Assembly: GCA_021201295.1 (NCBI GenBank)
Contig: JAJQFE010000028.1
Span: forward strand, 1-64,000
DNA from: Tannerellaceae bacterium
GTDB taxonomy: Bacteria; Bacteroidota; Bacteroidia; Bacteroidales; Tannerellaceae
Reading direction: 5' to 3'
Length of the DNA: 64,000 bases
Shown here: positions 1 through 64,000 of the stretch, piece after piece
Position numbering within the stretch: the first letter of the stretch is position 1
How the letters are laid out: every line of letters starts with the position of its first letter
Made by a program: the position numbers and the translations under genes
Notes under the pieces: model-generated
Told to the model about the DNA's origin: nothing
Database searches by the model: none
What the model saw: only the letters and a program-made list of their open reading frames with translations

Positions 1-336
1 GACTGATCATCCGGGAATCCTTCGATGCCGTTGCAAAATATGCGGATGTGTGTGTACACGGCGATGGCCTGACCTCGCTGCAATACCGGGAATCCGGCGG
101 TGACGTAACCAAAGAAGTCGTATGGGATGGAAAAGCCCCCGGCCATATTGTCCTGGAACGCCGGGGAAAACGGATCATCATGAAAACAGCAGTAGGAGCG
201 CATCCGGAGAAGATTACCGGAGAGATCGAACTGGCTTTCCCGGATGCCTGTTATATCGGTCTTTTTTGTCTGTTCCCACAACCCCGGCATCCTCGAAACG
301 GTCTATTTCACGGATGTAAAGTTCACGAAATTATAA
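1..336 (+). pseudogene. C-terminal part of a DUF1349-like secreted protein, frameshifted
   Basis: The reading frame is open from base 3, so the gene begins before the window. The protein contains the stretch HGDGLTSLQYR followed by a beta-rich segment with LERRGKR, and later PDACYIGLF. This resembles the concanavalin-fold (DUF1349-like) domain that Bacteroidales attach to exported TolB-type proteins. A run of six T near 259 shifts the frame. With five T the protein would continue as VCSHNPGILETVYF and stop at 334-336, which fits the usual end of this domain. The next gene starts 30 bases later, so the two probably formed one operon. The family assignment is from memory of similar proteins and is tentative; the frameshift is plain in the sequence. 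Confidence 0.5.
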
Positions 337-365
337 TCTGAAAAAAGAATATACAGTATGAAAAA

Positions 366-1273
366 ATGATTTCATTAATAGGCTGTTTGCTGTTGTTTGC
401 TACGTTTCTGACAGCCCAGCAGGCGAAAGTGACCAGTATCCTCCACATCATGGATTTACAAACCGGGCAACAGACCGCCATCAAGGAATTCCCTTTCCTG
501 ATCGAAGCCCCCAACTGGACACCGGACGGAAAATGGTTAGTCTATAACAGTGGCGGTAAGCTCTACAAAATTTCTCCGGATCAGCCCGGTGAACCGATTG
601 AGATCAACACCGGATATGCCACCCGCTGCAACAATGACCATGTGATTTCAGCAGACGGGAAACAGATCGCGATCAGCCACGGAACGAAGGAAGACCATCA
701 ATCGCGTATTTATACCTTACCCTTTGAAGGCGGTACGCCCCGGTTAATCACTCCGCTGGCCCCAGCTACCTGCACGGATGGAGTCCGGATCTGAAATACT
801 TAGCTTATTGTGCCGACCGGAAAGGGAATTATGATATTTATATCATTCCGGCCGAAGGAGGAGAAGAGATCCGGCTGACCGATGCGGAAGGCTTAGACGA
901 TGGCCCGGAATATTCCCCCTGCGGAAAATATATCTGGTTCAATTCCGTACGTTCCGGCCTGATGCAGGTCTGGCGGATGAAAGCCGATGGTTCGGAACAA
1001 ACCCAGATGACATTTGATGAAACCCGCAACTCCTGGTTTCCCCATGTCTCTCCCAACGAAAAAGAAGTAGTCTATATCGCCTATAAAAAAGGAGACGTAC
1101 AACCGGGCGACCATCCTGCCAACAAAAATGTAGAACTCTTATGGATGCCGGCCGAAGGAGGCGAACCCAAAGTCATCACTTCCCTTTTCGGCAGACAGGG
1201 CACCCTCAATGTGAACTCCTGGGCCCCCGACAGCAAACGTTTCGCCTTCGTGAGCTACCGGCTTGAGGAATAG
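366..1273 (+). pseudogene. TolB-like beta-propeller exported protein, frameshifted
   Basis: The N-terminus has a signal peptide ending near TAQQA. It is followed by repeated WD40-like (PD40) blades with motifs such as [38 protein letters not shown] and [12 protein letters not shown]. This is the periplasmic TolB-type propeller fold, often found beside polysaccharide loci in Bacteroidales, where its role is unknown. One base is missing near 765-775: frame 1 runs to a stop at 794, and the correct continuation ([15 protein letters not shown]) lies in another frame that stays open to the stop at 1273. An ATG at 358 would be in frame only if the following A run were one base longer, so the true start may also be damaged. 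Confidence 0.7.
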
Positions 1274-1410
1274 CAACCCTCCCGGAAGATGGTCAGCTAA
1301 AGGTCTTCTACTCAGCCTCTCCTTTTAAAAAAAGATATGGCTGTACGGGGATGTAGCGCTTGAGCCTATCATCTACTATCCGGATGGAAATGACATCTTA
1401 TCGGTTTCCT
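1273..1410 (+). pseudogene. Possible remnant of a coding region
   Basis: Directly after the TolB-like gene, one frame reads LPEDGQLKVFYSASPFKK. After a one-base shift it continues as IWLYGDVALEPIIYYPDG. The amino-acid composition and the smooth join across the shift look like degraded coding sequence, perhaps the C-terminal beta-sandwich of a secreted carbohydrate-active protein. There is no start codon and the fragment is short. I do not recognise the family. Confidence 0.3.
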
Positions 1411-1414
1411 GCCA

Positions 1415-1520
1415 TCCCGGTAGGTTGAAGGTCAGGAGGTTCAAGGTTAAAGGTCAGAAAGTTTAACCCTGTACCCCCTGATGTTCAGGGTTGAACCTCC
1501 TGACCTTCAACCTACCGGGA
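1415..1520. repeat. 30-bp perfect inverted repeat with internal sub-repeats
   Basis: Bases 1415-1444 and 1491-1520 are exact reverse complements (30 bp), separated by 46 bases. Each arm and the spacer contain iterated units close to GGTTGAAGGTCAG, and the spacer has its own smaller palindrome (GGTTAAAGG...GTTTAACC). No T run follows, so it is not a standard intrinsic terminator. It could be a small non-coding palindromic element or an RNA-stabilising hairpin. Confidence 0.8.
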
Positions 1521-1611
1521 CAGGACCAGATCCTTAGTTTGTCAGGAGTGTAAGTATAGGCTCTCCGTAAAACCGGCTTACCCTCCCATTATCTTTTGAG
1601 AATTAGACATA

Positions 1612-1669
1612 CAAGTGACTGAGAAGGTGACTGAGATTTTTCAGTCACCTTTTCAGTCACTTGTTTTTT
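1612..1669 (+). terminator. Long hairpin followed by a T run
   Basis: A stem of about 23 bp (1612-1634 with 1641-1663, one mismatch) is followed by TTTTTTA. Each arm carries two copies of GTGACTGA, so the hairpin is itself built from short tandem units like the palindrome at 1415-1520. It is likely to end transcription coming from the TolB-like gene. The region 1670-1903 holds no recognisable gene. Confidence 0.6.
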
Positions 1670-1903
1670 AGACCCTATTTATTTGGAAATAAGTTGTTTA
1701 TAAGTAAATAAGTGACTGGTGACTAAGAAAATTAAAAAACTCTTATGAGAGAGTGTAGGAAACTATTCAAATGATAGGAATTGATCTACTGAATCTGTGA
1801 GTAATAAAAATAGAATAACGCTGAATACATTTAAAGAAAAAGTAATATATTTACCGGATTGTGTGAAAATTGTGTGTTAACTTATTGTATTAAATTCTAT
1901 CCT

Positions 1904-3935
1904 ATGAAGAACAAATATCTATTTGTACTACTATTGGTGCTGGCATCCGTTTCACCGGAATTGCCGGCCTGCGGGAATGGACATTATGGGAATAACCGGT
2001 ATTCGCTCCTTACAAAACCCTATATGGAACTGCCGGTAGGAAGTATTAAACCTGCTGGTTGGCTGGAAGAGCAACTCCACCGGATGGCCAACGGCATGAC
2101 TGCAGAAATGGATGTGATCTATGAAAAGGTAATGGGCCCCCGCAACGGTTGGCTGGGAGGTGACGGAGATGTGTGGGAAAGAGGCCCTTACTGGATCAAC
2201 GGATTATTACCCCTGGCTTATATCCTGGAAGACAAAGCCCTGATCAATAAAGTACAGCCGTGGATTGAATGGGCGCTTGTTTCGCAGCAACCGGATGGCT
2301 ATTTCGGACCGGATATGGACCGGCCGCATGAACCCGGTCTGCAACGGGATAATGCCCGCGACTGGTGGCCTAAAATGGTGGTATTGAAAATTATGCAGCA
2401 GTATTATTCGGCTACGCAGGACCCACGGGTCATTCCTTTTCTGACAAACTATTTCAAATATCAACTGAATCAGTTACCCAAAGATCCGTTAGGCAGATGG
2501 ACCTTCTGGGGAGAACAGCGGGGAGCGGACAACCTGATGATCGTCTACTGGCTGTATAATATCACAGGAGATCCTTTCCTGCTGGAATTAGGGGAGCTGA
2601 TCCATGAGCAAACCTTTAACTGGACCGATATTTTCCTTCATCAGAACCATCTGTACAGACAACACAGTCTTCACTGTGTGAACCTGGCGCAGGGATTTAA
2701 AGCTCCGGTAATCTACTATCAGCAGAGTCACGATAAGACGCATCTGGATGCCGTAAAGAAAGCCACAGAAGTGATCCGCCACAGCATTGGTTTCCCGATG
2801 AGTTTGTGGGGAGGGGATGAGCTGTTGCGTTTTGGTAATCCGATCAATGGTTCCAAATTATGTACCGCCGTCGAAATGATGTTCTCCCTGGAAAATATGC
2901 TGGAGATCACGGGCGATATGCAGTGGGCAGACCATCTGGAACGTATCACCTATAATGCCTTGCCTACCCAGATCTCGGATGATTTTATGAGCCGCCAGTA
3001 CTATCAGCAGGTGAACCAGATCTCGATTAAAAACGAGTATAATAACTTTGTGACTCCTCATGAAGGAACGGACAACCTGTTCGGAGTCTTAACCGGATAC
3101 CCTTGTTGTACCTCGAACCTGCATCAGGGATGGCCTAAGTTTGTACAGCACACCTGGTATGCAACAGCCGATCATGGAGCGGCAGCGTTGGTCTATGCGC
3201 CTTCTGAAGTTTCGCTCACTGTGGGGGATGGAGTCCGTGTAAAGATCAAAGAAGAGACGTACTATCCGTTTGATGAAACCGTTTCTTTCACCTTTAGCTA
3301 TCCGGATAAAAAAGTAAAGAGTGCCCGGTTCCCGCTTCATCTGCGTGTACCGGCCTGGTGTGAAAAGCCGGAAGTGCTGTTAAATGGAAAGCCGCTGGAC
3401 TATACCGTAACCGACCAGCGGGTGATTGTGTTGAACAGGGAGTGGGCGCAGACAGACCACTTAACACTCAATTTCTCTGCCGAAGTAGAGGTGAGCCGGT
3501 GGTATGACAACGCGGTAGTCGTAGAAAGAGGTCCGTTGGTCTATGCGCTGAAATTAGATGAGAAATGGGAAAAGAAATATTTCGAAACAGAGAGATAAAA
3601 CCAACTATGGAGACTGGTATTATGAAGTAACGACCGATTCCCCCTGGAACTATTCGTTGATCCGTAACATGATCCGTCCGGAAAACATCAAAGAAAGTTT
3701 CCGGGTAGAGAAAAAGGCAGGCCAGGCAGCATACCCCTGGACACTGGAAGATGCTCCGGTCACCATCAAAACCAAAGGCCGCCTGATGCCCGACTGGAAA
3801 GAGTACCGCGGTTCTGTAGGAACACTCCCTTACGATGTACAACATCACGATGATCCGGACCCCGTAGAATACGAGATCGAATTGATCCCGTATGGTTGCA
3901 CCACCTTACGGATCACCGAATTCCCGGTGCGGTAA
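1904..3935 (+). pseudogene. GH127 (DUF1680) beta-L-arabinofuranosidase-like protein, frameshifted
   Basis: The start is taken at the ATG at 1904, which begins a clear signal peptide; the frame is open upstream but has no coding character. The protein matches the DUF1680/GH127 family along its length: an alpha/alpha barrel core with WERGPYW and NARDWWPKMV, a Glu in CTAVEMM near residue 324, and the GYPCCTSN motif near residue 400. In characterised GH127 enzymes the Glu and the paired Cys residues form the zinc and catalytic centre, so the active site is intact here. A one-base frameshift near 3590 ends the frame at 3598, while the C-terminal beta domain continues in another frame from DKTNYGDWYY to the stop at 3935. 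Full length would be about 677 residues, normal for the family. It would release arabinofuranose or a related sugar in the periplasm. Confidence 0.8.
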
Positions 3936-3958
3936 CGATTTCCCTCCGGAAAATATAT

Positions 3959-4070
3959 AGCCCCGTGTTCCCCGCGCAGGCGGGGATCGCAAAGGAAGTG
4001 ACGGTTATCATAAAATAGTTGAAACTGCCGGTTCTCCTGCGATCCCCGCCTGCGCGGGGAACACGGGGCT
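3959..4070. repeat. Palindromic element, copy 1
   Basis: Arms of about 33 bp (3959-3991 and 4038-4070) are perfect inverted repeats around a 46-base centre. Each arm holds its own small hairpin, CCCCGC GCAG GCGGGG. A second copy lies at 4341-4450. The element begins 24 bases after the GH127 stop codon, and its right side runs into a T-rich flank, so it may act as a terminator for that gene. The flank also contains a short sequence identical to the 3' end of nadE. Confidence 0.85.
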
Positions 4071-4090
4071 TTCCTTTTATTGTAATTACG

Positions 4091-4325
4091 GACTGAGGAG
4101 ATCTCCTGGTCAGTCGTGGTCGGAAGAATTTAGCTAACTAATAAATAGCTGATAAACAGCCAGAAAAAGTATGGGTCGAAGGGGATTTTCAATCCCCGCC
4201 TGCTAGATATGAGGATCTCCTGATCCGCCTTCCATACCTTTTGTTCTATCCTAATGGGTATTTGATAGATTCCGGATCTGGAGATCCTTATACCCGGAGA
4301 GGTTCGGATTGCAAATCCTCACGTC
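4091..4325. repeat. Further imperfect palindromes between the two element copies
   Basis: A short palindrome around GGAGATCTCC sits at 4096-4108. A larger imperfect inverted repeat follows: the segment at 4207-4227 pairs with 4273-4292 (18 of about 20 positions), and the outer parts near 4178-4200 and 4303-4322 are also similar in reverse. No open frame here looks coding. The stretch 3936-4456 therefore holds only structured repeats. Confidence 0.6.
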
Positions 4326-4340
4326 CATTAAAATATAAGA

Positions 4341-4450
4341 AGCCCATGTTCCCCGCGCAGGCGGGGATCGCAAAGGAAATGATGGTTATCATAAAATAGT
4401 TGAAATTGCCGGTTCTCCTGCGATCCCCGCCTGCGCGGGGAACATGGGCT
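4341..4450. repeat. Palindromic element, copy 2
   Basis: This is a near-identical copy of the element at 3959-4070. Its outer arms differ from copy 1 by one base in length and by one substitution, and both changes are mirrored in the opposite arm, so pairing is kept. The 46-base centre differs by three transitions. It lies six bases beyond the nadE stop codon and probably serves as the nadE terminator as well. Confidence 0.85.
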
Positions 4451-4456
4451 TTTCTT

Positions 4457-6388
4457 TTATTGTAATTCTTCTATCTCTTTCAGCCACAGGGCAGAACTGG
4501 CATCGCTGGGCATACGGAAGTCGCCGCGGGGGGAGAGGGTGACGGAGCCTACTTTGGGGCCGTCGGGCATACAACTACGTTTGAACTGCTGATTGAAGAA
4601 ACGACGGAAGAAGGTGGTTAGCCACTTTTTGATGGTCGCTTGATCGTAGGTTCCTTCAAATGCTTTTTGTGCCAGGTAATAGATCTTGGTGGGGGTAGAA
4701 CCCATACGAAGGAAATGGTATAAAAAGAAATCATGGAGTTCATAAGGCCCTACCAGGTCTTCCGTGATCTGGGAGATATTGCCCTGTTCATCGGCCGGGA
4801 TCAGTTCCGGGCTGATGGGTGTGTCTGCGATATCCAGCAGGGTCTTTTTTGTTTCTTCATCCATCTTGTTGTGGGCAATCCAGTTAACTAAATAACGAAC
4901 CAGCGTTTTAGGTATGCTACTGTTTACGCCATACATAGACATGTGGTCGCCGTTGTAGGTAGCCCATCCCAGTGCCAGTTCGGACAGGTCACCCGTACCG
5001 ATCACCATACCGTTCTCTTTATTGGCTACATCCATCAGGATCTGTGTGCGTTCCCGCGCCTGGCTGTTCTCATACGTCACATCATGTACCTCCGGATTCT
5101 GTCCTATATCTTCAAAATGTTGAAGGCACGCTTTGACAATAGATATTTCCCGGATCGTCACCCCTAAGGATTCCATCAGGTGGATGGCATTATTATATGT
5201 ACGCCCGGTGGTTCCAAATCCCGGCATCGTAATCCCCAGTATCTGTTTGCGGGGAATTTTCAACGTATCAAAGGTCATCACGGTGACCAGAAGTGCAAGG
5301 GTGGAATCCAGACCGCCGGAAATCCCGATCACGGCTGTTTGGGAGTGAGTATGGACCAGTCGTTTGGCCAGGCCGGCTACCTGTATGTTGCAGATCTCTT
5401 TACATCTTTCGTTCAGTGCATGGCCGAACGGTACGAACGGATGCGGGTCTATCTCCCTCTTCAGGTCAGGAAGAAGATCATATTCCGGTAGTTCAAAAGG
5501 AATCGTACCCGTCTTTTCCGGGACCAGGGAAGAAGCACCGTGCATAAAACTCAGGTTTACCTGACGGTCGTGTTGCAGGGAGGCTACATCTACATCACTG
5601 ATGATCAATTGTTCTTCCATCGTGAAGCGGGGAGAATCTTTCAGCAGGGAACCATTTTCCGCAATGATCCCGTTCCCGGCAAATACCAGGTCCGTACTGG
5701 ATTCACCAAATCCGCAGGATGCATATACGTAGCCGGCAATGCAACGGGCAGATTGTTGTTTGATTAGTGAGAGCAGGTATTGATGTTTACCGATCACCTC
5801 GTTGCTCGCAGACAGGTTAAAGATAATGTTGGCTCCCTGCATCGCCTGTAAAGAGCTGGGAGGAACCGGGACCCAAAGGTCTTCACAGATCTCAATGCCT
5901 ATGGAAACCTGTCCGGAGACGAATTGTGTATAGACCTGCAAAGGATAAACTTCATGTCCGATCCGGATCGTATCGTTCCGGAGATCCGTGGCAGAGGTGA
6001 ACCATCGCTGTTCCTGAAATTCACGGTAGTTAGGAAGATAGGTTTTAGGGATAACTCCTATTATTTTACCCTGTTGAAAGACTACCGCAGCATTGATCAA
6101 CCTGTTTTCTGTGAGCAGGGGAACCCCTACCAGGGTGAGGATGTCCAGGTCTCTCGTCTGGTGCACTAATTGCAACAGAGCCTGTTCCGCCTCTTTCAGT
6201 AAGGTTTGTTGCTCAAACAGATCCATACAGGTGTATGCGGTAACAGCCAGTTCCGGAAACCCGATGACCTGTACTTTTTGTGCGGAGGCTTTCCGCATCA
6301 GTCCCTCTATCTTCTCTATATTATAAAAACAATCAGCCACTTCCACATGAGGAACCGCAGCCGCTACTCTGACAAATCCGTAGTTCAT
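4457..6388 (-). CDS. nadE: Glutamine-dependent NAD+ synthetase
   Basis: This cytoplasmic enzyme makes NAD+ from deamido-NAD+, ATP and glutamine, the last step of NAD synthesis. The N-terminal nitrilase-type glutaminase domain shows the catalytic triad: Glu46 in GFPELAV, Lys near 114 in PKTYLPNY, and Cys near 166 in GIEICEDLW. The synthetase domain has the ATP pyrophosphatase P-loop SGGLDS near residue 355 and the later GTGDLSELALGW. Length 643 residues is usual for the two-domain form. I chose the start at 6388 because MNYGFVRVAAAVP is the typical N-terminus; the 16 codons upstream have no family support. The gene is intact and flanked by decayed genes on both sides. Confidence 0.95.
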   Translation of the reverse strand: MNYGFVRVAAAVPHVEVADCFYNIEKIEGLMRKASAQKVQVIGFPELAVTAYTCMDLFEQQTLLKEAEQALLQLVHQTRDLDILTLVGVPLLTENRLINAAVVFQQGKIIGVIPKTYLPNYREFQEQRWFTSATDLRNDTIRIGHEVYPLQVYTQFVSGQVSIGIEICEDLWVPVPPSSLQAMQGANIIFNLSASNEVIGKHQYLLSLIKQQSARCIAGYVYASCGFGESSTDLVFAGNGIIAENGSLLKDSPRFTMEEQLIISDVDVASLQHDRQVNLSFMHGASSLVPEKTGTIPFELPEYDLLPDLKREIDPHPFVPFGHALNERCKEICNIQVAGLAKRLVHTHSQTAVIGISGGLDSTLALLVTVMTFDTLKIPRKQILGITMPGFGTTGRTYNNAIHLMESLGVTIREISIVKACLQHFEDIGQNPEVHDVTYENSQARERTQILMDVANKENGMVIGTGDLSELALGWATYNGDHMSMYGVNSSIPKTLVRYLVNWIAHNKMDEETKKTLLDIADTPISPELIPADEQGNISQITEDLVGPYELHDFFLYHFLRMGSTPTKIYYLAQKAFEGTYDQATIKKWLTTFFRRFFNQQFKRSCMPDGPKVGSVTLSPRGDFRMPSDASSALWLKEIEELQ

Positions 6389-6405
6389 GCTCTGTTTATT
6401 TTCTA

Positions 6406-6413
6406 CAAAAATA
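6406..6413 (-). promoter_or_regulatory. Probable -7 box of the nadE promoter
   Basis: On the minus strand the sequence reads TATTTTTG, matching the Bacteroides TAnnTTTG box. It lies 18 bases before the chosen nadE start, which supports that start. No convincing -33 TTTG is seen at the usual distance. Confidence 0.5.
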
Positions 6414-6458
6414 CAATTCCGCTGACAATTGTTCATCTTCCCTTCTGATTATTTTCTT

Positions 6459-6466
6459 TATATTTG
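6459..6466 (+). promoter_or_regulatory. Probable -7 box of the ECF sigma gene
   Basis: TATATTTG matches the TAnnTTTG box and lies 13 bases before the ATG of the sigma-factor pseudogene, giving a very short leader. The -33 region is weak. Confidence 0.45.
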
Positions 6467-6478
6467 CGTATTAACCTT

Positions 6479-7090
6479 ATGTACCAACGAATGGCCTCTA
6501 ACCCTTCAAAGAATCCGGATAAAGCATGGATCTTACTTTTAAATAAGGGAGAGTATGCTGCTTTTGAGTCTATTTACCGAAAATATAGTGGATGAGTCTA
6601 TAACTTTGCGAACTTTCTATTGTATGATAGTTGCCTGGCGGAAGATGTGATGCAGAATGTTTTTATGAAGATATGGGAAAAACGGTACGAGATTGATCCG
6701 GAAGAAACTTTTTCAGCTTATCTTTTTACTATCAGCCGCCATTTAGTATATAAAGAAACCCGAAAATAGTTGAATATAGAAATTTCTCTGGCGGTATTAG
6801 AGGATAAATCGTCTCCGTCTGATTTCCATACCGAATTCTAAGTTGAACTCAACTCCCTGAAAGAATATATCGACCACCTGATTGACCAGCTACCCGAAAG
6901 CAGACGAAGAATCTACCGGATGAGCCGCGTGGAGGGATTATCCAATAAAGAGATAGCTGTGCGTCTTTCTTTGTCCGAGAAAACGGCAGAGACACAAATT
7001 TACCGGTCCCTGCATTTTTTGAAAGAGAAATTAGCTAAGGATAAGGGCGCATGGAGTATATTAATTGCTCTTTTTGTTAACTTGAGTTAA
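6479..7090 (+). pseudogene. ECF RNA polymerase sigma factor with three in-frame stops
   Basis: Read through from the ATG at 6479, 204 codons show the sigma-70 region 2 signature (DSCLAEDVMQNVFMKIWEKR) and region 4 helix-turn-helix (RIYRMSRVEGLSNKEIAVRLSLSEKT, here split: RIYRMSRVEGL, then SNKEIAVRLSLSEKT). This is a FecI-type factor that would recruit polymerase to the adjacent susC operon when released by FecR. The frame is interrupted by TGA at 6593, TAG at 6767 and TAA at 6839, with no indel, so it cannot give a working protein. The first stop follows YRKYSG inside region 2; the others flank the linker. The anti-sigma gene downstream is intact. Confidence 0.85.
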
Positions 7091-7157
7091 AATTGCTGCG
7101 GCCTGTAAGTGATAACTTATTTCTGAGCCTATATAACTATAAAAAGTCTTGTATCGT

Positions 7158-8150
7158 ATGGATTTTATACAGTTGTTAGAGCGTTTTATGAGAGGAGAAA
7201 CTTGTGCGGAAGAAGAGAAGCTGTTAAAAGAATGGTTTCGCTCTGCTCCGGCCAGGAAAGAAATAGAGACCTATTACTCCGGCCGCTGGGCCGCTGCGGA
7301 GGGTGCTGATATGGATCCATCCAGAAAAGAAGAGGTTTTAGCCCGAATCACCCGGGAGATAAAAGAGCGGGAAGACATTCCTGTGATTCCTGCTCAACGG
7401 AGAAATTCGTTTATGAGAACATGGCTTCCCTATGCTGCCGTTTTTATCCTGGCTTTTGGATTGGGTCTTTCAGCTCTTTTCATGCAACATCCTGGTTCTC
7501 CTTTGCAGGAATTTACTGTGTCGGTCGCGAAAGGACAGCGTTCTAATTTACTGTTACCGGATGGAACGAAAGTCTGGGTAAATTCTCATACGGAGATCCA
7601 GTATGATAACGAGTATGGAATCAGGAACCGGAAGATTGTATTAAAAGGAGAAGCCTTCTTTGAAGTAGAGAAAAATGAGGAGTTGCCGTTTGTCGTAAAC
7701 GCAGAGGAGGTCGATATTCAAGTGCTGGGGACTACGTTTAATCTGAAAGCCTATCCGGAAGATGATGAAATTATTGCTACGCTGTTTACAGGAAGTATAA
7801 AAGGGGTAGTGGGAGACAAGAAGTTTACCATTTCTCCCCGGCAGCATCTGACGTATGACCGGCTGCGTAAAGTGATGCAGGTAAGTGAGTCTGAGAATGT
7901 GAATTATATTTCTATGTGGCGTGATAATGAGCTGGCTTTTATGGATGAAACGTTGGAGGAGGTGGCTAAAATATTAAACCGGATGTATAATGTAGAGGTG
8001 GTGATCCTCTCCGAGAAGATTAAAAGCTACCGTTTCTCCAGTGTCATTAAAAATAATAGCCTGGATAATGTGATAGAGATCATCAGTCTGACAGCTCCTA
8101 TCTCTTATCACTCGGCCGGCGATACGATCCTCTTAAATGAAAAAAGATAA
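7158..8150 (+). CDS. FecR-family anti-sigma factor
   Basis: This inner-membrane anti-sigma protein of about 330 residues would hold the adjacent ECF sigma factor and pass on a signal from the SusC-type receptor. The N-terminal cytoplasmic part has the short helical segment LLERFMRGETC...EEEKLLKEWF. A membrane segment lies at residues 87-108 (WLPYAAVFILAFGLGLSALF). The periplasmic FecR domain follows with LLPDGTKVWVNSHTEI and GEAFFEV, and the C-terminal STN-like part is typical of Bacteroidales FecR. The ATG at 7158 is preferred over a TTG nine bases upstream. The gene is intact although its cognate sigma, SusC and SusD are all broken, so it may have nothing left to regulate. Confidence 0.9.
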   Translation: MDFIQLLERFMRGETCAEEEKLLKEWFRSAPARKEIETYYSGRWAAAEGADMDPSRKEEVLARITREIKEREDIPVIPAQRRNSFMRTWLPYAAVFILAFGLGLSALFMQHPGSPLQEFTVSVAKGQRSNLLLPDGTKVWVNSHTEIQYDNEYGIRNRKIVLKGEAFFEVEKNEELPFVVNAEEVDIQVLGTTFNLKAYPEDDEIIATLFTGSIKGVVGDKKFTISPRQHLTYDRLRKVMQVSESENVNYISMWRDNELAFMDETLEEVAKILNRMYNVEVVILSEKIKSYRFSSVIKNNSLDNVIEIISLTAPISYHSAGDTILLNEKR

Positions 8151-8225
8151 TGCCAGATATCTGTGTTTTTTGTTAACTTTTAATTGAAATGAAAATGCCT
8201 ATGGAATAAGAAAGAACAAACGTAA

Positions 8226-8261
8226 GGGCAGCTCCCGCGAAGAAACTGCCCTCCCTTTTTT
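8226..8261 (+). terminator. Hairpin plus T run between fecR and susC
   Basis: GGGCAG at 8226-8231 pairs with CTGCCC at 8246-8251, and a run of T follows at 8255-8261. It separates the sigma/fecR unit from the susC operon, as is common when susC has its own ECF-dependent promoter. Confidence 0.6.
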
Positions 8262-8392
8262 AATACTTTTATTAGCTGAAAACCCTGTTTTCTGATTTCA
8301 TTCTCTGGATGACTTGGCCGGTTATCCAGACAGAACTCTACACGGTTTTCGCTTGCGAAGTTACTAAAATTAATTCTTTTACTATTAAAAAC

Positions 8393-11300
8393 ATGAAAAA
8401 AATGAGTAACCTCAAGCAAATTAGTTTACGGGCCTTCTATCTTGTCTGTCTCCTGATAGGTAGCTGTTTAACAGGATTTGCCCAGCTTTCACTCTCCCTC
8501 AAAGATAAACCTGTACGCGAGATCATCCGGGTATTGGAGACAGAGACGGAATACTGCTTTTTCTATAACTCCTCCCTTCCCGAACTGGATGAGAAAATAT
8601 CTGTGGAGACCAGGAACGGAAGCATAGAGGATATCCTGAAACAGATCTCCCGGCAGACTTCTATTTCTTATCTGATAAGGGAAAACAATCAAATCGTTTT
8701 TACGGTTGCAGAAGACAAACCCCGGCAATCCCGGCGTATATCCGAAATCATTTCCGATGAGTCCGGAGAGCCGGTCATCGGGGCCAATGTGAGGATCAAA
8801 GGCACGAATACTGGGACTATTTCCGATATGGATGGATTGTATTCTCTGGAAGTGGAAGAGTCTGCGGTCTTACAGATCTCCTATATTGGTTATCACGCGA
8901 AAGAAGTTCCGGTCGCTGGCAAAACTGTTTTGAATGTCTCCCTGCAGGAAGATACACAAAGCCTGGATGAAGTGGTCGTGGTGGGATATGGCGTACAGAA
9001 GAGAGCCTCGGTGACAGGTTCTGTTGCTTCTATTCAGGCCAAAGACCTGACTACTGTAAAGAGTCCGAATGTAACCAATACGTTAGCCGGTAAATTACCG
9101 GGTTTACGGGCTGTGCAACGAAGCGGAGCACCCGGGGATGATAACGCTTCTGTGGATATACGTGGTTTTGGAACAGCCTTAGTGATTGTCGATGGAGTGG
9201 AAAGGGATTTTTCACAGATTGATGCGAATGATATAGAGTCCATCAGTATCCTGAAAGATGCTTCTGCGGCTGTATATGGTTTTAAAGGGGCGAATGGGGT
9301 GATCCTCGTCACGACTAAAAAAGGAGAAATAAAGAAACCTGAAATTACCTATAATGGCTATTATGGGCTACAAAGTGTGACCCGGTTCCCGAAATTATAT
9401 AATGCATACGAATATGCGATGTTATATAATGAAGCACAGATGAATATTGGTGTCATGGCTCCGTACAGCCAGGAAGAGTTGGAGAAGTTCCGCACGGGTA
9501 GTGACCCGGCGTATGCAAATACGAACTGGTGGGATGTTACGACCCGTAAGGCGGCTCCCCAGATGTATCATAACCTCAGTGTATCCGGAGGAGCCGAGAA
9601 AGTGAGGTATTATTTCTCCCTGGGCTATACCGGGCAGGAAGGTATTTGGGTGTCCAAAGATCAGGATTATAAAAAATATAATGTCCGGTCGAATATCAGT
9701 GCGGAACTCACGAGAGGATTAACGGTGGATCTGCAGATAAGCGGCCGTTTGGATACCCGCAACCAGCCCTATAACCAGGATACCTTCAAAGCGATCTATA
9801 AAGCAGTTCCTACCCTGCCGGTATATGCAAATCATACGAAACCTTATTGGCAGGATACGGGAGATAATGTGAATCCGGCGCAGATCACCCGGGCTGATGA
9901 AGTGGGGTATGACCGGAGAGACCGCCGGGAGTTTACCGGTTCGTTGATCATGAACTGGGAATTACCCTGGGTAAAAGGTTTGACGGCAAGGGCTTTATGG
10001 GCGTATGACTATAATAACCTGACGGAGAAAAAGTGGTTGAAGGAATATTATGAATACCAGTATGATCCGATCACGGATGTATATAATAAAAACACTCGCC
10101 GTTCTGTTTCGGAATTGAACCAGAAAACGGAAAATGCGTTTACCCCTACCCAGCAATATTCTCTTAATTACCAGAATACATTTGGTAAACATGACTTTAC
10201 GGGATTATTGTTATGGGAAATGCGGAATTATAAAAAAGATTGGTTTTCGGCTTACCGGCAATTTTATGTAGGTGCTATAGACCAGATGGATGCCGGGGAT
10301 AATACGAATAAGAACAATGGCGGGAATGCGGAGTCTGCAGCACATGCTGGCCTGGTAGGACGTGTAAATTATGCGTATGATAATAAATATCTGGCTGAAT
10401 TCAGTTTCCGGTATGACGGATCTTACAAATTTGCGAAAGATAGCCGTTGGGGATTCTTCCCGGCTGTTTCGCTGGGCTGGCGCATCTCGGAGGAACCTTT
10501 CTTTAAAGAAAATATCTCTTTTGTGGATAACCTGAAGATCAGAGGTTCGTATGGTAAGATTGGAGATGAAAGCAATAGTGACTTTAAAGGTTTTGAGTAC
10601 CTGACAGGTTATAAATATCCCTCCGGTTCGTATGTACTGGGTGAAGGGGTCTCCAACGGTTTGGAGGACTGTGGATTGCCTAACATGTTATTAACCTGGC
10701 ATGAATCCACGACGGCCAATATCGGTTTTGAAACCCATGTGCTGGATGGCCTGTTCGGGTTGGAGTTCGACTATTTTGAACGCCGGCGAAGTGGCCTGTT
10801 GGCGAATCGTCTGTTGACCCTTCCTACCTCTTTTGGACAGGCTTTGCCGAATGAGAACCTGAACTCTGACCGTACACGGGGTTTTGAACTGATCCTTACC
10901 CATAGGAACCGGATCGGGAATGTCTCTTATCTGATCAGTGCTAACTTTACGAATACACGCGAGTTGAACCGCTATGTAGAAAAAGCGGCACCCGGTAACA
11001 GGTATGAAAACTGGAGGGATAATGAGAATGACCGGTATAAAAATATCACCTGGTGATATGAAGCGTTGGGACAGTTTCAAAGTTTTGAAGAGATCCTGAA
11101 TGCACCTATTTAGGACGGGAACGGAAATAAATCCTTACTGCCGGGAGATATTCGTTATAAGGATGTCAATGGCGATGGGATCATTGACAGTAAAGACCAG
11201 ATCCCGATCGGGAGTAATGATATGCCTACGATGTATTATGGTTTGAATCTGTCGGTTGAGTGGAAAGGAATTGACTTTACGGCCTTCTTCCAGGGAGCCG

Positions 11301-11736
11301 GCTGGCATGTTGTCCAGGCAGGAGAAACGTTTACGGACCCTTTCATACAACAGGGGTTAGGAAATGGCGTTAAGTTCTGGCTGGATCGTTGGCACCAGGA
11401 AGATCCGGCTGATGTGAACAGTGCATGGATCCCCGGCACCATGCCGGCTGTCAGACCTACCGGTTTTAGTGCTAACAATGAAACCAGCACCTGGTCTTTA
11501 TTGAAAGCGGATTACCTGAGGTTGAAAACGGTGGAACTGGGATATACCTTACCCCGGGCGTGGGTGAACAAAGTCGGGCTGGCGCATGTCCGTTTGTATG
11601 TGAACAGTTATAACCCCCCCTTACCTTTACACGGGGAGGAATGATGAAATATATGGACCCGGAGAATTCACAAACTAACTTACATTATTATCCGCAGATG
11701 AAGTCCTATAATTTTGGAGTGAACGTAACCTTCTAA
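8393..11736 (+). pseudogene. SusC-family TonB-dependent receptor with STN domain, interrupted
   Basis: The start is the ATG at 8393, followed by a signal peptide ending near GFAQ. Domains in order: an STN domain (about residues 40-105, with KDKPVREIIRVLE), a CarboxypepD-regulatory domain, the SusC signature DEVVVVGYG near residue 192, the plug domain (IRGFGTALVIVDGVERD), and the 22-strand barrel. The STN domain marks a receptor that signals to FecR. Two in-frame stops (TGA at 11054 and TAG at 11111) and a frameshift in a run of seven C at 11614-11620 break the last 230 codons. After the shift the frame continues as LTFTRGGMMKYMDPEN and ends with FGVNVTF at the natural outer-membrane terminus. 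It would have imported a glycan with the SusD partner. Confidence 0.9.
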
Positions 11737-11755
11737 TTATTTAATACCTATTTTT

Positions 11756-13611
11756 ATGAAAACGACAACATATTTCGATAAGATAATCATCTTCCTTTTT
11801 CTTTTGTCCTGGGTAAGTTGTGACTACCTGGATAAAGATCCTTTTGATGTGGTGCTTCCGGACCAGGTCTGGGAAGATCCTAAACTGATTAATGGGATAT
11901 TGGTGAATCTGTATGATAAGATGGAACTGGAAGATTTTCAATATTGGGATAAGGAAGACTGGCAGTTGATCAATCTGACGACCCTATCAGATGAGGGCCA
12001 GGGATCTTTCCAGAAAGATCCGGTATTTGATAATGCCTATGCTACTTATACCTATGAGGATGAACTCTTCGGGAAGTTTAAGGACTCTTATAAGAGCATA
12101 CGGAATTGTAATGATTTCCTGGCACAGTTGGAAACTTCTTTTTTGTCTGATGCTGAAAAGAAAGAGCTGAATGCGAAGGTTCGTTTTATACGGGCCTGGC
12201 ATTATTTTACCTTAGTCAAAAGGTATGGGGGTGTGCCGCTGATTACGGCTTCCCAGGTGTATGAAGGACCTGACAGGCTGGAAGAATTACAGATTCCCCG
12301 CTCCACAGAAGATGAGATCTATTCTTTTATTATAGATGAATGCCGGCAGATCGCGGAGTCTCTCCCGCTGCAACGGGATGCATCGGGGAAATACCGTGTC
12401 AATAAAGGTACGGCACTGGCTTTATGTTCACGGGCCGCTTTATATGCCGGTTCGATTGCTACATACGGAACGGTGAAACTGAATGGCATCGTGGGGATTA
12501 CTCCGGATAGAGCTCCTTATTTCTATCAGGTGGCTTATGAATCTTCGGAAGCTGTGATCAATCTGGGTATTTTCAATTGTATAATAAAAAACCGGAGGAT
12601 AAAGCACAAAACTATTGTGAGATCTTTATGAACGGAAACGGAGATAATGGGGAATATATTTTCCAGAAACAGTATAGTGTGGCTGGGGGTAAAGGACATG
12701 ATTTTGATAAAAGAAATGCCCCCTTCTCTTTTCGTGAAGGTGGCTGGGGATGTGGAGTAGCTCCTACGATGGAGATGGTGGAAGAGTATGAATACATCGA
12801 TGGCTCTCCCGGTACTTTACGTCTTACGGATGAAAATGGACAGCCACGCCGTTTTGATGATCCGGTGGAACTGTTTGCCGGTAAGAACCCCCGCTTATTC
12901 GCTTCGGTTTATCTGCTCGGGTCCGCCTGTAAAGGTTCTTTTGTAGAGTGGAGAAGAGGACTGATTACTTCGGACGGAGCGTATGTCCAGGCCACTAAAC
13001 AACCGAATGTGGCGGATGTATATACAGATTCCGTGACAGGTCTTTCTTATAATGTCTCCGGAAAGGATGGAGGAGCAGATGTGGGTGACCCTTCTAAGAC
13101 CGGTTTTTATCAGAAGAAATTCTTTGATGAAACCCTTGCCAATATGGATATGGGCAAATCAGAAACTCCCCGGCCGGTTTTCAGATTGGCAGAAATGTAT
13201 CTTAACCTGGCGGAAGTGGCGGTTGAACTCGGCGGAAGAGAACAGCGTGCTTTGGCGGCGATCAATGAAATCCGGCAAAGAGCGGGTGTTGCTCCTTTAA
13301 CGGCTGTGGATATAGAGAAGGTAAGACACGAACGAAAAGTGGAACTGGCATTTGAAGGACACTGCTTCTGGGATATGAGACGCTGGAGAATTGCCCATCT
13401 GGATGCATCACAGGGCGGACTGAATAATTTCAGAGAGTCTGCTTTATATCCCTGGCTGGATATACGGGATCATAAGTATGTTTTTGAAAAAGGAACCGAA
13501 CCCCCTAAATAGATACGCCTGTTTCTGGAAAAGAACTACTATACGAAGATTAGTAATGAGGATATGAACTCAAATCCTAAGTTAATACAGAATCCGGATT
13601 ATACAAACTAA
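11756..13611 (+). pseudogene. SusD-family glycan-binding lipoprotein, interrupted
   Basis: The protein starts with a lipoprotein signal (LSWVSC, Cys near residue 22) and has the SusD pattern: YLDKDPFDVV at the N-terminus, helical TPR-like core with AWHYFTLVKRYGGVPLIT, and the C-terminal LAEMYLNLAEVAVELG and RHERKVELAFEGHCFWDMRRW. It would bind glycan on the cell surface above SusC. One base is lost near 12577 (the text should read NLYNKKPEDKAQNYCEIF), and a TAG at 13510 interrupts the C-terminus before IRLFLEKNYYTKI. The natural stop is at 13609. Spacing to susC is 19 bases. Confidence 0.9.
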
Positions 13612-13625
13612 TTTTAATATCTAAG

Positions 13626-14318
13626 ATGATGAAACAACTGGCTATTATATCTATTTTATCTCTTTTTTGTACAGCCTGTGTCAATGAACTTGACAATTAT
13701 GATGCTCCTAACGGTGGAGTTTACGGTAAGATTGTAGATGCCGGAACAGGAGACGTGGTTCCTTTATCCGTAGAAGGTTCAGCAGGGGTCCTTGTCCGGC
13801 TGACAGAGGAGAATACAAATGCTACCAAAACAGTAGACTTTTATGCAAAGTCTGATGGCTCCTTTGAGAATACCCGTGTGTTTAATGGTGATTATACGCT
13901 GAGTCTGGAAGGGTCATTTGTTACCCATCCGGAGGTGCGTGTACAGATTAAAGGACAAACGAATATAGATGTACAGGTAACTCCGTATGCACGGATCGGG
14001 GCGACCGCTTCTATAAATAACCGGGTGGTGACCATTCAATATAAAGTGACCCAATCGAATCCATCTTTTACCACTACGCATGTCTACGAATACTGGAATT
14101 TTGCGCCGGGAGTAGATGATGGAGGTGCTAACCAGGCAGGAAAAGTAGAAAGTGATCACCTGGAGGGCTCTTTTACATTTCATCTGGATGAGGAAGATGT
14201 TTTTAAGGATAATCTCTATAAGATTCGTTCCAATGAAAATAAAGTGTATTTTCGTGTAGGCGCTGTAACGGAAGGACAGATTAACTATTCTCCTACGCTG
14301 ACCGTGACCCTTCCATAA
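13626..14318 (+). CDS. DUF3823-type surface lipoprotein
   Basis: A 230-residue lipoprotein (signal ending LSLFCTAC) that follows SusD by 14 bases. The segment LDNYDAPNGGVYGKIVDAGTG is characteristic of the DUF3823 family, which is common as the third gene of SusC/SusD operons and is thought to bind the glycan outside the cell, like SusE/F. The rest is beta-rich, in two Ig-like parts. A second ATG one codon later (13629) is an equally possible start. No interruption is seen. Confidence 0.8.
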   Translation: MMKQLAIISILSLFCTACVNELDNYDAPNGGVYGKIVDAGTGDVVPLSVEGSAGVLVRLTEENTNATKTVDFYAKSDGSFENTRVFNGDYTLSLEGSFVTHPEVRVQIKGQTNIDVQVTPYARIGATASINNRVVTIQYKVTQSNPSFTTTHVYEYWNFAPGVDDGGANQAGKVESDHLEGSFTFHLDEEDVFKDNLYKIRSNENKVYFRVGAVTEGQINYSPTLTVTLP

Positions 14319-14358
14319 TCCGTGAACTTAATAAAGGAAATATAAATCGATAAAAATT

Positions 14359-15537
14359 ATGTATATGAAAAAACATTGGATGTTGTATGTGAGCATGCTG
14401 GGATTGCTGGTAAGTGCAAATCTGTATGCCAACTCTCCTGATAAGGCAGAGCGTAAAGAAGTAAATGTGTTACCGGATTGGGCATTCGGTGGTTTTGTCC
14501 GTCCGTCCGGAGCGAATCCTATCCTTACCCCTAATCCGGAAAAAACCTTTTATTGTCCGATGCGCAAAACACAGGTTAAGTGGGAGGAAAGTGATATTTT
14601 TAATCCTGCGGCTGTAGTAAAGGATGGAAAGATTTGTGTGTTATACCGGGCAGAAGATAATTCGGCGGTAGGGATCGGTTCCCGGACTTCACGCATAGGG
14701 TTAGCGAAAAGTACAGACGGTATTATGATGACTTTGCGTACGGATCCTGTGATGTATCCGGATGAAGATCAGGCAAAAGAATATGAGTGGGAAGGTGGAT
14801 GTGAAGATCCACGTGTGGCAGTTACCGAAGATGGTTTGTATGTTATGATGTACACTACCTGGAACCGCAAGGCTGCCCGTCTGGCAGTTGCCACTTCGCG
14901 TGACCTGGTTACCTGGGAAAAACATGGGCCGGTATTTAAGGATGCTTATAACGGCCGCTTTAAGGATATGGATTGTAAAGCTGGTTCGGTTGTTACGAAG
15001 ATGAAAGATGGAAAACAGGTCATTGCTAAGATCAATGGAACCTATTTTATGTATTGGGGTGAACATAAAGTCCATGCTGCTACTTCGGATGATTTAATCC
15101 ATTGGACGCCGGTGCTGGACAGTAATCGTGAGCTGAAGGTGTTAATCTCACCCCGGGAAGGCTATTTTGATAGTGCTTTGACAGAGTGTGGTCCGCCGGC
15201 AGTAATGACAGACCAGGAAATCCTCTTACTGTATAACGGAAAGAACAGGACAGATCATAAACGGGATACACGATTTAATGCAGGCACCTATAGTGCAGGC
15301 CAGGTGCTATTTGCTTTGGAAGATCCTTATCAGGTGGTGAACAGATTGGATGTCCCTTTTTTCCGTCCGATGGATGATTTTGAGAAGAGTGGACAGTATG
15401 TAGATGGGACTGTTTTTATTGAAGGGCTGGTATTTTATAAAAACAAATGGTTTTTGTATTATGGCTGCGCAGACTTACAGGTAGGAGTGGCTGTTTATGA
15501 TCCGGCTAACCGGGCCCCCGGAGATCCAATCCAATAA
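14359..15537 (+). CDS. GH130 glycoside hydrolase or phosphorylase
   Basis: The protein has a signal peptide (ending near LYANS) and a five-bladed propeller of the GH130 family. Visible motifs are SDIFNPAAVVKDG, VLYRAED, GCEDPRVAV with the likely catalytic Asp, YFMYWGEH, and TECGPPAVMTDQEILLLYNG. GH130 enzymes act on beta-mannosides, either as cytoplasmic phosphorylases or as exported hydrolases for beta-1,2-mannosides. The signal peptide favours a periplasmic or surface hydrolase, which I infer rather than see. It is the last gene of the SusC/SusD operon and gives the best clue to the substrate, a mannose-containing glycan. ATG 14365 is the likely start if the leading MY codons are not used. 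Confidence 0.85.
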   Translation: MYMKKHWMLYVSMLGLLVSANLYANSPDKAERKEVNVLPDWAFGGFVRPSGANPILTPNPEKTFYCPMRKTQVKWEESDIFNPAAVVKDGKICVLYRAEDNSAVGIGSRTSRIGLAKSTDGIMMTLRTDPVMYPDEDQAKEYEWEGGCEDPRVAVTEDGLYVMMYTTWNRKAARLAVATSRDLVTWEKHGPVFKDAYNGRFKDMDCKAGSVVTKMKDGKQVIAKINGTYFMYWGEHKVHAATSDDLIHWTPVLDSNRELKVLISPREGYFDSALTECGPPAVMTDQEILLLYNGKNRTDHKRDTRFNAGTYSAGQVLFALEDPYQVVNRLDVPFFRPMDDFEKSGQYVDGTVFIEGLVFYKNKWFLYYGCADLQVGVAVYDPANRAPGDPIQ

Positions 15538-15564
15538 TCCGGGTAAATTTATTTTATAATAAAG

Positions 15565-15598
15565 AGGGGATGTCCTATGGTGTTGGACATCCCCTTTT
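15565..15598 (+). terminator. Intrinsic terminator after GH130
   Basis: AGGGGATGTCC at 15565-15575 pairs perfectly with GGACATCCCCT at 15585-15595 and is followed by TTTT. It lies between convergent genes and ends the PUL transcript. Confidence 0.85.
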
Positions 15599-15627
15599 GA
15601 TTTATTAATCATACGAATGCAAGCTGA

Positions 15628-17108
15628 TTATCTTGGCATATCTACCAGATTCCATCCTTCACGGTAATTATGTTTGATCAGTTCTTCTGCAAATTTCTTT
15701 GCATTGATCGGATCTGTCCATGTTTTGTTGAATGTCGGGTGGCCGTCTTTGATCGTGAAACCGTCACGGATAACGATTTTCAGTTCTTCGTTGTCGCCGA
15801 TGTTGGTAAAGCGCATATTCTGCCCATCCCACAACAGTTCTTTATTCAGAGCCTGTAAGCGAACAGCCAATACACCCATCACCACCATTTCATTGAACGA
15901 ACCTGCTTCTGAGAAGTCTGATTTCGTTTTTACACGGTTGTTAGGACTTTCTTTACAGGCACGGATCCAGTCTTGTCCGTGGCCGTTGCGGTTCATATTA
16001 TCAACACGACGCTCTGTTTTAGGTGCAGTCAACGGACGGCCGGATACTAACCATGGATTTACTCCATAGCAACCACAGATCAGGGTATCTTTCGTTCCGT
16101 GGAAGATCACAGCACCTCCTTGTTCGTCCATATCACGTCCCATTGGGAAACCTTTTGGAAGGTCCAGTCTCAGACCACCGTCGTACCAGTGTACTTCTAC
16201 TTCCGGCATAGCCACTTTAGGCATATTATCACGGGCCGGGAAGATCAGTTTCACATGCTGAGCCTGAGGTGCATAATCTCTTAGCAACAGCGTAGAAGAG
16301 CCCTGTGCACTGGTGGGATAACCTAATTTCAGACCTTTGAATACAGGATGAAGGATATAACAGGCCATATCACCTAAGGCACCTGTACCATAGGCCCACC
16401 AACCACGCCAGTTCCATGGATGATAGATGTTGTTGAAGGGTTTCAATTCTGCCGGACCGGTAAACAGATCCCAGTTCAAAGTTGAAGGAATTTTATCCGC
16501 TTTCTCAGGAGTCATCAACCCCTGTGGCCAGATCGGACGGTTGGTGAAGGCTTCCACTTTAGTTACTTCCCCTATATCCCCGTTCCAGATTGCTTCACAG
16601 ATCAGGTTTACACCTTCTCCGGAAGATCCTTGGTTACCCATCTGGGTAGCTACCTGGTATTTAGCAGCTAACTTCGTCAACAGGCGGGATTCATAGACGG
16701 AGTGAGTCAACGGTTTTTCGCAATAGACGTGTTTACCCATTGTCAACGCATCAGCAGCAATGATGGCGTGTGTATGGTCAGCCGTTGCTACCATGACCGC
16801 ATCAATGGAACTGCCTAATTCATCATACATCTTACGGTAATCCCAGTACTTTTTAGCTTGTGGATACTTATCGAAAGTCGGTTTCGCATATTTCCAGTCC
16901 ACGTCACAAAGAGCAACAAAATTTCTGTTTCCAACGTACGTAATACACCGGAACCTCTACCACCGATACCGATACCTGCGATATTCAGTTTGTCGGTAGG
17001 AGTAGTGTGCCCATGGCTTTTACCAAGCACTGTATTAGGAACGATTGTTAATGCTGCGGCGGCAGCAGATCCTGTCCGGATGAAAGATCTTCTTGTAATG
17101 TTTTTCAT
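15628..17108 (-). pseudogene. Gfo/Idh/MocA oxidoreductase with Tat signal, frameshifted
   Basis: The N-terminus has a twin-arginine signal (TRRSFIRTGSAAAAALT), so the folded enzyme would go to the periplasm. The NAD-binding Rossmann motif GIGIGGRGSGVL follows, and later the family signature VYCEKPLTHS with the catalytic Lys in EKP. One base is missing from a short A run (T run on the plus strand) near 16922, where GAA AAT TTT GTT would be expected. The protein therefore reads off frame after RTLETE, while the correct frame resumes at DWKYAKPTF. Apart from this the 493-residue protein is complete. Such enzymes oxidise or epimerise sugar hydroxyls; the substrate here is unknown. Confidence 0.85.
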
Positions 17109-17149
17109 TTTTATAAGAGTTTAGAAATAAGTTAGTAATTAAAATTAGT

Positions 17150-17214
17150 CGTTAAAGTAGTCAAAGTAGTTAAGTAGCCAGCATAAAAAACTTCTCCTTA
17201 ACTCCTTGACTCCT
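17150..17214. repeat. Imperfect hairpin made of AGTCAA/AGTTAA units
   Basis: Units AGTAGTCAA and AGTAGTTAA on the left are answered in reverse by CTTAACTCC and TTGACTCC on the right. The hairpin sits just before the Gfo/Idh pseudogene and just after the GH43 gene start region, in a 114-base gap on the same strand. It has the same design as the structures at 1415-1520 and 1612-1663, with short tandem units forming a palindrome. Confidence 0.5.
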
Positions 17215-17222
17215 CAGAAATG

Positions 17223-18209
17223 TTATTTAATCGGTCTTGCAGCTACCCCTTCAAAGGTCATTTTTACCGGGTTGATGTAGCCGTTTTCATCGAATGTCAT
17301 TTTGTCGATGCAGGTCACCTGGTGATCACGGGCAGTGACGCCTGCCAAACGGCGGTGGTACACGATATAGTAGTCATCGCTGTTAGGAACATGCATGACA
17401 GAGTGGTGTCCGGCACTGGTCGCTACTTCCGGATCTTCCTGCAGGATCTTTCCGATACGGTTAAACGGACCGAAAGGTGAATCTGCAATAGCATACGCCA
17501 CGCAGTAGTCAGGACGGCCCCAGCCCCCTTCACTCCACATGAAATAGTATTTTCCATCCTTCTTAAACATGAAAGGACCTTCTACATAGTTCTCAGGAGT
17601 TACTTCTTTGTAGATCTCTCCATCTTCGAAAGGAACCAATCCGGTGAAATCGTCATTTAATTTCACGATGTTACAGTGTCTCCAGCCACCATAATACATG
17701 TAATAGGTGTCGTCATCATCCCGGAAGACAAACTGGTCGATTGGTTGTGCGCCATTGATGATCTCGTTGATCAGCGGTTTACCCAGCAGGTCTTTGTACG
17801 GTCCTTCCAGACGGTCACTGACAGCTACACCGATCCCTCCGACTTCTCCTTCATGCACATCATTGGCTCCGAACAGGAAGTAATATTTATCCCCTTTACG
17901 AATTACTGAAGGTGCCCACATGGCGATCTTCGCCCATTTAACTTCAGCCGTGTCTAAGATACTGGAGTGTTTGGTCCAGTTCACTAAGTCTTTGGAAGAA
18001 AAACAATCAAAGAAGGTTTGTTTTTCATACACATCACTACAGGTCGGATAGATCCAGTAAGTATCATCATAGATAATACCTTCAGGATCTGCATACCATC
18101 CTTCAAATACAGGGTTACCACTCATTAAGACCTCTTCCTCTGCCTGCTGTTTTTGCCCACAGGCCACCAGTAGAAGCGAACTTAAGGCTACAAGGGAAAT
18201 TTTTCTCAT
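17223..18209 (-). CDS. GH43-family glycoside hydrolase lipoprotein
   Basis: A 328-residue lipoprotein (LLLVACGQ, Cys17) with the five-bladed GH43 propeller. The three acidic residues expected in this clan are visible: Asp41 in WYADPEG (base), Asp near 157 in QPIDQFVF, and Glu near 209 in YVEGPFMF (acid). GH43 enzymes usually cleave beta-xylosides or alpha-arabinofuranosides; the subfamily cannot be told by eye. The stop is 114 bases from the Gfo/Idh pseudogene on the same strand, so the two were probably co-transcribed. The gene is intact. Confidence 0.75.
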   Translation of the reverse strand: MRKISLVALSSLLLVACGQKQQAEEEVLMSGNPVFEGWYADPEGIIYDDTYWIYPTCSDVYEKQTFFDCFSSKDLVNWTKHSSILDTAEVKWAKIAMWAPSVIRKGDKYYFLFGANDVHEGEVGGIGVAVSDRLEGPYKDLLGKPLINEIINGAQPIDQFVFRDDDDTYYMYYGGWRHCNIVKLNDDFTGLVPFEDGEIYKEVTPENYVEGPFMFKKDGKYYFMWSEGGWGRPDYCVAYAIADSPFGPFNRIGKILQEDPEVATSAGHHSVMHVPNSDDYYIVYHRRLAGVTARDHQVTCIDKMTFDENGYINPVKMTFEGVAARPIK

Positions 18210-18252
18210 AATTTACGTGTTAAATAAAAATTAAAATGTTAGGATAAAATAG

Positions 18253-19455
18253 TTAGTTCATTTTTGTTTTTGCCAGCCCTCCTTCGGATGTTTCTTTATA
18301 GAGACTGGGCAGATCATTTCCTGTCTGGCGCATGACCTCAACCACCTGATCGAAGCTGACTCTGTGTTTTCCGTCGGAAAAGTTGGAGAACGTATTGGCA
18401 TCCAATGCCCGTGCAGCAGCAAACGCATTCCGTTCAATGCAGGGAATCTGTATCAGTCCGCAAACCGGGTCACAGGTAAGCCCTAAGTGATGTTCCAGCC
18501 CCATTTCTGCGGCATATTCGATCTGCGCCGCTGTTCCCCCGAATAACTGGCTGGCCGCTGCCGCTGCCATGGCACAGGCTACACCCACTTCCCCCTGGCA
18601 TCCGACTTCCGCACCGGAAACAGAGGCGTTTGTCCGTACCACATTGCCAAATAATCCGGCCGTAGCCAGTGCCCGTAGAATACGAAGATCAGTAAAATCC
18701 CGGGTATCTTTCAGGTGATATAAAACGGCAGGTAAAACCCCACAGGAACCACAGGTCGGTGCTGTTACGATCTGTCCGCCACAGGCATTCTCTTCGGAAA
18801 CAGCCAGCGCAAAAGCATATACCATACCCCGGCTACGGATGTTATTTCCATAGCCTTTGGCCCGGATAAAATAGTCAGCCGCTTTTCTGCGTAACCCCAA
18901 TCCTCCCGGTATGATTCCTTCTGCTTCCAGACCATTATGGATCGCCTGTTGCATAATATTCCATACCTCCTGCAGGAAATCCCATATTTCCGGCCCTTCG
19001 CACTGTTCGACATATTCCCAGTAGGAAAGCCCTGTTTTCTCACAATGTTCCTGAATCTCCCGGATAGTACTCATCCCATAGATCTCTGACGTTTTCAGTT
19101 CATTGAAATCTTCGTTGGCCAGTGTACCTCCGCCAATACTGTAGACCGTCCAGGCTTCCAGTAACAGATCCTGTGCATCAAAAGATTCGAAAAGCATGCC
19201 ATTGGGATGAAAAGGCAGGACAATTTTAGGTTCCCAGATGATCCGGGTAGGAGCTACCGGGGTTAATATTTCCAGTATAGCAGAATCGGTCATGTGTCCT
19301 TTGCTGGTAGCAGCCAGGCTTCCATATAAGGTAACCTGAAAACGTGTAGCCCTGCTGTTCCGTTCCAGAAAGATCTTAGCTGCCCGCATGGGACCCATCG
19401 TATGGCTGCTCGAAGGTCCGTAGCCGATCCTGTATATCTGTTTGATAGACTCCAT
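18253..19455 (-). CDS. sdaA: L-serine ammonia-lyase (iron-sulfur serine dehydratase)
   Basis: The enzyme converts L-serine to pyruvate and ammonia in the cytoplasm. The 400-residue single chain has the N-terminal beta domain with GPSSSHTMGP and the catalytic alpha domain with APTCGSCGVLP and CDPVCGLIQIPC, whose Cys residues hold the 4Fe-4S cluster that acts as Lewis acid. Length fits the fused type found in anaerobes. The gene stands alone with a short gap to the GH43 gene. It is intact, with a start ATG at 19455. Confidence 0.93.
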   Translation of the reverse strand: MESIKQIYRIGYGPSSSHTMGPMRAAKIFLERNSRATRFQVTLYGSLAATSKGHMTDSAILEILTPVAPTRIIWEPKIVLPFHPNGMLFESFDAQDLLLEAWTVYSIGGGTLANEDFNELKTSEIYGMSTIREIQEHCEKTGLSYWEYVEQCEGPEIWDFLQEVWNIMQQAIHNGLEAEGIIPGGLGLRRKAADYFIRAKGYGNNIRSRGMVYAFALAVSEENACGGQIVTAPTCGSCGVLPAVLYHLKDTRDFTDLRILRALATAGLFGNVVRTNASVSGAEVGCQGEVGVACAMAAAAASQLFGGTAAQIEYAAEMGLEHHLGLTCDPVCGLIQIPCIERNAFAAARALDANTFSNFSDGKHRVSFDQVVEVMRQTGNDLPSLYKETSEGGLAKTKMN

Positions 19456-19630
19456 CTTATTTGGTTTTTGTCTGTTAGATAAAAGCGTTTGGAAATAATA
19501 AACCAGACAAATTTATACAAATAAAGCGAAAGGCATAGTCGATTGGTTATAAAATGATCAAATTTTCTCTGATCGTTTTTTTCCGCAGACTGCCAGGCTG
19601 GTAGATTAGGCAGGTGATTCTCTGATAACG

Positions 19631-19666
19631 AAAAAGCTGTACCAGGTATGCCTGGTACAGCTTTTT
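19631..19666. terminator. Strong bidirectional hairpin
   Basis: A perfect 16-bp stem, AAAAAGCTGTACCAGG with CCTGGTACAGCTTTTT, and a four-base loop. It has A and T tracts on either side, so it could work in both directions. It lies after the permease gene, which is read leftwards, and before sdaA. The rest of 19456-19818 shows no gene. Confidence 0.85.
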
Positions 19667-19818
19667 GATGAGAAATTCATTCAGTGAAGCCTTACATACA
19701 CACCATGAAAAAACGTTATAATCTTTTTCCTCCTGAATTTCTCTATCTGATTTATGTAACGACAAAAAGAGCTATAACGTATCTTTTGCCGGAATAAATT
19801 GGAATAATTAACATTCTT

Positions 19819-22161
19819 CTATTCTGTTTTTATACTTTCTACCGGATTGGCATTGGCTGCCCGCCAGTTCTGGAAAGTAACGGTAATGACTGTAATAATC
19901 CCGATCACAAAGAATGCTGCAGCAAACACCCACCAGTGGAGAGGCACCCGGAACGCAAAGTTCTGTTGCCAGTTCTTTATGGCAAAATAGCCTATCGGAG
20001 CAGCCAGGATAAAACAGATAATTAGAATGCGAAGATATACTTTGTTGAACATGATAATAATCTCCTGTGTGGAGGAACCCAGCACTTTTCTTAACCCGAT
20101 CTCTTTCATTTTGTACTGGCTTTCAAAAATGACCAGGCCAAATACACCTACGATCGAGATAAAAATGGCCAGCAGACTGAACAAGGTGATTAAAGTGGTC
20201 ATTTTGGTCTCTTTTTCATAGAGTCGTTGCAGGACATTGTCGAAAAACCGGCTCTCAAACGGATAACCCGGGTCAAATCTGGAAAGGGTTTCGTTTACGT
20301 GATGCATAGCGGACCGCAGATCCGTACCGGCATTTACTTTAATATAGGCAAAGTTGGGTTGTTGTCCCCAGTTTTGTGTACCCCAGACATAGAAGGCCAT
20401 CGGCTCAACTTCCTGGCGGAGAGAGGCAAACTTTACATCGGATATGAAACCGATCACTTCTATTGCATCTATTTTATCCCCTATCTCCATATTATAATCA
20501 AATTTAGCCCGCTCATTGAATATCATGGCACCCCCTTCGGTCGCTTCATCACCGGGACGGAAGTTACGTCCTTCCAGGATCGGCATATCCATTACATTCA
20601 GGAAGGAGGTATCTACCGGGAGACATTGGAAATTGATATGGCTATCTTTATATCCACGCCCCCAACCCATATACCGGTCATTACTGGAAAGCAGGAAAGT
20701 AGAAAAGGTCGTAGCTTCAATTCCGGCAAAAGATTGGAGTTTCTGGGTGAAGGCTTGCCGGTTTTTGTTGATGGTTGAATTGATTTTCGTGATAATTAAC
20801 TGGTTAGTGGTATATCCTAAAGAGGTAGTCTGCATAAAATTGTTTTGCAGATACATAAAGGTCGCTCCAATAATCAGGGCAAACGAGGAGATATACTGGA
20901 ATCCGATTAACAGGCTGCGCAACGTTCGTCCTTTAGGAGACAACCCAAAATTTCCTTTCAGTACCAAAGCCGGAGAGAAAGAAGTGATATAGTAAGCGGG
21001 ATACAGTCCGGCCGCTAAAGCCACCATCAGGGCAATGCCTGCGGTTATCAGAATCAATTCGCTATGAGTTGCAAAAGATATGTTACCATCCACCAGGGAA
21101 CGCAGGTTCGTCTGTGAAAATATCCAGACAAGTCCCAGCGATAACAGGTAGGATAGGATACAGATCACAAAAGCCTCAGACAATAAAGCATTCCGTAACA
21201 TACCCGTATCGGCTCCCATCACTTTCTGGGTATTGATACTTTTCACACGCATAGGGGTCAGTGCCATGCTGAAATTGGTGAAGTTGATAGAAGCAATAAT
21301 GATCAGCACAATGGCAATTGTAAAAAGGACGGCAATGGTTTGTTGGGAGGACTTTTCAATCGGGTCATAGTCCACATGCCGGATATAATGAAGATCCAGG
21401 AAAGGCGTTAAGCGTGCATTGACTGAACTGGCATAATCTCCGAACCGTTCTTTAATACTTGCTTCATTGAAATTCGCTCTGAAATTCTCAATTACGGTAT
21501 CTGCGTTGTCTGCCTGGTCTAAAAGTACATAAATCTGGTAATTACTGTTTCCCCAGCTTTCTTTATTTTCATCCTGCATGGAGATAAAGATGGAGTTTTT
21601 TACAGAACTATTCACCGGGAAATCTTTATAGACTCCGGAAACATAAAAGATCTGGTCTTCCCACGAGAGTTGCTTATCCATGGCCGGTTGGTTAGCAAAT
21701 AATTTACGGGCTATGCTTTTCGGTATCAGTACCCTGTTCGGTTCCCGGACAGATTTCACCGTGCCTTCGGTCATCTCAAAAGCAAATACATCGGTGAATT
21801 CCGGCGTAATGGGTAGAAACGACTCTTTGAAAATCCGTTTTGATCCGTTTTGTTCGACTTCAAATACCCTTTCGTCTGGAAAAGAGACGATTGCTCCTGC
21901 CTGAATATGGGGAGAGGACTGGAAAAATATTTCAGCTAAAGGCCGGCTAATCACTGCCTGTGCGCTATTTTCCCAGATGGTTTCCATACGGAAGATCCGG
22001 TTTGCATCCGGAATATCTTTATTAAAATTATAGTCATAATCCACCTGCATCATGATCAGGATAAACGCTGCAAAAGCAACAGTTAACCCTAAAATATTCA
22101 GGATAGTGGCTACCTTAAAACGACGTAGTACGTTCAGAGAATTACGTAACAAAGTTTTCAT
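19819..22161 (-). CDS. FtsX/MacB-type ABC transporter permease
   Basis: A 780-residue inner-membrane permease. It has the N-terminal segment LRRFKVATILNILGLTVAFAAF, a periplasmic MacB-type core domain, and three further membrane segments at the C-terminus with the FtsX pattern (MKEIGLRKVLGSSTQEIIIMF). Bacteroidales carry many such duplicated permeases, often several in a row, with an ATPase elsewhere in the operon; none is present here. Their substrates are unknown; export of lipoproteins, peptides or antibiotics has been proposed. It follows the decayed paralogue at 22290-23067 on the same strand and is likely to share its sigma-54 promoter. No lesion is seen. Confidence 0.85.
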   Translation of the reverse strand: MKTLLRNSLNVLRRFKVATILNILGLTVAFAAFILIMMQVDYDYNFNKDIPDANRIFRMETIWENSAQAVISRPLAEIFFQSSPHIQAGAIVSFPDERVFEVEQNGSKRIFKESFLPITPEFTDVFAFEMTEGTVKSVREPNRVLIPKSIARKLFANQPAMDKQLSWEDQIFYVSGVYKDFPVNSSVKNSIFISMQDENKESWGNSNYQIYVLLDQADNADTVIENFRANFNEASIKERFGDYASSVNARLTPFLDLHYIRHVDYDPIEKSSQQTIAVLFTIAIVLIIIASINFTNFSMALTPMRVKSINTQKVMGADTGMLRNALLSEAFVICILSYLLSLGLVWIFSQTNLRSLVDGNISFATHSELILITAGIALMVALAAGLYPAYYITSFSPALVLKGNFGLSPKGRTLRSLLIGFQYISSFALIIGATFMYLQNNFMQTTSLGYTTNQLIITKINSTINKNRQAFTQKLQSFAGIEATTFSTFLLSSNDRYMGWGRGYKDSHINFQCLPVDTSFLNVMDMPILEGRNFRPGDEATEGGAMIFNERAKFDYNMEIGDKIDAIEVIGFISDVKFASLRQEVEPMAFYVWGTQNWGQQPNFAYIKVNAGTDLRSAMHHVNETLSRFDPGYPFESRFFDNVLQRLYEKETKMTTLITLFSLLAIFISIVGVFGLVIFESQYKMKEIGLRKVLGSSTQEIIIMFNKVYLRILIICFILAAPIGYFAIKNWQQNFAFRVPLHWWVFAAAFFVIGIITVITVTFQNWRAANANPVESIKTE

Positions 22162-22289
22162 ATACTATTTTTTACTATTTCATATATATCTATCAGACGC
22201 ACTCTTTACCGCATAGGTTGCACTTTTAGAAGAAATTCTTTTGATAAAAGACCATACATGAGATAAAAATATAACCTCTTCGCTGGTTT

Positions 22290-23067
22290 TTATTCTGTTT
22301 TGATCGTCTCCACGGGATTAATAGTTGCAGCCTGCCAGTTCTGGAAAGTGATAGTCAGGATGGTGGCCAGAGAGATTCCCCAAAAGGCTATCGCAAATAT
22401 CCACCAGTACAGTGGACTCCGGTAGGCAAAATTTTGTTGCCAGTTCTTTACCACAAAGTATCCTAAAGGAACTGCCAGTATAAAACAGGTCGTCAGGATA
22501 CGGAGATACGTTTTATTAAACAGCAGGATGATCTCCAGTGTCGTGGAACCCAGGACTTTTCTCAGGCCGATTTCTTTCATTTTATATTGACTTTCAAACA
22601 GTACTAATCCGGAATACTCCTACAATAGAAATAAAAATAGCCAACAGGCTGAACAAGGTGATAAGCCTGAACATATTTGTTTCTTTCTCATATAATTGTT
22701 GCAACACATGATCAAAGAAACGGATATGGAAGGGATAATCCGGGTCCAGTTGGGCGAGCGTATGTTGTACATGTTTCATGGCTGCTTTCAGGTCTGTTCC
22801 GGCCTTTACCCGGATATAGGTGATTTCCGGCTGTGCACCCCGGCTTTCCGCTCCCCACAGATATAGAACGCCATCTTCAATTCGTTCCATACGGAAGATT
22901 CGTTCTGCCTCCGGGATTTGCTTATTGAAACTGGAATCATATTTCACCTGGATCATAATCAGTAGAAACGCTGCAAAGGCAACTGTTAATCCCAGCACAT
23001 TCAACAGGGTTGCCATTTTGAATCTGCGCAGGATGGAGACCAGATTATGTAAAAGAGTTTTTAGCAT
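22290..23067 (-). pseudogene. FtsX-type permease remnant with a large internal deletion
   Basis: The first 45 or so residues (LRRFKMATLLNVLGLTVAFAAF) and the last 180 or so align with the intact permease downstream. The periplasmic core, roughly 500 residues, is missing. The join is in frame, between RMERIEDG and VLYLWGAE. A one-base insertion near 22608 then breaks the frame (GVFRISTV instead of GVFGLV), and the rest reads on from MKEIGLRKVLGSTTLEI to the end. The start is the ATG at 23067. The product cannot be functional. Confidence 0.85.
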
Positions 23068-23107
23068 ATCATTCGCTATGTGAATTTCCTGTTTTTCTAT
23101 GGAGACC

Positions 23108-23123
23108 AGCAATTATTATGCCG
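23108..23123 (-). promoter_or_regulatory. Sigma-54 (-24/-12) promoter
   Basis: On the minus strand the sequence CGGCATAATAATTGCT fits the sigma-54 consensus TGGCAYRNNNNTTGCW at every fixed position except the first base. It lies about 40 bases before the start of the decayed permease, so the leader would be about 30 bases. Two tandem 18-bp repeats lie 55-105 bases further upstream, at a typical enhancer distance. Confidence 0.7.
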
Positions 23124-23176
23124 AAAACCATAAGGGGTTTGGAATCAGTTTTTTATCTTTTGTTGTGGAAATGGAA

Positions 23177-23215
23177 GTGTAAAATATTTAGACAGGGGTG
23201 TAAAATATTTAGACA
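23177..23215. promoter_or_regulatory. Two tandem 18-bp operator-like repeats
   Basis: GTGTAAAATATTTAGACA occurs exactly twice, at 23177-23194 and 23198-23215, with starts 21 bases apart (two helical turns). Each is an imperfect palindrome with TGT and ACA ends. They lie upstream of the sigma-54 promoter of the permease operon and also upstream of cobQ on the other strand. They most likely bind the activator of the permease operon. Confidence 0.7.
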
Positions 23216-23267
23216 CTACTCATCCTTTTTCGTTAGTTTTGTAACTGCAATGAATAATCCGTATGAA

Positions 23268-24773
23268 ATGAGGAAATGACTTAGACCGATTATGTTTGTC
23301 GGCACCTGTTCGGATGCCGGGAAAAGTGTGATCAATGCTGCTTTTTGCCGGATCTTTAAACAGGATGGCTATCAGCCTGCACCTTTTAAGGCGCAGAATA
23401 TGTCTTTGAATTCCTATTCCACACCGGAGGGTGGAGAGATGGGAAGGGCACAGGTCGTACAGGCAGAAGCCTGTGGGGTGGTTCCTCATACGAATATGAA
23501 TCCGGTTTTACTGAAGCCTACGAATGATAAAAGTTCCCAGGTAGTCCTTCATGGCCGTCCTGTAGGCAATATGTCGGCTAAAGATTATTTTGGGGTACAG
23601 CATCAGAAGGAGGCCCTGTTTAAGGAAGTCGTTCAATCATTCAAACGGCTGGAACAGTCATATAGCCCGGTTGTGATGGAAGGGGCAGGCAGTATTTCCG
23701 AACTGAACCTGAAAGACCGGGATATTACCAATATGCGTATGGCCATCCAGGCAGATGCAACTACTTACCTGGTCGCTGACATCGACAGGGGAGGGGTGTT
23801 CGGTTCTGTATATGGTACGATTGCTCTGTTGTCGCCGGAAGAAAAAGCACAGATGAAAGGCATTATCATCAATAAATTCAGGGGAGATATCTCTTTATTT
23901 AACGAAGGATGACGGATCTTGCAGGACCTGACAGGAATTCCGGTGGTGGGTATTGTGCCTTATTTCCGGGATATAAAGATTGAAGAGGAAGATTCGGTCG
24001 CTTTGGAAATGAAACAAAATAGCTGGCAGGAAGGAAAAATCAATGTGGCTATTATCTTGTTACGGCGGATGTCTAATTTTACCGATTTTGATGTCCTGGA
24101 AATGGATCCCCGTTTTAATCCTTATTATACGAATAACCGGGAGGAGATTGAAAAAGCAGATATTATCCTTTTACCCGGTTCTAAAAATACAATCGCAGAT
24201 CTTCAGGATTTGCGTGCCGGTGGGATTGCTGAGGCGATTGTCCGTGCTTTTAAAGCGGGCAAAAAGGTGATCGGTGTTTGTGGTGGGTATCAGATGATGG
24301 GCATACGCCTGGAAGATCCGGATGGGGTAGAGGGGCCTATTCCTGCTATTCCGGGACTGGGTTTACTGCCATTGTGTACGGTGATTGAACAGGAGAAAGT
24401 GACCCGTCAGACGGAGTTTATCTTCTTGCCGGACCCGGCCGGGACCGTTTGCAAAGGATATGAAATCCATATGGGACGGTCTGAACGAATGAACGGAGCA
24501 CCGGATTCCCCGGTTGTGCAACTGACAGACGGTCAGTCAGAAGGATACTATGTGAGTGACCATTGCTGGGGAACCTATATGCATGGGATTTTAGATAATC
24601 CGGCTGTGCTGGATCATCTGGCGGAAGGATTGAAGACTGGTTCTGTAGCGTCCTCCTTTAATTATGACGCGTTCAAAGACAGTCAATATAATAAGTTGGC
24701 GGACTGGGTACGGGCTCATATGGATATGGAGTATATTTATAGTACCTTACGAGTTCCGGAAAAGGAAGGATAA
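23268..24773 (+). pseudogene. cobQ: Cobyric acid synthase, interrupted
   Basis: CobQ amidates four side chains of adenosylcobyrinic acid diamide in the B12 pathway. The N-terminal P-loop-like motif GTCSDAGKS, the AQNMSLNSY and DIDRGGVF segments, and the C-terminal glutaminase domain with GVCGGYQMMG (catalytic Cys) and WGTYMHGILD are all present. A TGA at 23910 replaces what is probably an Arg (FNEG-stop-RILQDL), and the frame is otherwise continuous. A second TGA at 23277 lies between a plausible ATG at 23268 and the ATG at 23292; translation may simply begin at 23292. A TAGTTTTG box at 23234-23241 could be the promoter. No B12 riboswitch or other cob gene is seen nearby. Confidence 0.88.
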
Positions 24774-24819
24774 GGAAAAAGCCTGTTCCTGTCCTGTTTT
24801 TCCCCTATGCTTTGTCTGT

Positions 24820-24883
24820 AAAAAAGCTGCCTGCCGATTGGTGAAAAGGGTACACCCTTTTGGGGAAAAGGATGGCAGCCATT
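24820..24883. terminator. Hairpin between convergent cobQ and upxY
   Basis: GCTGCC near 24826 pairs with GGCAGC near 24873, enclosing a perfect inner palindrome AAAAGGGT AC ACCCTTTT. The inner and right half (CACCCTTTT, then GAAAAGGATGGC) closely match the terminator at 53894-53958. It probably terminates both converging genes. Confidence 0.6.
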
Positions 24884-24931
24884 TCAGGTTTCCATATAGC
24901 CTTATCCGACCCCTCTTCTTTTAGCCTGTGT

Positions 24932-25426
24932 TTATTTTAGCATGTTTACACGGGCTACTTCTTCCATCCAGACACTCACGGTGGCTCCTAATTGTTCCAG
25001 ATATAGTACTAAGTAGTTTTTCTTTATCTTTTTGACCTTTCCGGAGACATTTTTGAACGATCCGGTCAGGATTTCCACCTCTTCTCCCACACATAACGGA
25101 TAATTGGCCGCCTGTTCCAGAAATTCTTTAATCGCTTCTATCTCTTTTTCCTTCACGAGTGCCGGTTTACCATTGTAGTAGACAATCCGGATCACTCCAT
25201 AGACGGATAGTAGGTCCCGTAATTCAAATTCCCTGCATCTGACAAATATATATGAATTGAATAAAGGCACTTCTACTATTTTGATCCGGTCAGACCAGAC
25301 CCGTGGCGAACGGTGGAGAGGTAACCAGGTTTCTGTTCCTTTTGCTTTCAGACGGTCATTTACCTGTTTTTCAGCCCTGGGAGCTGTGTAAAGGACATAC
25401 CAGTTCGGTTTAATTGTGGAAGGCAT
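24932..25426 (-). CDS. UpxY-family NusG-like transcription antiterminator
   Basis: A 164-residue NusG paralogue. It begins with the NGN domain (NWYVLYTAPRAEKQVNDRL) and ends with a KOW domain (VGEEVEILTGSFKNVSGKVKKI). In Bacteroides, UpxY proteins bind polymerase and let it read through capsule operons, and each is the first gene of the operon it serves. Here it is alone: cobQ converges on it and an unrelated oxidoreductase lies behind it. Either it acts in trans on a distant locus or the capsule operon has been lost. The start is supported by a full promoter 23 bases upstream. It is intact. Confidence 0.88.
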   Translation of the reverse strand: MPSTIKPNWYVLYTAPRAEKQVNDRLKAKGTETWLPLHRSPRVWSDRIKIVEVPLFNSYIFVRCREFELRDLLSVYGVIRIVYYNGKPALVKEKEIEAIKEFLEQAANYPLCVGEEVEILTGSFKNVSGKVKKIKKNYLVLYLEQLGATVSVWMEEVARVNMLK

Positions 25427-25448
25427 GTTTTATTTTTGTATTTCCCTG

Positions 25449-25481
25449 CAAAGATAAAAGTATTTTTTGTATCCTTGCAAA
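25449..25481 (-). promoter_or_regulatory. Bacteroides-type promoter of the upxY gene
   Basis: On the minus strand TTTG (25478-25481) is followed after 21 bases by TATCTTTG (25449-25456), a full match to the TTTG / TAnnTTTG pattern. Transcription would start near 25443, some 17 bases before the gene. Confidence 0.75.
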
Positions 25482-25533
25482 CGGATACCCTGGCAGGTAG
25501 AAGTTAACCGGATAATACCCGAAAAACATAGAT

Positions 25534-26856
25534 ATGAACAGACGAAACTTTTTACAGAAATCTACTCTCTCCATCGCAGGAGTATGTCTGACTCCCTTGT
25601 GGGGAAATGCTTATCAGGCGATTTACGGATCCACCGCTCCCAGTAATAAAATCAAAGTAGCCCTGATCGGTTGCCGGAGTATGGGATATGCTAACCTCGA
25701 TACTTTCCTGGCTTATCCGGAGGTGGAGTGTGTGGCCTTGTGTGATGTCGATGATGAATGGTTGCATAAGCGAGCGGCTGATGTGGAGCAAAAAACCGGG
25801 AAAAAGATTCCTCATGTCTATAAAGACTGGCGGCATGTGATCGATAATAAGGATGTGGATGCCATTATTGTAGGTACACCTAACCATTGGCATTGCCTGC
25901 CTACGGTGTGGGCCTGCCAGGCGGGAAAAGATGTATATGTAGAGAAGCCTTTGTCTAACACGATTGAGGAATGCGATCTGATGGTAAAAGCAGCCCATAA
26001 GTATGACCGCGTCGTTCAGGTAGGCCAATGGCAACGGAGTGATCCTCACTGGGATGAAGCGGCTGATTACCTGAAAGCAGGAAATATAGGTCGTGTCCGT
26101 ACCGTTAAGGTCTGGGCTTACCAGGATGGAAAACCTACCTTGCCGGTGAAGCCGGACGGTGTCCCTCCTGCCGGAGTGGACTATAATATGTGGTTAGGCC
26201 CTGCCCCGGAACGGCCTTTTAATGAATACCGTTTCCATTATAATTTCCGTTTCTTCTGGGATTATGCCGGTGGCCTGATGTCTGACTGGGGAGTCCATTT
26301 GCTGGACTATGCACTGGAAGGAATGGGCGCGGACCTTCCGGCCCGTGTGTTTTCCGGTGGAGGTAAGTTTGCCTATCCCGATGATGCGATGGAAACGCCG
26401 GATACGTTAATGGCTACCTATGCTTTCAGGGATTTTAATATTATCTGGGATCATGCCTGCGGGGTTAATCATGGTTTATATGACCGGAAGGAGGGATTAG
26501 CTTTCCACGGGGAAAAGGGTACGTTGATCCTGGACCGTGCCGGATGGGAAGTTCTTCCCGTAGTGGATGACTCCGGTGCCCGCATGGAAGCAGTTCCTTT
26601 CCGGAAAGGGGAAGGCAAAGGATTGTATAATCATGTAGGGAATTTCCTGAGTTGCATACAGGATCGTTCGCTTCCGGCTGCCGATGTGGCTATAGGAGCC
26701 AGAGTCGCTAAAATGTCCCATCTGGCTAATATTTCCTACCGTGTGCAACGGGAGGTAATTTGGGATGATGTGAGGAGTAAATTTACCGGAGACCGGGAGG
26801 CTACTGCTTTAGCGAAGGCTTATTACCGGGCTCCCTGGGAATTACCGGAACTGTAA
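25534..26856 (+). CDS. Gfo/Idh/MocA oxidoreductase with Tat signal
   Basis: A 440-residue enzyme. The N-terminus MNRRNFLQKSTLSIAGVCL is a twin-arginine signal, so it is expected in the periplasm. A Rossmann domain with VALIGCRSMGYANL, the conserved VYVEKPLSNT (Lys in EKP) and the C-terminal alpha/beta domain (WDYAGGLMSDWGVHLLDYAL, with the substrate-binding Asp and His) are complete. Related Bacteroidales enzymes work on sugars or glycosides with a tightly bound NAD. It is a second, intact paralogue of the frameshifted gene at 15628-17108, though the two are only distantly alike. It stands alone, convergent with the hybrid sensor gene. Confidence 0.85.
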   Translation: MNRRNFLQKSTLSIAGVCLTPLWGNAYQAIYGSTAPSNKIKVALIGCRSMGYANLDTFLAYPEVECVALCDVDDEWLHKRAADVEQKTGKKIPHVYKDWRHVIDNKDVDAIIVGTPNHWHCLPTVWACQAGKDVYVEKPLSNTIEECDLMVKAAHKYDRVVQVGQWQRSDPHWDEAADYLKAGNIGRVRTVKVWAYQDGKPTLPVKPDGVPPAGVDYNMWLGPAPERPFNEYRFHYNFRFFWDYAGGLMSDWGVHLLDYALEGMGADLPARVFSGGGKFAYPDDAMETPDTLMATYAFRDFNIIWDHACGVNHGLYDRKEGLAFHGEKGTLILDRAGWEVLPVVDDSGARMEAVPFRKGEGKGLYNHVGNFLSCIQDRSLPAADVAIGARVAKMSHLANISYRVQREVIWDDVRSKFTGDREATALAKAYYRAPWELPEL

Positions 26857-27187
26857 TAACAAAAAATAGCAAACTATATCGCATGGTCTGCTACCCTTAT
26901 ACATCAAATTATTCATCAGTGGTTTGGGAATGCTTTTTTAACTATTGAGAAATATAAATGCCACTGCTAACCTATTTGCATCATCTCCCTGACGCGTAAA
27001 AAAATTCCTTTTGCCTTAAACTTAAAACTATAGATAATGTAAACGTATGCTTCAAACAATCAATCATGTATAAATGTGTTATAAATATATTACCTTCCCA
27101 TTAAACCGGACAGGCAAAATGTTAAAAATAGATGGTGTTTTTGTTATGTCAGCAGGGCTGATTTATTATATGTAACCGTACAAAATG
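26857..27187. other. Intergenic stretch without recognisable content
   Basis: These 331 bases separate two convergent genes. They are AT-rich. I see no gene, clear hairpin terminator or repeat. Confidence 0.6.
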
Positions 27188-30100
27188 TTAATGTTGTTCC
27201 TTTCTTGATCCGTATTGAGAGGGAAGTACGCCGAATTCTTCTTTAAAGTATTTACGGAAATATTTCGGATTGTTGAATCCTACTTCATACGCAATTTCTG
27301 ATACGGTTAACTGGCTTTCCTCCAGTAACTGGGCTGCCCGTTTTAACCGGATTACCCGGATGAATTCGATCGGGGTCTTGCCGGTCAGGGAGGATAGTTT
27401 CTTATACAGATGGACGCGGCTCATGCCTAATTTCCGGCTTAGTTCTTCTACGGAGAAATCCGGATTTGAAATGTTCACTTCTGTATATTTCAGGGCTTTG
27501 TTGATCAATTTTTCATCCAGTGAACTGACGGCAATTTTGGACGGTTCAATCCGTATCTGTTCGCCGAACAGGGTTTGTTTGCGTTTCTGAGATTCGATCA
27601 GGTTGCGCATTTTAATGAACAGGATATTGAAATTGAAGGGCTTGGTGATATAATCATCTGCTCCGGCAGTCAATCCTTCCAGTTTACTTTCTTCACCACT
27701 TTTGACGGTTAACAAAATAATCGGGATATGGGAGGTCCGGATATCTTCTTTGATGGATTTACTCATTTCAATCCCATCCATACGGGGCATCATCACATCG
27801 GAAAGGATCATATCCGGGATCTCTTTCAGGGCGATCTCCAGTCCGGCTACTCCATCCTCAGCCTGTAGGATCTTATAGTAGTCCTTTAATTTGGAGGAGA
27901 GGGAAATACGAACATCTTCGTTGTCATCTACTAAGAGTAATTTAGGCAGTGCGTTCCTTTCCGGACTATTTTCCTCCGGGGAGACAGCCGCAACGCGGCT
28001 GTCTTCTTCCGGCATGCCGGAAGAAGATTTATTTCTAACCGCTTCTTCCTTGTAAGGAAGAAGTATGGTGAACCGGGCACCCCCTCCCGGGATATTTTCT
28101 GCCCGGATCTCGCCTCCGTACAACTGGACAAATTCTTTGGTCAGGTGTAAACCGATACCACTGCCCTGGTAGTTGGTTTTGGTATTGCTATGCGCCTGGT
28201 AGAAACGTTCAAAGATCTTTTCTAACGCGTCTTCGGGAATGCCGATTCCGTTGTCGCTGATGGTGATCTTTATTTTTTTGTCTTTGGTCTGACTTAATTC
28301 AAACAGGATCTTACCGTGTACGGGAGTGAATTTGTAGGCATTTGAAATCACATTCATAATAATTTTTGCCAGTTTGTCCGCATCGAAATATATGTAGAGG
28401 TATTTCAGGTCTGTCCGGAACCGGAAGTCGATCTGTTTCCATCCCATCATTTCTGTGAACTGGTGGGCCTGTTTGGATACAAACTGTACGATATCTCCTA
28501 ACGATTCCTGAAGGGTGTGGCAGTGGGCATCTAATTTTCCGAAGTCCAGTAATTGATTCACTAATAAAAGGAGCCGTCGCGCATTTCGTTCGATGATAGA
28601 CAACGATTCCCTGTCTTCCGGTTCCGTAGCTTTATTCAGTAATTCTTCCAACGGGGTCAGGATCAGTGTGAGTGGTGTACAGAATTCATGACTGATGTTG
28701 GTAAAGAACCGGAGTTTGATTTCATCCATCTCATGTTGCTGGGTACTCCGGATTTTTTTGGTTTCATATTCCAGTTTCATTTTTGCTTTCCGGAGGCTAT
28801 GCCGGCGATACAGGCACAGGGAGACCAGTGCTATGAGTGCATAGATAATACATGCCCAGGTCGTTTTCCAGAAAGGCGAATATATCCGGATATGTAATAT
28901 GGTTGGTTCTTTCGTTTCCACGCCTTCACTGTTCATGGCTTTTATATACAAGGTATATTTCCCGGGATTCAGGTTACTGAACGTAGCTTTCCTGTTAGTG
29001 TGGTCTGCCGGTAACCATTGATTGTTAAAACCTTCCAGTTTGTAGAAGTATTTGGTTTTGTTGGGCATAAAATAATCCAGGGCGGCAAAACTGATGGTAA
29101 AATAGTTCTCTTTATAGGAAAGCCGGATGTTTTCTGTCTGGGAAATACTTTTATCCAGAATGATATGGTTGTTGTAGGATTCTCCGGGTTTTATATTATT
29201 ATTATAAATCTGGAGATCTGTAAGCACTATTTTCGGAGTACTGTTACTGTAATTTAAATGGTTGGGGTTGAAAATATTAAATCCGGATGACCCTCCGAAG
29301 ATCAGTTCTTCGTCAGAGGTAAAATAAGCTGCATTCAAATTGAATTGTTCGTCCTGTAATCCTTCGGAACTATCATAATTAAGCAAATGGAAAAAATAAC
29401 CCGGCGTGTCATAAGCTGTGAAGACTTTAATGCTGGTAAGACCCCAGTTCGTGGCTATCCACATGTTATGTTTGGAGTCTTCCAGGATACTTTGTACCAG
29501 GTCAGCTGACAATCCATTCTCTTTTTTGAAATGGTCAATTCCTTTGGTGTAGGGATTGTAAATAAAAATTCCGTTTCTGGTTCCGATCCAGAGTAGTTCC
29601 CGGCTATCTTCAAAAAGTGCATTCAGGTCGTTTCTGCTTAACTGGATCTTTTCGAATATTTCTTCTTCAAAATGTTCCAGTTCCCTGGTGGAAGGATTAT
29701 AAGTATGTAATCCATGCTGCGAGGCAATCAGTATATTACCTGCTTTGGTTTCCAGGATATCATAGATCGAACCGTCGACCTGGAAATGTCTGACCTGCTT
29801 GCCTGTCTCCGTATCTATAACCACCACGCCACCTTGTAAGGTGCCTACCCAAAGGTATCCGTTCTGGTCACAGATCACTTTCCAGGCATTGTTATCAGTC
29901 AGGACGGATTCTTCATTCAGGGGATTATATTTGTGATGGGTAAACGTTTTTCCATCAAAGCAATCGAGTCCATCCAGATAATACCCGATCCATAACCGTC
30001 CTTCCTGGTCACTGGTCAGGCTGACAATGACATTTCCGGCAGGTAAATCCGGGTGATTGGGGTTGTGTGGATAGACAGTATATTTTTCGTTTGTACGGTC

Positions 30101-31276
30101 GAAGTAGAGCAGACCGCCGCCGTTTGTGCCGATCCAGATATTTCCTTCCGGGGTTTCGTAGAAACAGTTGATGTCGCTGTAAGGAATCTCGGATTGATCG
30201 GATATGGATTTAAATTTATAAATACTCTCATGGTAGTAGGCTACTCCCTTTTTATACGTTCCCAGCCACATAATATCCGAGCGGTCTTTATACAGGCATT
30301 TAATAGTATTCTGGGGCAGGCTATAGGAATTTCTTTCATCACTTTTAATTACCAGGATTTTCCCAGTGTTTTTTTCCACGATATTAATCCCTCCGTGGTC
30401 TGTTCCGATCCAGATATTTCCTTTGCCGTCTTCTGCGAGAGAAATGACTACATCATTGGAAATCTGGTTGGCTGGCGGGGCCTGGGTGGAATAAAAGGTC
30501 CACTTGCCGGACACCGAATTTAAACTGGCTACTCCTGTGTAATGGCTTAATCCGTATACCCAGACATTTCCGGATGTATCTAAAAATAATTTCAATTCGT
30601 GTCCACCCTGGATCTGTGCTCTTTCCCTGAATGTATTATCGGCATGGATCACTTTATGGGTCTGGGTATCCATACATTCCAGCAGGCCGTCATCATAGAG
30701 AAACCAGTAGCGGTTTTTCCCCTGTTTGATATCTGCAATATCACCGTAGCTTAATCCGTGTGGTTCTCCTTTGGTGAAAACGGATAGTTTTTCATTTTTA
30801 ATGTCATACATCCGTATGTCGTCATCCGTTGTGAACCAAAAGTTTTTACCCAGGTCTATATACATGTACCGGACCTGGGTAACTCCTGCGTATTGCCCGA
30901 TGAGTGCTTCCGGATTTTCTTCAAAGGCCTCCCGTGCCGGGTCATATACTGTGTATCCCATGCGAGTTTTTATCCATAGTTTGCCGTCGGTTGCTTCCTG
31001 GATCCTTTCTATGTCGTTATTGGAATTGATTCCTGGGAGAGTCAGGTCCTGTTTGTAGGTAATAATTTCGTAACCATCATAGCGGTTTAATCCGGAGGGG
31101 GTACCAATCCAGATAAATCCTTTTTCATCCTGGTAAATACATTTGGCTTTACTATTGAATAATCCTTTATCTGCATCGATCCGACTGAATTTGTATTGTT
31201 CCAGTGAAAGAGGAGCGGATGTGATTAAAGGTATATAAGTAAGTAGTATAAATAATATAATCCCTGTTTGTCTCAT
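27188..31276 (-). CDS. Hybrid two-component system sensor/regulator (HTCS)
   Basis: A 1362-residue one-protein signalling system that senses a glycan in the periplasm and activates transcription. Order: signal peptide, about 14 propeller repeats of the Reg_prop type (GFIWIGTPSGLNRYD, WIGTDHGGINIV), a Y_Y_Y domain, a membrane segment near residue 812, a HisKA domain with the phospho-His near 861 (NISHEFCTPLTL), a HATPase domain (DNGIGIPEDALEKIFERFYQ), a receiver domain with Asp near 1160 (SDVMMPRMDG), and an AraC-type DNA-binding domain. The usual HEFRTP has Cys in place of Arg. I start at the ATG at 31276, which begins the signal peptide; a CAAAAATA box in reverse (31325-31332) fits the promoter. 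No SusC/SusD pair is adjacent. The gene is intact despite its length. Confidence 0.93.
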   Translation of the reverse strand: MRQTGIILFILLTYIPLITSAPLSLEQYKFSRIDADKGLFNSKAKCIYQDEKGFIWIGTPSGLNRYDGYEIITYKQDLTLPGINSNNDIERIQEATDGKLWIKTRMGYTVYDPAREAFEENPEALIGQYAGVTQVRYMYIDLGKNFWFTTDDDIRMYDIKNEKLSVFTKGEPHGLSYGDIADIKQGKNRYWFLYDDGLLECMDTQTHKVIHADNTFRERAQIQGGHELKLFLDTSGNVWVYGLSHYTGVASLNSVSGKWTFYSTQAPPANQISNDVVISLAEDGKGNIWIGTDHGGINIVEKNTGKILVIKSDERNSYSLPQNTIKCLYKDRSDIMWLGTYKKGVAYYHESIYKFKSISDQSEIPYSDINCFYETPEGNIWIGTNGGGLLYFDRTNEKYTVYPHNPNHPDLPAGNVIVSLTSDQEGRLWIGYYLDGLDCFDGKTFTHHKYNPLNEESVLTDNNAWKVICDQNGYLWVGTLQGGVVVIDTETGKQVRHFQVDGSIYDILETKAGNILIASQHGLHTYNPSTRELEHFEEEIFEKIQLSRNDLNALFEDSRELLWIGTRNGIFIYNPYTKGIDHFKKENGLSADLVQSILEDSKHNMWIATNWGLTSIKVFTAYDTPGYFFHLLNYDSSEGLQDEQFNLNAAYFTSDEELIFGGSSGFNIFNPNHLNYSNSTPKIVLTDLQIYNNNIKPGESYNNHIILDKSISQTENIRLSYKENYFTISFAALDYFMPNKTKYFYKLEGFNNQWLPADHTNRKATFSNLNPGKYTLYIKAMNSEGVETKEPTILHIRIYSPFWKTTWACIIYALIALVSLCLYRRHSLRKAKMKLEYETKKIRSTQQHEMDEIKLRFFTNISHEFCTPLTLILTPLEELLNKATEPEDRESLSIIERNARRLLLLVNQLLDFGKLDAHCHTLQESLGDIVQFVSKQAHQFTEMMGWKQIDFRFRTDLKYLYIYFDADKLAKIIMNVISNAYKFTPVHGKILFELSQTKDKKIKITISDNGIGIPEDALEKIFERFYQAHSNTKTNYQGSGIGLHLTKEFVQLYGGEIRAENIPGGGARFTILLPYKEEAVRNKSSSGMPEEDSRVAAVSPEENSPERNALPKLLLVDDNEDVRISLSSKLKDYYKILQAEDGVAGLEIALKEIPDMILSDVMMPRMDGIEMSKSIKEDIRTSHIPIILLTVKSGEESKLEGLTAGADDYITKPFNFNILFIKMRNLIESQKRKQTLFGEQIRIEPSKIAVSSLDEKLINKALKYTEVNISNPDFSVEELSRKLGMSRVHLYKKLSSLTGKTPIEFIRVIRLKRAAQLLEESQLTVSEIAYEVGFNNPKYFRKYFKEEFGVLPSQYGSRKEQH

Positions 31277-31484
31277 GCTTGTGTCATACCATACCTGTTT
31301 ATTCAGATATATAGTTTCTTTTCTCAAAAATAGAAAATATTTTTCTTTTTTATTTCATAAGAAGTAAAACTTTGTTGTTTAAAGATTAATTCTTTTCTTT
31401 GAACTGTCAAACAAAACAGAAAAGTGCCTGTTTCTTTAGTAGATACTACCCGCTTTTTTGTAATCTATTTAAACAAAAGAATAT

Positions 31485-31880
31485 ATGTTAAGAGTTTGGA
31501 TCCTATTGATTTTAAGTGTAGCCTGTATCGCCTGTTCAAAAGATACGGATAATCAATTGCATGGTAAATGGCAGTTACAACAAGTCGAATCGGGTGGGCA
31601 TGTGGAAGCTGTGGATACGATCTATTATAATTTTCTGACCTCTTTATTCCGTTACCAGATCTATAAGCCGGCAACCGATAGTTACAGTGGGTGTGACGGA
31701 TTCAAGACTCTTCAGGAGGATGGACAATTGTTTCTGGAACTGGTGGGAACCGGTATAGATGCCTTTTTACCTTCCACTGACTGGAATAGTCATCAACGGG
31801 TTTTTACTATTGAAAAAATCTCCCGTAGCCAATTAATCTTATCTGAGGGTGGCAAGCAGTATACGTTCCGGAAATTCTGA
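31485..31880 (+). CDS. Lipocalin-like lipoprotein
   Basis: A 131-residue lipoprotein (signal ending SVACIAC). HGKWQLQQVESGG near the start and YTFRKF at the end fit the small eight-strand lipocalin-like proteins found widely in Bacteroidales (DUF4847-like, by memory). Its function is unknown. The gene runs divergently from the hybrid sensor and ends one base before the convergent ybaK stop. Confidence 0.6.
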   Translation: MLRVWILLILSVACIACSKDTDNQLHGKWQLQQVESGGHVEAVDTIYYNFLTSLFRYQIYKPATDSYSGCDGFKTLQEDGQLFLELVGTGIDAFLPSTDWNSHQRVFTIEKISRSQLILSEGGKQYTFRKF

Positions 31881-32372
31881 TTACTTTTCTTTATTTTCTA
31901 TGACGAGATCGGTCATTATTCCTTTGGTTTGTTGAAGCAAATCCTGTGGGGATATGAGGAGTTGTAATCCTCTGACTCCGGCACTGATATAGATTTTGTC
32001 AAAATTTCCGGCTGTGGAATGGAGATAAGTGGGGAACAGTTTTTTCATACCTATGGGTGAACAACCACCCCGGATGTATCCGGTCAACGGTAACAGCTCT
32101 TTCATAGGAATCAGCTGACAATTTTTATTACCGGAGGCTTTCGCTGCTTTTTTCAGGTCTATTTCCTGTGCTCCGGGAATGATACCTACGAAACAGCCGT
32201 TTTTGTCTCCCTGGAGGATCAGAGTTTTAAACACCTGGTCCACCTCTTCTCCCAATTGTTCAGCTACGTGGGTTGCACTCAGATCATTCTCATCTACTTC
32301 ATAGGGGATCAGTTGATAAGGAACGTTTGCTTTGTCCAGTAAACGGGCTGCATTGGTTTTATTTATTTTCAT
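31881..32372 (-). CDS. ybaK: Cys-tRNA(Pro) deacylase, YbaK/EbsC family
   Basis: The enzyme clears cysteine mischarged on tRNA(Pro) in the cytoplasm. The 163-residue chain shows the family pattern: KTNAARLLDKANVPYQ, the catalytic Lys in VFKTLILQG, and GGCSPIGMKK. The start overlaps the tex stop by four bases (ATGA), so both are translated from one message. It is intact. Confidence 0.92.
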   Translation of the reverse strand: MKINKTNAARLLDKANVPYQLIPYEVDENDLSATHVAEQLGEEVDQVFKTLILQGDKNGCFVGIIPGAQEIDLKKAAKASGNKNCQLIPMKELLPLTGYIRGGCSPIGMKKLFPTYLHSTAGNFDKIYISAGVRGLQLLISPQDLLQQTKGIMTDLVIENKEK

Positions 32373-34508
32373 GTATTTAATCCTTTCATGGATAACTGTA
32401 CACGTTTTCTTCCTAAATCCACGCTCAGGACTTTTACTTTTACATGTTGATGGATGGATACCACCTGAGCAGGATCTGTGATGAACCGGTCTGCCAGTTC
32501 GGAAATATGTACCAGGCCGTTCTCTTTAATCCCTATATCTACAAAGCAACCGAAATTAGTGATATTGGTAACTATACCCGGAAGAACTTGTCCTTCTTTC
32601 AGGTCTTCGATGGTTTTTACATCCGGATCGAAAGAAAATACCTGGATGGTCTGGCGGGGATCCCTTCCCGGTTTATCCAGTTCTTCCATAATATCCAGTA
32701 GGGTGGGCATACCTACTGTAGGGGTGATATATTTTTCGAGTTTCAGTTTCTTTTTCAACTCTTTATTTTGGATCAGCTCTTCGACTGAACATTGAAGATC
32801 TTTTGCCATTTGTTCCACGACCGGATAGCTTTCGGGATGTACGGCTGAATTGTCTAACGGATTTTTACCGTTCTGGATACGCAGAAATCCGGCACATTGT
32901 TCAAATGCTTTTTCTCCCATACGGGGTACTTTCAGTAACTCTTTACGGGTTTTGAAAGGGCCGTTTTCTGTCCGGTAGTTGACTATATTCTGTGCCAAAG
33001 CGGGGCCCAGGCCAGAGATATACGTCAACAGATGTTTGCTGGCGGTATTTACATTAACTCCTACCATATTCACACAGCTTTTCACAGTCTGGTCCAGGCT
33101 TTTTTTTGAGTGCGAACTGATCTACATCGTGCTGGTATTGTCCTACTCCAATACTTTTTGGATCAATTTTCACCAGTTCAGCTAACGGGCCTGCCAGGCG
33201 CCTGCCGATACTGATCGCTCCCCGGACAGTGACATCGTACTCCGGAAATTCTTCCCGGGCAATCTTAGAGGCGGAGTAAATAGAGGCTCCGTTTTCACTA
33301 ACTACGAAGACCTGCACTTTCCTATCATAACGGATGTTAGTAATGAACTGTTCTGTTTCGCGGCTGGCGGTTCCGTTTCCGATTGCAATGGCTTTAATGG
33401 CATAGGTGGAAACCAACTGGGCTACTTTACCGGCTGCTTTGGATTTCTCATTTTGTGGGGGATGGGGATAGATCGTTTCATTATGGAGCAAAGTTCCCTG
33501 TGCATCCAGGCACACTAATTTACATCCGGTACGGTAACCGGGATCTACTCCTAAGATCCGCTTTTGCCCTAAAGGTGGAGCTAATAATAGCTGGCGAAGA
33601 TTTTCTGTGAAAACCCGGATGGCCTCTTCATCTGCTTTCCCTTTACTCAGATTGGCAAATTCAGTTTCGATAGAGGGTTTTAATAACCGCTTGAATGAAT
33701 CCTCTATGGCTATGCTAACCTGTCCGGAAGACGGGTTGCGTCCTTTTATAAACCGGCGTTTGAGTCGTTCTATGCAATTTTCTGTGTCAGGGGCAATCGA
33801 AACCCGTAGAATTCCTTCTGCTTCTCCCCGGCGTAGAGCTAATAGCCGGTGGGATGTGCAACGGTTCAATGACTCGCTGAAATCAAAATAATCCCGGTAT
33901 TTTGCTCCCTCTTCCTCTTTCCCTTTGATCACCTTGGATGTGATCACTGCTGTATGGGAAAATGAGTTGCGGACACTGTTCCGTGCCTCTTCGTTTTCGT
34001 TTACCCATTCGGCGATAATATCCCGGGCTCCCTGGAGAGCCTCTTCTGTAGTGGCTACTTCATCATTCAGGAAGGCTTCTGCTTTCAGGTCCGGATGGGC
34101 TTCCTGCTGTAGCATAATTACTTTGGCTAAAGGTTCCAGTCCTTTTTTACGGGCTATTTCTGCTTTAGTGACCCTTTTGGGTTTGTAAGGCAGATAGAGA
34201 TCTTCTATTTCAGTCGTATCCCAGGATTCCTGAATCCGTTTTTTCAATTCCGGTGTCAGTTTTCCCTGCTCTTCGATGGAAGAGAGAATAGTTTCTTTTC
34301 GTTTATGGAGTTCTGTAAATTTGTCTGACAAGTCTTTGATCTGGCTAATTTGGACTTCATCCAGTCCGCCGGTTACTTCTTTCTGGTAGCGACTGATGAA
34401 AGGAATAGTTGCTCCTTCCTGCAAAAGCGTCATGGTTCTTTCCACCTGTCCGGCCGGAATACTCAGTGCTTTTGAAATAAGTGTATGGAATGCTATAGTC
34501 ATGTTCAT
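32369..34508 (-). pseudogene. tex: Tex-like RNA-binding protein, frameshifted
   Basis: Tex is a conserved cytoplasmic nucleic-acid-binding protein of about 710 residues linked to transcription. Here the N-terminal helical part (VTGGLDEVQISQIKDL), the YqgF/RuvC-like domain (ILGVDPGYRTGCKLVCLD), helix-hairpin-helix motifs (LGPALAQNIVNYR) and the C-terminal S1 domain (GIVTNITNFGCFVDIGI) are all present. A run of eight A (eight T on the plus strand, 33100-33107) should be seven; the extra base ends the frame 26 codons later. With seven A the protein reads on through FALKKSLDQTVKSCVN without a break. A homopolymer slip is also a common sequencing error, so this lesion needs checking first. Confidence 0.9.
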
Positions 34509-34904
34509 TATTGTTTAATCTGTTCCTTTGTCCGGAACAGGGCAAAGATAGAAAAAAGCTGCGGAGTGTGTATAAAGAAAATTTGTTTCTCTGGTAATAA
34601 ACGGTGCCGGGAAAAGTAAGTTAAGCAAGGGATAAAATTACCTGGACTAACGGGTTTATTTCTTCCAGTATCTGGAAGCCTGCCTGCGGATGATTGTACA
34701 TGCTGTTGCTTCTTTTTGTTTTCCGTCTATTAACGGTGTGTTTTCCAGCCATTGTCCTACGGTAACCACGAATGGACCTTACGGGTACGTATAGTATTTT
34801 TTGTTTATACAAGAATAAAGCAGAGGTCATGTGTTTGAATATATCTGTTTTCAAGTTTATGACAAAAATAATGATATTATATATACCATATAACTCCTGA
34901 CGTT

Positions 34905-35100
34905 ATTACAAAAAACAGGGTTCAGATTTTATCTGAACCCTTAGAAAACAATTAAATGATGTCATCCCGACACCCTGTAATCCACTTTGTTAACCTTAAA
35001 TCTAATACTATTATGAAAAAATCACAGTATAAAAGTAAGGCTATTTTTAACATCTTCAATAGTTAAAATGCTAAATTGTGTTTTAGAACATGTAAGAAAA
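34905..35100. ncRNA. Candidate small RNA or 17-codon ORF, copy 1
   Basis: The 117 bases at 34984-35100 recur at 36307-36423 with about 15 mismatches and no gaps. On the plus strand they encode a 17-residue peptide (ATG 35013, stop 35064) beginning MKKSQYKSK. On the minus strand the repeat runs into a perfect 10-bp hairpin (34918-34940) followed by TGTTTTTTG, a clear intrinsic terminator. Which strand is functional cannot be decided by eye. The rest of 34509-35340 shows nothing else. Confidence 0.45.
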
Positions 35101-35340
35101 TATAAGGAAATTCTGCTTTTTTATTTATTGGTTCTTCTGTTTTATGGGTTTGATTGGATTTATATTATTTATTATTAGTTAATTAGCTCGAATCATAACC
35201 TTTTTTAGAATGTGAATAAATCTTGCATAAAGGCAAAGGACATGCATCGGTAGGACTTTTTCATTTTCGCATAGGACATACCGGCAGAGATTACAAAAGT
35301 ATTAATTTTAGTTATTCCGGGAAGAATATAATTGGTTGGC

Positions 35341-36255
35341 ATGAGTAAATATAATAATTTTACCTCCTATATAAATCAACCTATGGTATTAACTTCCCTT
35401 GCTGTTGCTCTTAGAATCTTCTCAAATCCGTTAGGAAATGTGTTTCAGAAAACGCTCATTCAGAAGAATAACCATCCCTTAGTAATCAATTTCCTGACTT
35501 TTTTATTATTAAGTATCCTGTGTCTTTTTCCTGCCATTCAGGTGGATTGGTTAAGTTTACCTGCCTCTTTCTGGTATTTTTGTTTACTGGCAGGGCTTAC
35601 AGGAGCCACAGGGAATGGCTTTCTGGTCCGGGCATTAGAAAACGGAGACCTTTCTGTTTTAGGACCCATCAATTCTTATAAGTCTGTGGTTGGAATGATT
35701 GCCGGAATTTTTCTTTTAGGCGAGATCCCGAATATATGGGGAGTGGTTGGAGTGGGTCTTATTATTTACGGGAGTTACTTTGTACTGGATACTATGAAAG
35801 AAAGATTTTCTTTTTCTTTATTCAAGAGAAAAGATATTCAGTATCGCATTTGGGCTATGATTCTGACCGCCATAGAAGCTATTTTTATTAAGAAGATTAT
35901 TTTGTATTCTTCCACTATGGTTTCTTTTATAGTCTGGTGTTGGTTCGGAGCTATTTTTTCTTTTCTGTTATTATGTATTTCCCGGCCATCTTACGGATAT
36001 GCCGTGTATACCTGGGGAAAAGCCGGTATACTGTATTATTTCTTTTTGGTAGTGTGCATCGGAACTATGCAATATACCACTAATTATATCTTTGATCACA
36101 TGGAGGTGGGGTATGCATTAGCCTTATTCCAGTTATCTACTATTGTTAGTATATTATTAGGATACCGGATTTTTAAAGAGACGGATATCCAAAAGAAACT
36201 GGTTGGAGCTTTTATTATGATTATAGGTTCCATCCTCATTATCCTTTTAAAATGA
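35341..36255 (+). CDS. EamA/DMT-type membrane permease
   Basis: A 304-residue protein with about ten hydrophobic segments in two similar halves, typical of the drug/metabolite transporter superfamily. GPINSYKSVVGMIAGIFLLGE in the first half (here GPINSYKSVVGMI then AGIFLLGE) and the closing IFKETDIQKKLVGAFIMIIG are the usual end-of-repeat motifs. The substrate is unknown; small-metabolite export is common in the family. I prefer the ATG at 35341 to the TTG nine bases earlier. The gene stands alone and is bracketed by the two 117-bp direct repeats, which may mean it was gained or moved with them. Confidence 0.8.
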   Translation: MSKYNNFTSYINQPMVLTSLAVALRIFSNPLGNVFQKTLIQKNNHPLVINFLTFLLLSILCLFPAIQVDWLSLPASFWYFCLLAGLTGATGNGFLVRALENGDLSVLGPINSYKSVVGMIAGIFLLGEIPNIWGVVGVGLIIYGSYFVLDTMKERFSFSLFKRKDIQYRIWAMILTAIEAIFIKKIILYSSTMVSFIVWCWFGAIFSFLLLCISRPSYGYAVYTWGKAGILYYFFLVVCIGTMQYTTNYIFDHMEVGYALALFQLSTIVSILLGYRIFKETDIQKKLVGAFIMIIGSILIILLK

Positions 36256-36261
36256 TCTTTA

Positions 36262-36423
36262 GGAATATAAAAAAATTAGGGAGTGTTTCCCAACATCCCC
36301 TAACTAACTTTGTTAACCTTAAATCTAATACTATTATGAAAAAACCACAATACAAAGGTAGGGGAATTTTTAACTTTGTCAATAGATAAAATGCTAAATT
36401 ATGTTTTAAAGCATATAAGAAAA
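36262..36423. ncRNA. Candidate small RNA or 17-codon ORF, copy 2
   Basis: This is the second copy of the 117-bp repeat (36307-36423). Its plus-strand ORF (ATG 36336, stop 36387) also has exactly 17 codons, beginning MKKPQYKGR. On the minus strand the repeat contains ATTG and TACCTTTG spaced like a Bacteroides promoter. Downstream on that strand TTAGGG pairs with CCCTAA and is followed by seven T (near 36270). A minus-strand transcript of roughly 75-80 bases fits these signals. Confidence 0.45.
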
Positions 36424-36849
36424 GCTAAAACGAGTGGAAATTATTCTTATAAGCCGGGTAGGGAACTCAAAAGTTAATCATAGGACACTAATTCAGATCT
36501 CAAAGATAAAAAAAGATAAAAAGGAAACGTATAAATTGGGCTTATTATATCTACCAGTTTTCAGAATAGAAAAATTATTTTTACTGTGAGTTCTCTAAAA
36601 CAATTTGATCAGCCTGTTGGTATTATATATGTAGTCTTATCCAAATCTCATCAAATTTGTTTTTCTTTGTAAAAAATTTAAGTCACGTGAATCGTAATCA
36701 GGAACAGAGAAATACCACTTATAAGATCACCGCATCGAATGAGGAGTATCAGATTATATCATCCATATTTAAAAGATCACTGGTTCCGGACTTCTTTTAC
36801 TTTTTAAGATATCATTTTAACTATGAAATTTTATCTATTATATATTAAT

Positions 36850-37003
36850 ATAGTACAGAAGATCTTTCTCCGGTACCGGATCATGACCGGATGATGAGAG
36901 AAGCCAGGGATCTTCCACGCAGAAAAGAATGGCTCTTTTGATAGAGTTATCCATGAGATTCTTTATAAGATGGAAGGATATATTAGGGAATTTACGGAGA
37001 AAT
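36850..37003 (+). pseudogene. Short coding remnant
   Basis: One frame reads EDLSPVPDHDRMM then REARDLPRRKEWL. After a shift near 36937 it continues as FDRVIHEILYKMEGY then IREFTEKYI and stops. This charged, helix-like text looks like the degraded C-terminus of a protein I do not recognise. The stretch 36424-36849 before it shows no convincing gene. Confidence 0.3.
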
Positions 37004-37046
37004 ATATATAGCTTTTGGTTTTTTAACAGGTGGTCAATCGTTTTAT

Positions 37047-37077
37047 TTTGAAAGACGGTTAAAAAACTTCATCTTTG
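37047..37077 (+). promoter_or_regulatory. Promoter of the OMP-TPR-lptC operon
   Basis: TTTG at 37047-37050 is followed after 19 bases by CATCTTTG at 37070-37077, one base off the TAnnTTTG box. Transcription would begin near 37084, about 40 bases before the first ATG. Confidence 0.55.
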
Positions 37078-37125
37078 CAGACATTAATTTAATGTTGAGA
37101 GGATTAAATAGAATCTTAGAGTATA

Positions 37126-38371
37126 ATGTTGAAAATTAACAGAATAGTTGTTGTTAGTGTTTTAGTTTTTGTACAAGTAGCGCTGTATGCACAGAATAAT
37201 ACCAACTCACCCTCTACCCGTTATGGGTATGGTGAATTGGCTGATCGTTCTTTTGGAGCAGGCAGAGCCATGGGTGGTGCAGAATACAGTTTAAGGTCAT
37301 CGAAACAGATAAATCCTTTGAATCCGGCATCGTATACCAGTATAGATTCTTTGACATTTATTTTTGATATAGGAGCTTCCGGGCAAGTTTCCTGGTTTAC
37401 AGATGGAGTTGGTAATCAACGGAATGTGAACGGGAATATAGAATACATAGCTATGCAGTTTCCTATCCATAAGAGAATTGCTATGAGTATAGGGATTTTA
37501 CCTTATTCATATGTGGGTTATACTTATGGTTTAGCGGAAGAAACCGGTAGTACGATCTATACAAATTCATTTACTGGCAATGGTGGATTAAACGATTTGT
37601 ACGGAGGATTGTCTATAAAATTATGGAAGAAGCGTCTTTCAGTAGGTGCCAATTTTGGTTATTTGTTTGGTAACATTACTCATACGAATTACCTGAACTT
37701 TAATTACCTGACTTCTGCGTATGGCGGCGTACAGGAACAGTCGGTAGAAATTCGGGATCTGAAGATGGATTTTGGTATTCAATATACCCATCCGTTAAGC
37801 CGGACAGAAAGTTTTACAATTGGGGTAGCTTATACACCCAGTAATAAACTGAATGCAACCTCCTATATGTATGAGACGTTATCCAACAGTGTTTTGGAAA
37901 CAGATACGATAACAGACTAGGCGTTTGATTTACCCAATTCTTTTGGTGCCGGGATTTCGTATACTAAAGAAAATAAATTAACTTTGGCCGCAGATGTATT
38001 ATATGAAGATTGGAGCAATGCTCGTTTCTTTGATAGTAAAGATGAGTTAAAAAACCGCATCAGAGTAGCAGCCGGTACGGAATATATCCCGAATTTCCAG
38101 CATCGTTCTTTAATAAAAAGAATGAGATACCCGGGCGGGATTCCATTATAGTAATTCTTATTTAAAAATAAAGGATTTAAGTTATAATGAATATGGTGCC
38201 AGTGTCGGTTTTGGAATTCCTTTGTTGGATAACCGCTCACTCATTAATATATCGTTTGAATATGTAAAAGTGAAGCCGGATAACAGACCTCTGCTGGATG
38301 AGCAATATTTTCGGTTTACCTTAAATTATACATTTAATGAACGTTGGTTCTTTAAATTTAAAGTAGATTAA
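37126..38371 (+). pseudogene. Outer-membrane beta-barrel protein, interrupted
   Basis: The protein has a signal peptide ending in LYAQ and a FadL/OmpP1-like start (STRYGYGELADRSFGAGRAMGG), followed by alternating beta strands. A TAG at 37918 (DTITD-stop-AFDLPNS) and a one-base insertion near 38131 interrupt it. After the shift the barrel continues (YSNSYLKIKDLSYNEYG) and ends with RWFFKFKVD at 38371, with the final aromatic strand expected for such a barrel. It heads an operon with the TPR, lptC and gldE-like genes, all intact. Readthrough of the promoter should still express them. Confidence 0.8.
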
Positions 38372-38405
38372 TCTATAAATAACGTTATAATTGAAGTAGA
38401 TAATT

Positions 38406-39773
38406 ATGAAGATTAAAGCATTTTTACTTGCCCTTGTATGCTTATTCGGAGCATCAGAGGCATTTGCACAGACAGGAGTAGAGTCTGGTACTCCATTTGG
38501 TTCAGGCGAAGACAGTATTCGCTGTATTACCAACATTAGCCTTTTCGTGCCATATGCCAAAGCCGGAAACTTTAAGGATGCTCATGAGTTCTGGAAAATG
38601 GCTTATGACGAATGTCCGGGGGCTCATAAAGACATCTATCTATACGGTGTACGTATTGTAGGCTGGCAAATTGGAAATGAACAGGATGCTGCTAAAAAGA
38701 AAGCATTGGTGAACGACTTGATGGGAGTTTACGACAAACGTGTAAAGTATTTTGGTGATGATCCACGCTATGGAAAAGACTGGATCGTTTCCCGTAAAGC
38801 CCAGGATTACATTAAATATATGGGTAATGACGTGGACGCTAAAGAACTTTACGGCTGGTTGAAAGAAGTGGTAAATGAATATGGAGAAAAAACAGAAGCA
38901 TTAGCTGTTTCTCTCTTTATGTTTGCTTCCTATCAGTTATTAAGTGAAGATCCGGAAGGTTTCAAACCTACTTATCTGGATGATTACCTGAAAGCTTCTG
39001 CTATTCTGGATAAACAGCTGACAGATGCTACAGCTGCCAATAATGAAAAAGATATCACTACGCTGACTGCTTTCAAAACAGGTATAGACACTGGCTTTGC
39101 GAATAGTGGTGCTGCTGACTGTGAAACCTTACAAAATATTTATGCAGACAGAGTAGAACAAAATAAAGATAATCTTCAGTTCTTAAGAGAAACTATTACC
39201 CTGTTAAGAAGACTTCGTTGTAATGAAATCGAAGCCTATTTTGCTGCAGCAGAATATGCCCACAGACAGGAACCTACTGCAGAATCAGCCATTGGTTTAG
39301 GCAGACAGGCAGTTAGAAAAAGAGATTTTGACACGGCACTCCGTTTCTTTGAAGAAGCAGTGAATCTGGATGGTGACGACGAAGCAAAATCAGAAGTTTA
39401 TTATATGATGGCTCTGGTCAGTTCTGACCAGAACAGTTATTCAAAAGCAAGACAATATGCGCTGAAAGCAGTGGAATTGAATCCTAATTATGGAGCACCT
39501 TTATTGCTGATCGGTAAAATGTATGCTTCAACAGCAGGTAGTATTTATCCGAATGACCCGGTAATGAAAAAGATTGTTTACTATGCAGCAGTAGATAAAT
39601 TTGAAAGAGCCAGATCTATTGATCCAAGTGTGGCAGGTGAAGCTAATACCCTGATCAATACCTATCGCGCTTATTTCCCATCTACAGAAGAAATCTTCAT
39701 GCACCCGGATCTGGAAAAAGGAAATTCAGTGACTATCGGTGGCTGGATCGGAGAGCGTACAACTATCAGATAA
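38406..39773 (+). CDS. Exported tetratricopeptide-repeat protein
   Basis: A 455-residue periplasmic protein with signal peptide ending EAFAQ. TPR-like helices are clear in the C-terminal half: IGLGRQAVRKRDFDTALRFF and ARQYALKAVELNPNYGAPLL. It follows the outer-membrane protein and is three bases from lptC, a neighbourhood kept in many Bacteroidales, which suggests a role in envelope upkeep. No specific function is known to me. Codon use and frame are clean. Confidence 0.8.
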   Translation: MKIKAFLLALVCLFGASEAFAQTGVESGTPFGSGEDSIRCITNISLFVPYAKAGNFKDAHEFWKMAYDECPGAHKDIYLYGVRIVGWQIGNEQDAAKKKALVNDLMGVYDKRVKYFGDDPRYGKDWIVSRKAQDYIKYMGNDVDAKELYGWLKEVVNEYGEKTEALAVSLFMFASYQLLSEDPEGFKPTYLDDYLKASAILDKQLTDATAANNEKDITTLTAFKTGIDTGFANSGAADCETLQNIYADRVEQNKDNLQFLRETITLLRRLRCNEIEAYFAAAEYAHRQEPTAESAIGLGRQAVRKRDFDTALRFFEEAVNLDGDDEAKSEVYYMMALVSSDQNSYSKARQYALKAVELNPNYGAPLLLIGKMYASTAGSIYPNDPVMKKIVYYAAVDKFERARSIDPSVAGEANTLINTYRAYFPSTEEIFMHPDLEKGNSVTIGGWIGERTTIR

Positions 39774-39776
39774 TAT

Positions 39777-40487
39777 ATGTTGAAAGCACGTTTTCTTTGT
39801 AAAACGAATCATAAAGGCATAGCAACTATCGTCGGGATAGTTGTTATGCTTCTTTTATTTTCAGCATCCTGCAAGAAAGAAACAACGGAAGTAGTAGCCG
39901 TAGAATTTGATCCGAATACTACTTATACGATGAAGGCGACAGAAGTTTCCTCCCTTATTTCTGACTCCGGAGTTACCCGTTACCGGATGGTTGCCCAGGA
40001 GTGGCGGGTATATGGTAAAGCCGACGAACCATTCTGGTATTTTCCCGAAGGGATCTATCTGGAAAAGTTTGATTCGTTATTTACTGCAGAAGCTACCATT
40101 CAGGCAGATACTGCCTATTATTATGAAAAATTGTCTCTGTGGAAACTGATCGATAATGTCGAGATTAAAAACCTGGAGGGAGAGTTTTTTGAAACCTCTT
40201 TACTGTTCTGGGATCAGAAAGAGGAAAAGATTTATTCAGACCAATTTATCCGTATCGTACAAAAAGATGAGAAAATTATTACCGGTATCGGGTTTGAATC
40301 TAATCAGGAAATGTCCCAATATATAGTATATAATTCAAGAGGAGAATTCCCGGTAAGTGAAACCCCTGTGGATTCTACAGCCCGGGATTCTATGCGGCAA
40401 CCGGTACCTGTTCAGGTCTCTCCTGTAACGGTTCCGGAGCCACCGGAGCCGGAAACTATACTTCCTGATACACTGAATACAGAATAA
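39777..40487 (+). CDS. lptC: LPS export protein LptC
   Basis: A 236-residue single-span protein of the Lpt bridge that carries lipopolysaccharide across the periplasm. A membrane/lipoprotein-like segment (IVGIVVMLLLFSASCKK) leads into the beta-jellyroll of the LptC/YrbK type, with ATIQADTAYYYEKLSLWKL and IYSDQFIRIVQKD. The Pro-rich tail after residue 200 looks disordered. It starts three bases after the TPR gene stop and ends one base before the next ATG, so translation is coupled. Intact. Confidence 0.85.
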   Translation: MLKARFLCKTNHKGIATIVGIVVMLLLFSASCKKETTEVVAVEFDPNTTYTMKATEVSSLISDSGVTRYRMVAQEWRVYGKADEPFWYFPEGIYLEKFDSLFTAEATIQADTAYYYEKLSLWKLIDNVEIKNLEGEFFETSLLFWDQKEEKIYSDQFIRIVQKDEKIITGIGFESNQEMSQYIVYNSRGEFPVSETPVDSTARDSMRQPVPVQVSPVTVPEPPEPETILPDTLNTE

Positions 40488-40488
40488 T

Positions 40489-41748
40489 ATGAATGCCTGG
40501 ACTTATATATTGATCTCACTGGCTTTCTCTGCTTTTTTTTCAGGGATGGAAATTGCCTTTATTTCTTCTAATAAGTTGCGTTATGAACTGGATAAAAAAA
40601 GGAAAACCTTTTCCAGTAAAATATTAGATATTTTTTATAATAATCCCAATCAGTTTATTTCCACTATGCTGGTAGGGAATAATATTGCCCTGGTTATTTA
40701 CGGACTACAGATGGCCATTATCCTCGAACCTTATATTGCCAAAGTAGTCAGTAACGGAGCCTTGATCGTACTTATCCAATCTCTTATTTCTACGATTCTT
40801 ATTTTGTTTACGGCAGAGTTTATTCCCAAAACTATTTTTAAGATCAATCCGAATTTTTCCCTGAGCCTATTTGCCGTACCTTTATATATCTTTTATATTA
40901 TCCTGTATCCCATCTCCCGGTTTTCCTCATTAATTTCTTTTGGGATTTTAAGGCTTTTCGGGGCAAAAAACCTGGACGATTCTTCAGATAGAACGTTGGG
41001 ACGGGTAGACCTCGATCACTATCTCCAGCAAAGCAGGGAAGACGGAAAGAAAAATTCAGATATGGACACCGAAGTAAAGATCTTTCAGAATGCGCTGGAC
41101 TTCTCCAGTGTTCGCCTGCGGGATTGTATCGTACCCCGGACAGAGATCGTGGCCTGTGATACCCACTCTTCCATAGAAGAGTTAAAGGCCAAATTTATAG
41201 AAACAGGTCTTTCCAAGATTCTGGTGTATAACGAAAATATAGATGACATAATCGGATATATTCATTCCTCTGAACTGTTTAAAAATCCGGAAGACTGGAC
41301 GCAGCATATCAATACAATTTCCATTGTTCCGGAAACTATGGCAGCAAATAAGCTGATGAAAATGTTGATGGGGGAGAAAAAAAGCCTGGCAGTCGTCGTA
41401 GATGAGTTCGGAGGAACTGCCGGGATTGTTACCCTGGAGGATCTGGTGGAAGAGATTTTCGGGGAAATAGAAGATGAACATGATACCAAATCCCATGTGG
41501 CCAAGCAAACCGGAGAAAATGAGTATGTGTTATCCGGCCGGATAGAAATTGATACGGTCAATGAAATGTTCTCACTGGATTTACCGGAGTCAGATGATTA
41601 TGTAACTGTAGCGGGGTTCATTCTCCATTCTTATCAGAAGTTCCCGAAACTCAATGAAACAATTACCATTGATAAATTCATTTTTAAGATACTTAAAGTC
41701 ACTGCCACAAAGATAGAACTGGTCAAACTTAAAATAGGTGAATCATAA
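40489..41748 (+). CDS. CNNM/CorC family membrane protein (GldE-like)
   Basis: A 419-residue protein. The N-terminal DUF21 (CNNM) membrane domain has four segments and MLVGNNIALVIYG. Two CBS domains follow (RDCIVPRTEIVACD and SLAVVVDEFGGTAGIVTLED), then a CorC_HlyC C-terminal domain. Family members are linked to magnesium or cobalt efflux, and the Bacteroidota branch is annotated gliding motility protein GldE, although gut members do not glide. It overlaps the lptC end closely and is followed by ppiD after a promoter-like TATCTTCG near 41789. Confidence 0.88.
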   Translation: MNAWTYILISLAFSAFFSGMEIAFISSNKLRYELDKKRKTFSSKILDIFYNNPNQFISTMLVGNNIALVIYGLQMAIILEPYIAKVVSNGALIVLIQSLISTILILFTAEFIPKTIFKINPNFSLSLFAVPLYIFYIILYPISRFSSLISFGILRLFGAKNLDDSSDRTLGRVDLDHYLQQSREDGKKNSDMDTEVKIFQNALDFSSVRLRDCIVPRTEIVACDTHSSIEELKAKFIETGLSKILVYNENIDDIIGYIHSSELFKNPEDWTQHINTISIVPETMAANKLMKMLMGEKKSLAVVVDEFGGTAGIVTLEDLVEEIFGEIEDEHDTKSHVAKQTGENEYVLSGRIEIDTVNEMFSLDLPESDDYVTVAGFILHSYQKFPKLNETITIDKFIFKILKVTATKIELVKLKIGES

Positions 41749-41840
41749 AAAAACAATATAAAAGATGTAAGAAATCCTTTTTTTGTATCTTCGTGCCCTT
41801 AAAACTGTAAATATAAACTCTAAAAAATAAATAAAGATAA

Positions 41841-43979
41841 ATGGCTACGCTTGAAAAAATCAGGAACAGAGCAGGATTATTGATAATCGTTGTTGGGTTG
41901 GCTCTGTTCGCTTTTATCATTGGAGACTTCCTGAACTCAGGTTCTACTTATTTCAGACAAACACATGAAAAGGTAGCAGAAGTAAACGGAGAAGTTATAC
42001 GGATTCAAGATTATCAGGAACGTATAGACGAGATGGTGGATGTCTATAAAATCCAGATGGGAACCAATAACCTGTCTGAAGAATATATGCCTCAGATCCG
42101 TCAGTCTGTTTTTGACGGAATGGTACAGGACATCGTTTTGGGCGAAGAGATGTCTAAATTAGGTATGACTGTCAGTCCGGAAGAACTGTTTGATATGGTA
42201 CAGGGAGAAAATATTTCTCCTATGATCCAGCAGATGCAAATGTTCATCAATCCGGAAACAGGCATGTTTGACAAAAATGCTTTGTTGCAATTCCTGAAAA
42301 CGATCAATGATGAAAACCTGTCTATGTACTCCGTAGACCAGCAGGTACAGCTTCTTCAGGCAAGAAACTTCTGGTTGTTCTGGGAGAAGAACATCAAACG
42401 TCAGCGGATGGAACAGAAATATACTACTTTGCTGAGTAAAGCGATTGCAGCAAACGTATTAGATGCTAAAGAAGCCTTCAACGAAACGGCTGAAAGTTTA
42501 GATATCATCTATGCGATGCAATCTTATAATATGATCCCGGATTCAACGGTTCAGGTAAGTAAAAGTGAAATTGAAAAACTGTATAATCAACGGAAAGAGC
42601 TATATAAACAGCAAGAAGCGAAAGTAATCAAATACATTTCCGTGGATATCGTTCCCAGCCCGGAAGATTATGCGAAAGTAAGTGCAGATATAGAAGCTTT
42701 AAAAGATGAATTTGCCGCTGCTACAGACGTGGCAGACCTGGTAAATGAGAATTCAGAAGTACCTTATATGGATGTGTATCTTTCAGAAGAAGCTTTTGAA
42801 GCAGAAATGAGACAATTTGCCACTACCGCAGAAGTGGGAGACATCTATGGGCCCGTATATGAAAACAACATATACAAAATGTATAAGTTGATCGATAAAG
42901 TGGTAGCTCCGGATTCTGTAAAAGTAAGCCACATCATGCTGGTCAATACAGGTAGTGCAAACGATCAGGTATTGCTGGATAGTTTGAAAAACGTATTAAA
43001 ATCAGGCGGGAACTTTGCTGAATTAGCCAGAGAATATTCTGTAGACCAGGCATCTGCGGAAAATGGCGGAGAACTGGGCTGGTTCACTGAAATCGGTGCC
43101 TTAAGAGGCCTCGGCGAAGAATTTAAAGACGCTATGTTCAACGGACCGTTGAATGAAGTGGTAGAAGTGAAATCTTTATATGGAACCCATCTGGTAAAAG
43201 TAACTGAAAAGACAAAGAACGTTCCTAAATATAAAGTAGCAGATATTGAAATGACCGTGTCGCCAAGTTCCAAAACCTATAGTAATCTGTATAACGATCT
43301 GAATCAGTATATCTCCAACCATGGAAATGTGGCTACGCTGGACGAGACAGCCCGGGAAGCCGGCTATAATGTGATCTCAGATTACACGGTAAATACCAGT
43401 GACCAGATGATCGGAACGATCCGAAACTCCCGTCCGGTTATCCGCTGGGCTTTTGAAAATAAAAAAGGTAAAATCTCAGAGATCTTTGAGTGCGATGATA
43501 AGTTTGTAGTGGCAGCCGTACAGGGAACTATACCGGAAGGGTATCGCTCCTTATCTTCCGTAGAATCCGCATTGAGATCCGAACTCATTACCCGGAAAAA
43601 AGGAGAACTCATTACCCGGGAATTAGCCGGTAAAAATCTGAACTCAGTAGATGCCTATGCACAGGCCATGGGCGCCAATGTAGATTCAGTGAAATTTGTG
43701 AGCTTCGGAACTCGCCGTATTACCAATATTGGTGTTGAACCTAAGCTAAATGCAATCATTTCACTGACCCCGGTTAATCAGGTAAGTGCACCAGTGGCAG
43801 GAAATAACGGAGTCTATGTCTTCCAGGTAACAGAAAAGCATGAAGATGCCAAAGAATACAACGAAGCAGAACAGATCCGTTCCATAGATGCGACTAATAC
43901 CTACCGTTTTGGATTCCAGGCTATCCAGTCGCTGACCAACCAGGCGGATATTACAGATAACCGGATCCGCTTCTATTAA
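41841..43979 (+). CDS. ppiD: PpiD/SurA-type peptidyl-prolyl isomerase
   Basis: A 712-residue chaperone anchored in the inner membrane by one segment (LLIIVVGLALFAFIIGDFL) with its body in the periplasm, where it helps fold outer-membrane proteins. A SurA-like N-terminal helical domain precedes one parvulin domain (VKVSHIMLVNTGS, NGGELGWFTE, VEVKSLYGTHLVKV). A C-terminal helical domain closes it. Length and order fit PpiD of Bacteroidota. The frame is clean over 2.1 kb. Confidence 0.92.
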   Translation: MATLEKIRNRAGLLIIVVGLALFAFIIGDFLNSGSTYFRQTHEKVAEVNGEVIRIQDYQERIDEMVDVYKIQMGTNNLSEEYMPQIRQSVFDGMVQDIVLGEEMSKLGMTVSPEELFDMVQGENISPMIQQMQMFINPETGMFDKNALLQFLKTINDENLSMYSVDQQVQLLQARNFWLFWEKNIKRQRMEQKYTTLLSKAIAANVLDAKEAFNETAESLDIIYAMQSYNMIPDSTVQVSKSEIEKLYNQRKELYKQQEAKVIKYISVDIVPSPEDYAKVSADIEALKDEFAAATDVADLVNENSEVPYMDVYLSEEAFEAEMRQFATTAEVGDIYGPVYENNIYKMYKLIDKVVAPDSVKVSHIMLVNTGSANDQVLLDSLKNVLKSGGNFAELAREYSVDQASAENGGELGWFTEIGALRGLGEEFKDAMFNGPLNEVVEVKSLYGTHLVKVTEKTKNVPKYKVADIEMTVSPSSKTYSNLYNDLNQYISNHGNVATLDETAREAGYNVISDYTVNTSDQMIGTIRNSRPVIRWAFENKKGKISEIFECDDKFVVAAVQGTIPEGYRSLSSVESALRSELITRKKGELITRELAGKNLNSVDAYAQAMGANVDSVKFVSFGTRRITNIGVEPKLNAIISLTPVNQVSAPVAGNNGVYVFQVTEKHEDAKEYNEAEQIRSIDATNTYRFGFQAIQSLTNQADITDNRIRFY

Positions 43980-44022
43980 GAACAGATAAGAAAAAACATA
44001 CGACCGGATAGAACCCGATAAG

Positions 44023-44057
44023 AAGAAGCTGTCCCTTTCCGGAGACAGCTTCTTTTT
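44023..44057 (+). terminator. Intrinsic terminator of ppiD
   Basis: AAGAAGCTGTC at 44023-44033 pairs with GACAGCTTCTT at 44044-44054 and ends in five T. The next gene has its own -7 box, TATCTTTG, at 44060-44067. Confidence 0.88.
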
Positions 44058-44093
44058 ACTATCTTTGTAGCCTGCACAAAGAAAATCCCTGAA

Positions 44094-45125
44094 ATGAAGA
44101 TAAAAAGACAACTGTTAGGCATGACATTAGAGGAGTTGAAAGAAGTAGCTACAGCAGCCTCTCTTCCCGGATATGCCGCCCGGCAGTTAGCCGACTGGAT
44201 CTATAAAAAGAAAGTGACCTCCATGGCTGATATGACCAATATAGCCGTTTCCAAAAAGGCTTTTCTGGAGGAAAATTATGAAATAGGAGGCACAGCTCCT
44301 GTAGATTACAGGAAGTCCATAGATGGAACCATCAAATATCTGTTCACTACTCAGGAAAAATCCTTCATAGAATCTGTCTATATTCCTACGCAAGAACGGG
44401 CCACCCTATGTGTTTCCTCGCAGGTAGGATGCAAAATGAATTGTCTGTTTTGTATGACCGGTAAACAGGGATTTACCGCTAACCTGACAGCCCATGAGAT
44501 CATGAACCAGATCCAGTCCATTCCCGAGTCAGACCAGTTGACCAACCTGGTCTTTATGGGTATGGGAGAACCCTTAGACAACGTAGATGAATTGTTTAAA
44601 GTGTTAGAGATCCTGACCGCTTCCTATGGGTATGGCTGGAGTCCTAAACGGATTACCGTTTCTACGATAGGAGTCCCCAAAGGATTAAAACGTTTTCTGG
44701 AAGAAAGTGACTGTCACCTGGCTGTCAGCCTCCATTCCCCCTACGCCCGGGAAAGACTTTCCTTAATGTCCGTAGAGAAGGCATTTCCGGCCAGAGAAAG
44801 CCTGGATCTGATCAGGCAATATGATTTCAGCCATCAAAGGAGAGTTTCATTCGAATATATAGTTTTTAAGGGTTTAAATGATAGTCCGGCCCATGCTAAA
44901 GCACTGGCGGCACTTCTGGCCGGTATTCCCTGCCGGGTCAACCTGATCCGGTTCCATGCCATACCCGGAGTTTCTTTAGCGAGTTCAGATCCCTTAGGAA
45001 TGGAGGCTTTCAGGGATATTCTGAATAGCAAAGGAATCGTGAGTACGATCCGGACCTCCCGGGGAGAAGATATCTTTGCTGCCTGCGGAATGCTTTCCAC
45101 GGCTAAAAAAGAGGAAAATAGTTAA
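44094..45125 (+). CDS. rlmN: Dual-specificity RNA methyltransferase RlmN
   Basis: This radical-SAM enzyme methylates C2 of adenine 2503 in 23S rRNA and of adenine 37 in some tRNAs. The 343-residue protein has the radical-SAM cluster motif CKMNCLFC (three Cys as CxxxCxxC), the GMGEPLDN segment, SLHSPYARERLS, and the C-terminal Cys of FAACGML that takes part in catalysis. Length is normal. It is monocistronic, between a terminator and the DUF4837 gene, which has its own TATATTTG box (45189-45196). Confidence 0.95.
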   Translation: MKIKRQLLGMTLEELKEVATAASLPGYAARQLADWIYKKKVTSMADMTNIAVSKKAFLEENYEIGGTAPVDYRKSIDGTIKYLFTTQEKSFIESVYIPTQERATLCVSSQVGCKMNCLFCMTGKQGFTANLTAHEIMNQIQSIPESDQLTNLVFMGMGEPLDNVDELFKVLEILTASYGYGWSPKRITVSTIGVPKGLKRFLEESDCHLAVSLHSPYARERLSLMSVEKAFPARESLDLIRQYDFSHQRRVSFEYIVFKGLNDSPAHAKALAALLAGIPCRVNLIRFHAIPGVSLASSDPLGMEAFRDILNSKGIVSTIRTSRGEDIFAACGMLSTAKKEENS

Positions 45126-45219
45126 TTTTAAAAGATGAAAAGTATAGTAGATAAGATATAAACCCCTCCGTTTTTCCTGTAAAAAGGTTATATTTGCGTA
45201 AATAATAAAACAGTGATAT

Positions 45220-46233
45220 ATGAAAACACAATCATTCATATTCAGTATATGCTTGTTTTTGCTGGGATTGACTGCCTGTAATTCAGGATCATCAGTGATG
45301 ACAAGAGCCACAGGTATTCCTTATGAAGCTGTTGTGGTGATGGATAAAGCTAACTGGGAAAGTACGGCCGGAACTGTCATAAAAAATGAATTGCTTTCAG
45401 ACCTTCCGGGCCTTCCCAATTCGGAACCATCTATTAAAATTACCTATGTAACATCGACAGAGTTTAACGGGCTGCTGACCTATGTAAGAAATATTGTTAT
45501 TATAACGATCGATCCTTCCATGTACACCCGGGTTTCTGTAAATGCGGAAACCAACCGGTGGGCCAACGGACAGATCGTAGTCAATATAAATGCTCCTGAC
45601 GGAGACGTACTCAGGGATTATTTAGACCGGAATCCGAGAAGTATAGTCGGTATCATTACGAAAGCAGAAATGAACCGCACCATTGTCCAGCTGGAAAAAA
45701 CATACAGCACCGTCGTTTTAGACAATGTAAGAAGTAAGTTTGGCGCTACGCTTAAAGTCCCTTCTGATATGACCTATACACGGAATGCTACAGATTTCTT
45801 CTGGGCTTCCAATAATGCTAATAGAGGCCGCACGGATGTAATAGTCTATACCTTCCCGTATACGGACCCGGAAACATTTACGTTGAATTATCTGATCGCA
45901 AAAAGAGACTCAGTCCTGCGGGAAAACCTTCCCGGATCATTCGAGAACTCCTATATGACCACAGAAACCCGATGGGGACTGGAATATACACCCATTACCG
46001 TACAGGGCAAATACTGTGCAGAGATCCGCGGATTATGGAAAATGGTAGGTGATATGATGGGAGGACCTTTTGTCAGTCATGTACGCCTGGATGAAGCCAA
46101 TAACCAGATAATTGTGGTAGAAGGGTTTGTTTTTGCACCGGAAACCGATAAAAGAAATTATATTCGTAGAATTGAGGCTGCTTTATATACTTTACTTCTG
46201 CCGGGAGATCATGAAGCTCCGGAAGTGAAGTAA
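45220..46233 (+). CDS. DUF4837 lipoprotein
   Basis: A 337-residue lipoprotein (GLTACNSGSS) of the DUF4837 family, found only in Bacteroidota to my knowledge and of unknown function. The sequence has two similar halves, each beginning with a predicted beta-alpha-beta unit (YEAVVVMDKANWESTAG; RGRTDVIVYTFPYTD). It lies nine bases before the next reading frame, which encodes PdxA, so they are probably co-transcribed. Intact. Confidence 0.8.
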   Translation: MKTQSFIFSICLFLLGLTACNSGSSVMTRATGIPYEAVVVMDKANWESTAGTVIKNELLSDLPGLPNSEPSIKITYVTSTEFNGLLTYVRNIVIITIDPSMYTRVSVNAETNRWANGQIVVNINAPDGDVLRDYLDRNPRSIVGIITKAEMNRTIVQLEKTYSTVVLDNVRSKFGATLKVPSDMTYTRNATDFFWASNNANRGRTDVIVYTFPYTDPETFTLNYLIAKRDSVLRENLPGSFENSYMTTETRWGLEYTPITVQGKYCAEIRGLWKMVGDMMGGPFVSHVRLDEANNQIIVVEGFVFAPETDKRNYIRRIEAALYTLLLPGDHEAPEVK

Positions 46234-46266
46234 GATAGAAAAGTGGTGGCAGAAAATAAACAATAC

Positions 46267-47373
46267 ATGGAAGAACAACAGATCAGGGTAGGGATTACCC
46301 ATGGAGACATAAACGGGGTAGGCTATGAAGTCATATTGAAAACACTGGCCGATTCCCGTATAACAGAACTTTGTACACCGGTTATTTATGGGTCATCCAA
46401 AATTGCTGCTTACCACCGGAAAGCATTGGAATTGCCCCAGGTCAATATGAATATTATCAACCGGGCGGAAGAGGCACAGAGCGGCCGGGTGAATATCATT
46501 AACTGTGTGGATGAAGAGGTCAAAGTGGAACTGGCAAAACCTACTCCGGCAGCCGGTGAAGCTGCTTACCAGTCACTACAAGCCGCCGTCAGTGATCTGA
46601 AACAGGGAGTAATCCATGTGTTGGTCACTGCTCCGATCAATAAACATACGATCCAGAATGAGACGTTCCGGTTTCCGGGGCATACGGAATACCTGGGCAG
46701 TGCCATAGGGGACCAGGCAGATAAGGCGTTGATGATCCTGATGACGGACACGCTCCGGATTGCAGTCGTGACAGGCCATATCCCGTTGACAGAAGTGCCT
46801 TCCAGGATCACCCGGGAAAAGATCACGGATAAATTAGTCGTGTTTAACCAGGCATTGAAACAGGATTTTAATATCATCAAACCCCGTATTGCCGTACTTT
46901 CCCTGAATCCGCACGCCGGTGATTCCGGATTGTTAGGTAACGAAGAAGAAACCATTATTATTTCAGCCATTCAGGAAGCAGAAAAGCAGGGAGTCATGTC
47001 ATTTGGCCCTTATGTCGCCGACGGTTTCTTCGGTTCGGATATGTATGACCGGTTTGACGGCGTACTGGCTATGTACCACGATCAGGGATTGATCCCGTTT
47101 AAAATATTAGCCATGGAAAACGGCGTGAACTACACGGCAGGTCTGTCTGTCGTAAGAACCTCTCCGGCTCATGGCACTGCTTATGATATTGCAGGACAAA
47201 ACCTGGCATCCGAAGAATCGTTCCGTCAGGCTATGTATGCTTCTCTGGATATTTACCGCAACCGGAAACTATATAAAAAAGCAACAGCCCATCCGTTAAG
47301 GAAGCAATATTTTGACAATGGAGGGGATAATGAGAAATTAGACCTTACCCAGGAAGAAACCGATACCCTTTAA
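46267..47373 (+). CDS. pdxA: 4-hydroxythreonine-4-phosphate dehydrogenase
   Basis: PdxA oxidises 4-phosphohydroxy-L-threonine in vitamin B6 synthesis, in the cytoplasm. The N-terminus has GITHGDINGVGYEV, then TAPINKHTI, the metal-binding His residues in RFPGHTEYL and VVTGHIPLTEV, and YHDQGLIPFKIL near residue 280, followed by RTSPAHGTAYDIAG. About 368 residues is slightly long for the family, as usual in Bacteroidales. The ATG at 46267 starts just before the conserved RVGITHGD; a GTG at 46243 is possible but has no support. Intact. Confidence 0.93.
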   Translation: MEEQQIRVGITHGDINGVGYEVILKTLADSRITELCTPVIYGSSKIAAYHRKALELPQVNMNIINRAEEAQSGRVNIINCVDEEVKVELAKPTPAAGEAAYQSLQAAVSDLKQGVIHVLVTAPINKHTIQNETFRFPGHTEYLGSAIGDQADKALMILMTDTLRIAVVTGHIPLTEVPSRITREKITDKLVVFNQALKQDFNIIKPRIAVLSLNPHAGDSGLLGNEEETIIISAIQEAEKQGVMSFGPYVADGFFGSDMYDRFDGVLAMYHDQGLIPFKILAMENGVNYTAGLSVVRTSPAHGTAYDIAGQNLASEESFRQAMYASLDIYRNRKLYKKATAHPLRKQYFDNGGDNEKLDLTQEETDTL

Positions 47374-47454
47374 CCCGTTAGCTTGCTGAGCGGACAGAAG
47401 GCTGCTCAACAAGCTGTTTTTATGCCCGTATAGTGTCTGTGACTGACGGGTTAA
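47370..47454 (+). terminator. Nested hairpin downstream of pdxA
   Basis: The inner stem AGCTTGCTGAGC (47380-47391) with GCTCAACAAGCT (47404-47415) is followed by GTTTTT, an intrinsic terminator. An outer 9-bp stem, TTAACCCGT (47370-47378) with ACGGGTTAA (47446-47454), begins on the pdxA stop codon and encloses it. A second CCCGT at 47424 could compete for the same ACGGG. Confidence 0.65.
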
Positions 47455-47541
47455 GCCCCTGAACCACTAAATTTTCTACAGAAGGGAACTCGCATGTAAA
47501 AAAGTTTTCGTAAGTTTGCACTTTAAAATTAGGAGGAAAGT

Positions 47542-48006
47542 ATGTTTAAAGAAAAAACAATAGTTTACACATCAGGTACATTTGACATGTTTCATTATAA
47601 TCATCTCCGGATGATTAATTACGCCCGTAGCCTGGCAGATATTCTGATCGTAGGGGTCAGTACGGATGAATTGGTTTCATCCTATAAATCCAAACCTGTC
47701 ATCCCCTTCAACGAACGTCTCCAGATCATAGAAGCCCTGAAAACTCCTGATATTGTTATTCCTCAACACACGCTGGACCACTCTGAAATAGCCAAGAAAC
47801 TGAATATAGACGCTTTTGTGGTAGGAGATGACTGGTTTGGAAAATATGACTACCTGAAAGATTTAAACGTCCAGGTATTTTATTTCCCGTATGGAACCGG
47901 AGTATCCTCCTCCAACCTGAAAAAGACCATTCATGATTCCTATGAACAGAGCCTGAAAGAACAACAGCAAGCCAAACCCACATCCGTAAAAGGAATAAAT
48001 GATTAA
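47542..48006 (+). CDS. Cytidylyltransferase of the TagD/ECT type
   Basis: A 154-residue nucleotidyltransferase that would join CMP to a small phosphorylated alcohol. The start GTFDMFHYNHLRMI carries the HxxH-type motif (His, Tyr, Asn, His) of the family, and the end has YPYGTGVS-like FPYGTGVSSSNLKK, close to the RTxGISST motif (here GTGVSSS). TagD makes CDP-glycerol and the eukaryotic ECT makes CDP-ethanolamine; the substrate here is open. A -7 box TAAGTTTG lies at 47511-47518, and AGGAGGAAA, an unusually strong ribosome site for this phylum, precedes the ATG. It is the first of four closely packed genes. Confidence 0.85.
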   Translation: MFKEKTIVYTSGTFDMFHYNHLRMINYARSLADILIVGVSTDELVSSYKSKPVIPFNERLQIIEALKTPDIVIPQHTLDHSEIAKKLNIDAFVVGDDWFGKYDYLKDLNVQVFYFPYGTGVSSSNLKKTIHDSYEQSLKEQQQAKPTSVKGIND

Positions 48007-48012
48007 CCATCC

Positions 48013-48741
48013 ATGGAGAAGTATGCGTTAATTACCGGAGGAACCAAAGGTATCGGGAAAGCTGTGGCATCCTGCCTGGGAAAAGCCGGTTTTCACCTCA
48101 TCCTTACCTATTCTGCCGATGAACAGGCTGCGGAAAAAATAGCCGGAGAATTCACAGAAGCCTACGGTATATCCGTGAAGGTAGTCCGGGCGGATATTTC
48201 CGACAGATCCTCTATCGGGATCATTGATCATGTACTGGAAGAATGCCGGGTCCGTCTGGATGCGGTTGTGTTGAATGCAGGACTGACCTGCCGTGAGCCG
48301 TTTGAAGAGATGCAGATCGAAGCATGGGGAAAGGTCTTTTTTGCGAATGTTCATTTTCCGGTCTTTCTGCTGCAACGGATCGTAAACCGGATGAACCCGG
48401 GTAGTGCTGTTGTCTTTACAGGTTCCCTGATGGGCATACACCCTCATTCGGTTTCCCTCTCCTATGGAGTTACCAAAAGTGCGGTACATGCCCTGGTAAA
48501 GAACCTGGTCAAATTCCTGGCCCCTTACCGGATCCGGGTCAATGCGGTAGCCCCGGGATTTGTCGACACGGAATGGCAGAAAACCAAACCCGCAGCGATC
48601 CGGCAAAGCATTGAGGGCAAAATAGCATCAGGACGCTTCTGTGACCCGGCAGAGCTGGCGGAAGTCTATGAGATGCTGATTAAAAATAGTTATTTGAATG
48701 GTGAAATAGTCGTTGTAGATGGCGGTTATTCCTATAAGTGA
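48013..48741 (+). CDS. Short-chain dehydrogenase/reductase (FabG-like)
   Basis: A 242-residue SDR with the full set of motifs: TGGTKGIG for NADPH, LNAGLT, the catalytic Ser in FTGSLMG, and YGVTK (Tyr and Lys). The end matches FabG-type enzymes that reduce 3-oxoacyl groups, but its place in this cassette leaves other substrates open, for example a keto group of a lipid precursor or polyol. It starts six bases after the cytidylyltransferase stop and ends nine bases before the next gene. Confidence 0.85.
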   Translation: MEKYALITGGTKGIGKAVASCLGKAGFHLILTYSADEQAAEKIAGEFTEAYGISVKVVRADISDRSSIGIIDHVLEECRVRLDAVVLNAGLTCREPFEEMQIEAWGKVFFANVHFPVFLLQRIVNRMNPGSAVVFTGSLMGIHPHSVSLSYGVTKSAVHALVKNLVKFLAPYRIRVNAVAPGFVDTEWQKTKPAAIRQSIEGKIASGRFCDPAELAEVYEMLIKNSYLNGEIVVVDGGYSYK

Positions 48742-48750
48742 TATAGATAA

Positions 48751-49638
48751 ATGGGCGAATTGAATAAAGAATATGAAGCATCGTTGAAATCGATTGAGAC
48801 TGAAAATAAGATCGATAGGGTCTTTTACCGTCCCATTGGTTTTAAGATTGCCCGTTTATTAAAAAATACCGGAATTACCCCCAATATGGTCACGATCTTT
48901 TCCATATTTGTCGGAGGAGCTACCGGATTTATGTTTTATCTGGATAACATCTGGTACACACTCTGCGGGATCCTGCTGTTGGTCTGTGCAAATATCCTCG
49001 ATTGTGTGGATGGACAGTTAGCCCGCATGACAGGGATCAAATCAGGGATCGGACGTATCCTGGACGGATTGGCCGGAGACATCTGGTTCACCTGCATCTA
49101 TGTCAGTTTTGCCCTTAAATTAGGACACACCTATGGACATACCGGTTGGTTTTTTGTGCTGGCGGTCACCTCCGGAATGTCCCATTTTGTGCAAGCGAAT
49201 ATTACGGATTATTATAAAACCCTTCATCTCTTTTTTATCAGTAGAGAAAAAGGAGCTGAATTCCAGACCCTGGAGCAGATCAAAGCCCGGCAAAAAGAGA
49301 TGCAACCGGGTATAAGCCGGTTTTTCTACAATCTCTATCAGGCATATACACTTTTTCAGGTACATTTCACGCCTAAACTCCAGCAGTTACTGACAGAATT
49401 GCATGCCCGGTATGGAGACGAGATCCCGGAAGACATTCGGCTGGCATTCCGGAAAGAGAGCCGCTACCTGATGCGTTATATAGACCTGCTGACCTTCAAC
49501 GGACGTACATTAGTGATGTTTGCCATCGTATTGACCGGACAGGTCTGGGCCTATTTTGTATACGAAATTGTCGTGCTGAATGCCGTGTTACTATTTGTGA
49601 TGAAAAAGTACGAAAAGATGTGTGAATCATTTGTATAG
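48751..49638 (+). CDS. CDP-alcohol phosphatidyltransferase
   Basis: A 295-residue membrane enzyme with about six hydrophobic segments. The active-site motif begins DCVDGQLAR near residue 90 and continues after eight residues with GRILDGLAGD. The normal pattern ends Gx3Dx3D; here the last Asp comes after four residues (D-GLAG-D), with Gly where the catalytic Asp is expected. A hydrophilic insert of about 80 residues (from FFISREKGAEF) separates the two halves of the membrane domain. It would transfer a phospho-alcohol from its CDP form to a lipid or the reverse, working with the cytidylyltransferase two genes upstream. Confidence 0.85.
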   Translation: MGELNKEYEASLKSIETENKIDRVFYRPIGFKIARLLKNTGITPNMVTIFSIFVGGATGFMFYLDNIWYTLCGILLLVCANILDCVDGQLARMTGIKSGIGRILDGLAGDIWFTCIYVSFALKLGHTYGHTGWFFVLAVTSGMSHFVQANITDYYKTLHLFFISREKGAEFQTLEQIKARQKEMQPGISRFFYNLYQAYTLFQVHFTPKLQQLLTELHARYGDEIPEDIRLAFRKESRYLMRYIDLLTFNGRTLVMFAIVLTGQVWAYFVYEIVVLNAVLLFVMKKYEKMCESFV

Positions 49639-49644
49639 GAAAAC

Positions 49645-50472
49645 ATGAAAAAAAGTGTAGTTGATATCGATGATCTGCAGAAGATGGTTCTTTTTTTCAA
49701 AAGCAGGATAGGAACATGGCTGGGAAAATTACTGATCAAATGGTTCTCGGTGGATAAAGTCAACCGGATCCATGCCAACCACTGCCATTTAAGAGGAGCC
49801 GCCTTTACCAGTGCGATGTTGCAGGACCCCCTGATGGATATCAAATATCAGATCCATCATGCCGAAAGATTAGATACCCTTCCGGAAGGGGCATTTATTA
49901 CCGTCTCCAACCATCCGGTCGGCTCAATCGATGGCATCATCCTGATTGATATCATGGCCACCCGGCGTCCGGATTTCTGTGTCATGGTAAACGGTATCCT
50001 GACGAATATCGGAGCGATGGAAGATAATTTCATCCCGGTGAAGCCGGATAGTAATAAGAAAAGAGCAGATCTCCGGAATGTGAACGGAGTCCGTTTATCC
50101 CTGGAGAGGATTAAGGAAGGACATCCGATGGGCTTTTTCCCGGCAGGTGCTATCTCCTTTTATGATAAACAGGCAAAAGCCATACGGGACCTGCCCTGGA
50201 TGCACGGCGTGATCCGGCTGATCCGTAAAGCCAATGTCCCAGTCTATCCCATCTATTTTGATTTTACCAACACCCGCTTTTTCTATTGGTTAGGCAGGAT
50301 AAGCTGGAAGATCCGGACCCTGCGCATTCCGGCAGAAGCCTTCAATAAAAAGAAAAAAGTGCTGGATGTGTATATAGGGGAACCTATTGGCCCCCGGTTT
50401 ATCTGGCAGATACAGGACGACACGGAATTAGCCCGGTTCCTGTATGAAAAAACCTATAATGCTAAAAAATAA
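49645..50472 (+). CDS. PlsC-like acyltransferase
   Basis: A 275-residue protein of the glycerolipid acyltransferase fold. The catalytic NHx4D motif is present in VSNHPVGSIDG near residue 92, and FFPAGAIS near residue 170 fits the second conserved block. The N-terminal region is amphipathic rather than clearly membrane-spanning. Relatives in Bacteroidota are annotated as hemolysin or ornithine-lipid acyltransferases. It closes the four-gene cassette, six bases after the CDP-alcohol transferase. Confidence 0.8.
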   Translation: MKKSVVDIDDLQKMVLFFKSRIGTWLGKLLIKWFSVDKVNRIHANHCHLRGAAFTSAMLQDPLMDIKYQIHHAERLDTLPEGAFITVSNHPVGSIDGIILIDIMATRRPDFCVMVNGILTNIGAMEDNFIPVKPDSNKKRADLRNVNGVRLSLERIKEGHPMGFFPAGAISFYDKQAKAIRDLPWMHGVIRLIRKANVPVYPIYFDFTNTRFFYWLGRISWKIRTLRIPAEAFNKKKKVLDVYIGEPIGPRFIWQIQDDTELARFLYEKTYNAKK

Positions 50473-50524
50473 CAAACCTCCGCAGGAATCTTCCTTTCAT
50501 AGGGAGTATTTAAATTAAGATTTA

Positions 50525-50635
50525 TAATTTTGTCAGGAAAACTGAAATAATTACAGGTATATCCGGACCAGGCGTTCAGGTACGCACTGCCTGCTTGCTT
50601 ATAACGCCCCTGGTCAGAAAAATAAAATAACAGGT
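50525..50635 (+). promoter_or_regulatory. Promoter and structured leader of the sigma-54 activator gene
   Basis: TAATTTTG at 50525-50532 is a good -7 box. The leader of about 100 bases contains a hairpin: GACCAGGCGTT (50566-50576) pairs with AACG, a two-base bulge and CCTGGTC (50603-50615), with an inner CAGG/CCTG pair. There is no T run, so it is not a terminator; it may affect message stability or translation. Confidence 0.5.
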
Positions 50636-51811
50636 ATGGTAATTAAAACAGAAGTACAGCAAATCAAACAACGTTTTGGTATTATTGGAAACAGTCCGGC
50701 GCTGAACCGTGCCATAGATGTGGCACTTCAGGTAGCCCCTACCGATCTGTCTGTGTTGATCACCGGAGAGAGTGGGGTAGGGAAAGAGACCTTTCCACAG
50801 ATCATTCATCAGAACAGTCCCCGTAAACATGGACAATATATAGCCGTTAACTGCGGAGCGATCCCGGAAGGAACCATAGACTCCGAATTATTCGGCCATG
50901 AAAAAGGCTCTTTTACCGGAGCGCTGGCTGACCGGAAAGGCTACTTTGAGGTAGCAGACGGAGGGACGGTCTTTTTAGATGAAGTAGGCGAGCTGCCTAT
51001 TCCCACACAGGCACGCCTGCTACGTGTACTGGAAACCGGGGAGTTTATCAAAGTTGGTTCCTCCAAAGTCCTGAAAACCAATGTCCGTATAGTCGCTGCC
51101 ACTAACGTCAACCTGGTGCAGGCAGTCCGGAACGGTAAATTTCGGGAAGACCTCTACTATCGACTGAATACGGTGCCTATCCAGATTCCTCCTTTGCGGG
51201 AACGTCCGGATGATATCATTCTCTTATTCCGGAAATTCGCCAGTGATTGCGCCGAGAAATACCGGATGCCTCCCATCCATCTGGAAGACGATGCCCGAAA
51301 ATTACTGATGTCTTACCGCTGGCCCGGGAATGTAAGGGAACTGAAAAATATGACCGAACGGATTTCCATCATCGAAGAGAACCGGGATGTGACGGCAGAG
51401 ATCCTGCAGCCTTATCTTCCGGATATCAGTATGGAAAAATATCCGGTCTTAGTTAAAAGTGAAAGCGATCAGAAAACCTTTACCAATGAACGGGAAATCC
51501 TGTACCAGGTCCTGTTTGATATGAAAAAGGATGTCAATGAGCTGAAAAAGCTGGTGCATGACATCATGGGCGGCAATGTCCAGATGCCGGTAGTAGACGA
51601 ACCCTATTTACAGCCTCATCCCCTGGAAGAGTCTCCTATCCAGGAAGTAGAAGCGGTGGAAGAGGAAACCTTGTCCCTGGAAGAGGTCGAACGGGAAATG
51701 ATCCGCAAAGCACTGGAAAGGCATCATGGCCGCCGGAAAAATGCGGCAGCAGATCTGAAGATCTCCGAACGTACCCTGTATCGTAAAATCAAAGAATATA
51801 ACCTCGAATAA
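50636..51811 (+). CDS. Sigma-54-dependent AAA+ transcription activator
   Basis: A 391-residue enhancer-binding protein without a receiver or other sensor domain at its N-terminus. The AAA+ domain starts almost at once: Walker A GESGVGKE at residues 44-51, the sigma-contact loop GSFTGA (a known variant of GAFTGA), Walker B GTVFLDEVGE, and the arginine-finger region RLNTVPIQIPPLRER. A Fis-type helix-turn-helix ends the protein (KNAAADLKISERTLYRKIKEY, split: KNAAADLKI, SERTLYRKIKEY). Lacking a sensor, it may be controlled by its level or by a partner. It overlaps lptE by one base, so it may link its operon to envelope genes. Confidence 0.92.
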   Translation: MVIKTEVQQIKQRFGIIGNSPALNRAIDVALQVAPTDLSVLITGESGVGKETFPQIIHQNSPRKHGQYIAVNCGAIPEGTIDSELFGHEKGSFTGALADRKGYFEVADGGTVFLDEVGELPIPTQARLLRVLETGEFIKVGSSKVLKTNVRIVAATNVNLVQAVRNGKFREDLYYRLNTVPIQIPPLRERPDDIILLFRKFASDCAEKYRMPPIHLEDDARKLLMSYRWPGNVRELKNMTERISIIEENRDVTAEILQPYLPDISMEKYPVLVKSESDQKTFTNEREILYQVLFDMKKDVNELKKLVHDIMGGNVQMPVVDEPYLQPHPLEESPIQEVEAVEEETLSLEEVEREMIRKALERHHGRRKNAAADLKISERTLYRKIKEYNLE

Positions 51812-52326
51812 TGAAGTGGTATAAAAAGCAGCCAGCATGCTGGTTCCTGTGTAGTCTGCTGTTAACAGCCTGCACTATTTCCTATAAGTTTAACGGAGCA
51901 TCTATTGACTACAACTTAGTCAGTACGATGTCGATCAGTGACTTCCCGAACCAGTCTCCGTTGGTTTCACCGACCTTAGGACCTAATTTTACGGATGCCT
52001 TAAAGGATATTTATACCCGTCAGACCCGCCTGGAAATGGTTCAGTCAAACGGAGACCTCGAATTAGAAGGAGAGATCACAGGATATGATTTGACCCCAAT
52101 GGCGGTGAAAGAGGACCTGTATTCTTCTGAAACTAAACTGACGATCACGGTACGGGTCCGTTATTATAACCGTACCAACCCGGATGAGGATTTTGAGCAG
52201 ACTTTCTCTGCTTACACTACTTTTGACAGTAATACTATGTTATCCACTATTCAGGATGAATTGAATGAAACGATTACGGAAGAATTGGTGGAACAGATCT
52301 ATAATGCTACGGTAGCCAACTGGTAA
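51811..52326 (+). CDS. lptE: LptE-family lipoprotein of the LPS transport complex
   Basis: A 171-residue lipoprotein (signal SLLLTACT) that plugs the LptD barrel in the outer membrane. The Bacteroidota form shows YKFNGASIDYN just after the lipobox and an alternating strand pattern with LELEGEITGYDLTPMAV. Its ATG overlaps the stop codon of the activator gene (TAATGA). It leads into the TPR gene after two bases. Intact. Confidence 0.85.
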   Translation: MKWYKKQPACWFLCSLLLTACTISYKFNGASIDYNLVSTMSISDFPNQSPLVSPTLGPNFTDALKDIYTRQTRLEMVQSNGDLELEGEITGYDLTPMAVKEDLYSSETKLTITVRVRYYNRTNPDEDFEQTFSAYTTFDSNTMLSTIQDELNETITEELVEQIYNATVANW

Positions 52327-52328
52327 CG

Positions 52329-53087
52329 ATGAACGGGGAGTTAATAGGGCAATGGATACAAGATCCTTCCAGGCTGACGAAGGAGACGCTACCCCTGTTA
52401 AAACAATGGGTGGAGGAATATCCCTGCTTCCCTGTGGTCAAAATGCTGTATCTGAAAAATCTGGCGATGTTGAATGATATACATTTCCCGGCGGAGTTAA
52501 GGAAGATGGCCATTGCCATTCCTGACAGACGGAAATTGTATAGGTATATTGATGAAAATACATATATGATGTTTTTACACCAGGAAGAAAAGGAAGAGAC
52601 GGACGTTTCCGATCCTTTCTTTTTAATTGATTCCTTCCTGTCGGCACAGGCAGGGAAAAATGAACAGACCGGAGAATCTGCTATGATGATTCAGCCTTCT
52701 GTGTCTACGGACTATATTTACTGGGCCTATTCAAAAGGAGTACCTGCGGAGGAAGATTCCTCAGTTAAACTCAAACACCATGACCTGATTGATTCTTTTC
52801 TTACAGAAGATAAAAAAAGGATTCCGGGCAGAGGATTAACCCTGGACGAACAGGTTCCAGAAAACGGACCGGAAACCCTTCCGGAAGCCTTGGCAGAGGA
52901 AGAACATAAGTCACTGGATGACTCTTATTTTACGGAAACCTTAGCCCGGATTTATGTAAAACAACAGCGATATGATAAAGCACTGCAAATTATTAAAAAC
53001 TTAAGCTTGAAATATCCGGAAAAAAATGTTTACTTTGCAGACCAAATTAGATTTTTGGAAAAACTGATTATTAACACTAAAAAATAA
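52329..53087 (+). CDS. TPR-containing protein of unknown function
   Basis: A 252-residue soluble protein. The N-terminus is helical (IQDPSRLTKETLPLLKQWVE), the middle is acidic and probably disordered, and the end has one clear tetratricopeptide unit (LARIYVKQQRYDKALQIIKN). It has no signal peptide. It sits between lptE and secG with gaps of two and seven bases, an order I remember from other Bacteroidales. Confidence 0.7.
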   Translation: MNGELIGQWIQDPSRLTKETLPLLKQWVEEYPCFPVVKMLYLKNLAMLNDIHFPAELRKMAIAIPDRRKLYRYIDENTYMMFLHQEEKEETDVSDPFFLIDSFLSAQAGKNEQTGESAMMIQPSVSTDYIYWAYSKGVPAEEDSSVKLKHHDLIDSFLTEDKKRIPGRGLTLDEQVPENGPETLPEALAEEEHKSLDDSYFTETLARIYVKQQRYDKALQIIKNLSLKYPEKNVYFADQIRFLEKLIINTKK

Positions 53088-53094
53088 CATTAAG

Positions 53095-53451
53095 ATGTAC
53101 GTATTTATTTCAATCTTAATCCTGCTTGCTGCTGTACTGCTGATCCTGATCGTCCTGATTCAGAATTCCAAAGGAGGCGGTTTAGCTTCAGGGTTCTCTT
53201 CCTCCAACCAGATTATGGGTGTACGTAAGACTACTGATTTTCTTGAAAAAGCAACCTGGGGACTGGCAGGTACCATGATCGTATTAAGTATTTTGATCAC
53301 AGCGTTTATTCCAGGAAACGAGATAACTAATCAATCAGAGATCAGACAACAGATCAATGAAGCACCGGTAATTGATCCGGGTATTATTGCCCCGGACTTT
53401 GGAACCGCTCAGCAACCCATTGTTTCTGATGAAGAAATTAGTGAAGATTAA
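53095..53451 (+). CDS. secG: Preprotein translocase subunit SecG
   Basis: A 118-residue protein with two membrane segments (residues 3-22 and about 56-76) around the conserved cytoplasmic loop with NSKGGGLASGF. This is the SecG part of the SecYEG channel. The acidic tail is common in Bacteroidota. It is followed by a weak hairpin (AGACA with TGTCT) and T run near 53507-53519. Confidence 0.92.
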   Translation: MYVFISILILLAAVLLILIVLIQNSKGGGLASGFSSSNQIMGVRKTTDFLEKATWGLAGTMIVLSILITAFIPGNEITNQSEIRQQINEAPVIDPGIIAPDFGTAQQPIVSDEEISED

Positions 53452-53546
53452 GCTGTAAAAAGATTTTAACTTCATATAGACAAAAGGTATTCTGGAAACA
53501 ATCAGGGTGTCTTTTTTATTTATAAACCTACAGATAACAAAAAGAT

Positions 53547-53858
53547 ATGGAAGCAATTAACTGGGATGGATTGTTAATCGGGATCGTTACGTTCCTGATT
53601 ATCGGCATTTTTCATCCGGTAGTGGTGAAAGCGGAATACTACTGGGGCACGAAATGCTGGTGGATTTTCCTGCTGTTAGGAGTGATCGGGGCTGTGGCTT
53701 CCCTTTGGGTGGAAAGTGTCTTCTTCTCCGCCATCTGCGGAGTCTTTGCCTTATCCTCTTTCTGGACTATCAAAGAGGTCTTCGAACAGGAAGAACGGGT
53801 ACGGAAAGGATGGTTTCCAAAGAATCCAAACAGAACCTATCCGGATAAGAAAGGCTAA
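53547..53858 (+). CDS. DUF4491 membrane protein
   Basis: A 103-residue protein with three hydrophobic segments and the motif GIFHPVVVKAEYYWGTKCWW, which marks the DUF4491 family. Its function is unknown. The C-terminus is cytoplasmic and ends in a conserved-looking GWFPKNPNR. Monocistronic, followed by a strong terminator. Confidence 0.8.
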   Translation: MEAINWDGLLIGIVTFLIIGIFHPVVVKAEYYWGTKCWWIFLLLGVIGAVASLWVESVFFSAICGVFALSSFWTIKEVFEQEERVRKGWFPKNPNRTYPDKKG

Positions 53859-53893
53859 TTTCCGGATGGAAAACTATGGTGCGGACAGAAGTT

Positions 53894-53958
53894 AAAAAAG
53901 CCGCCATCCTTTTTTCCAAACGGATGCACCCTTTTTCCGAAAAGGATGGCGGCTTTTT
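53894..53958. terminator. Strong bidirectional terminator
   Basis: A stem of GCCGCCATCC (53900-53909) with GGATGGCGGC (53944-53953), with A and T tracts on both sides. It lies between the convergent DUF4491 and outer-membrane protein genes. Its inner and right parts match the hairpin at 24820-24883. Confidence 0.85.
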
Positions 53959-54008
53959 GCCACGGAAGATGCCTTATTCCCGGCCTCTGAACCCGGTTAT
54001 CGGAATTT

Positions 54009-54590
54009 CTAAAACATATATCCTATGGAAGCACCTATACTGTAGGTTTTGTCTTTAGGCGCTGTTTCTTTTACCGGGGAGGTGAAAGCTGGATAATAGT
54101 GGACACTTAGTCCGGCCATTAAGGGTTCGAACCGGTATTGGAAGCCTGCCGTACAGTCCAGTCCCCAGGTAACGGATTTCATGATTTCTTTTTCTTCCGG
54201 AAAATTCTTACTCTTCAGGTAGATATTGGCCATGGGACCTACGCCTGCATACAGGTCGGCTGACCGGAAGGTTTTCTTTACATGAAACAGGGTATTGAGG
54301 AGTAGGTATTTATCGCTGGTGGGTCCTGCTGCTCCTGGTAAGTTTTCGCCCGTATAGAAATAAAATTCATCTCCCCGGTGCAAAAGGCCTACGCCTGTGG
54401 AAAGAAAGAAACAGTCTTTTATCAGATACCGGAGTCCTGCCTGAGTGGTGTAACTACGTTTTGTACTCATTCCCCATTTGGAAAAGGAGAGTCCGTTTTC
54501 CCAATACAGGCTTTGGGCGGACAGGCTACCGGAAAGCAGTAAAACGGCCATGAGCAGGAAATACCTGCTTTTCTTGTTCCATTCATTCAT
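54009..54590 (-). CDS. Small outer-membrane beta-barrel protein
   Basis: A 193-residue protein with signal peptide ending SLSAQ and eight or so amphipathic strands; the last strand ends GASIGYMF, with the terminal Phe typical of outer-membrane barrels. It resembles the OmpA-like porin-family barrels of Bacteroidales. Function unknown. Intact and monocistronic. Confidence 0.75.
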   Translation of the reverse strand: MNEWNKKSRYFLLMAVLLLSGSLSAQSLYWENGLSFSKWGMSTKRSYTTQAGLRYLIKDCFFLSTGVGLLHRGDEFYFYTGENLPGAAGPTSDKYLLLNTLFHVKKTFRSADLYAGVGPMANIYLKSKNFPEEKEIMKSVTWGLDCTAGFQYRFEPLMAGLSVHYYPAFTSPVKETAPKDKTYSIGASIGYMF

Positions 54591-54758
54591 AAGTCATTCA
54601 TGTTATTAGGTTTTATTTCTATTCTAAAACGTACCCCTTGGTTAAAATAGTATGTCTTACCTAATAAAATCAGTTTTTTCTTTATGGAAAAGCCTGTGGC
54701 TGTGCCTGGGCAATCCCGGACCTAATGTGGGGAAAAAAAAGGTGCCGGGATTCCTCTC

Positions 54759-55945
54759 TTATGTCAGAAAAATGTCAGGAATAGTGGTTAAAGGTTGTAG
54801 GGCTGCTATCTTTTGTGCCACCTGAAAGCCGCATGGGCAGTGCACCTGGCAGGTATCACACCCGTCGCAGGCATTGTCAGATAATCCTGCTTCAAGCAGT
54901 GTTTCTTTGGACAACCGGGCCTGTTTGTAGCCGTAGGCATACATATAAGCTCGCATCAGGTCCGGTACCGGAAGATGTTTCGGGCACTAGGTTTTGCACT
55001 GTTTGCATTGCTGGCAGAAGATGGTTTCTGCGGTACGCAGCCGGTCGAGGTATTGTTTTTCTGTGGGGGGGTCAGTTCTATTTCCCGGACGGCGGCCAGG
55101 CAATCGTCTAACTGGTCATAATTGGCCAGGCAGGGCACTACGGTGGTGATATATGGATTTTGCCAGATCCATTTCAGGCAGGCTTTGCCATTAATTTTCG
55201 TTTTTCCTTCGCCGTCTTCCGTTCCTCCCGCCATCACTTTCATGGCGATAATGCCTAATCCGGCTTTGGCTGCTTTTTCGATGGCGCGGTCTGTTTCTTC
55301 TTGATGGTTGACTTTAAAATTGTAGGTGATCATGGCGACGTCGTACACACCTGTTTCTACGGCGGCTTCTAACAGGCTGTTGTCCTGGTCATGGGATGAA
55401 AAGGCCAGGAAGCGGGCTTTGCCTGATTCTTTGATCCGGGTCAGTGCTGCCAGGACTATCGGATCGGTCAGTTTTTCGACTGAGGAGATGTCATGGGCAT
55501 AGAAAATATCTACATAGTCTATCTTCATGCGGCTCAGGCTGGTATCTACATGGTGGTTCAGGGTCTCTTCAAAATCGTCTCTCAGGGGATAATCGAATTT
55601 GGTTTTGGTGGCTATATTTACTGATTTGCGGGGTTTTCCGGCCAGTACATTCCCGATCATTTCCTCACTTTTGCCATTCTGGTAGGAATAGCCTGTATCG
55701 AAATGGAATATCCCTGCATTGTAGGCTGCCCGCAGGATATTGGGATTGTCTGCCCGGTTCACTCCCATGCTCAGGATCGGGAATTTCAGTCCGGTCCGTC
55801 CCAGGACACGTTCCGGCATGGGTATTTTCTCTGTAGCCAGAGGTTTTGCGGAGGTACGGGCTGATACCTGTGGAACGATCAAAGCGCCTAATCCGGCGGT
55901 GGCTGAATAACGAAACAGGTCTCTACGGGTCATTCTTTTTTTCAT
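54759..55945 (-). pseudogene. Aldo-keto reductase with Tat signal and Fe-S tail, interrupted
   Basis: A Tat signal (TRRDLFRYSATAGLGALI) precedes an aldo-keto reductase barrel with the catalytic Asp/Tyr region HFDTGYSYQNG, the Lys in TKTKFDYPL, and the His in YAHDISSV. A C-terminal ferredoxin-like domain has CQQCKQCKT...CP and CDGCDTCQVHCPCGF. A run of seven C (G at 55065-55071) shifts the frame; the correct frame reads TEKQYLDRLRTAETIF. A TAG at 54987 then falls inside the first Cys motif, at CKT-stop-CPKHLP. The natural stop is at 54759. It would have been a periplasmic oxidoreductase of about 395 residues. Confidence 0.85.
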
Positions 55946-56140
55946 ATAGCTTATATTTAATAACTAATTGGCACAGGCAAAATAAATGATACGTTCCTAT
56001 TTTCCTATTCTTTAGCGGGGTTCCTTAGGGGCATTCAGACTTTTTTTATGTCCGGGGCATTTTTTTCTGAAAAAGATTTGGAGAATAAGGAAAGATATTT
56101 ACATTTGCAGTGTATTAATTCACTATTACACTATAATATT

Positions 56141-56968
56141 ATGATTGAGATACAAAATCTGAGCTTTCATTATCACCGGTCACGTCCTGTGTTTGAGGAT
56201 GTTTCTTTCCGGATGACTCATGGGATTTATGGCCTGTTGGGAGAGAATGGCGTGGGGAAAACTACGTTGTTGCATATCATTGGTGGACTTCTTTTCCCTA
56301 AATCGGGGGAGTGCCGGGTGGCGGGATATCCTTCGTATACCCGGAACCCGGAGATGTTAAAGAAAATGTTTTTCCTGCCGGAAGAATTCCAGGCGCCAGC
56401 GGTCAGTGTGTCTGAATTGGCTGCCTATAATTCGGTTTTCTATCCGAATTTCAGCCAGGAGGATTTCAGGATCTACCTGGAGAAGCTGCATGTGGAGGGG
56501 GACCGGAAAATATCTGAACTCTCTGCCGGGCAGAAGAAAAAAGCCATGATTGCGTATGGACTGGCGTTAAATGTGGATTATACGCTGCTGGATGAACCTA
56601 CCAACGGATTGGATATTCCTTCCAAATTGCAATTCAGGCAGCTTCTTTCGTATGTATCTTCTATGGATAAATGTATTATTATCTCTACCCATCAGGTTCG
56701 TGACCTGGCTCATCTGATCAATCCGGTCATTACTCTGGACAGGAACCAGGTGTTGCTGAATAATACGGTGGAGGAGATCACGCAGAAATTATTGTTTGCC
56801 CAGACAACCTATAAACCGGAAAATGTCATGTTTACGGAGCAAAACCTGTATGGCTATGCTTCGGTGACGCTGAATACTTTCCATGAGGAGAGTGTTCTGG
56901 ATATTGAAACTCTGTTCAACGCGGTCATGAATGATAAAGAGACTTTCAGAAAATTGTTTAATGCTTAA
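56141..56968 (+). CDS. ABC transporter ATP-binding protein
   Basis: A 275-residue ATPase of the kind found with YtrA-type regulators. Walker A is GENGVGKTT, the signature LSAGQKKK, Walker B YTLLDEPTNGLD, and the switch His is in STHQVRD. I take the start at the ATG at 56141, which gives MIEIQNLSFHYH; the 31 codons upstream do not fit the fold. It works with the permease at 56980. An 11-base gap separates them. Confidence 0.9.
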   Translation: MIEIQNLSFHYHRSRPVFEDVSFRMTHGIYGLLGENGVGKTTLLHIIGGLLFPKSGECRVAGYPSYTRNPEMLKKMFFLPEEFQAPAVSVSELAAYNSVFYPNFSQEDFRIYLEKLHVEGDRKISELSAGQKKKAMIAYGLALNVDYTLLDEPTNGLDIPSKLQFRQLLSYVSSMDKCIIISTHQVRDLAHLINPVITLDRNQVLLNNTVEEITQKLLFAQTTYKPENVMFTEQNLYGYASVTLNTFHEESVLDIETLFNAVMNDKETFRKLFNA

Positions 56969-56979
56969 TCGGGTAAGTG

Positions 56980-57720
56980 ATGAATGATCTATTTAATATA
57001 AACAGATTTACTGCTTTGGTGAAGCAGCAGGTAGTATTCTCTAAAATGACTTATTTGTATATGCTGGCGGCTGTGGCCGGAGGCGTGATTGTGTCTGCCT
57101 TTATGTATAGTTATATCGGGATTTCGCTGGCGAATGTGATACTGGCAGCTATCACACTGACCATACTTTTCGGGCCTGTCTTTTTTGAAAAGGGAATTAC
57201 GCAGTATAATGGTGTGTTTGACTTTATGTGTCCTGTTTCTACTTTAGAGAAACTGCTGGGTTTCTTTGTGAAGTATATGATCCTGTTCCCTGTTTTGCTG
57301 ATGGGTAGTCTCTTTGTATTGGTTTCCCTGTTGAAAGTGGTTCCTGTAGAGGAGATCCGGAAGTTTGCCTATTCGTTTTCTTTTCAGGTCTGGTCTTATA
57401 AGGGGATATATGGGATCCTGACTATGCAGGCCATCTTTTTAGTGGGGTACCTGTCTTTCAAAAAACATGCTTTTATTAAAACCTGGTTGTCTCTTATGTT
57501 GCTTATTTTCCTGGGGTCTACGCTGACGACCTTTTGCTTGTATATGCTTATAGGGCAAACTTCTTTTTCTTCGAGTATGGATCTTTCCATGGCCGGTAAT
57601 TTCCCGAATGTGGGCGAAGACAGTATCTGGTTCCGGCTACTGGATTACACGGCAATCGTTGTCATTCCGGTAGGTTTGTGGGTGGTTTCTTATTTTAAAC
57701 TTAGAGAAAAGGAGATTTAA
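56980..57720 (+). CDS. ABC transporter membrane protein
   Basis: A 246-residue protein with about six hydrophobic segments and no signal peptide, lying between the ATPase and the GntR gene. It has no motif I can name; it is the membrane half of this small exporter by position. Such systems in Firmicutes and Bacteroidota respond to cell-envelope stress. A GTG at 56977 precedes the ATG and could be used. Confidence 0.75.
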   Translation: MNDLFNINRFTALVKQQVVFSKMTYLYMLAAVAGGVIVSAFMYSYIGISLANVILAAITLTILFGPVFFEKGITQYNGVFDFMCPVSTLEKLLGFFVKYMILFPVLLMGSLFVLVSLLKVVPVEEIRKFAYSFSFQVWSYKGIYGILTMQAIFLVGYLSFKKHAFIKTWLSLMLLIFLGSTLTTFCLYMLIGQTSFSSSMDLSMAGNFPNVGEDSIWFRLLDYTAIVVIPVGLWVVSYFKLREKEI

Positions 57721-57724
57721 GACG

Positions 57725-58087
57725 ATGGATTTTACAGGAAATAAACCTATATACCTGCAGATTGTGGACTATTGTTTTCGCCATATCCTATCAGGGGCCT
57801 GGGAAGAAGAAGGGCGTATCCCTTCCGTAAGGGAATTGGGCGCTCAGCTACAGGTCAATCCGAACACGGTGATGCGTTCGTATGAATTTATGCAATCGGA
57901 AGAGGTGATCTATCCTAAGCGCGGGATGGGTTATTATATCCGGGAAGGAGCCGGAAAGTGGATCGCTTTTATCCAGCGGAAGGAATTCTTTAAGGAGGTA
58001 TTGCCGGAGACTTTCAAAGCCATGGAGGTCCTGGGGATTGGCCTGGATGAGATTATTGAAAAATATAAGGAACTATATAAATCATAA
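57725..58087 (+). CDS. GntR-family regulator, YtrA type
   Basis: A 120-residue repressor. The winged helix (PIYLQIVDYCFRHILSGAWE, IPSVRELGAQLQVNPNTVMR) is followed by a short helical C-terminal part, as in the YtrA subfamily, instead of a large effector domain. It probably represses the ABC operon it belongs to. Unusually it is third in the operon rather than first. It begins four bases after the permease stop. Confidence 0.9.
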   Translation: MDFTGNKPIYLQIVDYCFRHILSGAWEEEGRIPSVRELGAQLQVNPNTVMRSYEFMQSEEVIYPKRGMGYYIREGAGKWIAFIQRKEFFKEVLPETFKAMEVLGIGLDEIIEKYKELYKS

Positions 58088-58091
58088 CGTC

Positions 58092-58241
58092 ATGAAGAAA
58101 TATGCGAATAAACTATTGCTCGGCTTAGTGATCTTCACTTTATTAATCGCGTTTACACGAGGTATCCTTTCTATCGGCTACCTGCAGGCGAAAGGTCAAA
58201 TGCGGATAGAGCAGCATTTCTCTATCGGGGAACCGGAATAA
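58092..58241 (+). CDS. Small single-span membrane protein
   Basis: A 49-residue protein starting at the ATG at 58092, four bases after the GntR stop. One membrane segment (LLLGLVIFTLLIAFTRGIL) is followed by a short tail ending FSIGEPE. I do not recognise it. It may be a small accessory subunit of the ABC system, or the N-terminus of a longer protein cut by a stop: the following 80 bases carry coding-like text in another frame (YGRTFYRIFCPDQV) up to TGA near 58340. Confidence 0.5.
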   Translation: MKKYANKLLLGLVIFTLLIAFTRGILSIGYLQAKGQMRIEQHFSIGEPE

Positions 58242-58501
58242 AACGAATCCAGGTTGGCTATGTAGTCCTATGGAAGAACTTTTTATAGGATATTCTGTCC
58301 GGATCAGGTCCGGGAACAGTTTGAAAAAGAAGCCTGACCGGTAAAATCCATTTCTCATTTTTTACCGGCCGGTACCTGACTGGCTCATAAAGATATTTGT
58401 TGTTTCTTATTCTTTTTTATAGGTCTGTGTGGCATACCTGTCCGGAGCTCCTGTGTTATTGGTTCAGAGAGTGTATACATAGTATGTAAAACAGATTGAA
58501 T
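58242..58501. other. Gap with one hairpin
   Basis: Besides the possible coding remnant near 58270-58340, CCGGTAAAA (58338-58346) pairs with TTTTACCGG (58360-58368). No T run follows. I see nothing else, although the promoter of the next gene should lie here. Confidence 0.4.
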
Positions 58502-59443
58502 ATGAAAACTATATATTTAGTTATTATAACGGCAGTATGTTTGATAGGATATCCTGCTGTTGCCCAGACGGCTCCTTCGGGAACGATCACGTATCAACAG
58601 TTCTATGACCAGCTATCCCCTTATGGAACCTGGATTCATTATCCGGGTTACGGAGAGGTCTGGCATCCGAACGTAGGAGAAGACTTCAAACCGTATGCTA
58701 CCAACGGATACTGGGAAAATACGGATCAGGGGCCATACTGGGAATCCGGATATAACTGGGGATGGGCTCCGTTTCATTACGGGCGATGGACGTATGATGA
58801 CTCGTACGGATGGTTATGGATACCCGGTTATGAATGGTCTCCTGCCTGGGTGACCTGGGGAGATGTAGATGATTATTATGCCTGGGCTCCTCTGGCATCG
58901 GAGCTGATAGCGGACGCTTTAGCAAGACCACATGACTATTATTGGAATATGGTACCCCGCCATACTATTTACGATCATAATCTCAGCCACTATCTGGCTA
59001 ATGAAAGCCATATCAGGCAGAATGCCTCCCGGATTTAGGTACGTTCCGGAAAAGCGACTCATACCGGAGGAATAAGCCGTTATCAGAATGCACCGGAGTC
59101 AACGGAAATTGCCCGTCATCTCCATCAGACGGTTCCCACCCGTACAATCCGGGAAGTCAGCCAGCCGCTTCCGGCAGCGAATCGCCAGGCAGCAGGTAAC
59201 AGGGCTGCCCACGAGATCCCGGTTTATAAACCGGATGTGCAGGTGAATCGTCCGGTAGAACTTCGTCATGCAGATCCTCAACGGATCAATCCTATCCGGG
59301 AAACCCACCAATGGCCATCCAATGATTTCAAGACCCATCAGCATAATATCGAGCAATTGCCCAGGCACGAAAGTGGGATGGAAAGAGGGAGGCCGGCCAT
59401 GCATGAAATGGGTAGTAGCGGTGGCAGCCACGGACGCAGATAA
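58502..59443 (+). pseudogene. DUF6600 Trp/Tyr-rich exported protein, interrupted
   Basis: A signal peptide ending AVAQ is followed by the aromatic repeat region of DUF6600: YQQFYDQLSPYGTWIHYPGY, then WHPNVGEDFKPYATNGYW and the YGWLWIPGYEWSPAWVTWG block. A TAG at 59036 follows IRQNASRI, and the same frame stays open afterwards for 134 codons (VRSGKATHTGG, ending GSSGGSHGRR). The lost tail is basic, rich in Gln, His and Pro, and probably disordered. Function unknown; the family is found in many Gram-negative bacteria and may bind to the cell surface. The truncated form keeps the whole folded domain. Confidence 0.75.
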
Positions 59444-59481
59444 ACCTGCCCGGATAGCTTCCGGAAAAACATAGGAAATCC

Positions 59482-59534
59482 ATAGCCTGTATCTTCCCGG
59501 TTAGTCAACTAATCAAAAGGATACAGGCTATTTT
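59482..59534. terminator. Hairpin between convergent genes
   Basis: ATAGCCTGTATC (59482-59493) pairs perfectly with GATACAGGCTAT (59520-59531), and TTT follows. It can serve the DUF6600 gene and the MFS pseudogene. Confidence 0.75.
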
Positions 59535-59539
59535 ATAGC

Positions 59540-60754
59540 TTATTTCCCGGAGAATTTTATTTTTTGAAGGTCAGGCAGGAACCAGGTAATCAAACCTAAT
59601 AAAGGCATATAGGCACATACCTGATAAATGGCTTCTATGCCATAGATATCTGCAAATTTACCTAAGACGGCAGAGGCAATGCCTGCCACTCCGAAAGCCA
59701 GACCGAAGAACAACCCGGAGATCAGTCCTAATTGATAAGGAAGTAATTCCTGAGCATATAACAGGATAGCCGGAAAAGCAGAAGAAAGAATAAGTCCCAC
59801 ACAAAAACTCATCACCACCGTCCAGACCAGCCCCACATGCGGCATCAGTAGAGCAAAGGGAGCGGACCCGAGGATAGATCCCCAGATGACATATTTACGC
59901 CCTATCCTGTCTCCGATCGGTCCTCCTGCTAATGTACCGATCGCAGTAGCCACCAGAAAGATAAATAAGAGATACTGGGAGGTCTGCACAGTCACCCCAA
60001 ACTTTTCGATCAGGTAAAAAGTATAATAGCTGGTCAGACTGGCCATATAGATATATTTAGAGAAGATCAGGACTAACAGGATCAACAGGGAAAAGACAGT
60101 CTGTCTGACAGGCAACGGGGATTCCATACTCACTTTCCCGGACACTGCCTGCCGGGTCATTACCTAGAGCCTTCTCTTATACCAGCGGCAAACGGGTACC
60201 ATCACCAGCATAGCCAGGAAGGCCATAACAGAGAAAAGAGCGATATTCTGCCGGCCATAAGGAGCCACGATCAGCGCCACTAACAAAGGACCTAAGGAGC
60301 CACCCAGGTTTCCTCCGACCTGAAACAGGGATTGGGCCAATCCTCTTTTACCACCAGAGGCAAGAAAAGTCAGCCGGGAAGCTTCCGGATGCAGGATAGA
60401 GGAACCAATCCCTGCCAGAAACACAGACACCAGCACCAGCGGTAACGTCAAAGCAAACGCCAGGGTGAGCATGCCTATAAGCGTAAAGAGCATTCCCATT
60501 GGTAATGACCAGGGAGTAGGCCGTTTATCAAAATAAAGGCCGGTAAGCGGCTGAAAGACGGAAGCGGAAGACTGGTACACCAGCGTAATCAAACCAATCT
60601 GGCCAAAGCTCAGCATCAGGTCATCTTTAAAAATAGGATAGACAGCGGATATTACCGATTGTAACGCATCATTCATGCAGTGGATCATACTTAAAGCGAT
60701 CAATATACGGAAAGTAGTTCCGCTAAGCTGGGAATGGGCTGTTTCCTGAGTCAT
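59540..60754 (-). pseudogene. MFS efflux transporter, Fsr type, with an in-frame stop
   Basis: The two halves together make about 404 residues with twelve membrane segments, as in fosmidomycin-resistance (Fsr) transporters. The first half has FQPLTGLYFDKRPTPW and the second GPIGDRIGRKYVIWG, the cytoplasmic loop motifs of the two MFS repeats. A TAG at 60164-60166 falls in the central loop after WYKRRL, and the frame continues with VMTRQAV. A CAG codon there would restore it. An ATG stands just after the stop, but half a transporter is not expected to work. Confidence 0.85.
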
Positions 60755-60868
60755 TTTTTATTTTGGGCGCAAAGATACAAGTTATTTCCTTTCGGAATAA
60801 TAAAATGAGTAGTGGATACAACAAAAAACGGCTTTTACAGTTATATATAAAACAAATTATAGATTCAC

Positions 60869-61297
60869 ATGAGTAAGTTTCTGGATGAATTCAAAGCATT
60901 TGCCATGCGTGGAAATGTCGTCGATCTGGCAGTCGGTGTAGTGATCGGCGGAGCTTTCGGGTAAATCGTTTCTTCCTTAGTCGCAGATATCATTATGCCG
61001 GTCGTAGGCTTATTGGTCGGTGGTATTAACTTCACCGATTTAAAGATCATATTAAAACATGCGGTTATGAATGGCAGCCAGGTCGTTTCCCCTGAAGTCT
61101 CCATCAACTATGGGAATTTTATACAAGTTACCCTGAATTTTATTATCATTGCATTTGCTATCTTCCTGATGGTAAAAGGCATTAATTCCCTACACCGGAA
61201 GAACGCAGAAAAACCCCAGGAACCGGCTGCAGTACCGGATGATGTGAAATTACTGACTGAAATCCGGGACCTGTTAAAAGCACAGGAAAAGAAATAA
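60869..61297 (+). pseudogene. mscL: Large-conductance mechanosensitive channel with a stop at codon 32
   Basis: MscL opens under membrane tension to save the cell from osmotic shock. The N-terminus [20 protein letters not shown] and the first membrane segment ([11 protein letters not shown]) are typical. TAA at 60962 replaces what is normally a Lys (FGKIVSSLVADIIMP). The frame is otherwise open to the stop at 61295, with the second membrane segment (FIIIAFAIFLMVKGI) and the C-terminal helix (LLTEIRDLLKAQ) in place. AAA to TAA is an A-to-T change, unlike most of the other stops in the window. Confidence 0.88.
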
Positions 61298-61349
61298 AAG
61301 CTGAAGTCCTGAACAGGATATCCTCACCTAAACACCTTTTCTGCATGAG

Positions 61350-61378
61350 GCCACTTCCTCCACCGGAAGTGGCTTTTT
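61350..61378 (+). terminator. Intrinsic terminator of mscL
   Basis: GCCACTTCC (61350-61358) pairs with GGAAGTGGC (61365-61373) and is followed by five T. Confidence 0.88.
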
Positions 61379-61394
61379 GCATGGGTTCCTATTC

Positions 61395-61581
61395 AATCAT
61401 AAAAAATAACATAATTTAATATATAACATATTTTAATTAAATATAATTGAATAATTATTAATTATATAAATTATAAACTACATTATATCAAATATATAAC
61501 TTTATTTAATAGAATTAATTGAGTTTATTTTAATTAATACACCGACATTTACGTCGTTATTAATATTTAATTTTTTATTTA
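61395..61581. promoter_or_regulatory. Very AT-rich leader of the hydrolase gene
   Basis: About 185 bases consist almost only of A and T, mainly short TTAATT and TATATAA words. The one GC-containing island, ACACCGACATTTACGTCG near 61540, is a loose inverted repeat (CGAC with GTCG). No standard promoter box stands out. The composition differs sharply from the neighbouring DNA. Confidence 0.5.
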
Positions 61582-62958
61582 ATGAAAAGATTTTTTAGCA
61601 AAAGAAGCATGGTGAGAAATTGCCTGTCCCTGACAAGCAAAGTAGCGCTAACCGCTATTTTAGTATTCACCTTTACCGCATGTAATGAACAAGACCTGGT
61701 ATTAGATCAGGAAAACCCGCTGGCAGCCGGAGCTGCCACTACCCTTAGTGATACGACATCCGGCCTGACCGAGTTGCCCGGTATCAGTTATGAGTCTGTC
61801 CTGGAAATACTGGCGACTTTCGGGAATGATGTGATTACTGTTATTTCTCCCATCCTGGAAGCACTGGATGTACCGGGAGATGTAGCATCCACTTTTTTAC
61901 GTACCTTTAAAGTGTCCACTCCTTTTCCCAATCCGGACGGATCAGGAACCATGATTGATATTTCGGGCGTATTGATCGTTCCGGTTGACGCAACTGACTC
62001 ACTACGCTTTATTATCTCCACTCCTCCGACTTATACGGAAAACACGTCGGCTCCTTCCAACATTTTCTCCGGTGAACTTCCCCTGTTCTATGAAGATTTC
62101 TTAAACTACCAGTACTTCTTTGCCATCAATGCTGCACAGGGTTGTGCCATATTCATACCGGATTATCCTGGTTACGGAGACTCTTACCAGCAATGTTTCC
62201 ACCCTTATTTAGTGAAAGAAGCTTTAGTTAATTCAACCATCGCTTTGGCACAGGTTGCCCGTGAAGGACTGGCTGAAAACGGCTATCTTCTCAAAAAAGA
62301 AAACCTGATAACCGGATATTCACAGGGTGGTTTCGTAGCTACTGCCACTGGTCGGGAACTGGATCTGAACGGAGATTCTTATGGCCTGCCTATTAACCTG
62401 TTAGTGTCAGGAGGTACACCTGCCAATATTACAATAGTCAAGAATATTGCCCGGGGAGACCAGATTTTATCCATTCCACAATTTTATTCTCTTCCTTTAT
62501 CATTCGTTTACCCATATGCTATATTAGGATATAAGGAAAATGGTAATCCAGACCTGGAAGTTTCAGACCTGATCAATTCTCCTTATGACGAAGGGTGCTA
62601 TGAATACCTTAACGGCCAATATAGTGTCACCCAGGTACTGACCTATTTCCCGTTAGACAATCTGGGTCTGTTTACAGATGATTTCCTATTAGATAACCAG
62701 GATAATGCCAGTGTTGCTATGTTAGATAGCCTGGTGGCTGTAAACAGCATTGATCCGTGGGTTAACAATGTTCCCGTAAAATTCATACACGGATTAATTG
62801 ATGAAGCGGTTTACTATGAAAACATCACCGATTTTATCGACCGCATGGAAGATTTGGGTGGAACACCGGATTTATATACCAATCCAGTTACGGAACACTT
62901 GCTGACATTAGTAGACTATTATGTCCAGATAGCTGGTTATATAACCGAATATAAATAA
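61582..62958 (+). CDS. Secreted alpha/beta-hydrolase lipoprotein
   Basis: A 458-residue lipoprotein (VFTFTACNEQ, Cys near residue 34). The alpha/beta-hydrolase core shows PDYPGYGDS, the nucleophile elbow GYSQGG, an acidic residue in HGLIDEAV and a His in TEHLLT, in the right order for a Ser-Asp-His triad. It resembles the secretory lipase group, so an ester substrate is likely; a peptidase role cannot be excluded. It stands alone behind a very AT-rich leader and may have been acquired by transfer. Intact. Confidence 0.75.
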   Translation: MKRFFSKRSMVRNCLSLTSKVALTAILVFTFTACNEQDLVLDQENPLAAGAATTLSDTTSGLTELPGISYESVLEILATFGNDVITVISPILEALDVPGDVASTFLRTFKVSTPFPNPDGSGTMIDISGVLIVPVDATDSLRFIISTPPTYTENTSAPSNIFSGELPLFYEDFLNYQYFFAINAAQGCAIFIPDYPGYGDSYQQCFHPYLVKEALVNSTIALAQVAREGLAENGYLLKKENLITGYSQGGFVATATGRELDLNGDSYGLPINLLVSGGTPANITIVKNIARGDQILSIPQFYSLPLSFVYPYAILGYKENGNPDLEVSDLINSPYDEGCYEYLNGQYSVTQVLTYFPLDNLGLFTDDFLLDNQDNASVAMLDSLVAVNSIDPWVNNVPVKFIHGLIDEAVYYENITDFIDRMEDLGGTPDLYTNPVTEHLLTLVDYYVQIAGYITEYK

Positions 62959-62988
62959 TCATCAGGATGTTACCCTGAAAAGCTGAAA

Positions 62989-63021
62989 CAGCCCACAGAA
63001 CTTTTCCTGTTCTGTGGGCTG
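62989..63021. terminator. Hairpin between convergent genes
   Basis: CAGCCCACAGAAC (62989-63001) pairs perfectly with GTTCTGTGGGCTG (63009-63021). No long T run follows on either side, but the position between two gene ends suits a terminator. Confidence 0.65.
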
Positions 63022-63058
63022 CCTGATTATTCAGACTATCCTTATGCATAATTCCGGA

Positions 63059-64000
63059 TCAGATCTGTTTCTTTTGCCAGTTTCCCTTCCGGAGATACAC
63101 CGCACTCAATAGCAACAGGAAAGAAAAGTAAACCAGTTCCGTAGTGAAACAGATTTCCACAGGCATACGTAACCGGAAAGCAACAATATAGAGATATACA
63201 CAATAAAAAGATAAAGTAACCAATTCCAGCCACAACGTGGTCCGCGTATTTCCCGTACCCGATACGCCACTAAAGAAGATATGGCTCACAGAACTGATCA
63301 GCATAGCCACGGAAATCACATACAGCGAAGGAACGGAGCTGTCAATCAGAGAAGGATCGTTCGTATAGACAGAGATAATCGCCCGGGGAAACAGGACGAC
63401 AAGCGCTGAAAAAACAATCATAATCAGAAAGGAAAACGTAGCAATTTTATGGATGATAGCCAGGACCTGGTCTTTATGTCCTGCCCCGATGGCATTACTG
63501 ACAAACGAATTAGTGGTCGCAGAAAGTGAATTTACCGGAATAAACATCACGATATAAATACTCCGCACGATATTGGCAATGGCCAGTTCCCGTTGTCCCA
63601 ACCGTTCCACAGCGATAAAGAACAGAAAGAAAGTGCTCATCGAAATAAAGTACTGGAACATAGTAAAGATAGAAATACTCAGCACTCGTTTTAAAAGAGC
63701 CACATCAAACGACCCAAACGTATTCAGGGCATATTTCTTTATATCTACCATTAAACGGGTATAGACCACTAAAAAGAGGATAGACACCGCTTCCGCTGCA
63801 ACTGACGCAATAGCAGCCCCCTGCAGTCCTAATTCCGGGAACCCGGCATGTCCGAAGATCAACAGGTAATCCAACAGGATATTGGTGATGGCCATAAAAA
63901 CCGCATTCAGCGTCAGCACCTTCGTCCGGGTAATACCAATATATAACGCCCGGAACATCACACTGACAAACGAGAAAAAGAACCCGAACACACGCCAGTA
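63059..64000 (-). CDS. MATE-family efflux transporter, C-terminal part
   Basis: About 314 residues are visible; the gene continues past the right edge of the window. Eight hydrophobic segments and the MATE pattern are seen: FRALYIGITRTKVLTLNAVF near the break, PELGLQGAAIASVAAE, and VSNAIGAGHKDQ in the second half (NSFVSNAIGAGHKDQVLA). These transporters export drugs or metabolites in exchange for sodium or protons. No lesion in the visible part. Confidence 0.88.
   Translation of the reverse strand, partial: YWRVFGFFFSFVSVMFRALYIGITRTKVLTLNAVFMAITNILLDYLLIFGHAGFPELGLQGAAIASVAAEAVSILFLVVYTRLMVDIKKYALNTFGSFDVALLKRVLSISIFTMFQYFISMSTFFLFFIAVERLGQRELAIANIVRSIYIVMFIPVNSLSATTNSFVSNAIGAGHKDQVLAIIHKIATFSFLIMIVFSALVVLFPRAIISVYTNDPSLIDSSVPSLYVISVAMLISSVSHIFFSGVSGTGNTRTTLWLELVTLSFYCVYLYIVAFRLRMPVEICFTTELVYFSFLLLLSAVYLRKGNWQKKQI

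Follow-up and report, generated by a model that had tools for sequence, protein, structure and literature searches.

The two direct repeats on either side of an EamA transporter gene in the window, by which we mean the whole 64,000-nucleotide stretch of Tannerellaceae DNA analysed here, are best read as adding two members, in the form of a lineage variant, to an already known small RNA family. We put the probability at about 0.92 that both repeats are minus-strand genes for FopS-family sRNAs acting on susC-type translation starts. The repeats occupy 34984-35100 (copy 1) and 36307-36423 (copy 2), align without a gap over 117 bp with an identity of 102/117 (87%), and contain an identical core of 38 nt (34984-35021/36307-36344); a wider similarity of 83% covers 141 nt (34965-35105/36288-36428). 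An earlier note on this DNA had described gapless 117-bp repeats with the same first 38 bases, flanking the EamA gene in the same orientation, and the coordinates, the identity count, the 38-nt run and the position of the EamA gene between the copies (35332-36255, plus strand; PF00892, E 9.5e-18) all bear this description out. Its proposal of a small functional unit, either RNA or peptide, holds for the RNA, for which a promoter, a seed, a terminator and a curated Rfam family are found, and fails for the micro-peptide, the length of whose reading frame is not kept.

In Bacteroides thetaiotaomicron, FopS is a set of 14 sRNA paralogues that have sigma-ABfr promoters, carry their seed (R1′) in a single-stranded 5′ part and end in a Rho-independent terminator; they bind the translation start regions of susC-like mRNAs, leading to repression, and are antagonised by the RRM protein RbpB (PMC11697453). 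The window copies have in common with them the seed GUAUUAGAUUUAAGGUUAA, the single-stranded 5′ part, the 3′ terminator hairpin, the sigma-ABfr promoter, several paralogues per genome and complementarity to susC starts. They differ from them in carrying 2 + 3 extra nucleotides in the 5′ part (GUGguUUUUUCAuaaUAG), and copy 1 also has a second terminator; the region upstream of the promoter is unlike that of the classic copies of the same genome. Against the Rfam model RF04319 (BTncRNA_FopS; gathering cutoff 56 bits), the minus strand of copy 2 scores 58.0 bits (36348-36266) and that of copy 1 scores 55.1 bits (35025-34942), 0.9 below the cutoff, while other homologues with the longer seed mostly score 56-63 bits, with a few at 50-54. 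With R1, a covariance model of this long-seed variant, the scores rise to 106 bits for copy 2 (gene at 36266-36348, with a predicted transcript from ~36348 to 36270) and 94.4 bits for copy 1 (gene at 34905-35025, including the second, downstream terminator). Four places in the genome match the window-type variant at 93-106 bits with R1, and classic FopS members are present as well, so that this is a multi-copy family. GibS (RF04182; PMC11697453, PMC7366714) resembles the window copies in its R1 seed region and resembles copy 1 in a layout with a second, terminal hairpin, but membership was rejected, since the RF04182 scores of 38.8 (copy 1) and 26.4 bits lie far below the cutoff of 115. That such units fall outside normal annotation, as the earlier note supposed, is consistent with the FopS copies of Parabacteroides distasonis, which carry no RNA feature in a gene table that has no RNA genes at all.

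The promoter-like boxes noticed earlier on the minus strand of copy 2 turn out to have the −33/−7 spacing of the Bacteroides primary sigma factor, with TTG at 36382-36380, a 19-nt spacer and TACCTTTG at 36360-36353 (promoter 36353-36382). Copy 1 has the corresponding TTG at 35059-35057, again a 19-nt spacer, and TACTTTTA at 35037-35030 (promoter 35030-35059), the last base (G) of this −7 box being off consensus. Among 40 homologues from the same genome and its relatives, TAnnTTTG is found in 37, a TTG 19-20 nt away in 38, and both elements in 36. Downstream lies a 42-nt seed, the same in both copies (in copy 2, GUGGUUUUUUCAUAAUAGUAUUAGAUUUAAGGUUAACAAAGU at 36307-36348, minus strand), which is near-invariant in 28 aligned homologues and pairs with susC start regions; from the Rfam alignment and RNA folds, the R1′ seed lies within a single-stranded 5′ region in both window copies, as in FopS. 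Promoter, seed and terminator are the only parts conserved in the homologues.

The fold of the 3′ end argues for a product of the minus strand. Copy 2 has an intrinsic terminator at 36269-36303, identified by folding and by covariation, in which a stem of 12 positions leads into U7. On the minus strand, 96.4% of this stem is paired in the 28-homologue alignment, as against 35-56% in slid controls; three pairs have changed on both sides, and none of 500 shuffles reached the observed covariation score, so that the covariance test suggested in the earlier note comes out in favour of the minus-strand RNA. Because many of the paired cells in the alignment are G-U, which read as C-A on the plus strand, the structured product is the minus-strand RNA. 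The folding energy of the sRNA body does not exceed that of shuffled sequences (z −0.55 and −0.20), and support for the FopS hairpin thus comes from covariation and not from energy. In copy 1, the FopS hairpin is weakened (ACAGGGUGUC/GACAUCAUUU) and is followed by a second, strong terminator at 34910-34941 on the minus strand (hairpin 34917-34941, then U6; −16.6 kcal/mol, z −6.0), a match to which can be read in the orthologue of the congeneric genome G003. The minus-strand terminators with a T run noted earlier are therefore present in both copies, the strong hairpin of copy 1 being the second.

These features of copy 1 leave some room for regarding it as a decaying pseudo-sRNA, with copy 2 alone active. 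The off-consensus −7 box (TACTTTTA), the weak first hairpin and the below-cutoff score of 55.1 bits all point that way; against them, the 38-nt seed core is intact, the strong second terminator has been kept and is present in the G003 orthologue too, and the orthologues are 90% identical. We consider decay of copy 1 a real but rather doubtful possibility. By analogy with B. thetaiotaomicron, both window copies may well be transcribed and act as regulators in the present organism.

If both FopS genes work as their B. thetaiotaomicron counterparts do, a primary sigma factor of the Bacteroides type would start transcription at ~36348 in copy 2 and at ~35025 in copy 1, giving an RNA of ~80 nt per gene, probably ~115 nt for copy 1; for the variant carried by P. 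distasonis, the predicted long-seed RNA is likewise ~80 nt, with the 5′ end GUGGUUUUUU. The unfolded first 40 nt would be antisense to a typical susC-type translation start (TTAACCTTAAAUC...AUGAAAAA), and the 3′ hairpin with its U-run would serve as the terminator. Pairing of the RNA over the start codons of such mRNAs, chiefly those of SusC-like glycan transporters, would block ribosome entry. Repression of the targets at the level of translation and antagonism by an RbpB-like RRM protein would follow the B. thetaiotaomicron case; RRM_1 genes, one of them encoding 83 aa, are present in the genome.

The complementarity to susC-like start regions, a defining property of FopS, can be computed. 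Over 24 susC starts of the same genome (TIGR04056), the seed gives a mean duplex energy of −16.9 kcal/mol, compared with −13.4 kcal/mol (s.d. 0.68) for shuffled seeds, and 0/200 dinucleotide-shuffled seeds were as low as the real one; for each gene, whichever in-frame ATG gave the best value counted as the start codon, the same rule being applied to shuffled seeds. Sites over the start include C7:26932 (L053, −24.0) and C20:13005 (L039, −23.1). For 41 control ORFs from the window, the mean was −12.8 against −11.6 kcal/mol for shuffled seeds, with 8/200 shuffles as low. Since these ORFs lean slightly in the same direction, part of the susC complementarity reflects how start regions in Bacteroidales are composed in general. 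No perfect seed match occurs in the susC leaders of the genome, and a search of the same genome for the exact 26-nt seed complement (⩽3 mismatches) returned the FopS genes themselves and no target site.

The plus strand of each repeat does contain a 17-codon ORF, as noted earlier: MKKSQYKSKAIFNIFNS at 35013-35066 in copy 1 and MKKPQYKGRGIFNFVNR at 36336-36389 in copy 2, the starts lying at 35013 and 36336. Conservation of a 17-residue micro-peptide (MKKPQYKxx...) could seem plausible from the presence of ATGAAAAAA in 38/40 homologues, with an apparent MKKPxxKDT start. Yet the residues held in common are the complement of the sRNA seed and of the −7 box, with none kept beyond, and in both window copies the stop codon falls just past the complement of the −33 element. 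Among those of the 40 collected homologues that have the ORF, its length varies from 9 to 35 codons. The codon-substitution test proposed in the earlier note yields 2 synonymous and 7 non-synonymous changes among the nine changed codons between the window copies, and the substitutions fall 4, 2 and 5 by codon position, with no excess at the third. The G-U pairs of the terminator, too, place the function on the opposite strand. With its length varying and its substitutions so distributed, we reject the micro-peptide as highly improbable, and judge both ORFs to be by-products of the seed and promoter in reverse reading.

Comparison with the congener G003 clarifies the history of the FopS gene pair. 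This genome has two FopS copies in the same order and at orthologous positions, aligning to window positions 34910-35113 (89.8%) and 36260-36451 (88.1%), whereas paralogues reach only 82-84%. As orthologues are closer than paralogues, the duplication predates the divergence of the two species, and the tandem pair is an old one. No EamA gene lies between the copies in G003, and its presence between them in the window most likely arose afterwards in the present lineage, possibly as a gain by transfer. The only relatives of this EamA protein found in the genome collection were a Flavihumibacter protein (64%) and a protein on a contig labelled Thalassovita (62%).

The same synteny bears on the idea of a single functional cassette, in which the two sRNAs would regulate the transporter that they bracket. 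The copies do lie in the same orientation on either side of EamA, but the orthologous sRNA genes of G003 stand without it, the nearest EamA relatives (Flavihumibacter and the contig labelled Thalassovita) lack such an RNA in ~3-5 kb of flank per side, and FopS homologues elsewhere adjoin unrelated genes. We have accordingly discarded this arrangement, whose likelihood is very slight, and the bracketing that had been taken as meaningful is incidental. A view of the repeats as mobile or REP-like DNA that transposition has multiplied and that has no regulatory role is just as hard to credit, for although they are multi-copy, often form same-strand clusters and have a classic FopS-like counterpart in Bacteroides phage BX-TP2, no transposase ORF lies beside the window copies, conservation is limited to promoter, seed and terminator, and the positions are orthologous in G003.

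The phage stretch itself (PQ571285.1, L173 962-1009) is an unannotated FopS-like seed near the end of an induced phage genome and a weak match of the classic type; no exact 36-nt match to the long-seed variant was found in viral contigs. Several observations concern the neighbourhood of the FopS pair. In G003 it adjoins a gene for type III pantothenate kinase (coaX), of which a 63-codon remnant is left at 36657-36848 of the window; PF03309 has no match in the whole of the present genome, which is 98.6% complete. In P. distasonis (Tannerellaceae), the long-seed RNA adjoins an ABC substrate-binding gene resembling a neighbour in G003. On the other side, the tex gene (32369-34508, minus strand) is split near 33054-33085 into two overlapping frames, one ORF holding the Tex N-terminal, central and YqgF domains and the other the helix-hairpin-helix and S1 domains, owing to a frameshift, an assembly error or recoding.

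The repeats are no chance likeness, for a DNA search found homologues in 28/41 genomes. In the family and order surveys with R1, the long-seed variant was detected in 75 of the 79 genomes sampled from its own bacterial family, in all 16 genera covered and with 1-9 copies each. In 78 near-complete genomes, one for each other family of the order, R1 scores were ⩽62 bits and none reached full strength, four of them having weaker matches at the level of classic FopS. The variant is not strictly confined to one family, since G035, an incomplete genome from another family (f12), carries it too. A full-length match in Parabacteroides indicates that the family sampled by the 79 genomes is probably the Tannerellaceae. 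Long-seed genes arranged as same-strand pairs or clusters, ~0.2-3 kb apart, recur in many genomes of the family (G007:C5:817055-820489, G019:C112, G015:C1:1443395, G111:C14:22, G001:C82:36443, G130, G141 and G147). Other types were also seen. Classic FopS copies (L006, L007, L095 and L104), unlike long-seed ones, have a palindrome-like ATGTTGCATAACAT or a variant of it upstream in place of the TTG element, and the two kinds are possibly under different control. A third FopS-like type, GAGTTTTTTTCATAGTATTTTAGATCTAAGGTTAAC, with its own hairpin region (L015 near 1514, plus strand; L100 1735-1820 and L101 2252-2328, minus strand), scores no more than 32-40 bits with the long-seed model.

The consensus long seed and the classic seed were compared on 30 susC starts from the long-seed genome G015, on 24 from the present genome and on 24 from four genomes whose matches are all of classic level. 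The long seed gave z-scores of −7.7 in G015 and −6.7 in the present genome, against −6.5 and −4.7 for the classic seed, while the order was reversed in the classic-level-only genomes (long −4.2, classic −8.4). The long-minus-classic difference separates the two kinds of genome on susC (Mann-Whitney p = 0.0013, a statistic that ignores relatedness) and fails to do so on control ORFs (p = 0.49). These few genomes, with kinship ignored, are suggestive of a matched evolution of seeds and susC starts. We tentatively propose, at somewhat less than even odds, that a family-wide FopS branch with a seed 5 nt longer has co-evolved with the susC starts of its family, fitting them better than the classic seed does, as the classic seed fits the susC genes of classic-only genomes.

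Taken together, FopS, which work on Bacteroides had described as restraining the translation of glycan transporters globally, now extends as a distinct long-seed variant through a further family, apparently including Parabacteroides, and a class of apparent MKK micro-ORFs in Bacteroidales is explained as sRNA genes read in reverse. Long-seed FopS offers a natural experiment in how an sRNA with many copies is kept in step with the dozens of start sites that it targets.
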